From positions 1-33,775 of the forward strand of contig CANQNG010000021.1 in NCBI GenBank assembly GCA_947625155.1: a stretch of 33,775 bases of DNA. The letters are read 5' to 3'. This document shows positions 1 through 33,775 of the stretch, piece by piece. The stretch is from an uncultured Clostridia bacterium. GTDB lineage: Bacteria > Bacillota > Clostridia > Oscillospirales > Ruminococcaceae. The number at the start of each line of letters is the position of its first letter. The stretch's first letter is position 1. A program made the position numbers and the translations under genes. Under the pieces are notes generated by a model that saw only the letters and a program-made list of their open reading frames with translations, did no database searches and was not told where the DNA came from.

Positions 1-28
1 TCTGACACTCCTTTTCTCTTTTTTATTG

Positions 29-57
29 ATTATATCTCTTTGAGCCGGATGTGTCAA
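29..57 (-). promoter_or_regulatory. Consensus sigma-A promoter for a gene left of the window
   Basis: Read on the minus strand, TTGACA lies at 57-52 and TATAAT at 34-29, separated by exactly 17 bp: a perfect vegetative promoter. It points leftward. A good ribosome site, AAAAGGAG, lies at 15-8, so a start codon is expected just outside position 1. The gene it drives is not in the window. Confidence 0.8.
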
Positions 58-69
58 GTTTTATTATAC

Positions 70-142
70 ACCATCATTCTTACGGTGGTAGAGCATGCGG
101 CTGTTAACCGCAGGGTCGTTGGTTCGAGTCCAACAGGTGGCG
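70..142 (+). tRNA. tRNA-Asn (GTT)-like gene with degenerate 5' half
   Basis: The anticodon arm (96-112, 5-bp stem, loop CTGTTAA, anticodon GTT at 103-105) and the T arm (GTTGG / CCAAC with TTCGAGT loop) are canonical for tRNA-Asn. The acceptor 3' strand at 135-141 pairs only partly with 70-76: five of seven positions including one wobble, with mismatches at pairs 1-72 and 7-66. The D stem is poor, 2 of 4 pairs against GAGC at 91-94. No CCA is encoded. There is no room for a plus-strand promoter next to the leftward promoter at 29-57. It could be a decayed tRNA, a 3' fragment left by integration, or a divergent functional copy. Confidence 0.55.
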
Positions 143-146
143 CTGT

Positions 147-174
147 GATCCTCCGAATGTCATTTCGGAGGATC
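147..174 (+). terminator. Hairpin terminator after the tRNA-like gene
   Basis: A perfect 11-bp stem (GATCCTCCGAA with TTCGGAGGATC) and a 6-nt loop, followed by a short AT-rich stretch. It starts 4 nt past the tRNA-like end and suggests the tRNA-like segment is still a transcription unit end. Confidence 0.65.
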
Positions 175-206
175 ATTTATTTGCTCGGGACAAGTGCGGA
201 AAAGCA

Positions 207-235
207 TTGACATTTTCCGGAACTTGTGGTACAAT
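207..235 (+). promoter_or_regulatory. Extended -10 sigma-A promoter for the 73-residue protein
   Basis: TTGACA at 207-212, a 17-bp spacer, TACAAT at 230-235, with the TGG extended -10 triplet just before. It lies about 50 bp upstream of the start codon at 287. The match predicts strong expression. Confidence 0.75.
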
Positions 236-286
236 AAAAGCGGGGAAAGCGTTCCCGCGCAAATTATGTGAATAGGAGGAATTCAA

Positions 287-508
287 ATGGACATTAAGGC
301 AAAAATTGACGAGCTTGTCAACAAGGTGAAGAACGACAAGGACTTCGCCGCAAATTTCTCTGCCGACCCGGTAAAGGCAGTTGAGGGTGTGCTTGGTATA
401 GACTTGCCGGACGATCAGGTGCGTACTATCGCAGACGGTGTGAAAGCACAGATCACCGGCGGTGATCTGCTTGGCAAGGTAGCCGGGATCTTTGGCAAGA
501 AAGGCTGA
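287..508 (+). CDS. Small leader-peptide-like protein, function unknown
   Basis: 73 residues starting at ATG 287 behind AGGAGG at 274-279. The first ~55 residues look helical and charged. The stretch around residues 20-50 (FAANFSADPVKAVEGVLGID, then LPDD) recalls Nif11 / nitrile-hydratase-type leader domains, in which a segment with DPxxA and an LGI-x-LP turn is conserved. A Gly-Gly at 58-59 is followed by a 14-residue glycine-rich, cationic amphipathic tail (DLLGKVAGIFGKKG). That arrangement resembles a double-glycine leader plus a small membrane-active core. No modification enzyme or transporter is adjacent; the gene has its own strong promoter and terminator and stands alone. Similar short proteins are common in gut Clostridia to my recollection, but I know no assigned function. 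The leader reading is inference. Confidence 0.85.
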   Translation: MDIKAKIDELVNKVKNDKDFAANFSADPVKAVEGVLGIDLPDDQVRTIADGVKAQITGGDLLGKVAGIFGKKG

Positions 509-514
509 AAAAAG

Positions 515-549
515 CAGACCGCATTTTCGATCTCCGGAAATGCGGTCTG
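515..549. terminator. Bidirectional intrinsic terminator
   Basis: A perfect 12-bp stem (CAGACCGCATTT / AAATGCGGTCTG), followed by T-rich sequence on the plus strand and by CTTTTTTC on the minus strand. It separates the converging small-peptide gene (ends 508) and mscL (ends 564). Confidence 0.9.
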
Positions 550-563
550 TTTTTATGTATGCG

Positions 564-1091
564 TTATTCATTCTGCTGTGTATCCTGCACACCAGCCTGT
601 GCCTTGAGCAGATCACGGATCTCCGTGAGCAGCAATTCCTCTTTCGTGGGTTCCGGCGGTGCAGGGGGCGCTTCTTCTTCTTTCTTCTTGCCGAAACTCA
701 ACAGCTTGTTGATGCTTTTCATCATCAGGAAAATAATGAAAGCCATGATAATGAAATTGATGACTGCAGTGATGAAATCGCCATAATTGAGTGACATGCT
801 CTGGATCTCATCCAGTGACATCCCCGCATAATCGACCCATGGAAGGCGGATCGAACCTGCGACTTCTGCGCCGCCTACAGATGAGATCAGCGGATTGATG
901 AAATCAGCCGTCAGGGAAGTGACCAGACCTTGGAATGCGCCGCCAATGATGACACCGATCGCCAGATCCATGACATTGCCCTTGAGTGCAAATTCCTTGA
1001 ATTCCTTCAGGAAACCGCCAGCGCTCTTGACACCTTTCAGGGCTGCATCTTTGGCAGCATCCGCTGCCTTGTGTTCGTGTTCGTTTGCCAT
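564..1091 (-). CDS. mscL: Large-conductance mechanosensitive channel MscL
   Basis: 175 residues. MscL forms a pentameric membrane pore that opens under membrane tension and releases solutes during hypo-osmotic shock. The MscL core is clear: the N-terminal helix runs into TM1 (about 38-60, with KGNVMDLAIGVIIGGAF), followed by the DFINPLIS segment, a short periplasmic-side loop and TM2 (about 103-130). An acidic/proline linker and a C-terminal amphipathic helix (TKEELLLTEIRDLL) follow. The N-terminus is about 25 residues longer than in the E. coli protein and is Ala/Lys-rich. AGGAGG at 1101-1106 fixes the ATG at 1091. Only 36 bp separate it from the upstream zinc-ribbon gene, with no terminator or clear promoter between, so the two may be co-transcribed. 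Confidence 0.95.
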   Translation of the reverse strand: MANEHEHKAADAAKDAALKGVKSAGGFLKEFKEFALKGNVMDLAIGVIIGGAFQGLVTSLTADFINPLISSVGGAEVAGSIRLPWVDYAGMSLDEIQSMSLNYGDFITAVINFIIMAFIIFLMMKSINKLLSFGKKKEEEAPPAPPEPTKEELLLTEIRDLLKAQAGVQDTQQNE

Positions 1092-1127
1092 TGTTGTTAT
1101 CCTCCTGCTTTTCCATTATGGTATTTT

Positions 1128-2765
1128 TTAATGCGGCAGAGATGTCGTCACATCGGGCATATCCACAGCATTAGTAAGGTCGATCTCATCTAAACTTGCC
1201 GATCTCATGATGGAACGGTGCGCTTTTGTCCCGCCATTCATCGCATTGAGCTGTGCCACGAGCTGCTCATCGTTGAGCTTTTCCAACTCAGCCATGCCAA
1301 GCGTATCCCTGCCTTTGGGCTTATCGTCAAAGAATTCGTCCGGGGAAATGATCTTGACGGGAGGCTTTTTGGGGGCAGCTCCTTTTTTTCGGGAGGCAGG
1401 TTTTTTTTCACCCTTTTCTGTCTTTTCCGTTTTCTCAGCTTTTTCTGCTTTTTCCTCCTTGGACTTGGAGGCAGATCTTTTTGGCTTCGGCGGCGGAGTC
1501 TCCTCATCGGCAACGCTTGTCACCTCATCCGAACCGAGGCTGATCGAAAATACATGCTCAGACGGTGCCGTACCCTCGCTCATGGTGTAGCCCTTCGGCG
1601 CATCGCTGAAAATGCGGTCGAGCAGTTCCTGCTCATCGGGCATCTGTGGTCCAGCAGGTGCGGTATCCTCCACCGGTTCGTTCATCAGGGCATCTGCACT
1701 GAGGGGAATATCCTCGCTGCCGCTGACCTCCACCACATGCTCCACAGGGACTTCCGGCTGCGGTGCAGGCTGTGCATGAGTCTCCGGCTGCGGTGCAGGC
1801 TGTGCATGAGTCTCCGGCTGCGGCGCAGGCTGTGCATGAGCCTCCGGTTGCGGTGCAGACTGTGCATGAGTCTCCGGCTGCGGTGCAGGCTGTGCATATG
1901 CCTCTGGCTGCGGCGCAGGCTGTGTGTAAGCTTCCGTTTGTGGGACAGGCTGTGCATATGCTTCTGTCTGCGGTGCAGGATATGCGTAAGCTGTAGGCAT
2001 AGGTGCAGGCTGCTGCACGACGGTATCTTGCGGCGGCTGCATCGGCAGAGGGATCACTGCCGGCTGCTGCGGGTTCAGCATCGGCATCTGACACGGCACA
2101 GCGACCATGGTGTACAGCGGATTTCCATAGGGGTCGTAACCGATCAGCTGCGGCATCATTTGTATATAAAGCGGATTCCCTGCAGTATCATATCCCGCAA
2201 GCTGTGGCATCCCGTACATCTGCGGCATCGCATAGCCCGCCATACCGCCATCCGTATCCATCACCGGCGGCACAGCACCCGGCATCATACCGGGCATCAC
2301 GCCTATTTGCGGCTGCTGGGGCATCATATTTGGCATCATGCCCACTTGCTGCTGGGGCATCATGTTTGGCATCATACCCATTTGCTGCTGGGGCATCATG
2401 TTCGGCATCATGCCCATTTGCTGTTGGGGCATCATACCGGGCATCACGCCCATTTGCGGCTGCTGGGGCATCATGCCGGGCATCACACCCATTTGCGGCA
2501 TCCCGTTCGGCATGACATTCATTTGCGGCTGCTGCGGCATGCCGTTCGGCATCATGCCCACCTGCGGAGGGGGCTGCTGCGGCATGGGCGCAGGCGCAGG
2601 TGCAGTCTGTGCGGCAGAAGCGGCATAGTCTTCTGCACGGGATGTGCCAGTTTCCTCGGATCTCGCAAAAAAGCCCCTGTTCTCGCCTTTCAGCGGATAC
2701 CCGCAGAAATTGCAGAACGCAAGCTTCTCATTGCTGAGGACCTTTCCACAGTGCTGACAGATCAT
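1128..2765 (-). CDS. Zinc-ribbon protein with long Pro/Gln/Met-rich repeats
   Basis: 545 residues. I chose the ATG at 2765 over a longer frame because AGGAGGG lies 8 nt upstream (2774-2780) and the product then begins MICQHCG. The N-terminus is a zinc ribbon with two CxxC pairs (CQHC and CNFC). Next comes a Met/Pro/Gln-rich repeat region with a period near 12 residues (MMPQQQMGMMPN type), then segments with repeated DxxGNPLY, nine units of a 10-residue PAPQPETHAQ-type repeat, an acidic stretch, a Lys/Glu-rich stretch, and a conserved-looking tail (LGMAELEKLNDEQLVAQLNA). There is no signal peptide or membrane segment, so it should be cytoplasmic and largely disordered. Function is not recognised; scaffolding or nucleic-acid or protein tethering would fit, but that is inference. 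Confidence 0.85.
   Translation of the reverse strand: MICQHCGKVLSNEKLAFCNFCGYPLKGENRGFFARSEETGTSRAEDYAASAAQTAPAPAPMPQQPPPQVGMMPNGMPQQPQMNVMPNGMPQMGVMPGMMPQQPQMGVMPGMMPQQQMGMMPNMMPQQQMGMMPNMMPQQQVGMMPNMMPQQPQIGVMPGMMPGAVPPVMDTDGGMAGYAMPQMYGMPQLAGYDTAGNPLYIQMMPQLIGYDPYGNPLYTMVAVPCQMPMLNPQQPAVIPLPMQPPQDTVVQQPAPMPTAYAYPAPQTEAYAQPVPQTEAYTQPAPQPEAYAQPAPQPETHAQSAPQPEAHAQPAPQPETHAQPAPQPETHAQPAPQPEVPVEHVVEVSGSEDIPLSADALMNEPVEDTAPAGPQMPDEQELLDRIFSDAPKGYTMSEGTAPSEHVFSISLGSDEVTSVADEETPPPKPKRSASKSKEEKAEKAEKTEKTEKGEKKPASRKKGAAPKKPPVKIISPDEFFDDKPKGRDTLGMAELEKLNDEQLVAQLNAMNGGTKAHRSIMRSASLDEIDLTNAVDMPDVTTSLPH
1740..2010 (-). repeat. In-frame 30-bp tandem repeat, about nine units
   Basis: Each 30-bp unit encodes a 10-residue PAPQPExxAQ motif in the zinc-ribbon protein. 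Adjacent units are nearly identical at the DNA level around 1750-1900 and more diverged toward 2000. Such tracts are prone to copy-number change by slippage. Confidence 0.85.
2275..2560 (-). repeat. In-frame ~36-bp Met/Pro/Gln tandem repeat
   Basis: About seven imperfect units encode 12-residue motifs such as MMPQQQMGMMPN. The units lie N-terminal to the PAPQPE repeats in the same protein and share GGGGCATCAT-type blocks on the plus strand. Confidence 0.8.
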
Positions 2766-2799
2766 GGCTGCCGCCCTCCTTTCTCTTACCGATATAAAT

Positions 2800-2828
2800 A
2801 TTATACCATACCCATCTGGAAATGGCAA
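2800..2828 (-). promoter_or_regulatory. Extended -10 sigma-A promoter for the zinc-ribbon gene
   Basis: Minus strand TTGCCA (2828-2823), 17-bp spacer, TATAAT (2805-2800) preceded by TGG. It lies about 35 bp upstream of the chosen ATG at 2765, which supports that start over the longer frame. Confidence 0.7.
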
Positions 2829-2893
2829 GATGTTTTTGCAAATTATACGATTTCGTTAGTTTTTGTGCGTCCAGTCTGTGCATTTTGACGGAT

Positions 2894-3898
2894 TCAAACA
2901 GTCCCCTTGTAAAACCGTGCCGTAAACACAGCACCCCCGTCAGGCAAATTGCCGGCTTTGAGCGTGCCATTCTGGGAAGTGATGATCGTCCGGGCAAGCG
3001 CCAGCCCGATGCCGAAACTCCCAGCCCCGGCATCCTGTCCTTTATAGAACCGTTCAAAGATGTGCGGCAGATCTTTCTCAGAAATGCCCGTTCCTGTATC
3101 GGAAATGACGATCTCCACATAGAGGGGGTTCTCCGCAGCCCGTATGGTGATCGTTCCGCCGGCAGGTGTGTGTTCCATGCAGTTTTTGAGGATATTGCCA
3201 AGCGCTTCTGCCGTCCATGCCGCATCGCCGCAAAGTTCCCCGGTCGCTTCTATCGTCAGTGTCTGCTCCCGCAATTCCATCGGCAGCCGGAGCGGTCCGC
3301 AGGACTGATCCAGCAGTTCCGCAAGCGGCAGCGTATCCCGCCGCAGCTGCACCGTCTCTGCATCGAGCTTGGAGAGCTTCAGCAGCGCATTCACGAGCCA
3401 GTCGATGCGGGAGAGCATGCTGTGCAGTTCCCCCAGCAGTTCTGCCCGCCGGGTCTCTTCCAGTCCCGTGTCGCCCAGCATCGTCAGCAGCAGGTGCATC
3501 GAGGTCAGCGGTGTGCGCAGCTGATGGGAAATATCTGCCAGCGAATCCGCCAGCCGGCTTTTTTCAGTCGTGAGGTTTTCAGCCGTTTCCCGCAGGCGGA
3601 CAGTCATTTTGTAGATCTCCGAATGCAGTACCGACAGTTCTCCCTCTGTACAGGCAGAAAGCCCCTCCGAGCCTTTCCCGTGCAGAATGCGGTCGAGTTC
3701 TGCCGAAAGCTGTGCGATCCGCCGATACCGTTTCAGCGTCACCAGCAGGTGTGCCCCAGTATAGACAATGCCCAGTACCAGCACAAGTACCCCGCAGGCT
3801 GTTCCGATAAAAAAACCGACCGCACTGCCGATCACGGTCATACCCAGAAACAACAGTAAAGAGCGCTGCACTTCCGGGTTGCGCAAATAGCCCGTCAT
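2894..3898 (-). CDS. Sensor histidine kinase
   Basis: 334 residues. It autophosphorylates on a conserved His and passes the phosphate to the response regulator encoded just upstream. There are two closely spaced membrane segments (about 13-31 and 35-55) with almost no external loop, so the stimulus is probably sensed within or at the membrane, as in intramembrane-sensing kinases. Next comes a linker helix, then the dimerisation/phosphoacceptor motif DISHQLRTP with His125. The ATPase domain follows, with its N box (NILKNCMEHTP, Asn239), ISDTGTGI, FERFYKG and FGIGLALA. Its ATG overlaps the regulator stop by 4 nt. BceS-type kinases usually sit beside a BceAB transporter; none is present here, so the stimulus remains unknown. 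Confidence 0.93.
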   Translation of the reverse strand: MTGYLRNPEVQRSLLLFLGMTVIGSAVGFFIGTACGVLVLVLGIVYTGAHLLVTLKRYRRIAQLSAELDRILHGKGSEGLSACTEGELSVLHSEIYKMTVRLRETAENLTTEKSRLADSLADISHQLRTPLTSMHLLLTMLGDTGLEETRRAELLGELHSMLSRIDWLVNALLKLSKLDAETVQLRRDTLPLAELLDQSCGPLRLPMELREQTLTIEATGELCGDAAWTAEALGNILKNCMEHTPAGGTITIRAAENPLYVEIVISDTGTGISEKDLPHIFERFYKGQDAGAGSFGIGLALARTIITSQNGTLKAGNLPDGGAVFTARFYKGTV

Positions 3899-4563
3899 GG
3901 CAGCTTGTACCCAAGCCCCCGCACCGTCAGGATCAGCTTCGGGTCTTGCGGATCATCTTCTAGCTTGTCCCGCAGCCGCTTGATGTAGACGGTAAGGGTA
4001 TTGTCGTTGACGAATTCCCCCGCAATGTCCCAGATGGATTCCAGCAGCATGGTACGGGAAAGCACTGCGCCCCGGTGGTTGAGGAACACCAGCAGCAGGC
4101 GGTATTCGAGGGCGGAAAGATTGAGGTCACAACCGTTTTTGGCGGCAGTGCCACGCATGGTATCGATGCAGATGTCCCCGAGCTTCGTCACTGCCCCTGC
4201 CCCGGAAGTCAGCCGCAGGACATTGCGGATACGGGAGACCAGTTCCCGGGGGCGGAACGGTTTGGCAATGTAATCATCCGCCCCCAGATCGAACCCGGCT
4301 ACCGTGCTGTATTCATCCGAGGAAGCCGTCAGGAAAATGACAGGCAGCCCATACTCCGCCTTGATCTCCCGGCAGACGGAAAATCCGTTCCCGTCTGCCA
4401 GAGAAATATCCAGCAGCACCAGCGCAAATGTCCGCCTTTGCAGCAGCTCCGCAGCGCCTTGCTGTCCGGGCGCACAGGTCACGTCAAAGTCCTCCGTTTT
4501 CAGGAAAGCGGTCAGATTTTCGCAGATACTGCGGTCATCCTCCACAAGCAGGATCGGTGTCAT
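3895..4563 (-). CDS. OmpR-family response regulator
   Basis: 222 residues. The receiver domain (1-115) has the acidic pocket (EDD near 8-10), phosphoacceptor Asp52 in LLDISLADGNG, Thr79 and Lys101 (AKPF). The C-terminal winged helix (about 125-222) carries the OmpR-type ending YIKRLRDKLEDD and VRGLGYKLP. It should bind DNA when phosphorylated by the kinase that follows. AAGGAG sits upstream of the ATG. The gap to the upstream dockerin esterase is only 12 bp with no promoter or terminator, so all three genes probably form one operon driven from 5940-5968. Confidence 0.94.
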   Translation of the reverse strand: MTPILLVEDDRSICENLTAFLKTEDFDVTCAPGQQGAAELLQRRTFALVLLDISLADGNGFSVCREIKAEYGLPVIFLTASSDEYSTVAGFDLGADDYIAKPFRPRELVSRIRNVLRLTSGAGAVTKLGDICIDTMRGTAAKNGCDLNLSALEYRLLLVFLNHRGAVLSRTMLLESIWDIAGEFVNDNTLTVYIKRLRDKLEDDPQDPKLILTVRGLGYKLP

Positions 4564-4575
4564 GGCACAGTCTCC

Positions 4576-5901
4576 TTATCCGATAGAAACGAGGTGTTTC
4601 AGGAGGGCAAGGTCATAGACATCCGTTGCCCCGTCCTCACAAAGTTCCGCCAGTTCCGGCTTGCCCAATTCCGCCTGACCGAGGAGGTATTTTTGCAGCA
4701 GCACCACATCCGCCAAGTTGACCGCACCGTCTCCATTTACATCGCCGGCAAGGGCTTCCGGATCCGGCTCTGTTCCGGGCTGCGGCGTGTCCTCTGCGGT
4801 ATAGACCCGTTCATACATGGTCTCCGCCCAGATACGGCGCATTTCGGCATAGCCGGTGTCGTTCGGGTGTACGCCGTCGCCGCTGAGCATATCCGGGTTT
4901 TCGGCAAAGAAGGCATCAAAGTCCGGACCGGGAATGACTTCCGGGTAGTCCTCATAAATTTTCCGCACCATGTCATTGTAGTCATCCAGATAATTGGCAA
5001 CATCCGGGTTAGTGGAATGCGGAATGGTCGGCAGGACGGGGATCTTCCCGGCTGCCAAGATCTGTTTGATCATGTAGACGGTGTTCTCATAATAGCCCGC
5101 AGCGCCGGTCTGGTTGCCCCATGCATCATTTGTGCCGTAGGCAATGCTCACGAAATGCGCCTTGCAGTCAGAGAGCCAGCGGTCGATGTTTTCCTTGCCG
5201 TCTTTGCTGGTAATGCCGCCGATGCCGCCGTTTTCCTGAATGGGGAAATACGCCTCGTCCAGCGAATGGACATGCGTCGCAAAGCCCGTGCCGTAGCAGT
5301 TGTTCATCCCGCCGAACGTAATGGAATCCCCATAGAACATCCAAGAATCGCTCACGCCCTCCGACACGTCATGCACGTCAAAATTCAGGGTGACATTGCC
5401 GCCCTCTTTGCCGTCTGCCCCGGTGATGGACAGGCGGATCCAGTTATATCCGGCAAAATCTACAATGTGCTGCCGGGAAGAATAGGTGCAGTCCCTGACC
5501 GTTTCCACAACTTCCCAGCCGTCCTCCGGATACGTGCCGCCGGGGGCAGCATTGACCTCTACGGTATAGTCCGAGGGCTGCATATTGCGCATGACATACA
5601 AGCCAAGCACATCGTAGGAGCTGGTGTTGTACCACACGGCATCAATGACCTGCCGATTTTCCTCCGGGACACCGGAAAGATCATAGGCGATGTAGTCGGG
5701 GGCGCTGCCGCTCCAGAACGTGAAATAGTGTTCATCATTGGCAGCCGTGGCAGTGGCAGGATCACTGCCGGAATAGGCAGGGCAGTTCCGGCTGATGACG
5801 GGGTCAGGGGTGACGGCAGCAGAAGCCGTCAGCGCCGGGAAAGCGCCCGCTGCCGGCAATGCCAGCGCAAAGAACAAGGCGATCGTTTTTCGGAAGTGCA
5901 T
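4576..5901 (-). CDS. Secreted SGNH/GDSL esterase with C-terminal dockerin
   Basis: 441 residues with a signal peptide (1-29, AxA-type end). Residues about 30-185 form a beta-rich, probably jelly-roll domain. The SGNH hydrolase domain has block I GDSITFGG (Ser193), a block II Gly in GGIGG, block III GTND (Asn258), and DGVHPND (Asp342, His345), so the catalytic Ser-Asp-His set is intact. This resembles carbohydrate esterases that remove acetyl groups from plant polysaccharides. The dockerin (386-441) has one good calcium-binding repeat (GDVNGDGAVNLADVVLLQKY) and a second that lacks the DxNxD loop but keeps DVYDLALLK. It would attach to a cohesin on a cellulosome scaffold. The substrate is not determinable from sequence alone. 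Confidence 0.92.
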   Translation of the reverse strand: MHFRKTIALFFALALPAAGAFPALTASAAVTPDPVISRNCPAYSGSDPATATAANDEHYFTFWSGSAPDYIAYDLSGVPEENRQVIDAVWYNTSSYDVLGLYVMRNMQPSDYTVEVNAAPGGTYPEDGWEVVETVRDCTYSSRQHIVDFAGYNWIRLSITGADGKEGGNVTLNFDVHDVSEGVSDSWMFYGDSITFGGMNNCYGTGFATHVHSLDEAYFPIQENGGIGGITSKDGKENIDRWLSDCKAHFVSIAYGTNDAWGNQTGAAGYYENTVYMIKQILAAGKIPVLPTIPHSTNPDVANYLDDYNDMVRKIYEDYPEVIPGPDFDAFFAENPDMLSGDGVHPNDTGYAEMRRIWAETMYERVYTAEDTPQPGTEPDPEALAGDVNGDGAVNLADVVLLQKYLLGQAELGKPELAELCEDGATDVYDLALLKHLVSIG

Positions 5902-5939
5902 AAGATCATACCCTTTCTGTAAAATATCTCTGTATTTCT

Positions 5940-5968
5940 ATTATACTGCATTCCGGCGGATTTGTAAA
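5940..5968 (-). promoter_or_regulatory. Sigma-A promoter for the esterase and two-component genes
   Basis: Minus strand TTTACA (5968-5963), 17-bp spacer, TATAAT (5945-5940), with an AGAAAGGG ribosome site before the ATG at 5901. No other promoter is visible before the kinase gene ends. Confidence 0.7.
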
Positions 5969-6022
5969 GAGTTTCAAAAAAATTGAAGTGGATAATTGCA
6001 GTCATTATGTGCATTCAATACG

Positions 6023-6042
6023 CTTCCGCCCAAGGGCGGAAG
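6023..6042. repeat. Strong 9-bp intergenic hairpin
   Basis: CTTCCGCCC and GGGCGGAAG flank AA, so in RNA the inner pairs must open. It lies in the 313-bp gap 5902-6214, which also holds the esterase promoter, a second GC-rich hairpin and one copy of the dispersed element. It may be a distal terminator or stability element for the methyltransferase mRNA on the minus strand. Confidence 0.5.
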
Positions 6043-6068
6043 GGATAGTTCGGAAAAAAGGAAAGAGG

Positions 6069-6096
6069 GGGGCACTTTTTTGCCAAAAGTGTCCCC
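6069..6096 (-). terminator. Probable terminator of the ponA-methyltransferase operon
   Basis: GGGGCACTTTT pairs with AAAAGTGTCCCC (one bulge) around a short loop. On the minus strand it follows the methyltransferase stop by about 120 nt, beyond the dispersed element, and is followed by a pyrimidine/T-rich run. The second element copy has an analogous hairpin at the same relative place. Confidence 0.6.
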
Positions 6097-6099
6097 TGT

Positions 6100-6192
6100 T
6101 TTCAGCTAAGATAAAAGTAGCAGTCAAGCAAGCCGACCTTTGCCGCTGTAAAGCGGCATTGGGAGGCACAACGGAGGCGGCAGCCTGCCGCC
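6100..6192. repeat. Dispersed structured intergenic element, copy 1
   Basis: This is homologous to 29777-29899. Block A (6100-6124; TTTCAGCTAAGATAAAAGTA...) and block B (6128-6174) are shared; block B is 44/47 identical. Block B holds a hairpin GCCGCT-GTAA-AGCGGC (6142-6157). Copy 2 has GCCGCC-GTAA-GGCGGC, a compensatory T-A to C-G change. A second hairpin follows (GGCGGC / GCCGCC, 6176-6192), again with a different sequence but the same position in copy 2. On the minus strand both copies sit between the gene end and a hairpin terminator. The orientation of function is unknown; on plus-strand RNA the loop would be a GNRA tetraloop. Confidence 0.75.
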
Positions 6193-6214
6193 GCTGCTGG
6201 AGAGGGTCGTCTGT

Positions 6215-7324
6215 TTATGTAGCATAGTAACAATACAGCTGACAGGAGATCATGCCGTTGTACAGTTTTCTGCGTTTGTCGGCTTTTCTGCCGAACGCAT
6301 TCTCAAATCCGCTGTCTCCGCAGATGACATACAGCGGCGGGCGGAGCACGTTGCCCATAGTGCGGTAGATCCTGCGGGCGGATTCCTGTTCGAGCATCCG
6401 TTCCCCGTAGGGCGGATCGCAGAATATCACAGCGCCCGGCATATTCCGGAATGCGGTAATATCCTGCTGCTGCACATGGATGTATTTTTCCACGCCGGCT
6501 TTTTTGGCATTTTCCGCTGTCAGGCGAATGGCTTCGGGGTCGCAGTCATAGCCATACCCCTCAAATGCCACATCCCTGTCGATCCTGTCCAGTGCCTCTG
6601 CACGGGCAAGCCGCCATGCCTCCTGCGGCATACAGCCCCACTGTTCGGCGATAAAGCGCCTGTCCAGTCCGGGGGCGATATGACAAGCCCGCCGTGCCGC
6701 CTCGATGAGGAATGTGCCGCTGCCGCAGAACGGGTCGCAGACGAGGGTATCGCTCCGCACCCGCCCCAGATCAAGGATCCCTGCGGCAAGCGTCTCCCGG
6801 ATGGGGGCAAGGTTGGCATTGCGCCGGTAGCCCCGCTTGTGCAGCCCTTCTCCGGTCGTGTCGAGGTAGAGCGTGACCTGATCTTTCAGGATGGTGAACT
6901 GTAACTGATGCAGACTGCCGGTCTCCGGCAGAAAGCCCGTGGTCTTGTAAGCTTTCTGCAAGCGCTTCACGGCAGCTTTTTTGAGGATCTTCTGACAGGC
7001 AGGGATGCTGTGCAGCACGGAATCCACGGAGTGTCCCTTGACCGGGAAAGCGTCCTCCCGCCCGATAAAGCGCTCCAGCGGCGCATGGTACATCCCGTCA
7101 AACAATTCCTCAAACGTCTGTGCCTTGTATGCGGCAAGCACGATCTGCACCCGTTCCGCCACGGAAAGTTCTAAATTCGCATGGGCAAGCGTGTCCCATC
7201 CGCCCGACCAGTTCACTCTGCCGTCCTGCACGGCAATATCCTCACCGCCGATCCTTGTCACCTCAAACCGGAGCACTTTCTCCAGCCCGAAATGACAAGG
7301 GGCAGAAAGCCGTATGCGTTCCAT
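6215..7324 (-). CDS. THUMP-domain RNA (guanine-N2) methyltransferase, RlmL/YpsC type
   Basis: 369 residues. This family transfers a methyl group from S-adenosylmethionine to a guanine N2 in structured RNA (23S rRNA for the E. coli RlmL N-half; B. subtilis YpsC is similar). Residues about 1-60 are the N-terminal ferredoxin-like part and about 60-165 the THUMP RNA-binding domain. The Rossmann methyltransferase follows, with motif I DPFCGSGTFLIEAA (197-210), an acidic ribose-binding loop near GYDCDP, and catalytic motif IV DPPYGERM (303-310). Its ATG shares one base with the stop of the penicillin-binding protein gene (TGATG), so translation is coupled and both should run from 9911-9939. Confidence 0.92.
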   Translation of the reverse strand: MERIRLSAPCHFGLEKVLRFEVTRIGGEDIAVQDGRVNWSGGWDTLAHANLELSVAERVQIVLAAYKAQTFEELFDGMYHAPLERFIGREDAFPVKGHSVDSVLHSIPACQKILKKAAVKRLQKAYKTTGFLPETGSLHQLQFTILKDQVTLYLDTTGEGLHKRGYRRNANLAPIRETLAAGILDLGRVRSDTLVCDPFCGSGTFLIEAARRACHIAPGLDRRFIAEQWGCMPQEAWRLARAEALDRIDRDVAFEGYGYDCDPEAIRLTAENAKKAGVEKYIHVQQQDITAFRNMPGAVIFCDPPYGERMLEQESARRIYRTMGNVLRPPLYVICGDSGFENAFGRKADKRRKLYNGMISCQLYCYYAT

Positions 7325-9834
7325 CAGGGCGTTACCTCCGGTGCAGGCGGTGTTACCGGGTTTGGCGGTTCGACCGGATCCTGCGGTACGACTGGTACAT
7401 CGGGTGTGTCCGGTACATCCGGCGTATCCGGTGTGTCAGGGGTATCATTGCCGCCGGACGATGGCGAAACTGTACTGCTGGTGGTCGGCTTCGGCGGCGT
7501 ATCACCGCCTTCTTCTTCCCCGCCTTCACCGGTCTCATCAGAAGCCCCGGTCGGTTTGGTCGATCTGCAGCCGGTGCATACGGGGGCATTGGTGGATTTC
7601 CAGTAGCCTACCGGACCCTTCGGGCAGCTCTTACCGGCGATCAGTCCGGTGTTGGTACAAATGGGGGCTTCGATGACAGACTCACAGGTCGGGTATTCGG
7701 CTTCGGAATCAATGGAATTGGCATATTCGCCGATGGCATTCTTCCACAGCCTTGCGGAGCTGATGGAGGTATCCAGCTTTTCACGCTGTACATAGCCGAT
7801 CCACACGCCTGAAACAAAGTCCTCCGTCAGTCCCACGAACCAGAGGTCGTCCCAGTTCTGTGTCGTACCGGTCTTGCCGACGACTTCCTTGTTGGAGAGC
7901 TGTGCCGCACCGGCAGTACCTTCCGAGGAAACAACGTTCTTCATAAGGCGATTCATGACGTAGGCAGTTTCGGGATCTACGGCTTCATACGGTTCGCCGT
8001 CGTTCTCGTATACCAGTTCATGGTTGCCCTGTTCCAGCCGGGAAACGATATGTGCCTTGTACATCGTGCCGCCGTTGCCGTAGGGAACATAGCCGTTGAC
8101 GAGATCCTCAAGGGTGACACCGTAGGTCAGCGCACCGACAGACAGCGGCGAAAGTGCCATGTCTGTATTGCCTTTGCCGTCCATTTCGGTCAGCTCCAGC
8201 CCCATTTTCTTGGTGCTGAAATTATAGACCGCTTCCGGTGTCAGGGCATCGACCAGCCGTGCAGAAATGGTATTCAGCGATTTCATCAGACCATAGTAGA
8301 GGTTCAGGTCGTTGCCGGAGTAGTTGGTCGCTGTGGAATTGGAGCTGTAGTTGTGCGGCCAGAGAGAGCCGTCCGGCATTTCCAGACCGTAGTCCTTGAT
8401 CATAGAACCCCAGTGGAACTGATCGCTGTAAATGCCGTAGCCGTACCCGGCAAGGGGCTTGATGGTCGAGCCGGGCTGCCGGGGTTCCATGGTGGCATAG
8501 TTGGTGATGAGGGCATCTTTCTTTTCGCCGAGCGCACCGATGCAGGCGAGGATCTCACCCTGATAATTCATGGCAATGAACGTACACTGCGGGTAGATCA
8601 CACCATCCAGTTCATCAATGTTCCCGTCACCGTTGGTGTCGTTATAGCGTGCGGAATTCTTGGTGCTGATGAGGTTGTTGAGGTCAAGGTATTTCTCCTC
8701 AACATATGCCTGCATGTTCGGGTCAACGGTCGTATAGACCTGATAGCCGCCGTCATTGAATTTTGACAGTGCATCGTCAAAGTCAAGACTATAAGTTTCC
8801 ATGAGGTAGTCCACGACTTCCCGGATAGCGGCATCCACGACCCAGCTTGTGACAGCCTCTTCGGGGTCGTACTCCTCCACTTCCAGCTCCGGGTGGAGCT
8901 GCTTGTACTCGTCCGTGTCCGTAAAGACCAGATGCTCATTCAGGGCAGCCTGATAATCGTCATAGGTCAATGCACCGTGCTGGTACATCTGCCAGAGGAC
9001 GTATTCCTGACGTTCCCGGTTGCGTGTCCTGCCGGACATGACTTTTTCTCCTGTCTCATCGTCGATGTAGTAGGCAAAGGGGTTGATCGTCTCCGGAGAC
9101 TGCGGGATCGCCGCAAGGCAGGCAGATTCCGCAACGGTAAGATCCCCCACGTTCTTGCCGAAATACTTGATGGCAGCCGCTTCGATGCCGTTGGTCGGAC
9201 CGCCAAAGCCGATGTAATTCAGGTATGTTTCCATGATCTCATCCTTGGAGTAATTTTTCTCCAGTGTCATGGCACGGAAGATCTCCCGGATCTTACGGGA
9301 CGGAGATTCTTCATCGTCACCAGTCACGTTCTTGATGAGCTGCTGTGTGATGGTCGAACCGCCACGCTCGGAATCCCAGAAGTGCAGCACCAAGTTGATA
9401 CAGGCGGCAATGGTATTCTTGTAGTCCACGCCGTCATGGGTGTAGAAACGCTCATCCTCCGTGTAGACAAAGGCATCCACAGTATGCTGCGGAATATCCT
9501 CCAGCGATACCGGGATACGCTGTTCCGGCTGCTGTACCTCGTAGAGGGTGACGAGTTTGCCCTCCGTGTCATAGCCGTAGACATCGGTGTTATAGTGCAT
9601 CTCCATTTCCTCAAGGGTGACGCTCGAAGCTTCATCCATGAAGTCCATGACGTAAACAGCCGCCGCCGTTCCGACGATCGTTCCTGTAATGATACAGATC
9701 AGGAAAATGGAAAGCAGCGTGGAAAAGAGAATGGACAAGAGCTTTCGGGCAATACGCCATCCCCGTGAGGGGCGCTTCTTCTGCGTTCCTCGTTCGCTGG
9801 GACGGGAGCGCCGGGTATTTCTGTGTTCTTCCAT
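7324..9834 (-). CDS. ponA: Class A penicillin-binding protein (PBP1A type)
   Basis: 836 residues. This bifunctional enzyme polymerises and cross-links peptidoglycan at the outer membrane face. It has a basic cytoplasmic start, a TM segment at about 33-62, and a GT51 glycosyltransferase with Glu126 in EDERFYTHDGVD and RGGSTITQQLIKN. The transpeptidase has Ser456/Lys459 in PGSTIKP, Ser-Leu-Asn at 519-521 and Lys654-Thr-Gly. The tail is a long Pro/Thr/Asp repeat. The ATG at 9834 is preferred over an upstream in-frame start because TAGGAGGT lies 9 nt before it. Odd: residues 399-411 (DTNGDGNIDELDG) match an EF-hand calcium loop inside the linker before the transpeptidase core. The symbol is by family; mrcA or pbp1A would be equivalent. 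Confidence 0.93.
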   Translation of the reverse strand: MEEHRNTRRSRPSERGTQKKRPSRGWRIARKLLSILFSTLLSIFLICIITGTIVGTAAAVYVMDFMDEASSVTLEEMEMHYNTDVYGYDTEGKLVTLYEVQQPEQRIPVSLEDIPQHTVDAFVYTEDERFYTHDGVDYKNTIAACINLVLHFWDSERGGSTITQQLIKNVTGDDEESPSRKIREIFRAMTLEKNYSKDEIMETYLNYIGFGGPTNGIEAAAIKYFGKNVGDLTVAESACLAAIPQSPETINPFAYYIDDETGEKVMSGRTRNRERQEYVLWQMYQHGALTYDDYQAALNEHLVFTDTDEYKQLHPELEVEEYDPEEAVTSWVVDAAIREVVDYLMETYSLDFDDALSKFNDGGYQVYTTVDPNMQAYVEEKYLDLNNLISTKNSARYNDTNGDGNIDELDGVIYPQCTFIAMNYQGEILACIGALGEKKDALITNYATMEPRQPGSTIKPLAGYGYGIYSDQFHWGSMIKDYGLEMPDGSLWPHNYSSNSTATNYSGNDLNLYYGLMKSLNTISARLVDALTPEAVYNFSTKKMGLELTEMDGKGNTDMALSPLSVGALTYGVTLEDLVNGYVPYGNGGTMYKAHIVSRLEQGNHELVYENDGEPYEAVDPETAYVMNRLMKNVVSSEGTAGAAQLSNKEVVGKTGTTQNWDDLWFVGLTEDFVSGVWIGYVQREKLDTSISSARLWKNAIGEYANSIDSEAEYPTCESVIEAPICTNTGLIAGKSCPKGPVGYWKSTNAPVCTGCRSTKPTGASDETGEGGEEEGGDTPPKPTTSSTVSPSSGGNDTPDTPDTPDVPDTPDVPVVPQDPVEPPNPVTPPAPEVTP

Positions 9835-9910
9835 GTCATGATACCTCCTATTTATCAGCAGGCTGCCTGCCACAGTGCAGGAGCAGCATCCGAAGTGACA
9901 CATTTACTTT

Positions 9911-9939
9911 ATTATACCACAAGTTTTTGATTTTGTTAA
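9911..9939 (-). promoter_or_regulatory. Extended -10 promoter for ponA and the methyltransferase
   Basis: Minus strand TTAACA (9939-9934), 17-bp spacer, TATAAT (9916-9911) preceded by TGG. It lies about 75 bp upstream of the ATG at 9834. The rest of the 253-bp gap up to 10088 shows no clear plus-strand promoter. Confidence 0.7.
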
Positions 9940-10087
9940 GACCTTTTCCGCATCTTCTGTAATTTTTTATAAAATTTTGAGGGATCATGGGCACAGATCT
10001 GCCTCTGGATCAGCAAAATAGACAGATCCGCTGCATAGATCTTCCGAAAACGGGCAGACTTTCTGTAAAAGGAAAGGGAGTGCTGCT

Positions 10088-10420
10088 ATGGACCGTTACC
10101 GCTGTATGATGCTGTTGCTGACAGCAATGACCATTTCTGCCGTGTTGATCCTTGTTTCCGCCGGAAAGGGCGTGGAACGCCGGAAATCTGCTGCCGCTGC
10201 CCGGCAGGCAGGGATGCAGGAGCGTGCCCCTGTCGGCTATGTGCTCCGGGAATATGAGGGGCATCTGGCACTTTACCGGGAAAACGGCATCCGCCCTTAC
10301 CGGGTGCTGGACACAGAGGTGTGGCTGCTGCCGGAGGAGGACAGAGCAGCACTGGAGAACGGCATCTTGCTGGAAACGGAGCAGGAACTGAGGCAGATGC
10401 TGGAGGATTGGGATAGCTGA
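10088..10420 (+). CDS. Small membrane-anchored protein with BofC C-terminal-like domain
   Basis: 110 residues: a short N-terminus, one TM/signal-anchor helix (about 7-25), a basic linker, then a domain of about 60 residues from VGYVLREYEGHLALYRENG to the acidic end (EEDRAALENGILLETEQELRQMLEDW). That pattern, (I/V)LREYxGxxAxYR followed by LPxEDxxxLxxGIxxExExEL, matches the BofC C-terminal domain. BofC in B. subtilis is a forespore-secreted inhibitor of the SpoIVB signalling protease, but the stand-alone domain is widespread in Clostridia and its role there is unknown. AAAGGGAG lies 7 nt before the ATG. The BofC link is from memory of the motif. Confidence 0.8.
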   Translation: MDRYRCMMLLLTAMTISAVLILVSAGKGVERRKSAAAARQAGMQERAPVGYVLREYEGHLALYRENGIRPYRVLDTEVWLLPEEDRAALENGILLETEQELRQMLEDWDS

Positions 10421-10466
10421 ACAAAAAATGACGGATCTTGTTTTCAAATATTGTTCATAAAGACTG

Positions 10467-10495
10467 TAGACATCCGGACAAAAATGTGTTAGAAT
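10467..10495 (+). promoter_or_regulatory. Sigma-A promoter for the choice-of-anchor A gene
   Basis: TAGACA (10467-10472), 17-bp spacer, TAGAAT (10490-10495), about 50 bp upstream of the ATG at 10547, which has AGGAGG at 10532-10537. Confidence 0.6.
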
Positions 10496-10546
10496 AAAAT
10501 CATATCGGATAGATCCGTTTTATTTGATGACAGGAGGACATGAAAG

Positions 10547-11857
10547 ATGAAAAAACTTGCACTTATCTGTGCCGCAGCTGCTGCCGCAGTCGGCTGCATG
10601 GGTCTGACAACGAATGTATTGGCAGATGCCGATCCCATCCAGAAAGTCACCGATGCCAACCGCACCGCACTGCTCGGCGTGAAAGATCCGGATGCTTATT
10701 TTCTGGGGATCGCTTCGACATTTTCCGTATTTGTGCAGGAGGACTTCACCGCAGACGGCTCTGACTGCGAGGGCAGGCTCGGTGCAGGCGGCAATGCTAA
10801 TTTAGGGGAAATGACCCCGAACTACTCCGTCGGCGCAAAGCTGGAAGAGGATGTGAACTATGCCAAGGTCGTGATCGGCGGCGATACGCTTGTCAATTTC
10901 CAGCCGGACGGCAAGAAATTTGTTGTCGGTACTGCCACGAATGTCGGACAGACCATTCTGGACTATGCCAAAAATGGACAGGCTGAAATATATGAGGGAC
11001 AGCTCATCGACTTTGACAAGGAATTTGAGCTGCTGACACAGCGCAGCGAGGAAATGGCTTCCCTTGAGGACAATGCGACTTTGGAGATGGATCCGGATTT
11101 CAAGGAAGAATGGATCATCCGCGGTGAAAATGAATATCTCAATGTCCTCACACTGAACGATGAGGAACTGGAGATGTTCAACGGCGGCTATCTCCAGATG
11201 GAGATCTACATGCCGGAGGGTGCATCTCTGGTCATCAATGCCGGCGGAAAAAATGTCGAAATGCCGACCAATACCATTGTCGGCTATGACCTTGACGGCA
11301 ATGAACTTTACACATCTGATGAAAATATGCCGGTCCTGTTCAATCTCCCGGAGGCAGAGACGATGCACTACACGGGTTCTATCTTCGGTTCGACCCTTGC
11401 ACCGCATGCCGATGCATCCGGTGAGGAGGGCGGACATGTAGCAGGTGCGACCTTTGCGAAGTCATTCACGGGCGGTATTGAGTTCGGGTATTCCATGTTT
11501 GACCCGACCGATCTGGCTTTTGAGGATACGCCCTCTGAAACAACAACTGCCCCGGCAACGACTGTGGCTGCGGCAGCAGAAACGACTGTTGTTACGGAGG
11601 ATACTGCCAATGATACGCAGACCACTACCACTGCCGCATCCGATGACAGCGCCAACGACAGCCAGACAACGGCGGCAGCTTCGACAACTGTTGCTGGTTC
11701 CACAGATACCAACACCACCACAGCAAGCACGACAGTGACCACATCCAGTACTTCTACGACCAGCTCTCCGGGGACGGGGGATGCTGCATCCGGCGGTATC
11801 TTTGTAGCAGCCGGTGCTGCACTGTTCCTGTCCTGCGCACTGAGAAAGAAGAAGTAA
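10547..11857 (+). CDS. Choice-of-anchor A surface protein with sortase-like tail
   Basis: 436 residues with a signal peptide (about 1-27). A domain of about 290 residues begins LGIASTFSVFVQEDFTADGS and continues EGRLGAGGN and YSVG; this is the choice-of-anchor A pattern, found on exported proteins with assorted surface anchors. A Thr/Ser/Ala linker of about 95 residues follows. The end has SPGTGD, a hydrophobic stretch (GGIFVAAGAALFLSCAL) and RKKK, which is the layout of a cell-wall sorting signal with SPGTG in place of LPXTG. It is therefore likely sortase-anchored, if a sortase of this organism accepts the variant. The function of the domain is unknown; adhesion is often assumed. The gene appears monocistronic. 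Confidence 0.85.
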   Translation: MKKLALICAAAAAAVGCMGLTTNVLADADPIQKVTDANRTALLGVKDPDAYFLGIASTFSVFVQEDFTADGSDCEGRLGAGGNANLGEMTPNYSVGAKLEEDVNYAKVVIGGDTLVNFQPDGKKFVVGTATNVGQTILDYAKNGQAEIYEGQLIDFDKEFELLTQRSEEMASLEDNATLEMDPDFKEEWIIRGENEYLNVLTLNDEELEMFNGGYLQMEIYMPEGASLVINAGGKNVEMPTNTIVGYDLDGNELYTSDENMPVLFNLPEAETMHYTGSIFGSTLAPHADASGEEGGHVAGATFAKSFTGGIEFGYSMFDPTDLAFEDTPSETTTAPATTVAAAAETTVVTEDTANDTQTTTTAASDDSANDSQTTAAASTTVAGSTDTNTTTASTTVTTSSTSTTSSPGTGDAASGGIFVAAGAALFLSCALRKKK

Positions 11858-11881
11858 GCCGAGGACTAACATTCACGATAC

Positions 11882-11919
11882 AAAAGAGGAGCAGAGCGAG
11901 AGCCGCTGCACCTCTTTTT
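11882..11919 (+). terminator. Intrinsic terminator after the choice-of-anchor A gene
   Basis: AAAGAGG-A-GCAG pairs with CTGC-A-CCTCTTT (one A/A mismatch) and is followed by TTTTTG. It ends the unit before the amidase gene. Confidence 0.75.
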
Positions 11920-12018
11920 GTTGTCTGTCTCTCTGATCCCAGCTATGTATATTTTCCCGCACCGCCGCATAGAGATACAACAGGTCCATCCCAAAATCCA
12001 AATAGGTGGTGTGTGTAC

Positions 12019-12747
12019 ATGATACTAAATGCGAGAAGCCTGCTGCTGCGGGTGGGGGCAGTGACGGCTGCTGTTGCCCTGACGATCTGCGGTTCTCTGT
12101 ATGCGGCAAAACGTGCCGGGCAGAATACCATACAGACAAGCACGGGCGAGACGGAAAAACAGGTGATCATCCTTGATGCCGGACACGGCGGCATTGACGG
12201 CGGCTGCTCATCGGCAAACGGGGATGTGGAGAAAAACATCAACCTTGCCATCCTGCTGGATCTGCAGGCACTGCTGCGGGCTTCGGGCTATGAGGTGATC
12301 GCCACACGGGAAACGGATGTGTCCATTCACGATGCCGGTGTAGAGGGCATCGCCAACCAGAAAAGCTCCGACATGGACAATCGGCTTGCCCTGTTCAACA
12401 GCGTGGACGATGCGATCTGTCTGTCCATCCACCAGAACCAGTTCACTGACCCGAAATACAGCGGTGCGCAGATGTTTTATTCCGACACCAATTCGGAAAG
12501 CGCTGTCCTTGCGCAGGAGCTGCAGGATCAGTTCGCAGCATTCCTCCAGCCGGACAACAAGCGGGAGATCAAGCTCTGCGGCAAGGAGCTGTTCCTCTGT
12601 TATTTCAGCAACAACCCGACTGTCATGGCAGAATGCGGTTTCCTCTCCAACCCGGAAGAAGCTGCCCTGCTCGTGACAGAGGAGTATCAACGGAAAGTTG
12701 CCTTTACCCTCTATGCCGCCATCGTGCAGCACTGTGCAGGGGTGTAA
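12019..12747 (+). CDS. cwlD: N-acetylmuramoyl-L-alanine amidase, CwlD-like
   Basis: 242 residues from the ATG at 12019; AGGTGG at 12004-12009 suits this start better than a GTG two codons earlier. A signal anchor (about 5-30) places the enzyme outside the membrane. The Amidase_3 zinc site is complete: His56 (DAGHGGIDGG), Glu71, His138 (LSIHQN) and catalytic Glu205 (MAECGFLS). The compact catalytic-only layout and the GGIDGGCSS-x-NGDVEKNINL motif resemble CwlD, which trims stem peptides for muramic-delta-lactam formation in the spore cortex. Whether this organism sporulates is not shown here, so a vegetative amidase role remains possible. Confidence 0.85.
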   Translation: MILNARSLLLRVGAVTAAVALTICGSLYAAKRAGQNTIQTSTGETEKQVIILDAGHGGIDGGCSSANGDVEKNINLAILLDLQALLRASGYEVIATRETDVSIHDAGVEGIANQKSSDMDNRLALFNSVDDAICLSIHQNQFTDPKYSGAQMFYSDTNSESAVLAQELQDQFAAFLQPDNKREIKLCGKELFLCYFSNNPTVMAECGFLSNPEEAALLVTEEYQRKVAFTLYAAIVQHCAGV

Positions 12748-12757
12748 GACACAGACC

Positions 12758-12795
12758 GCAGCAGGGCAGGGAGCAGTTGTTCTCCGCCCTGCTGC
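12758..12795 (+). terminator. Intrinsic terminator after cwlD
   Basis: A 10-bp GC-rich stem (GCAGCAGGGC / GCCCTGCTGC) with an 18-nt loop, then TTTCT. The following stretch to 12945 is very AT-rich with no ORF of note. Confidence 0.7.
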
Positions 12796-12945
12796 TTTCT
12801 ACTTTATGTATAACATCAGGGTGAACAGGTGCTTTTTCATTGCTTTTTTGCCGCCGAAAATATACTTTTTGTAATAAAAAATAGAGAAAATTACCTTTTG
12901 CATAGAAAAAAAGCCCTTTTTTGAAAAAAATTCATAAAAAACCCA

Positions 12946-12974
12946 TTGACTTTTCAGAATATTGGTGCTATGAT
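12946..12974 (+). promoter_or_regulatory. Sigma-A promoter for the transglutaminase-dockerin gene
   Basis: TTGACT (12946-12951), 17-bp spacer, TATGAT (12969-12974). An unusually A/T-rich tract lies just upstream (about 12860-12940, with several A runs) and could act as an UP element or curved DNA. The start codon is at 13036. Confidence 0.65.
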
Positions 12975-13035
12975 AATAATAACGGAACACAAAGTTCTGC
13001 AAAAAAAATATTTTCAGAAAAAGGGGGTTGCTTGT

Positions 13036-15009
13036 ATGCTGCATAGTAATCGTTTAAGGAAGGTGATCGCTGCCGCCGCCGCTGGTGCAGTCGGGCTGAT
13101 GCAGCTTGCCATGTTTCCTGTTGCTGCGGATGAGGAATTGGTCATTCCGGATTTCTCTGAGCTGGGTGCGATCGGCACTTTGACAGAGGAACAGACACAG
13201 ATGGTAGCTGCAAGCATTTACAAGGGTCTGGCGGAACATGCTGAGACTGCCGAATTCGACACCAGTTCGGACGATGCGCTCATCCGTCCGGATGCGGACG
13301 CATTCCAGTCGATCATGAATGTCTATTCCACGATCACAGCCGGGTGGGATGTCGGCGTGCTTTCCGTGCGCAATTCCACCAATATGCTCCTGACCAAGAG
13401 CGCCTCACGGGGCAGCTTCGTCCGTGGCATGATGCTGTACTATCTGGTCGAGCCGGAAGAATTCGATACTGCCTATGCGGACACCATTGACAAGCTCGAT
13501 GCCATTTCCGCAGGGGTGCAGGATAACTGGTCTCCGGCAGAAAAAGCGCTCTATCTCCATGAATATATTGCCATTCATTACAATTATGACAACGGTGCCG
13601 CTTCGTATGAGACCAAAGAGGAAGAATATCTCTGCCATACAGCCTACGGTATGCTCAGCCGGGGCAAGGGCGTGTGCGATGCCTATGCGTGGCTGTACAA
13701 TTTGCTGCTCCGCCGGGAGGGCATCGATTCCCTGATGGTGACGAGCCTGAAGAAAGCACACGCATGGAACGTGGTGCAGATCGGGGATGCGTGGTATCAT
13801 GTGGACATCACTTGGGATGACTCCTACCAAAATCATGCGGGGCTTGTGGTACACAAGAATTTCCTGAAAGACCGCAGTGCCATGTCGGATACCGGGCATA
13901 ATTCGGACGACTGGACACTCAGCACCGGCAAGCCGGAATCTACCTTGCAGGTATCTTCGCTTTACAACAATGCTTTCTGGACAGAGAGCAGCGCAGCCGT
14001 GCAGCCCTATCAGGGCAAATGGCTGGCAGTTGTGCCCGGTGAGTATGACAAGACGACAGGTTGGTTCAATGTATACACATTTGACCCTGCTACGGGGCTT
14101 TCGGAAAGTCAGTCCCTGTTCTCCCTGAATGAGCGCTGGACAGTGGTCGGCATGCCGAACAAGTACTATTCGTCTACGTTCATCGTGCCTTCTGCTTATG
14201 AGGGAACTGTCTACTACTCCACACCGACCACGGTGTTTGCACTGCGCAACGGTATCATCATCTGGCTGTTCAACCTCACCGAGGAGCAAAAGCAGATGGG
14301 CTGCATTTACGGCATGTATGTCAAGGACGGTATGCTGTACTATGACATTTCTGCCACTTCCACGGGTGCTGTTACCGAATTTGCCGTACCGCTTGCTGAG
14401 TACGAAGCACAGATCGAGGCAGTCGCAGGACCTGTCAGCACGGGGATCATTCCTGTCCAGACAACGGCTGCAACGACGACTACGCTCCCGGAAACCACGA
14501 CGACAACGGCTGCAACGACAACAACAAATGCCCCTGCTGCAACGACTGCTGCACCGGCAGAGACAGAGACCGCACAGGTGATCACACTTCCGGCAACAGA
14601 GCCTCCGGTCGATGCACGTGCGATTCCGGATGAATCATTCCCGGAGAGTTCTTCTACAGAGACGACTACCACTGCGGTTGCTGTTGTGACGACTACCACA
14701 GCTACGACCACAACAACAACTACTACGACTACCACGACCACGGCAATAGAAGCGCCTGCTACAGAAGCAGAGACGATACCGCCGGCTATCCCGGGTGATC
14801 TCAATGGGGATCAGGGCGTGACACTGATCGATCTGGTGACGCTGAACCGGTATCTTACCGGGACGATCAAGCTCTCCGGGGAAGAAGCTGCAAAGTGCGA
14901 TCTGGTCAAGGATGGTGTGATCGATGTATTTGATCTTGCCGTACTCAAGTACATGCTGATCCTCAGTCAGCAAGCGGCTGAGATCGTTGCCCCGCAGGCA
15001 GTTAGCTGA
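13036..15009 (+). CDS. Secreted transglutaminase-like protein with dockerin
   Basis: 657 residues from the ATG at 13036 (AGGGGGT just upstream); a longer in-frame start at 12946 overlaps the promoter. It has a signal peptide (about 1-31), a transglutaminase-like core with the Cys-His-Asp triad (Cys214 in GKGVCDAYAWLYN, His242 in AHAWN, Asp257 in WYHVDITWDD), a beta-rich domain of about 200 residues, a Thr-rich linker (about 478-590) and a two-repeat dockerin (GDLNGDQGVTLIDLVTLNRY and VKDGVIDVFDLAVLKYM). It should attach to a cellulosome scaffold outside the cell. Bacterial members of this fold are usually cysteine proteases or cross-linkers; the reaction here is unknown. Confidence 0.9.
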   Translation: MLHSNRLRKVIAAAAAGAVGLMQLAMFPVAADEELVIPDFSELGAIGTLTEEQTQMVAASIYKGLAEHAETAEFDTSSDDALIRPDADAFQSIMNVYSTITAGWDVGVLSVRNSTNMLLTKSASRGSFVRGMMLYYLVEPEEFDTAYADTIDKLDAISAGVQDNWSPAEKALYLHEYIAIHYNYDNGAASYETKEEEYLCHTAYGMLSRGKGVCDAYAWLYNLLLRREGIDSLMVTSLKKAHAWNVVQIGDAWYHVDITWDDSYQNHAGLVVHKNFLKDRSAMSDTGHNSDDWTLSTGKPESTLQVSSLYNNAFWTESSAAVQPYQGKWLAVVPGEYDKTTGWFNVYTFDPATGLSESQSLFSLNERWTVVGMPNKYYSSTFIVPSAYEGTVYYSTPTTVFALRNGIIIWLFNLTEEQKQMGCIYGMYVKDGMLYYDISATSTGAVTEFAVPLAEYEAQIEAVAGPVSTGIIPVQTTAATTTTLPETTTTTAATTTTNAPAATTAAPAETETAQVITLPATEPPVDARAIPDESFPESSSTETTTTAVAVVTTTTATTTTTTTTTTTTTAIEAPATEAETIPPAIPGDLNGDQGVTLIDLVTLNRYLTGTIKLSGEEAAKCDLVKDGVIDVFDLAVLKYMLILSQQAAEIVAPQAVS

Positions 15010-15013
15010 ATCC

Positions 15014-15043
15014 AAAGAGCCTGAGAAATATCTCAGGCTCTTT
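15014..15043. terminator. Bidirectional intrinsic terminator
   Basis: A 13-bp stem (AAAGAGCCTGAGA / TCTCAGGCTCTTT) with an AATA loop and a T-run on the plus strand. It ends both the transglutaminase-dockerin gene and the minus-strand peptide operon, whose last stop codon (15033-15035) lies inside the stem. Confidence 0.9.
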
Positions 15044-16139
15044 TTTGTTTGTTCTGTCGGTGCAGGGCTTTCAGTTCCATGAGGACATACTTCCGGCGGA
15101 CGGTCATGCCCCGGAGCAGCCGGAGCAGCCATGCCGCAGGGAGCAGCAGTCTATGACGGTAGCAAAACGGGTACTGCGCCTTGTAAAAGGCAAGCCCCGG
15201 AAACAGGCGCTTCCAAAAGTATTTCCACCCCGTGCCGAGCGTTTCGGTGCGGTGTTGGACGGCTTGTTCCATTGTGCCATACGTGCCGGAATGCAGATAG
15301 AAGCGCAGCAGTGCCTGCTGTTCTTCCGTCAGGGGCGCTTCGGGGTCGGTAAAGACCTGACAGGCAAGCGTTCCCATTTTTTCCGCAAAGCTGTGAATGC
15401 CAAGCGTTTTCAGCTCCCGTTCCAGATATGCCCGGTCAATGTCAGGGTGTACCCGCAGGAACACATAGCAGTCGAGCAGTGTCCGCAGCCCGGTTCCGGC
15501 ATGGCTGGCGTGTTTATACGCATGCGCCAGAAAATAAAGGAAAAGATCCTCGTCCGTAAAATGATAGCTGTAAGCTTTGTCCGCATCCTGCACGAGCCGT
15601 TCTTTCACGTCTGCATAGTAGCTGTGGAATTCGCTGTCCTGCCCGAACAGCATCGTGTGCAGTTCAAAATTGTAGATCGGTTCTTTCAGGTAGGTGTCAT
15701 GGTGGGATTTTCCGATACTTTCCGGGGTGTAGCCGGAGGTTTGCATAAAGGCAAGCACGTCCTGCTGGAATGCGGCATCGTAGAGGATGTCATTATCTGC
15801 CATCTGCCGCAGACCGACACCGGGGTACAGTTCCTTGAGGATGACCCCTTTGAGGGGCATATACCAGATACCATGTTCTTCCAGAAAGCTGCAGATCCGG
15901 CTGCGTTCCGCATCGAGGAGAAGATCCTTGCGGATCGCCTTTGCCTTATCCTGCCGGAAATCATCTGGTACCTCTGCCCCGGAAGCCTCCAGCGCTGTGC
16001 AGACCAGTGCCGACAGACTGTGAGACCGGCTCATCGCCAGCAGTGCCTGCATATCCGTCCCTGCAAGCTTTGCCTTGTCAGGGGCTTTATTCTGTATGCC
16101 GCATGCTGTCAGATACAGCAGGGCTTCCTGTGTCTGCAT
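15033..16139 (-). CDS. Nucleotidyltransferase family protein (NTP_transf_5 type)
   Basis: 368 residues from the ATG at 16139 (GGAG just upstream). The start lies 53 bp inside the ABC gene, so the two overlap in different frames. The family signature LKGVILKELYPGVGLRQMADNDILY is present at about 100-125, with the acidic DND expected to bind metal in the nucleotidyltransferase fold. The remainder is helical. Such proteins are recurrent accessory genes in peptide-modification clusters, including some lasso clusters, where a nucleotidyl group transfer to the peptide is suspected. Here it is the last gene of the seven-gene operon. Substrate and reaction are inference. Confidence 0.88.
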   Translation of the reverse strand: MQTQEALLYLTACGIQNKAPDKAKLAGTDMQALLAMSRSHSLSALVCTALEASGAEVPDDFRQDKAKAIRKDLLLDAERSRICSFLEEHGIWYMPLKGVILKELYPGVGLRQMADNDILYDAAFQQDVLAFMQTSGYTPESIGKSHHDTYLKEPIYNFELHTMLFGQDSEFHSYYADVKERLVQDADKAYSYHFTDEDLFLYFLAHAYKHASHAGTGLRTLLDCYVFLRVHPDIDRAYLERELKTLGIHSFAEKMGTLACQVFTDPEAPLTEEQQALLRFYLHSGTYGTMEQAVQHRTETLGTGWKYFWKRLFPGLAFYKAQYPFCYRHRLLLPAAWLLRLLRGMTVRRKYVLMELKALHRQNKQKRA

Positions 16140-17805
16140 AATTGATCTCCACTCCATTTTCGTGCATGTGAATGATCGTATCACAAATGCCCAGCGCCGC
16201 CGGGCGGTGTGTGACAAGGATGACCGTCTTATCCGTGAGCTGCCGCAAATTGCACAGCAGGCGCTGTTCCGTTTCGCTGTCAAGGGCGCTCGTCGATTCG
16301 TCAAGCAGCAGAACCGGGTTGTCCGAATAGATCGCCCTTGCAATGGCAAGCCGCTGCAGCTGCCCTTCCGAAAGCCCCTGCCCCCGTTCGCCGAGCTGTG
16401 TTTCCGTGCCAAGCGTTTCTGCAAAATCGGCACAGGCAATGTGCAGCGCCCTTGCAAGACGTTCCGCATCCGGTGCTTTCTCCGAGAAGCTCACGGCATC
16501 CCGTATCGAGCCACTCAGGAGCTGACTGCCCTGCGGCACATAGGCGAACAGCCTGTGCCACTGCGCCGTCAGGGGCAGGCGTGTGCCATCCCTGCCGATG
16601 AGAAAACGTTCACCGCTTTGCAGCGGATACAGGCACATGAGCAGCTTCAGGAGTGTCGATTTACCGCATCCGGAATGTCCTGTGATCGCCGTGAATGAGC
16701 CTTTTTTCAGGGTGACGGAGATGTTTTCAAGTACCCGTTCTCCCTCTCTGCCCCGGTAGGCAAAGCCTGCCCCTGCAAAGCCAAGCCCGGCAAATTTGTT
16801 TTCATAGAATGCCCGGATCTCTTCATCAGTTTTTGCTCCCTCCGGACGATCCTCCGCAAAAGCTTCCGCTTCGGATAGCCGTTCGGCACTTGCTGTCATG
16901 GCATAGAATTTCGGGAGAAAGCCCGTAATGCCCGCCAGCGGCATCTGGAGCTGTCCGATGAGCTGTAACACTGCCATCAGCGTACCGTAGGAATATTTTC
17001 CCTGTAGAATGCCATACCCGCAGTACCCCAGCCCCAGCAGGTACATACCGTTCATGGCTGCGGAGAAACCGGAATTGCACAGGTTAGAAAACCGGACACG
17101 AGCCATCCGGGCAGACTTGTGTACATCCATGCGTTCCTCTGCGCCAGCAAGTGTCCGCTGTTCTGCGGAGAAAGAACGGACGATCAGCAGGCTTTCAAGG
17201 TGTTCCTGCAAAAACATACGCACTTTGCCGTCTGCTGTCTGCATTTTTTTGTGCAGAGCTTTTAGAGTTTTCCGGAACAGGCAGGTCAGCAGCAGCAATA
17301 CCGCCCCGCCCGGCAGAAGCAGATACACAAACCCCGGTTCGAGGACGAGCATCATCGAAAGTGCTGCCAGCAGTTTTACCGCCATGCCTGCTGCCCCCGG
17401 CAGGATGTCCACAGCCCCCGCCGCACAGACCGCCGTGTCCGAGGTCAGGCGGTTGAGCCATTCGCCGGAGTGGACAGCCGTCACCGAGGCATAGTCCTTG
17501 TGCAGCAGCACCCCGAACAGCCGGCGCTTGCAGGCGTTTTCCAGATCTGCACGGGTGCGTTCCTCCCAGTGCCGGATCACGGTCCGCAAAAGGATCTGCC
17601 CCGCTGCGATGCCTGCCGCCCCCAAAAGCCCGTACCCGAAGCCTTTGGGGTCTCCGGCAGCCGCCGCATCGATGACCTCCCGCAGTGCCAGCGCAAAGGC
17701 AACACCGCTCACACCGAGTACCATTTGCAGCACCGTCAGCCCTGCAATGGCAGCTTTCTGCTTTCCCGTGACCTGCCAGAGCCACCGGACAGCCGTTTGT
17801 CTCAC
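16087..17805 (-). CDS. ABC exporter, fused membrane and ATPase domains
   Basis: 572 residues if started at GTG 17805, which overlaps the peptidase stop as GTGA; a GTG 12 nt upstream and an ATG at 17874 are alternatives. Six membrane helices span about 15-300. The ATPase half has Walker A GHSGCGKST, Q-loop YVPQGSQLL, signature LSEGQLQRL (a Gly-to-Glu variant of LSGGQ), Walker B VLLLDEST and the H-loop VTHRP. It lacks a C39 peptidase domain, so any leader removal must come from another enzyme; the S26-type peptidase encoded just upstream is the obvious candidate. It probably exports the 47-residue peptide as a homodimer. Confidence 0.92.
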   Translation of the reverse strand: MRQTAVRWLWQVTGKQKAAIAGLTVLQMVLGVSGVAFALALREVIDAAAAGDPKGFGYGLLGAAGIAAGQILLRTVIRHWEERTRADLENACKRRLFGVLLHKDYASVTAVHSGEWLNRLTSDTAVCAAGAVDILPGAAGMAVKLLAALSMMLVLEPGFVYLLLPGGAVLLLLTCLFRKTLKALHKKMQTADGKVRMFLQEHLESLLIVRSFSAEQRTLAGAEERMDVHKSARMARVRFSNLCNSGFSAAMNGMYLLGLGYCGYGILQGKYSYGTLMAVLQLIGQLQMPLAGITGFLPKFYAMTASAERLSEAEAFAEDRPEGAKTDEEIRAFYENKFAGLGFAGAGFAYRGREGERVLENISVTLKKGSFTAITGHSGCGKSTLLKLLMCLYPLQSGERFLIGRDGTRLPLTAQWHRLFAYVPQGSQLLSGSIRDAVSFSEKAPDAERLARALHIACADFAETLGTETQLGERGQGLSEGQLQRLAIARAIYSDNPVLLLDESTSALDSETEQRLLCNLRQLTDKTVILVTHRPAALGICDTIIHMHENGVEINYADTGSPAVSDSMRHTE

Positions 17806-18233
17806 CGTTTCCACCGCCCTTTCCGGAAATACTTTACCCGCAGCACACAAGCCCGAACCCAGAAAAGATCGCACCAGATATGGGCATACAGCCGCAGCCG
17901 CCAGTCTTTCACGGAAATGGTCTTTCCGTCCCGCACCAAGCCCGTCAGCACCCCGATGATATGTTCGTCCGTGATGCCGGACTCCCGCTGCCAGCGGTTG
18001 TCACCGCAGAGCATATAGTCCGTCTTCCGCACTTTCAGGACACGATGCAGCACATACTGCCCGGAATCCCGCTTGTAGAGGGGAATATCCAGCCGATGCA
18101 GCCTGCCCTGCGGCGGTTCGAGGATCAGCAGGTCACGTTTTTCCCGAATGAGGGGCATCATGCTGTCGCCGACATTCGTGTAGACCAGTTTCCCCGTCCG
18201 TGCCAGTTCCGCTTCAAAGCTGGACTCAGCCAT
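17802..18233 (-). CDS. S24/S26-type signal peptidase
   Basis: 143 residues from the ATG at 18233, which overlaps the PqqD stop by 8 nt; a longer frame upstream is a shadow of the PqqD gene. Ser24 in GDSMMP is the catalytic-serine box. His63 in QYVLHRVLKV sits where SipW/S26B peptidases use a His, and a conserved CGDNR box follows. The C-terminus (WRLRLYAHIWCDLFWVRACV) is aromatic and basic and could lie on the membrane. It likely cleaves the leader of the cluster peptide, since it is embedded between the PqqD and exporter genes. Confidence 0.87.
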   Translation of the reverse strand: MAESSFEAELARTGKLVYTNVGDSMMPLIREKRDLLILEPPQGRLHRLDIPLYKRDSGQYVLHRVLKVRKTDYMLCGDNRWQRESGITDEHIIGVLTGLVRDGKTISVKDWRLRLYAHIWCDLFWVRACVLRVKYFRKGRWKR

Positions 18234-18483
18234 GAATTGCATCAATGCTGCGCAGGATCTCCACGATACGGTGGACATCTGCGGCGGCGGTAGCTTCGGG
18301 GACATCGTATTTTTCCAGCAGGCGGGCAGTGATCTCCGCTTCGGTCGTTTCGGTTTTCAGGCAGTTGACAATGAAAGCAGCCGTCGGATTGCTGCGTACA
18401 ATGCCGCTGAAAGCAGTTCCGGCGGCGACTAAGATCTGTTCGCCGTCCGCTTCGTAGGTCAGAAATTCAGGGTTCAGTTGCAT
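18226..18483 (-). CDS. PqqD-like peptide-binding protein
   Basis: 85 residues. PqqD-fold proteins (RiPP recognition elements) bind the leader of a precursor peptide and present it to modifying enzymes. Here the N-terminal beta strands (LNPEFLTYEADGEQILV) lead into NPTAAFIVNCLKTETTEAEITARLLEKYDV, the typical helical part (NxTAxxIxxLLxxxxTxxEI). The ATG at 18483 overlaps the kinase stop by 10 nt. It stands alone rather than fused to an enzyme, so it may serve both the kinase and the nucleotidyltransferase. Confidence 0.9.
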   Translation of the reverse strand: MQLNPEFLTYEADGEQILVAAGTAFSGIVRSNPTAAFIVNCLKTETTEAEITARLLEKYDVPEATAAADVHRIVEILRSIDAIHG

Positions 18484-19220
18484 GGGTTTTCTCCTTTCAT
18501 GCCCGCATAGGCGATCTTTGCCGCCGACAGTTTCCGGTCACATTGCAGGCGGTACAGCTTTACTCCGGCAGAAAGCTGGGATACCAGTGCAAGTGTGCGT
18601 TGCAGCAGCGCCGGATCAGAAGGGCGGTAGCTTTGTTGTAACAGCAGGGGAAACGCTTCGTGCCGGTCAAGGGGGGTAATACGGTTTTCCCTGCCCCGTT
18701 CCAGAACGCAGACCGCTTTCAGCGGAACAGAGGTGTTCGTGCTGCGGTGATGTTTCCCGTCCCACGGCGTACCGTAAACGATCACGCCGCCATCCGTGCA
18801 GCGCAGAAGCGGCTTGTCATCATTGACCATGAAAGCCCGCTCCCCGAAATACGTCATCCACAGGCTGGTGTGGGTGGATTTGCCTGTGCCGCTTTTCGCC
18901 GTGAACAGATAGCCCTCTCCGTCCACTGCCACGGCAGACCCGTGAAACAGCAGAATATCCGAGGGTATGAGCTTTTCAGCCAGTTTCCGGTAGACTGCCA
19001 ACGTCTCCAGATACCCGTCCGGAAATGTCCGCACAGGCTTGCCCTCCTGCTTGTCCGTCAGGGCAGACCGTTCCCGTTCGGCAGCAATATCAGCAGGGGA
19101 GATCTCTATGGAAATTTCCGGCTGTGCCTCTGTCCGGTAATTCCGGCAGAGTGCATGAACATCCGGGAACAGAGACCGGATGCCGATGTTGGCTTCGGCT
19201 ATGCGATAGATCCCATACAT
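18474..19220 (-). CDS. HPr-kinase-like protein (peptide-tailoring kinase)
   Basis: 248 residues from the ATG at 19220 with AAAGGAG upstream. It has HprK-fold motifs: FHGSAV (His93), the P-loop AKSGTGKSTHTSLW (108-121), MVNDDKPLLR (Asp134/Asp135) and GTPWDGKHHRSTNTSVPLKAV. True HPr kinase has an extra N-terminal domain and acts on the PTS protein HPr; this shorter form is the one found in peptide clusters. In the paeninodin-type lasso system a homologue phosphorylates a Ser of the precursor. Here the likely substrate is the 47-residue peptide encoded immediately upstream, rich in Thr and Ser. Substrate assignment is inference from context. Confidence 0.9.
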   Translation of the reverse strand: MYGIYRIAEANIGIRSLFPDVHALCRNYRTEAQPEISIEISPADIAAERERSALTDKQEGKPVRTFPDGYLETLAVYRKLAEKLIPSDILLFHGSAVAVDGEGYLFTAKSGTGKSTHTSLWMTYFGERAFMVNDDKPLLRCTDGGVIVYGTPWDGKHHRSTNTSVPLKAVCVLERGRENRITPLDRHEAFPLLLQQSYRPSDPALLQRTLALVSQLSAGVKLYRLQCDRKLSAAKIAYAGMKGENPCN

Positions 19221-19242
19221 AGCAGCTCCTTTCCGGAAATAG

Positions 19243-19275
19243 GCTGCCCCCTGCACCACAGGCGCAAGGGGCAGC
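19243..19275 (-). promoter_or_regulatory. Intercistronic hairpin after the peptide gene
   Basis: A perfect 8-bp stem (GCTGCCCC / GGGGCAGC) with a 17-nt loop lies in the 62-bp gap between the peptide stop and the kinase start, and no T-run follows on the minus strand. This suits partial attenuation or 3'-end protection, letting the peptide be made in excess over its enzymes. The role is inference. Confidence 0.5.
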
Positions 19276-19282
19276 ACGCCGT

Positions 19283-19426
19283 TTATTGGAATACGTCCGT
19301 ATAGGCGACCGTTTCCGGTACACCGTCTGCGCCGCCATCGGTCAGCTCACCACTGGTGGTGATAACATCCTCCGTGTCAAATGTGCAAACATCCATGACC
19401 GGCGTGATATAGGGTTCTTTTGTCAT
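19283..19426 (-). CDS. 47-residue acidic peptide, probable precursor of an exported modified peptide
   Basis: Starts at ATG 19426 with AGGAGG at 19439-19434; the ATGA overlaps the stop of the large transglutaminase-like gene by 4 nt. The product begins MTKEPYITPVMDVCTFDTED, continues VITTSGELTDGG and ends with AYTDVFQ. It is strongly acidic and has one Cys (14). Y6-x-x-P9 is the motif that recognition-element proteins bind in lasso-type leaders. A conserved-looking EDVITTSG follows, then Gly-Gly at 31-32, giving a possible 15-residue core. Peptides of the form YxxPxM...F(D/E)xEDVITTSG recur in gut Firmicutes to my recollection. It is followed directly by a kinase, PqqD, peptidase, exporter and nucleotidyltransferase. 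No cyclase is present, so a lasso knot is unlikely. Confidence 0.85.
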   Translation of the reverse strand: MTKEPYITPVMDVCTFDTEDVITTSGELTDGGADGVPETVAYTDVFQ

Positions 19427-22400
19427 ACGATCTCCTCCTTCTGTGCCTCAGGCAGCTTGTATGTTTTTTTCGGCAGTTCGGCTGTTTCTTTTTTCAGTTC
19501 TGTCAGCCTTGGGATGGCTGCGGCAGTTCTGGCAGCATCTGCGGGAATGCCCGTCACGCCGAGCGCCAGCAGATACTTACCGCCAAATTCTTCCGCTGTG
19601 TAGGTCTTGTCACCGATGATCACAGACTGATAGACCGTATTGGTTTCCCACGCATAGGTCTTGCCATCTGCTGCGATCGTCAGCCCTGCACGGCTGTAAT
19701 TTAGTGAATCGACTGCATAGAGCAGATACATATCTGTCAGACCATCTTCCGGCGGGAGCAGAACTTTGGATGCCGTCTTACCGGGCGTACCGGGAATGGT
19801 CTCCACAGAAGGCGTGGTGGTCGTGGTCGGCGCAGTTGTCGTTGTCGTCGCTGCGGTAGTCGTCGTCGTTGCTGCGGTGGTAGTTGTTGTGGTGGTCGTT
19901 GTGGTCACTGTGGTGGTCGTCGCAGCTGTAGAAGACGTTGTTACAACGGCTGTGGTTTCGGGAAGTGTAGTGGCAGCGGCGGTCGTGGCAGGTGCTTCTG
20001 TGGTGGTCTCCGCAGGTTCAGTGGCAGGTGGTGTGGTCTCACCGGGCTTGTCGGGCGCTGCTACCAGATTGCCCGCGGGGGCAGCTTCTGCCTCGGCATC
20101 GACCGGGATAGGCGTTTCACCCTTGGCAGCTTCTGCTTCTGCGACAGCAGCAGGAGCAAACTTCACATCCACGATACTGCTGTTTCCGTCAATATCCGCA
20201 TAGCTCAGCGTCAGCGGCATACCGGATGCATCCGTGATCTCTGTGAGCTTGCCGCCAACGGAAACGGAATCAATGACATAGCCCTCGTCCGGCTGGAGGA
20301 ACACGGTCACGCTCTCTCCCTCGGCAAGGGTGACGATACCGTCACAGGAGACGGAACCGCCCTTGGAGGCAGATGCTACGACAGACTTGGCAGCACTTTC
20401 CGTGCCGTCATCCTCAACTGCTGCGACCATGTACGGGCTGAAGCTCATGCAGGTCACGACCAGACCGTATTCTGTGATGACACAGGGGATCTCCTCTACC
20501 CCGGTGCAGTTGCCTGCTGCATCCTTGATGAAGTGGTAGACTTTGAACGTCACCCCGGCATCTTCCGGACCGTAGCCGTCCGGGAAGCCGAGCATCACAC
20601 GCACGCCGTCACCGGTGCTTGCCACCTGTGCCTTGCAGATGGACAGGCTGATCTCAAAGCTCTTGCTTTCGAGAACGGTATCCTCTGTCTGGGTATCGAC
20701 CAGTTCTGCCATCTGATCCTGTTCCTTGTGGGACGGAGCACTTGCCACGAGCACCATGCGGTCACGGAGCTTGTCACTGACGGTAGAACCATCGGTGGTT
20801 TTCCAGTCGTTCATGGAAATATCGGAATTGTCAAGCAGTCTCGGCTGTGCAAAGACGTTCCACTGGATGCCCTGCGAACGGTAAGCGCAGACATAGCTCT
20901 GGAACTTGGCTTCATAGGTGATGTCCATGGGAGCTTTGCCGCTGCGGGCACTCTTGAGTCCCTTGATAGAGAACGTGTACGCTGCACGGTCGTCAGCCCA
21001 CATCTTGCTTGGCGTGAAGTCGAACGAAATGGTCGAAACGCCGTCCCACTGTGCCTTTGTCATGGTGCTGTTGACCTGACCGGACGGGGAGCTGCACGTC
21101 ATAACGACCTCAAACTCCTCCCCTTCGATGGGAACGAGGACTTCATCAAAGGTGGCACTCACGTGCTGTGTACCCCGTTCGATGACGAGGTAGCCGCTGT
21201 TCCGGGGCGTGAGGTTTCTTGCATAGGGAGCGGGCATATAGTAGCCATTTTCGTTGTGGATCACATTGCTCTGTTCGAGCATGACCGGTTCTTCATCAAA
21301 GACAAGATCCGGGATGCCGTATTCATTCATTGTCGGCGGAATATCCGTGACGGCAAACTGCACATTCTGCGCAGAGGCAAGTGTCAGTGTCAATTCTGTG
21401 TCCGTATCTTCTATGCCGGGGTAGTATTGCGGTTCGATATAGCACCAGCCGCTGTCAACAGTTTCGTCATTTTCTTCATAGTAATTGATGAAGCGGACGA
21501 TGATGTACTTGCCCTGTTCGGCAGCCTTGGCGTAGCCCATGCCGTTGTAGCTGACGATGAAGTCGCCTGCCGGAACACCTTCCATTTCGGAATCTGCCTT
21601 ATAATTTACCACAAGCCCGCCGGAATCGGTGAGGGTCTCCACGCCGAGCGCATTGATCTCCGGATCCGGGTAGGTGAAGGGATAATTGGCTTCCGAGAGG
21701 ATATTGCTGGGGGTGTGGTGACGGTTCAGGATGTCCTCACCGACGAGGAGATATTCCTCGTTCTCACCGCCGTCCACGCCGCCTTCCGAGGGATTTTGGG
21801 TGATCGGGTCGTCCATGGTGGGGTCAACGCCGTACCAGCCGCCATTGATCTGCACAAGTGTCCACATATGCAGCTCTGGCTGGTTTTCCGTCACATTGTA
21901 GACACCGCTGACGAGGACGCATGGGATGCCCAGCTCGTCCAGCACTGCCTTGAAGGCACGGGAGTAGCCCTCACAGACACCCTCTTCCCGGAGCAGAGGA
22001 CCATAAGCATTCCGGATAAAGCCGATATTGGCAGGATCGCAGGCATCCTCTAACCGATAGGAGGTGTGGTGGGTGATATAGTCATGCACATAGCGCACCT
22101 GTTCGGCTGCGGCATCCTTGCCCTCCTCCACGGGAGCAGCTTTGGCAGCAGCGGCGATCTCTGCAACGGCTTCGTGATACTGTCCGAGAGCGCTTTCCAC
22201 ATCCGCTGCACTGGTGAAGCCTTCTGCATAGTAATTATCCCGCCTGAATGCGCCTAAGTACACATGATAGCCGTCCTCACCGGTCGTCACACGGATGGAG
22301 AGTGCGGAGAGATCGACATAGAACGTGTCCATGTGATCCATGTAAAAGGCATCCCTTGCCGCACCGAATGCAGTCAGCACACCGGGACCGCCGTCAGCGT

Positions 22401-22686
22401 ATCCCGCTGCTTCTTCCTGCGTGAGCAGACCATTGGCGGTCAGGTCGAAACTTTCCGTGCCAGTCTTGAGCATGCCCGTGGTGTACATGGTGTTGATAGC
22501 ATCGTAAAAGACCTTGGACTCGGCAGAGAGCTGCTGGCAGAAATAACCTTCCGTGTCATGCACGGCTGCGGCATCGGCAGCAAAGGTCTGTACGACATGG
22601 ACTGTCTGCGTGGCAGATCCGGCTGTGAGCTGTGTGGCTGCAAGCGAGACGGCGAGCAGAGAGGCAAGTGCTTTTCTGAAATTCAT
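19423..22686 (-). CDS. Large secreted transglutaminase-like protein with Thr-rich linker
   Basis: 1087 residues from the ATG at 22686 (GGAAGG 9 nt upstream). It has a signal peptide (about 1-38). The transglutaminase core is near 195-295, with Cys238 in REEGVCEGYSRAF, His273 in ELHMWTLV and Asp288 in WYGVDPTMDDP. About 600 residues of probable beta-sandwich modules follow, then a Thr/Ala linker (about 915-985), then about 100 residues with no membrane anchor, dockerin or sorting signal. The last residues (KKTYKLPEAQKEEIV) contain a YxxP. It opens the seven-gene operon and overlaps the peptide gene by 4 nt, so it may act on the exported peptide outside the cell; that is inference. The fold resembles the transglutaminase in 13036-15009. 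Confidence 0.88.
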   Translation of the reverse strand: MNFRKALASLLAVSLAATQLTAGSATQTVHVVQTFAADAAAVHDTEGYFCQQLSAESKVFYDAINTMYTTGMLKTGTESFDLTANGLLTQEEAAGYADGGPGVLTAFGAARDAFYMDHMDTFYVDLSALSIRVTTGEDGYHVYLGAFRRDNYYAEGFTSAADVESALGQYHEAVAEIAAAAKAAPVEEGKDAAAEQVRYVHDYITHHTSYRLEDACDPANIGFIRNAYGPLLREEGVCEGYSRAFKAVLDELGIPCVLVSGVYNVTENQPELHMWTLVQINGGWYGVDPTMDDPITQNPSEGGVDGGENEEYLLVGEDILNRHHTPSNILSEANYPFTYPDPEINALGVETLTDSGGLVVNYKADSEMEGVPAGDFIVSYNGMGYAKAAEQGKYIIVRFINYYEENDETVDSGWCYIEPQYYPGIEDTDTELTLTLASAQNVQFAVTDIPPTMNEYGIPDLVFDEEPVMLEQSNVIHNENGYYMPAPYARNLTPRNSGYLVIERGTQHVSATFDEVLVPIEGEEFEVVMTCSSPSGQVNSTMTKAQWDGVSTISFDFTPSKMWADDRAAYTFSIKGLKSARSGKAPMDITYEAKFQSYVCAYRSQGIQWNVFAQPRLLDNSDISMNDWKTTDGSTVSDKLRDRMVLVASAPSHKEQDQMAELVDTQTEDTVLESKSFEISLSICKAQVASTGDGVRVMLGFPDGYGPEDAGVTFKVYHFIKDAAGNCTGVEEIPCVITEYGLVVTCMSFSPYMVAAVEDDGTESAAKSVVASASKGGSVSCDGIVTLAEGESVTVFLQPDEGYVIDSVSVGGKLTEITDASGMPLTLSYADIDGNSSIVDVKFAPAAVAEAEAAKGETPIPVDAEAEAAPAGNLVAAPDKPGETTPPATEPAETTTEAPATTAAATTLPETTAVVTTSSTAATTTTVTTTTTTTTTTAATTTTTAATTTTTAPTTTTTPSVETIPGTPGKTASKVLLPPEDGLTDMYLLYAVDSLNYSRAGLTIAADGKTYAWETNTVYQSVIIGDKTYTAEEFGGKYLLALGVTGIPADAARTAAAIPRLTELKKETAELPKKTYKLPEAQKEEIV

Positions 22687-22738
22687 AAATGTCATCCTTC
22701 CTTTCCTGTGTCTACCCTTGCTTGGGTGTTGTACCTTA

Positions 22739-22767
22739 ATTATACAGTAACTGTCCAAAAAAGTCAA
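22739..22767 (-). promoter_or_regulatory. Sigma-A promoter of the seven-gene peptide operon
   Basis: Minus strand TTGACT (22767-22762), 17-bp spacer, TATAAT (22744-22739), about 50 bp upstream of the ATG at 22686. No other promoter is evident inside the operon. Confidence 0.75.
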
Positions 22768-22845
22768 GAAAAATAAAAAACTGTCAAAAGTATTTTACGC
22801 TTCGTTAAAAATTACTGCCCGGCTTATGGTACAATTGCACGAAGA

Positions 22846-22873
22846 AACAGGGGCTGGATCGACAGCCCCTGTT
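22846..22873 (-). terminator. Terminator of the flavin-reductase-like gene
   Basis: An 11-bp stem (AACAGGGGCTG / CAGCCCCTGTT) with a 6-nt loop, overlapping the last two bases of the gene's stop codon; the following T content is moderate (TTCTTC). It insulates the peptide operon promoter downstream. Confidence 0.7.
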
Positions 22874-23438
22874 ATTTCTTCTTTCGCCGTACAGAGTATC
22901 CGAAATCTCCGCATTTGCGCCCCAGTGCAAAATACTCCCCGTGTGCATAGGCAAGCAGACCAGCCTGCCGGAGATCCAGCTTGCCTTTGCTGTCGAGCAG
23001 GCGCTCCTCGACCTGTACGCCGACGATCTCCGCTAGGAACATGGTGTGCGTGCCGAGGGCTTTCTGCTCCGTGACACGGCATTCCAGACTGACCGGACAA
23101 GAGGCGATGATGGGTGCGGCGACCTGTTCGCCCGGCAGCAGTTCCAGATGGCAGTGCTGTGCCTTGTTGAGCTTTGCGCCGGTCTTCATGCCGCAGAAGT
23201 CCACGGTCTTTGCCATGGATGCGGTGGGCAGATTGATGACGAATTCGCCGCTTTCCGCAATGATCCGGTAGGAGAACCGTTCCGGGCGCACAGAAATATA
23301 AGTCATGGGCGGATGGGTGCAGACGATGCCTGTCCATGCGACTGTCAGGATATTGGGCTGTTCCAGTGTGCCGCAGCTCACGAGCGCAGGCGGCACAGGC
23401 GCAAGCAGGGCGCTGCCTTTCCAACTGACCTTGCTCAT
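22872..23438 (-). CDS. Flavin reductase-like domain protein
   Basis: 188 residues from the ATG at 23438; a GTG seven codons upstream is an alternative, and neither has a strong ribosome site. The FMN-binding split-barrel pattern is clear: MSKVSWKGSALLAPVPPALVSC, NILTVAWTGIVCTHPPMTYISVRPERFSY, EFVINLPTASMAKTVDFCG, and the HTMFLAEIVGVQVEE strand. Members bind FMN and either reduce free flavin or work as electron-transfer flavoproteins. It is a single-gene unit with its own promoter and terminator. Physiological partner unknown. Confidence 0.88.
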   Translation of the reverse strand: MSKVSWKGSALLAPVPPALVSCGTLEQPNILTVAWTGIVCTHPPMTYISVRPERFSYRIIAESGEFVINLPTASMAKTVDFCGMKTGAKLNKAQHCHLELLPGEQVAAPIIASCPVSLECRVTEQKALGTHTMFLAEIVGVQVEERLLDSKGKLDLRQAGLLAYAHGEYFALGRKCGDFGYSVRRKKK

Positions 23439-23521
23439 GTTTGGCTCATCAGATCCCACTCCATAAAGATCCCTCCCGATCTCAAATAAAATGCAGATGC
23501 TGGCTTCTCCCCGATACTACT

Positions 23522-23550
23522 ATTATACTTTACCCAAAAGAAAAAGTCAA
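23522..23550 (-). promoter_or_regulatory. Sigma-A promoter for the flavin-reductase-like gene
   Basis: Minus strand TTGACT (23550-23545), 17-bp spacer, TATAAT (23527-23522). With the opposite promoter at 23616-23644 it makes a compact divergent control region in the 372-bp gap 23439-23810. Confidence 0.7.
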
Positions 23551-23615
23551 CAGATCTTGAGAGAAAAAGCTGCCGCAAGGCAGTGTGGCTGCCGTGGAAA
23601 ATTCCTATAATAGGG

Positions 23616-23644
23616 TAGACAAATGCGTGATCTTATGGTATAAT
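23616..23644 (+). promoter_or_regulatory. Extended -10 promoter for the nucleoside kinase
   Basis: TAGACA (23616-23621), 17-bp spacer, TATAAT (23639-23644) preceded by TGG. The resulting 5' leader is about 160 nt, with a TGCACC / GGTGCA inverted repeat near 23675-23700 and short possible upstream reading frames. Confidence 0.65.
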
Positions 23645-23810
23645 AGATATGCTGCCCCGCAAGCAGCCGATCTTTGCACCGGGGACAAAACGCAGGTGCA
23701 GAGGGAGGATGAACGGTGACGGCAGTCTGCCGCTATGGTATGATCGGTCAGTACTGTGCATATACCTCAAGTGCGCAGATGATCTTTAAGTTGAAGGGGG
23801 TATCCGTCTT

Positions 23811-24731
23811 ATGTCGATCGCACTTGCTGCTATCAATGCCGCATTGCAGAAAGATCCAGCTGCCTATGTGCAGTCTGTCAACGAAAACTACCACGCCCAG
23901 CTCCATGCCATTGCTGAGGACATCAAGGAGCACCGCCACGAGCGCCCGATCATTTTGCTCTGCGGTCCGTCCGGTTCGGGGAAAACGACATCGGCTCTGA
24001 TGATCGAGAAATATCTGGACGAGGGGGGCTTTGAGACACATACGCTGTCTCTGGATAACTATTTCAGCCCGCTCTCCGATGCGGAGAAGGCACTGTTCGC
24101 CGCAGGAAAGCTTGATCTCGAATCGCCGAGCCGTATCGACAGCGATTTCCTGACCCGGCAGCTCACAGCTATCTACAATTGTGAGCCGGTCGTGCTGCCG
24201 GAGTATGATTTCAAGCACTCCCTGCGCACCTTCCCGGGCAAGATCCTGCACCGCAAGCCGGGGGAACTGGTCATTTTAGAGGGCATCCATAGCCTGAACC
24301 CGGACATTATCAGCTTTCCGGATGAAAAAAGCGCTAAAATTTACGTTTCTGTCCGCACCCGCATCATGCAGGACGACACGGAACTGCATCCGTCCAAGAT
24401 CCGCCTCATGCGCCGTCTGGTGCGGGATAAGATCTTCCGTGACCGGTCGTTCCACGATACGCTGATGATGTTCTCCAGCGTGGAAGAGGGCGAAAACAAA
24501 TACATCATGCCCTACAAATACCGCTCTACTTATGATGTCGACACGTTCCATGCGTATGAGATCTGCGCCTACCGTCCGTTTTTGCTGGAGGCGTTTCGGG
24601 AAATGCCGGAAAGCCCTTTGGTAAGCGATATGCTGACATATCTGGAAAAGACTGCCCCGCTGGATGCGGCTTGTATCCCGAAGGATTCTCTCATCTGTGA
24701 ATTCATCGGGAACGGACAGTTCAATTCCTGA
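23811..24731 (+). CDS. Uridine kinase-like nucleoside kinase
   Basis: 306 residues; ATG at 23811 with AAGGGGG about 10 nt upstream. The P-loop GPSGSGKTT (about 52-60), the substrate-side LDNYFSPL motif, YDFKHSLR and LEGIHSLNP are those of the uridine/phosphoribulokinase family, which phosphorylates a nucleoside or sugar hydroxyl with ATP. Related clostridial nucleoside kinases are often about 550 residues with an N-terminal TGS/threonyl-tRNA-synthetase-like part. This protein has only about 45 residues before the kinase, so it is a short form. True substrate unknown. Confidence 0.9.
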   Translation: MSIALAAINAALQKDPAAYVQSVNENYHAQLHAIAEDIKEHRHERPIILLCGPSGSGKTTSALMIEKYLDEGGFETHTLSLDNYFSPLSDAEKALFAAGKLDLESPSRIDSDFLTRQLTAIYNCEPVVLPEYDFKHSLRTFPGKILHRKPGELVILEGIHSLNPDIISFPDEKSAKIYVSVRTRIMQDDTELHPSKIRLMRRLVRDKIFRDRSFHDTLMMFSSVEEGENKYIMPYKYRSTYDVDTFHAYEICAYRPFLLEAFREMPESPLVSDMLTYLEKTAPLDAACIPKDSLICEFIGNGQFNS

Positions 24732-24812
24732 AAATCCCCATTTCCGGCTGAAAAAACCAGTTGTTGTGCAAAATGTACAATAAAACGACTTTGCGTTAGG
24801 TGAGAATGCGGA

Positions 24813-24841
24813 TAGACTTTTCGTTTTTTATGTGTTATAAT
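24813..24841 (+). promoter_or_regulatory. Extended -10 promoter of the hydrogenase operon
   Basis: TAGACT (24813-24818), 17-bp spacer, TATAAT (24836-24841) preceded by TGT. It drives hydC-hydB-hydA, which has no internal terminator. Confidence 0.7.
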
Positions 24842-24853
24842 ATTGTCAGGCAT

Positions 24854-24913
24854 GTAAACCAGTGCAACTTTTTCCTGATGACTGGTTTACCGAAGCACCG
24901 GCTCATGCGGTGC
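24854..24913 (+). promoter_or_regulatory. Structured 5' leader of the hydrogenase mRNA
   Basis: Two perfect stems: GTAAACCAGT (24854-24863) with ACTGGTTTAC (24881-24890), 10 bp and a 17-nt loop; then GCACCG (24895-24900) with CGGTGC (24908-24913), 6 bp and a 7-nt loop. No T-run follows, and the ribosome site GGGAGG is at 24929-24934. It may stabilise the mRNA or be a protein- or ligand-binding leader. It does not match the Rex operator pattern. Confidence 0.55.
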
Positions 24914-24941
24914 CATGCAATACATACTGGGAGGTTACACA

Positions 24942-25439
24942 ATGGCTGAAACAACAAAGAAAACGGTCCCCTTCAGCGGCACCCCCGAACAGGAACAGCA
25001 GCTCCGTGCTGTCATTGCCGCACATAAGGACAGCCAGGGCGCATTGATGCCCGTGCTTCAGAAAGCACAGGACATTTATGGGTATCTGCCGATCGAGGTG
25101 CAGAAGATCATCTCGGATGAAATGAGCATCCCGCTGGAAAAGATCTACGGCGTTGTGACATTCTATGCACAGTTCTCGCTGTATCCGAAGGGCAAGTATA
25201 ATATTTCTGTCTGTCTCGGTACGGCTTGCTATGTAAAAGGCTCCGGTGACATTTTCAACAAGCTCCAAGAAGTGCTCCAGATCGGCAGCGGCGAATGTAC
25301 GGCTGACGGAAAGTTCTCGCTGGAAGCCTGCCGCTGCATCGGTGCATGCGGTCTTGCACCTGTCATGACGGTGAACGAGGACGTTTACGGTCGTCTGACA
25401 GTGGATGATGTTGCCGATATTCTGGCTAAATACGAGTAA
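24942..25439 (+). CDS. hydC: NADH-linked [FeFe] hydrogenase, NuoE-like subunit
   Basis: 165 residues from the ATG at 24942, 8 nt after GGGAGG; an upstream in-frame ATG (24915) precedes that ribosome site and is unlikely. This thioredoxin-fold [2Fe-2S] subunit passes electrons within the HydABC complex. The N-terminal helical bundle includes the VYGVVTFYAQF-type strand; the cluster cysteines lie in CLGTACYVKGS and EACRCIGACGLAP. It is the first gene of hydCBA, 63 bp before hydB. In Ruminococcus and Thermotoga such trimers use NADH plus reduced ferredoxin to make H2 (electron confurcation); that role is by family. Confidence 0.95.
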   Translation: MAETTKKTVPFSGTPEQEQQLRAVIAAHKDSQGALMPVLQKAQDIYGYLPIEVQKIISDEMSIPLEKIYGVVTFYAQFSLYPKGKYNISVCLGTACYVKGSGDIFNKLQEVLQIGSGECTADGKFSLEACRCIGACGLAPVMTVNEDVYGRLTVDDVADILAKYE

Positions 25440-25502
25440 TGCCCGCTGCCCGGGACATCTGCTTTCCCGGACAGGACCTACATAACAAGGAGGAAAATAT
25501 AC

Positions 25503-27407
25503 ATGAAATCGTTGCAGGAGATCCAGGCGATCCGTGAGGCTATGCACCCGGAGCTTGAGCTGCGGCATGAAGGCTCTCAGGAAGCCTCCAGCAAGTACGA
25601 GAAGCATGTCCTCATCTGCGGCGGTACCGGCTGTACATCTTCCGGTTCTGCTGCCATTGAGGCTGCACTGCATACAGAGATCGACAAGGCAGGGCTGCAT
25701 GACAAGGTACAGGTCGTTAAGACCGGATGCTTTGGTCTGTGCGCACTTGGTCCGATCATGATCGTGTACCCGGAGGGTACGTTCTATTCCCGCATCAAGG
25801 CGGAGGATATCCCGAAAGTCGTGGAGAGCCACATCGTCAACGGCGAACCTGTCAAGGAACTGCTGTACGAGGAGACCGTGACCGATGCCGGTATCGAGTC
25901 CCTGAATGAGACGAGCTTCTACAAGAAGCAGCATCGTGTCGCACTGCGCAACTGCGGCAACATCAACCCGGAGTGCATCGATGAGTACATCGGTAAGGAC
26001 GGCTACAAGGCACTTGCCAAAGTCCTGAAGGAAATGACACCGGAAGAGGTCATCAAGACTGTTCTCGATTCCGGGCTGCGTGGTCGTGGCGGCGGCGGCT
26101 TCCCGACCGGCAGAAAGTGGCAGCTTGCCCGTGACATCGTACCGGATGCTGACCAGAAATATGTATGCTGCAACGCCGATGAGGGCGACCCCGGCGCATT
26201 TATGGATCGTTCCGTGCTGGAGGGCGACCCGCATGTCGTTCTGGAAGCTATGGCGATCGCTGGCTATGCGATCGGTGCGACACAGGGCTATATCTACGTC
26301 CGTGCAGAGTACCCGATCGCTGTTGAGCGTCTGCGCATCGCTATCGGGCAGGCAAGAGAGTATGGCGTGCTTGGCAAAAACATCTTCGGTACAGGCTTTG
26401 ACTTTGACATTGACCTGAGACTGGGCGCTGGTGCGTTCGTCTGCGGTGAGGAAACGGCACTGATGACATCTATCGAGGGCAACCGTGGTGAACCTCGTCC
26501 GAGACCGCCGTTCCCGGCTGAAAAGGGTCTGTATCAGAAGCCGACCATCCTCAACAACGTGGAAACGTATGCAAATATCCCGCAGATCATCCTCAACGGG
26601 GCAGAGTGGTTCGCTTCCATGGGTACGGAAAAGTCCAAGGGTACTAAGGTATTCGCCCTCGGCGGCAAGATCAAGAATACGGGTCTGGTAGAAGTACCGA
26701 TGGGTACTACCCTGCGTGAGGTCGTAGAGGAGATCGGCGGCGGCATCCCGAATGGCAAGAAGTTCAAGGCTGCCCAGACCGGCGGACCTTCCGGCGGCTG
26801 CATCTCTGCGGAGAATTTTGACATCCCGATCGACTATGACAACCTGATCTCTATCGGTTCGATGATGGGTTCCGGCGGTCTGATCGTTATGGATGAGGAC
26901 AACTGCATGGTCGATATTGCCAAATTCTTCCTCGAATTCACCGTTGACGAGTCCTGCGGCAAGTGTACGCCCTGCCGTATCGGTACGAAGAGAATGTACG
27001 AAATGCTTGACAAGATCACCAAGGGCAAGGCTACCCTCGAAGATCTCGACAAGCTCGAAGAACTGTGCTATTACATCAAGGCGAACTCCCTCTGCGGTCT
27101 GGGTCAGACAGCCCCGAACCCGGTCCTGTCTACGCTCAAGAATTTCCGCAATGAATATGAGGCGCATGTTGTTGACAAGAAGTGCCCTGCCGGTGTCTGC
27201 AAAGATCTGCTGATGTTCTCCATTGATCCGGAGAAGTGCGTTGGCTGCGGTCTGTGCGCAAAGAACTGCCCGGTCGGTGCCATTTCTCAGGGTGACTATA
27301 CTGCCCCCGGCAAGAAGCGTGCCGCTTACGTCATTGACACCACGAAGTGCGTGAAGTGCGGTGCATGTATGGACAACTGCCGCCCGAAAGCAATTTCCAA
27401 AGGTTAA
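25503..27407 (+). CDS. hydB: NADH-linked [FeFe] hydrogenase, NuoF-like flavin subunit
   Basis: 634 residues. The order is: an N-terminal thioredoxin-like [2Fe-2S] domain (ICGGTGCTSSG and VKTGCFGLCALGP), the FMN/NADH domain with GRGGGGFPTGRKW and GAGAFVCGEETALM, the SLBB-like region, the [4Fe-4S] site ESCGKCTPCRIG, and two C-terminal ferredoxin clusters (CVGCGLCAKNCPVG and CVKCGACMDNCRPKA). This full set is characteristic of bifurcating HydB: it binds NADH at FMN and splits or joins electrons. AAGGAGG precedes the ATG. hydA begins 14 nt after its stop. Confidence 0.96.
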   Translation: MKSLQEIQAIREAMHPELELRHEGSQEASSKYEKHVLICGGTGCTSSGSAAIEAALHTEIDKAGLHDKVQVVKTGCFGLCALGPIMIVYPEGTFYSRIKAEDIPKVVESHIVNGEPVKELLYEETVTDAGIESLNETSFYKKQHRVALRNCGNINPECIDEYIGKDGYKALAKVLKEMTPEEVIKTVLDSGLRGRGGGGFPTGRKWQLARDIVPDADQKYVCCNADEGDPGAFMDRSVLEGDPHVVLEAMAIAGYAIGATQGYIYVRAEYPIAVERLRIAIGQAREYGVLGKNIFGTGFDFDIDLRLGAGAFVCGEETALMTSIEGNRGEPRPRPPFPAEKGLYQKPTILNNVETYANIPQIILNGAEWFASMGTEKSKGTKVFALGGKIKNTGLVEVPMGTTLREVVEEIGGGIPNGKKFKAAQTGGPSGGCISAENFDIPIDYDNLISIGSMMGSGGLIVMDEDNCMVDIAKFFLEFTVDESCGKCTPCRIGTKRMYEMLDKITKGKATLEDLDKLEELCYYIKANSLCGLGQTAPNPVLSTLKNFRNEYEAHVVDKKCPAGVCKDLLMFSIDPEKCVGCGLCAKNCPVGAISQGDYTAPGKKRAAYVIDTTKCVKCGACMDNCRPKAISKG

Positions 27408-27421
27408 GGAGGAACTTTGAG

Positions 27422-29173
27422 ATGGCAGATATCAATGTAAAGATCAATGGCATTGCAGTTTCTGTTCCCAAGGGTACGACCATTCTCGAAGCTGCACACA
27501 AAGCAGGTGTCACCATTCCGACATTCTGCTATATGAAAGAGATCAACGAGATCGGCGCATGCCGCATCTGTATGGCAGAGATCAACGAGGGCAGAGGTTT
27601 CCGGCTGGTAGCTGCCTGCGTGTATCCGCTTGCCTTTGACGGCACGGAAGTACGCACCAACTCCCCGAAGGTGCTCGATTCCAGAAGAAAGACCCTCGAA
27701 CTCATCTTGTCCACCCACGACAAGAAGTGCCTCTCCTGCGTGAGAAGCGGTCACTGCGAATTGCAGGCGCTCTGCAACGAGATGGGCATTGAAGATGAGG
27801 AGACCTATGCAGGCGAGAAGCCGTCCTATGCGATCGACGATTCCGCTGTGCATATGTATCGTGACAATAACAAGTGCATCCTGTGCCGCCGCTGCGTAGC
27901 AGCTTGCTCCAAATGGCAGGGTATCGGTGTCATCGGACCGAACGAGCGTGGTTTCAAGACCAATATCGGCTCTGCCTTTGAAATGGGGCTGGGCGAGACA
28001 AGCTGCGTTTCCTGCGGTCAGTGTATCGCTGTCTGCCCAGTAGGTGCACTGTCTGAAAAGGACTTCACCGAGCAGGTATTTGCTGCCATTGCCGATGGAT
28101 CCAAGCACGTGATCGTGCAGACGGCTCCGGCTGTCCGTGCAGCACTTGGCGAGGAATTCGGCTACCCGATCGGCACGAATGTAGAGGGCAAGATGGTTGC
28201 TGCACTGCGCCGTCTGGGCTTTGATGATGTATTTGACACCGACTGGGGCGCAGACCTGACGATCATGGAAGAAGCTACCGAGTTTGTGGACAGATTCCAG
28301 AACGGCGGCAAGCTGCCGATGATCACATCTTGCTCTCCCGGCTGGGTAAAATACTGCGAGCACTATTTCCCGGAGATGACCGACAACCTCTCCACCTGCA
28401 AGTCCCCGCATCAGATGCTGGGTGCTGTTGCTAAGACCTACTATGCGGAGAAGCTTGGCATCAAGGCTGAGGATATTGTCGTTGTCAGCGTAATGCCCTG
28501 CACTGCCAAGAAGTTTGAGATCGGCAGAGCAGACGAGAATGCCGCAGGCGTTCCGGACGTAGATTATGTTCTCACCACCCGTGAGCTGGCAAGAATGATC
28601 CGCCGTGCAGGCTTGAACTTCACAGCACTGCCGGATGAGGACTTTGACGATCCGCTGGGTCTGTCTGCTGGTGCAGGCGACATCTTCGGTGCGACCGGCG
28701 GTGTTATGGAAGCTGCTCTGCGTACCGCTTACTGCTGGCTGTCCGGCAATAACGAGGAAGTGGTAGAGTTCCATGAAGTCCGTGGCACGGACGGCATCAA
28801 GCGTTCGACCATTGACATCAACGGCACACAGATCCGGGTCGCTGTCGCAAGCGGTCTGGCAAATGCCGGTGAGCTGCTTCGGAAGGTACAGAGCGGCGAG
28901 GAGCAGGTCGACTTCATTGAGATCATGGGCTGCCCCGGCGGCTGTGTCAACGGCGGTGGTCAGCCGCAGCAGCCGGCAAGTGTCCGCAACTTTGAGGACA
29001 TCCGGGCACTGCGTGCCAAGGCGCTCTACGCTGAGGATGCTGCAAAGTCGCTTCGTCTGTCTCACCTGAATGCCGACGTTCAGAAGCTCTACGAGGAGTA
29101 TCTGGAGAAGCCCGGCAGTCACAAGGCACACGAACTGCTGCATACTTCCTATGTAAAGCGCTCCGTGAACTAA
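27422..29173 (+). CDS. hydA: [FeFe] hydrogenase catalytic subunit
   Basis: 583 residues from the ATG at 27422 (AGGAGG upstream); a longer frame runs back into hydB and is not the start. The N-terminal [2Fe-2S] domain (CYMKEINEIGACRIC) is followed by a His-ligated [4Fe-4S] (HDKKCLSCVRSGHCELQALC), a two-cluster ferredoxin domain (CILCRRCVAAC and CVSCGQCIAVCP), then the H-cluster domain with all three signatures: TSCSPGWVKYCE, MPCTAKKFE and MGCPGGCVNGGG. It makes H2 from electrons supplied by HydB/HydC and ferredoxin. It lacks the extra C-terminal [2Fe-2S] of Thermotoga HydA. The maturases HydEFG are not in the window. Confidence 0.97.
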   Translation: MADINVKINGIAVSVPKGTTILEAAHKAGVTIPTFCYMKEINEIGACRICMAEINEGRGFRLVAACVYPLAFDGTEVRTNSPKVLDSRRKTLELILSTHDKKCLSCVRSGHCELQALCNEMGIEDEETYAGEKPSYAIDDSAVHMYRDNNKCILCRRCVAACSKWQGIGVIGPNERGFKTNIGSAFEMGLGETSCVSCGQCIAVCPVGALSEKDFTEQVFAAIADGSKHVIVQTAPAVRAALGEEFGYPIGTNVEGKMVAALRRLGFDDVFDTDWGADLTIMEEATEFVDRFQNGGKLPMITSCSPGWVKYCEHYFPEMTDNLSTCKSPHQMLGAVAKTYYAEKLGIKAEDIVVVSVMPCTAKKFEIGRADENAAGVPDVDYVLTTRELARMIRRAGLNFTALPDEDFDDPLGLSAGAGDIFGATGGVMEAALRTAYCWLSGNNEEVVEFHEVRGTDGIKRSTIDINGTQIRVAVASGLANAGELLRKVQSGEEQVDFIEIMGCPGGCVNGGGQPQQPASVRNFEDIRALRAKALYAEDAAKSLRLSHLNADVQKLYEEYLEKPGSHKAHELLHTSYVKRSVN

Positions 29174-29182
29174 GATAATGTA

Positions 29183-29211
29183 AAACCCCTTGCCGGTCTG
29201 GCAAGGGGTTT
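29183..29211. terminator. Bidirectional terminator after hydA
   Basis: A perfect 12-bp stem (AAACCCCTTGCC / GGCAAGGGGTTT) with a 5-nt loop; T5 follows on the plus strand and TTTTA on the minus strand. It serves hydA and the converging CotF-like genes. Confidence 0.9.
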
Positions 29212-29218
29212 TTGTGTC

Positions 29219-29467
29219 TCAGCCGGCAGTCTGGAATTTCTGCCTTACTTGCTGCAGCTTGGTCTGCTCCGCATTGTCAGCGGAATACCACCCTTTCGAG
29301 GACATCTCGGAGTAAATGCGTCCCTGCATGCCAAGCGACTCATTCAGGGCAGTCTTGAAGGACTGCTGTACGTCCGGTGTACTTGCCTCGATCGTACCGT
29401 GCAGGTACAGATCGCAGACACCTTTTTCCACCAGCAGCAGGTTCTCCATCAGATTCTGGTCGTTCAT
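29219..29467 (-). CDS. CotF-like small protein
   Basis: 82 residues with AGGAGGG before the ATG. The helical pattern NLLLVEKGVCDLYLHGTIEAS followed by VQQSFKTALNESLGMQGRIYSEMSSKGWY matches the spore coat CotF family (paired helices with a GWY motif near the end). In Bacilli CotF is a coat component; in Clostridia and Ruminococcaceae such proteins are common and not always tied to sporulation. It follows a smaller helical protein by 12 bp. Confidence 0.85.
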   Translation of the reverse strand: MNDQNLMENLLLVEKGVCDLYLHGTIEASTPDVQQSFKTALNESLGMQGRIYSEMSSKGWYSADNAEQTKLQQVRQKFQTAG

Positions 29468-29479
29468 GTGTTTCCCTCC

Positions 29480-29653
29480 TTACAGCAGTCCGTACAGGCT
29501 CGTGAAGATCTGCTGGTGCTTCTGTGCCATCTGCTGCACACAGCTTCGCAGGCTCTCGTCCTGTAACTGGTTCATGGTCTCGTTGCATTTGCTCTGGAAA
29601 AACTGCTCGTGTCCGAGTGCGTCTTCCACATACTGCAATTCTTTGGATGTCAT
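29480..29653 (-). CDS. Small helical protein paired with the CotF-like gene
   Basis: 57 residues from the ATG at 29653; GGAGG at 29666-29662 is 8 nt upstream, which favours this ATG over the GTG and ATG three and two codons earlier. It is two predicted helices (ELQYVEDALGHEQFFQSKCN and LQDESLRSCVQQMAQKHQQI), ending YGLL. The Glu-His-rich first helix and the QKHQ motif resemble the short partner often found next to CotF-like genes. Transcribed with it. Function unknown. Confidence 0.75.
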   Translation of the reverse strand: MTSKELQYVEDALGHEQFFQSKCNETMNQLQDESLRSCVQQMAQKHQQIFTSLYGLL

Positions 29654-29743
29654 ATCCATCACCTCCGACTATAGTATGGACGGTGTTCCGGAAGAATATA
29701 CAGCGGAAGAAAAGGGGGGAAGAAAGAATTTTGAAAATATTAC

Positions 29744-29770
29744 GCCCTTTGCGCTGAAGGCACAAAGGGC
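29744..29770 (-). terminator. Probable terminator of the pseudokinase operon
   Basis: GCCCTTTG / CAAAGGGC, 8 bp (9 with the flanking C-G) and an 11-nt loop. On the minus strand it lies beyond the second dispersed element, followed by TAATATTTTC. Its position mirrors the hairpin at 6069-6096. Confidence 0.6.
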
Positions 29771-29776
29771 GAATAC

Positions 29777-29899
29777 TTTCAGGTAAGATAAAGTAACAGT
29801 CGGGCAAGCCAACCTAAATTGCACTACCAGTTGAGCAAGCCGACCTTTGCCGCCGTAAGGCGGCATTGGGAAGCACAACGGGAGCGCAGGCTCTGCGCT
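29777..29899. repeat. Dispersed structured intergenic element, copy 2
   Basis: Block A (29777-29801) and block B (29835-29881) match copy 1 at 6100-6174. Between them this copy has an extra unit of about 30 nt, so the motif CAGTYRRGCAAGCCRACCT occurs twice in tandem. The hairpin GCCGCC-GTAA-GGCGGC is at 29849-29864. A last hairpin AGCGCAG / CTGCGCT (29883-29899) overlaps the stop codon of the PASTA gene. Confidence 0.75.
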
Positions 29900-31934
29900 A
29901 CTGTACCGGCATCGGCGGCGGTTCGAGGTCGGGAACATCCGGCACATCAGGCAGATCCGGCGGTGCAGGTGGGTCAGTCAGCGGCGGCGGATCGGTAGCC
30001 GGTGGGATATAGGGGGTCGTTGGTTCGTCCGGGACTGTCGGTACATCCGGTTCGGCAGGGTCGGTGATCGGCGGAACTTCCTCCGGAGGCAGGGTCTCCT
30101 CACCCGGTCCAGAAGTATCCAACGTTTCTTCGACCGTAGGCAGGGGCGCACCGGACCAGCCTCCCGTGCTGATGACCTGACTGGCTGTGCCGATGCTGAC
30201 CGTCAGCCAGACTTCCGTTCCAACTGCAACCAGCGAATTGGCTGCTACGTTCTGCGACAGCACACAGTCCATGACATAGTCCCCGTTGGACACATAGCAG
30301 AGCACACACTTCAAGCCGGCTGCTTCCAGCACACTTTTCGCCGTGCCTGCGCCCATCAGCTTGACACTGGGCACACGGGTCATCTGCACACCGAGACTGA
30401 CTTTCATTTGGATGGTCGTTCCCTGCGGAACGCTTTCTCCCTCGGCAATGTCCTGTTCAATGATGACTCCGGCTGGGACTTCCGGGTCGTAGACGGTCTC
30501 GATCTGCAGGGCATAGAGGAAAATTTCCGAAAGCTGTGCCTTTGCTTCCTCAAACTGCATGCCCACATAATTGCCGACCTTTTCCAGCTTGTTGATGTCC
30601 AGATCCTCCCGCCCGAGCGAAACAGTCAGGCGGATCGTGCTGTCCCGTTCGAGAAGTGTTTCCGGGTCAACATCCTGCGCAATGACCGTGCCGGGCGCAT
30701 CTCCGATACTGGAAACTTCCTCATATTCGACCACAAAGCCCAGATCTTCAAGCTTTTTCTGTGCATCGGCAAGCAGCAGATCGCACACATCCGGTACATA
30801 ATTCGTCCACCCGTCACTGATGCCGAGCATGACCGTATCGCCTGCCCGGACGATCGAACCGGCAGCAGGCTGCTGCGTTGCTACCGCATTTTCCGGGACG
30901 GTCGGGTTGTCCGCGCGGGAGGCAAGGATCATTTCCAGTCCCATCTCCTCCAACAAAGCGGCAGCTTCCTCCTGCGGCAGATCCAGCAGCTCCGGCAGCT
31001 GCATTTCCCCCTCTGAAAGCGCATATGCCACGTCCGGCAGGCGTTTTTTCTCTTCGGTGGGGCGGTTTTCGCAGTGTGTCCGGTAGAGTACCGGCACTGC
31101 CAGACATACCACACAGAACAGCACAGCCAACCACGGCAGCAGGGCAGCCGCTTTCCCTACCTGCTGCACCCGGCGGACATGTCTTGCAGTGTGAAGCTGT
31201 TCCCAGAGAGTGTCAATGTGCATTTCCGGGTCGTGAATGCCGTTGTACAGGGCATTGCGGATACCGGCAGGGAGTTTAGCGGCTGCTTTGTCACGGTAGA
31301 CGGTCTCACCCGTCATCATTTCGTAAAGCAGCTGACTGACAGCACACACATCCGCTGTGGATCCTTCCGTGCAGCCAAGCCAGTCCCGCAGAATACAGCC
31401 GTTTTCTGTCAGGCGGATCGCGCCGGCAGTCAGTGCGCCGTGCGTGATGCCCTGCCCGTGCAGCCCTGCGAGCGTATCCAGTACGGGCAGCAGGAGTTCC
31501 AGTGCTTCTTCCGGGGAGAGCGTTCCGCTGTCCATGACCGAACGCAGCGATGCCGCAGCCTGCAAGGGCATGGTGTACCATAGTGTGCCTTTCTCTTCAA
31601 AAACATCGGAGATCTCCGGGAGTGCCGCTTCTTCCGACAGAGACCGCAGTATATCGAGCCTTGCCGCAGCGGCAGCACGGGCGGCATTCCATTGCAGTTC
31701 AGACTGCGCATGATAGGGGACAAAGCTGCCTTCTGCCGCATAGCACCAGCGCAGGGGAAGCATTTCACTCAGCAGGACCTCCCCGTCTGCCCCTGCTGCC
31801 CGGTAGTACAGCTCCGAACCGCTGACGTATAGCACTTCCTGTATCGTGTAACCTCCGGCTTGCGTACCGGGGCGGCACATTGCCTGTGTCACGGCGGCGG
31901 GCAATTGCGCCGCAGCTTCTGTATACCAGTGCAT
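29898..31934 (-). CDS. Membrane pseudokinase with four PASTA domains
   Basis: 678 residues. It has the layout of PknB/PrkC-type kinases: a cytoplasmic kinase-like domain (about 25-245), one TM (about 262-284), four external PASTA repeats (about 313-377, 378-444, 446-520, 521-588) and a Pro-rich tail. PASTA domains bind muropeptides or beta-lactams in the family. The kinase residues are lost: no Gly-rich loop, no lysine in EVLLSEMLP, ITHGALTAG where HRDLKxxN should be (Asp and Asn missing), and RDWLG in place of DFG. It is therefore a pseudokinase. AAGGAGGT lies before the ATG, and the upstream gene ends 3 nt earlier, so the two are co-translated. Confidence 0.9.
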   Translation of the reverse strand: MHWYTEAAAQLPAAVTQAMCRPGTQAGGYTIQEVLYVSGSELYYRAAGADGEVLLSEMLPLRWCYAAEGSFVPYHAQSELQWNAARAAAAARLDILRSLSEEAALPEISDVFEEKGTLWYTMPLQAAASLRSVMDSGTLSPEEALELLLPVLDTLAGLHGQGITHGALTAGAIRLTENGCILRDWLGCTEGSTADVCAVSQLLYEMMTGETVYRDKAAAKLPAGIRNALYNGIHDPEMHIDTLWEQLHTARHVRRVQQVGKAAALLPWLAVLFCVVCLAVPVLYRTHCENRPTEEKKRLPDVAYALSEGEMQLPELLDLPQEEAAALLEEMGLEMILASRADNPTVPENAVATQQPAAGSIVRAGDTVMLGISDGWTNYVPDVCDLLLADAQKKLEDLGFVVEYEEVSSIGDAPGTVIAQDVDPETLLERDSTIRLTVSLGREDLDINKLEKVGNYVGMQFEEAKAQLSEIFLYALQIETVYDPEVPAGVIIEQDIAEGESVPQGTTIQMKVSLGVQMTRVPSVKLMGAGTAKSVLEAAGLKCVLCYVSNGDYVMDCVLSQNVAANSLVAVGTEVWLTVSIGTASQVISTGGWSGAPLPTVEETLDTSGPGEETLPPEEVPPITDPAEPDVPTVPDEPTTPYIPPATDPPPLTDPPAPPDLPDVPDVPDLEPPPMPVQ

Positions 31935-31937
31935 TGC

Positions 31938-33617
31938 CTACCTCCTTGTTTGTAGGGCGGTGCTGTCGAATGTGACCTGTTTCAGCGGTTTTAGCTCGGA
32001 GTGCAGATCTTCCGCCGCCTGTAAAGCCGATATATGCAGCGGCAGTGTGCCATAATGCTCCACGAACAGGATATTCTGTGCTTCTTCCGTCAGCAGATAT
32101 TGCAGCCAGAGCATACCCACACGCTGACTGTTCGGGGGGCAATTTGCATTGACCGTGCAGTAAAGCTCATATTGCAGCGGCACTTTGCCGTCCACAGTGA
32201 CCGGTCGGAGGCAGACATCCCCGGCACGCATACTGTCCGCAGACAGTACGGAGAGACAGTCAGAACTGCCCAGCACGGGCAGCGTGCTGTCCTCTGGGAA
32301 TGCTTCTTCGGTCTTGGCATCCGGTTCATATACGGCTAAAAATGCCTGTGCGCTTTCGTCAAACAGTGTCCCGTCCGGCAGGGTGTCGGGGGTGACAGCT
32401 TCCGGCAAGTTATCCCGGTGCAGGCTTCCGTACAGCACGGGCACACTGCACCCCAGCGGGATCACATTCCCGAATGCTGTCATATCTGCCGCATAGACAT
32501 CGTTCAGGGCTTCTGTCATGGACGACAGGTCTGCCGCATGTTCCAGTACGGGGGGCGCAAGGGTGTCCATGTATACGACAGGCGGTTCGATACCGTCCAT
32601 GGTCAGGGCTTCCTCAAAGGAATTGTCCGCATAGATGCGGATATTGACGCCACAGCCCGGATTCTGCCGTTCAAAGCCTGCGGCAAGGCGTTCGTACATG
32701 GCAGCGGTCGCTCTTTCGTCGGCAGTTTCGGCAAGGGGCAGCCATACGGAAATGACCTCCGGGGTGATGTGCCCCGTTTCCAGCCCGTCTGAAAGCGGTT
32801 CGTAGGCTTTTTTGACCTGCTGCACGCCTAAGATACTTGCCGCAAGGCAGAGAACGCACAGCGGCAGCAGCAACAGCCCGACAGGTCTCCGGGTGCGCCG
32901 GGGCGCATTGCCGATCAGAGCGGAGCGCAGTATCTTGGCATCCGCATAGGAAAAGCGCAGGGCTTCCCGGACGGTCACAGCCGGGGCATCCTCTGCATCC
33001 GGCGGCAGGAGAGATCTCAGAAAGGCTGACAGGATATGGACATCTTCTGCCAGTCCGGGCTTTTCGTACAGGCAGTCCGGCACGAGGTACAGACTGCCCT
33101 TTTCCCCGAAACGCAGGGCATCTTCCCGGATCACAGCACCGTATCCCTCTTTATGCAGTGCCGCAAGGCATTCACACAGGCGGATGCCAAGGCTCTGCAC
33201 ATAGGCAGCCGTGATCTGCGGCACGGCAGCATAAAGCCTTCCCTCCGGCAGAGGGCGGCTGACGATGTAGCTGGTATTATTTTCAGAAAAGCTGTCCATT
33301 TCTGGCAGAAGTAAGGGGATATGCTTTTGGTAAATGGCACTGCTGTGCAGAAATTGTTTTGCGCCCTCCCGGAACGCTTTGCCGTCCGCTTCTGCTGTGC
33401 CGTCCTCGTCATAGAACACAGCCGTTCCCTCACGGGTGCAGAAAGCGGGGCAGTATTCCCGTATCGTGACTGTACTGCCGTTCGCTACGTCTGCACCCAG
33501 ATAGAGAAAGCTGTCCTCTTCTGCTGCCAAAACAGCAATGACCCGCCATTTCCCGTGCAGGACAGTGCCCTCTGCAAGCGGCGGGCAGACAGCCGCAGTT
33601 TGCAATTGTTCGTCCAT
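31938..33617 (-). CDS. Pseudokinase fused to an extracellular solute-binding-protein-like domain
   Basis: 559 residues. Residues about 15-205 follow the clostridial Ser/Thr kinase pattern (GTVLHGKWRVIAVL, then YLGADVANGSTVTIREYCP), where IREY replaces the usual IKEY, so the ATP-binding Lys is Arg53. No HRD or DFG can be found around ALHKEGYGAVIREDALRF. A basic stop and one TM (about 246-264) follow. Residues about 286-545 look like a family 1 sugar-type solute-binding protein: VISVWLPLAETADERATAAM, AAGFERQNPGCGVNIRIY, IPLGCSVPVLYGS, GMLWLQYLLTEEAQNILF. The fusion puts a ligand-binding domain outside and a dead kinase inside. First gene of the pair with the PASTA pseudokinase. Confidence 0.87.
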   Translation of the reverse strand: MDEQLQTAAVCPPLAEGTVLHGKWRVIAVLAAEEDSFLYLGADVANGSTVTIREYCPAFCTREGTAVFYDEDGTAEADGKAFREGAKQFLHSSAIYQKHIPLLLPEMDSFSENNTSYIVSRPLPEGRLYAAVPQITAAYVQSLGIRLCECLAALHKEGYGAVIREDALRFGEKGSLYLVPDCLYEKPGLAEDVHILSAFLRSLLPPDAEDAPAVTVREALRFSYADAKILRSALIGNAPRRTRRPVGLLLLPLCVLCLAASILGVQQVKKAYEPLSDGLETGHITPEVISVWLPLAETADERATAAMYERLAAGFERQNPGCGVNIRIYADNSFEEALTMDGIEPPVVYMDTLAPPVLEHAADLSSMTEALNDVYAADMTAFGNVIPLGCSVPVLYGSLHRDNLPEAVTPDTLPDGTLFDESAQAFLAVYEPDAKTEEAFPEDSTLPVLGSSDCLSVLSADSMRAGDVCLRPVTVDGKVPLQYELYCTVNANCPPNSQRVGMLWLQYLLTEEAQNILFVEHYGTLPLHISALQAAEDLHSELKPLKQVTFDSTALQTRR

Positions 33618-33648
33618 AGTCTGTTCCTGTGACCTTTCACATTAGTAA

Positions 33649-33774
33649 CTATAGTATAGCACATTTTTGTGAAAATGTCAAATGGTATCCAGTGGTGAGC
33701 ACGGAAATCAATTTTTCCCAATCACCCTTGAGATCATCATTGGATCCATAAGGCACTCGAACATAATATTTGAG
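33649..33774 (-). CDS. Possible 3' end of a gene entering from the right edge
   Basis: An open frame of 41 codons runs in from the window edge and ends with TAG at 33649-33651. The translation (KYYVRVPYGSNDDLKGDWEK, then LISVLTTGYHLTF) reads like real globular protein, but is too short to assign. It would overlap the promoter of the pseudokinase gene. If real, the edge cuts the gene; if not, it is chance coding in an intergenic region. Confidence 0.35.
   Translation of the reverse strand, partial: LKYYVRVPYGSNDDLKGDWEKLISVLTTGYHLTFSQKCAIL
33653..33681 (-). promoter_or_regulatory. Sigma-A promoter of the pseudokinase operon
   Basis: Minus strand TTGACA (33681-33676), 17-bp spacer, TATACT (33658-33653), about 35 bp before the ATG at 33617, which has a weak AGGA ribosome site. 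Confidence 0.65.
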
Positions 33775-33775
33775 A

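Follow-up and report, generated by a model that had tools for sequence, protein, structure and literature searches.

A gene set that is widespread in gut bacteria appears, from its sequences, to modify and export small peptides without the ring-forming enzyme of lasso peptide systems. It is probably a RiPP-type, cyclase-free and S26-processed system with precursors tied to secreted proteins, and our reading is of a RiPP class that uses a leader of the lasso type and makes products that function together with co-encoded surface proteins. The sequences themselves showed the precursor family with its leader and tail, as well as its association with the genes for kinase, PqqD and S26 and its location after genes for secreted proteins. 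About a quarter of the sampled species of the class (101/391) carry the kinase and S26 together. If true, the reading would mean a lasso-type leader and kinase machine that works without a cyclase, and a connection between RiPP chemistry and the adhesins and enzymes that gut and rumen bacteria secrete.

The window (the whole stretch of DNA analysed, 33,775 nucleotides) contained the seven-gene operon reported in the preliminary description. All seven ORFs were confirmed on the minus strand by the ORF list and a Pfam/NCBIfam domain scan, with the domain types named there (Table 1). Transglut_core, PqqD, ABC and NTP_transf_5 passed the Pfam cut-offs, and the kinase and the S26 peptidase were below them. 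The junction overlaps of 4, 10, 8, 4 and 53 nt were as claimed, the second 4-nt overlap holding only if the ABC gene, whose start is ambiguous, begins at GTG 17805 and not at 17874. The peptide-kinase junction was the exception, with a 62-nt gap and no overlap. By the 4-nt overlap of their ORFs, the TG and peptide genes are predicted to be translationally coupled. The TG gene has an ATG start at 22695 and a longer TTG-started ORF from 22767; Cys-His-Asp is visible in the TG sequence. The promoter described upstream of the operon was found, and as promoter-like boxes in the region were no more numerous than in shuffles (3 observed vs 3.3), it is its position that argues for this candidate. No C39 domain was found in the ABC exporter by the Pfam/NCBIfam scan, as had been described.

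Table 1. Features of the operon in the window.
Feature	Position	Strand	Evidence
Transglutaminase-like secreted protein (TG)	19423..22695	-	PF01841, Sec signal MTFMNFRKALASLLAVSLAATQLTAGSA, Thr-rich linker
Precursor peptide, 47 aa	19283..19426	-	Leader MTKEPYITPVMDVCTFDTEDVI, conserved TTS, tail GELTDGGADGVPETVAYTDVFQ
HPr-kinase-like P-loop kinase, 248 aa	18474..19220	-	P-loop, conserved His and Asp; sub-cut-off domain scores
PqqD-like RiPP recognition element, 85 aa	18226..18483	-	PF05402, E 3.8e-15
S26B-type peptidase (Ser-His-Asp), 143 aa	17802..18233	-	TIGR02228, E 0.002, below cut-off
ABC exporter, permease and ATPase fused	16087..17874 (alternative start 17805)	-	Pfam ABC
NTP_transf_5 nucleotidyltransferase-fold enzyme (NT), 368 aa	15033..16139	-	Pfam domain, DxD, fold
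Candidate sigma-70 promoter TTGACT-17-TATAAT	22739..22767	-	11/12 consensus matches

The short peptide proved to be conserved in homologous loci, where its leader family recurred with the cassette. Members share the leader YxxPxM-E-V-xx-F-xxE-D-V-I-x-x-S followed by a variable tail, an architecture seen in 75 distinct peptides. In an alignment of 47 rows D20 was invariant and Y6, I22 and S25 were present in at least 90%; the motif expressions used preset D/C and Y/P by construction, so the counts for those residues are not independent. At leader position -12 (lasso numbering) Met was commoner than Leu. A second peptide type (type II) kept the leader register of type I, with Ala at the first core position in 20/25 and Ser at the Ser position in 8/25, although the kinase is present in these loci. 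Two variant peptides had VYA in front of a Cys-rich core. With its conserved leader and variable core beside putative modifying enzymes, the family has the pattern of a RiPP precursor. It is also uncatalogued as judged by profile searches, since no NCBIfam model matched and Pfam matches were at chance level only. None of 47 type I peptides matched the paeninodin-family precursor model NF033524 at E 0.1, and one of ten type II peptides reached it at E 0.17, below the cut-off. No paper describing the family was found among the literature listings and passages searched.

All 73 parsed tails were net negative (the 75 peptides minus two without the motif, L058 and L117, the latter with its start cut short; L188 was misparsed in the tail counts). 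In distant genomes, G260 and G261 among them, the tails were not acidic, so the earlier label of an acidic peptide fits the parsed set and not these genomes. Fifteen of the 73 tails lacked any Ser, Thr or Tyr, and phosphorylation of the tail, as proposed earlier, therefore cannot be general. Several tails were only 6-12 aa long. Tails were similar inside one genome and differed among genomes, as in the G260 and G261 sets. Up to 19 peptide matches were found per genome (G459, where two were 15-residue pieces at contig ends), often far from the kinase cassette.

In the aligned relatives of the kinase, H93 and D135 were invariant and the P-loop SGTGKST nearly so; the window kinase scored 14.5 of 33.3 bits against Hpr_kinase_C (E 0.027) and 24.4 of 125 against TIGR04249. 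The best NCBIfam model for PqqD was lasso_PqqD_Strm, below its cut-off. S24, H63 and D78 of the S26 protein, presumed from the family to be its catalytic residues, were kept in 39/39 rows; PF00717 was matched by seven of these rows at E up to 0.01, and the window protein was without a Pfam match. The NT DxD motif (D115/D117) was invariant in 36 rows. The AlphaFold2 model of NT (pLDDT 94.5) resembled MenT1, ANT(2'') and LnuA in a fold search; its FKRP-type match was weak (E 0.09), and FKRP was not among the best 50 matches listed in a second search. A search of solved structures by sequence with the kinase, NT, PqqD and S26 gave only a weak TfuB1 match for PqqD (E 0.76).

Among 40 well-flanked loci, PqqD was present in 35, S26 in 31, ABC in 28 and NT in 24. 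These counts point to kinase, PqqD and S26 as the constant parts of the cassette and to the nucleotidyltransferase and exporter as optional, and do not bear out a class defined by kinase plus nucleotidyltransferase alone. The presence of NT was not associated with Ser, Thr or Tyr in the tails (29/36 vs 12/15, p=1), which also speaks against general tail phosphorylation, and its weak link with ITTS (27/36 vs 6/15, p 0.026) was lost after correction for six tests (L188 being misparsed here too).

Kinase relatives occurred in 109 of 391 class genomes and S26 in 103, with both in 101 (p 4e-81); as the genomes are related by descent, the p-values overstate independence. The recurrence of the cassette exceeds chance. 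Of 48 peptide-bearing class genomes, 47 had the kinase and 44 had S26; one of the four without detected S26, G502, was also without the kinase. These co-occurrences span 19 families. Peptides without a kinase match were present in G177 of the family set as well. Kinase relatives were found in at least 545 scanned stretches of named genomes. Culturable commensals with such loci (L129, L165, L191) include Kandleria vitulina DSM 20405 and Ruminococcus flavefaciens ND2009. Loci from 12 S26-bearing genomes (picked from the 103, belonging to other families and for the most part matching strongly) held the kinase in 11, PqqD in 12, the peptide in seven and NT in six.

Most of the peptide genes start within a few bases of the end of a gene for a large Sec-secreted protein. 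A Sec-secreted protein lay directly upstream in 59 of 72 complete upstream ORFs as against 151 of 569 controls (p 7e-20), with secretion scored by a crude home-made signal rule and controls drawn from the same loci; 13 of the 72 failed the rule. The median gap to the peptide was 17 nt. Of 98 peptides, 22 had no qualifying upstream ORF (at least 200 aa), and four with upstream ORFs running off the locus were left out of the count. The TG, taken earlier for a pathway member, was rejected as a fixed pathway enzyme: it is one of many different secreted partners, others being a GH5 cellulase (L108, in G177, where no kinase match was found) and BspA-type LRR and InlB-repeat proteins. CTD-I was rejected as the defining partner domain; no peptide stood behind it in 18 of 20 further CTD-I stretches (one of the 20, L210, ends at a contig edge), so the pairing is not explained by this domain.

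No radical SAM enzyme was found among the 26 window ORFs scanned, and to this extent the absence reported earlier holds; such enzymes were present in other loci, nine of which had a radical SAM maturase together with a Cys-bearing core. All 11 peptides that lay no more than 5 kb from a member of one radical SAM family had Cys in the tail, as against 3/64 elsewhere (p 7e-11); among the three exceptions, L035 was a parsing slip and L101 shares its genome with the radical SAM locus L046. Since Cys tails track this family, the tail seems to behave as a modifiable core. Further radical SAM families occurred in other loci, outside the count, one of them 3.7 kb from Cys-less peptides (L128).

In the proposed mechanism, PqqD would bind the YxxP-M/L-E-V-xx-F leader as B1 proteins of lasso systems do. 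The HprK-like kinase may, with somewhat less than an even chance, phosphorylate the precursor, the likeliest acceptor being the Ser that ends D-V-I-T-T-S and is nearly invariant. Counted as in lasso peptides (Tyr -17, Pro -14, hydrophobic -12), it falls at +3, with Val/Ile at -2. This is the arrangement reported for BsfA, whose Ser3 is acted on by BsfK; BsfK/BsfB1 are the precedents here (PMC10368454). It is doubtful that the nucleotidyltransferase, where present, extends this phosphate with a nucleotide or sugar-phosphate, as suggested by PsmN; the sugar in the PsmN case could be supplied by an enzyme of the host (PMC9266682). The S26B peptidase would replace lasso B2 and cut off the leader near the DVITTS motif, and the ABC protein would export the tail. 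Outside the cell, we tentatively suggest, the modified tail might work with the co-encoded secreted protein. It is rather unlikely, in addition, that the whole serves the maturation of surface proteins and not the making of a natural product. In that case each gene for a secreted protein would have a short modified-peptide gene of its own, a single kinase-PqqD-S26 cassette would serve them all, and the peptide, once exported with its phosphate, would bind or be joined to its partner outside the cell, where it would act as an anchor, cap or crosslink.

As the Ser position is not conserved in type II despite the kinase, the Ser may instead be a cleavage-site residue. S26 enzymes favour small residues at -1. 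That the Ser is P1 of S26B cleavage and not a phosphate acceptor fits this preference and the small residues at the boundary of variants (VYA, or the Ala of type II), is argued against by a -3 residue that is not always small and by the BsfA precedent, and is in our view possible.

The earlier model of a free-standing acidic RiPP, with a phosphorylated and/or nucleotidylated core and TG in the pathway only here, agrees with the adjacency of kinase, NT, PqqD, S26 and ABC and with the negative parsed tails. It is unlikely, given the tails without Ser, Thr or Tyr, the 16 of 40 loci in which NT was not found, and peptides behind many different secreted proteins and often distant from the cassette. 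In another model the peptide is exported in linear form to signal that each secreted protein is being made, with enzymes for processing and export and modification minor. The ABC and S26 genes would suit this, as would tails that resemble one another in a genome and differ from one genome to the next. We regard it as quite improbable: the kinase is the most constant partner, and the 22 neighbour clusters listed (ORFs up to 9 kb from the kinase, 80 loci) included neither a receptor nor a histidine kinase. A non-RiPP role of the peptide as an adaptor inside the cell, recruiting the secreted protein or its export to kinase, PqqD and S26, would account for the tight coupling to secreted-protein genes and for the 12 of 40 loci in which ABC was not found; the tracking of radical SAM by Cys tails, as would follow from modification of the tail, makes it very unlikely.

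A lasso peptide with a cyclase encoded elsewhere in the genome is extremely unlikely. The YxxPxL-type leader, the B1/PqqD protein (PF05402 over the cut-off) and the kinase are as in paeninodin-type clusters, PF00733 matches lay on contigs C14, C19, C26 and C31 of the window's own genome, and a lasso cluster stands near a separate kinase-PqqD-S26 cluster on pNP243. Against it, neither a lasso cyclase nor the B2 family PF13471 was found among the 26 window ORFs scanned (the TG being PF01841 with a Sec signal), and lasso identity was rejected on these grounds; several tails are also only 6-12 aa. In 147 partly overlapping cassette or peptide loci the one significant Asn-synthase match was a truncated C-terminal half; the profile drew on just four PF00733 sequences and could miss distant cyclases. 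A sub-threshold match (L229) was a GMP synthase. Loci free of a cyclase, as described earlier, were borne out by G105 (97% complete), where peptide, kinase, PqqD, S26 and NT were all present without any PF00733 match; such a match was likewise absent from eight of 48 other genomes behind named loci (completeness of the 48 not given).

For the cyclase-free RiPP reading, several known systems are comparable. Sacti- and ranthipeptides (TIGR04463, Clo7bot and PapB-like radical SAM maturases) likewise combine Cys tails with such an enzyme, as in the sub-branch; scores here were below the cut-offs, and neither the window nor most of the loci yielded the enzyme. HPr-rel-A (TIGR04352/TIGR04353) and the SynChlorMet cassette (ScmC) also pair an HprK-related kinase with a PqqD-like protein, but the window proteins score far below the cut-offs of their models. 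Paeninodin-type clusters for phosphorylated lasso peptides (PadeA/K, ThcoK, BsfA/K, and PsmK/PsmN of pseudomycoidin) have in common the YxxPxL-like leader, a separate PqqD-like B1 and an HprK-like kinase, sometimes with a nucleotidyltransferase and ABC exporter; unlike these, the cassette was found without cyclase and B2, has an S26B peptidase instead, and has several precursors scattered behind secreted-protein genes. Rumen Butyrivibrio lasso clusters are reported to have HPr kinase, PqqD and nucleotidyltransferase genes as in the cassette, and cyclase and B genes of their own (PMC7533575). The S26 cluster of pNP243 lies beside a lasso cluster of this Butyrivibrio type and is separate from it.

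The seven-gene set of the window and the gene junctions given for it in the preliminary description were all recovered, except between the peptide and kinase genes, which are separated by 62 nt. The transglutaminase core, PqqD, ABC exporter and NTP_transf_5 domains of the operon passed the curated-domain cut-offs; the kinase and the S26 peptidase scored below them, and the catalytic residues of both were kept across their relatives. Eighteen other ORFs of the window, some of which are not genes, were scanned and gave no match to a RiPP enzyme; they included a GDSL lipase with a dockerin, a penicillin-binding protein, an amidase, an adhesin-like protein and an [FeFe] hydrogenase. The type I dockerins on the lipase and on a transglutaminase-like protein suggest a cellulosome-type host.

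Locations of individual features in the window and in compared loci
Feature	Location	Remark
GDSL lipase	window 4576-5901 (-)	type I dockerin
Transglutaminase-like protein	window 12946-15009 (+)	type I dockerin
Serine recombinase and truncated C-terminal Asn-synthase ORF	L126:5726-7739	neighbours; the recombinase lies beside the cassette
Peptide with 95-aa tail	L129:6465-6836	Kandleria vitulina
Kinase-peptide-PqqD-S24/S26 cluster	pNP243, 185.3-200.3 kb (L256/L278)	no cyclase listed

The type I peptide has a conserved leader, a DVITTS motif and a variable tail. The family had no match among the NCBIfam models, and its only two Pfam matches were both by chance. Across 47 aligned peptides Asp20 was invariant, and Tyr6, Ile22 and Ser25 were each conserved in at least 90%. 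Relative to the Ser of DVITTS, itself kept in 70 of 73 parsed peptides, Ile was found at -3 in 68 of 73 and Tyr at -19 in 66 of 72. The 73 tails were 6-95 aa long (median 14, far below the K. vitulina tail) and all had a net negative charge; 15 lacked S, T and Y.

Of 197 genomes from the family to which the window belongs, 31 had the kinase and 18 the peptide, and 17 of these 18 had both. A kinase scan of named genomes yielded at least 545 stretches encoding a relative, and the hosts among the matches listed were mostly gut or rumen Ruminococcus, Oscillospiraceae, Lachnospiraceae and other Clostridia. The best 80 of these loci contained PqqD (68), S26 (65), ABC (56) and NTP_transf_5 (47) genes. 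At class level (391 genomes) the kinase was found in 109 and S26 in 103, with both in 101. In 12 of the S26-bearing genomes, which belong to other families and mainly gave strong matches, S26 was accompanied by PqqD in 12 and by the kinase in 11. Conservation of a short peptide near the cassette (kinase, PqqD, S26) in homologous loci, a check proposed in the preliminary description, was borne out by its presence in 40 of the best 80 kinase loci; counted by genome, it occurred in 48 of the 391 class genomes, across 19 families (with the kinase in 47, with S26 in 44). One genome, G502, had four peptide matches, yet kinase and S26 were unmatched at the thresholds used. At the level of sequence, the peptide is a real, conserved family.

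The proposed lack of a lasso cyclase at such loci held up: searched with a local profile made from four Asn-synthase sequences, a partly overlapping set of 147 loci with the cassette or the peptide gave a single significant match, the truncated ORF in L126, which we take to be what is left of an AsnB gene. In the 31 genomes with the kinase, PF00733 matches lay on contigs other than the kinase's, except in G113 and G117, where kinase and nearest match are >140 kb apart on large contigs. PF00733 had no match in genome G105, nor in 8 of 48 genomes of unstated completeness from which 50 of the 80 named loci come. On the Butyrivibrio fibrisolvens plasmid pNP243, the S24/S26 cluster has as a neighbour, at a distance of a few kb, a lasso cluster that encodes B2, an asparagine synthase-related protein, PqqD and nucleotidyltransferases.

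Most peptides begin -4 to about +50 nt after a large ORF; 22 of 98 had no such ORF upstream. By a crude rule allowing ATG, GTG and TTG starts, a secreted product was indicated for 59 of the 72 upstream ORFs that are complete, versus 151 of 569 ORFs elsewhere in these loci. Partners include transglutaminase-like, GH5 cellulase, LRR and InlB-repeat proteins and proteins of no known type, and partner C-termini (n = 77) carried the recurring domains CTD-I (24), CTD-II (14) or neither (39). The two domains recur among partners in loci L035, L037, L099, L100, L107 and others, and Pfam gave no match at E 0.001 to two CTD-I proteins (L100, L107). Single genomes held up to 19 peptide matches (G459 19, G260 15, G261 15, G320 11, G295 10), and in the stretches examined tails were similar inside G260 or inside G261 and unlike between these genomes. 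The partner of the peptide is, judged from these ORFs, a secreted protein.

The strongest hint that the tail would be the part modified comes from Cys-containing tails, since these go with one radical SAM family (phmmer E <1e-30 to the L152 protein), encoded ≤5 kb from the peptide in nine loci. The tail contained Cys in 11 of 11 peptides at these loci versus 3 of 64 elsewhere, a count that leaves out radical SAM genes of other families in further loci. In L128, a radical SAM gene of another family lies 3.7 kb from Cys-free peptides.

We consider it reasonably likely that these loci encode a putative RiPP-type system without a cyclase, in which precursors with a lasso-like leader are predicted to be processed by S26B and are linked to secreted proteins. 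The operon observation of the preliminary description stands; its interpretation, a RiPP class defined by kinase plus nucleotidyltransferase alone, was right in part, as a putative RiPP-type system without a cyclase. A literature search, with most subscription papers and preprints outside its coverage, found no account of this system among the papers listed, nor did the accessible parts of PMC9266682, PMC7533575, PMC7470986, PMC4289311 and PMC10368454 describe it; what it returned was for the most part reviews of lasso peptides, together with a survey of lasso clusters in the rumen.

Of 20 stretches examined that encode a longer kinase of about 300 aa (L258-L277), 15 had type II peptides near cassette genes, with the pattern MK-x-YVKP-x-h-D/E-VVEL-x-V-x-E-x-I/M-A. 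Their segment YVKP...VVEL..E.[IM]A resembles paeninodin leaders. In lasso numbering, Tyr -17, Pro -14, an acidic residue at -3 and Ile or Met at -1 are common to types I and II, Tyr and Pro being fixed by the search pattern. Ser is not conserved in type II at the position of the type I Ser, which speaks against a phosphate acceptor there as in BsfA, so the type I Ser may be a cleavage-site residue. According to PMC9266682, PsmN is reported to add hexoses to the phosphoserine of pseudomycoidin, although a host enzyme is also possible. The type I peptide, in which position -2 is Val or Ile and position +3 is Ser, has the same arrangement as BsfA, in which, according to PMC10368454, Ser3 is phosphorylated by BsfK and BsfB1 aids both this phosphorylation and leader removal.
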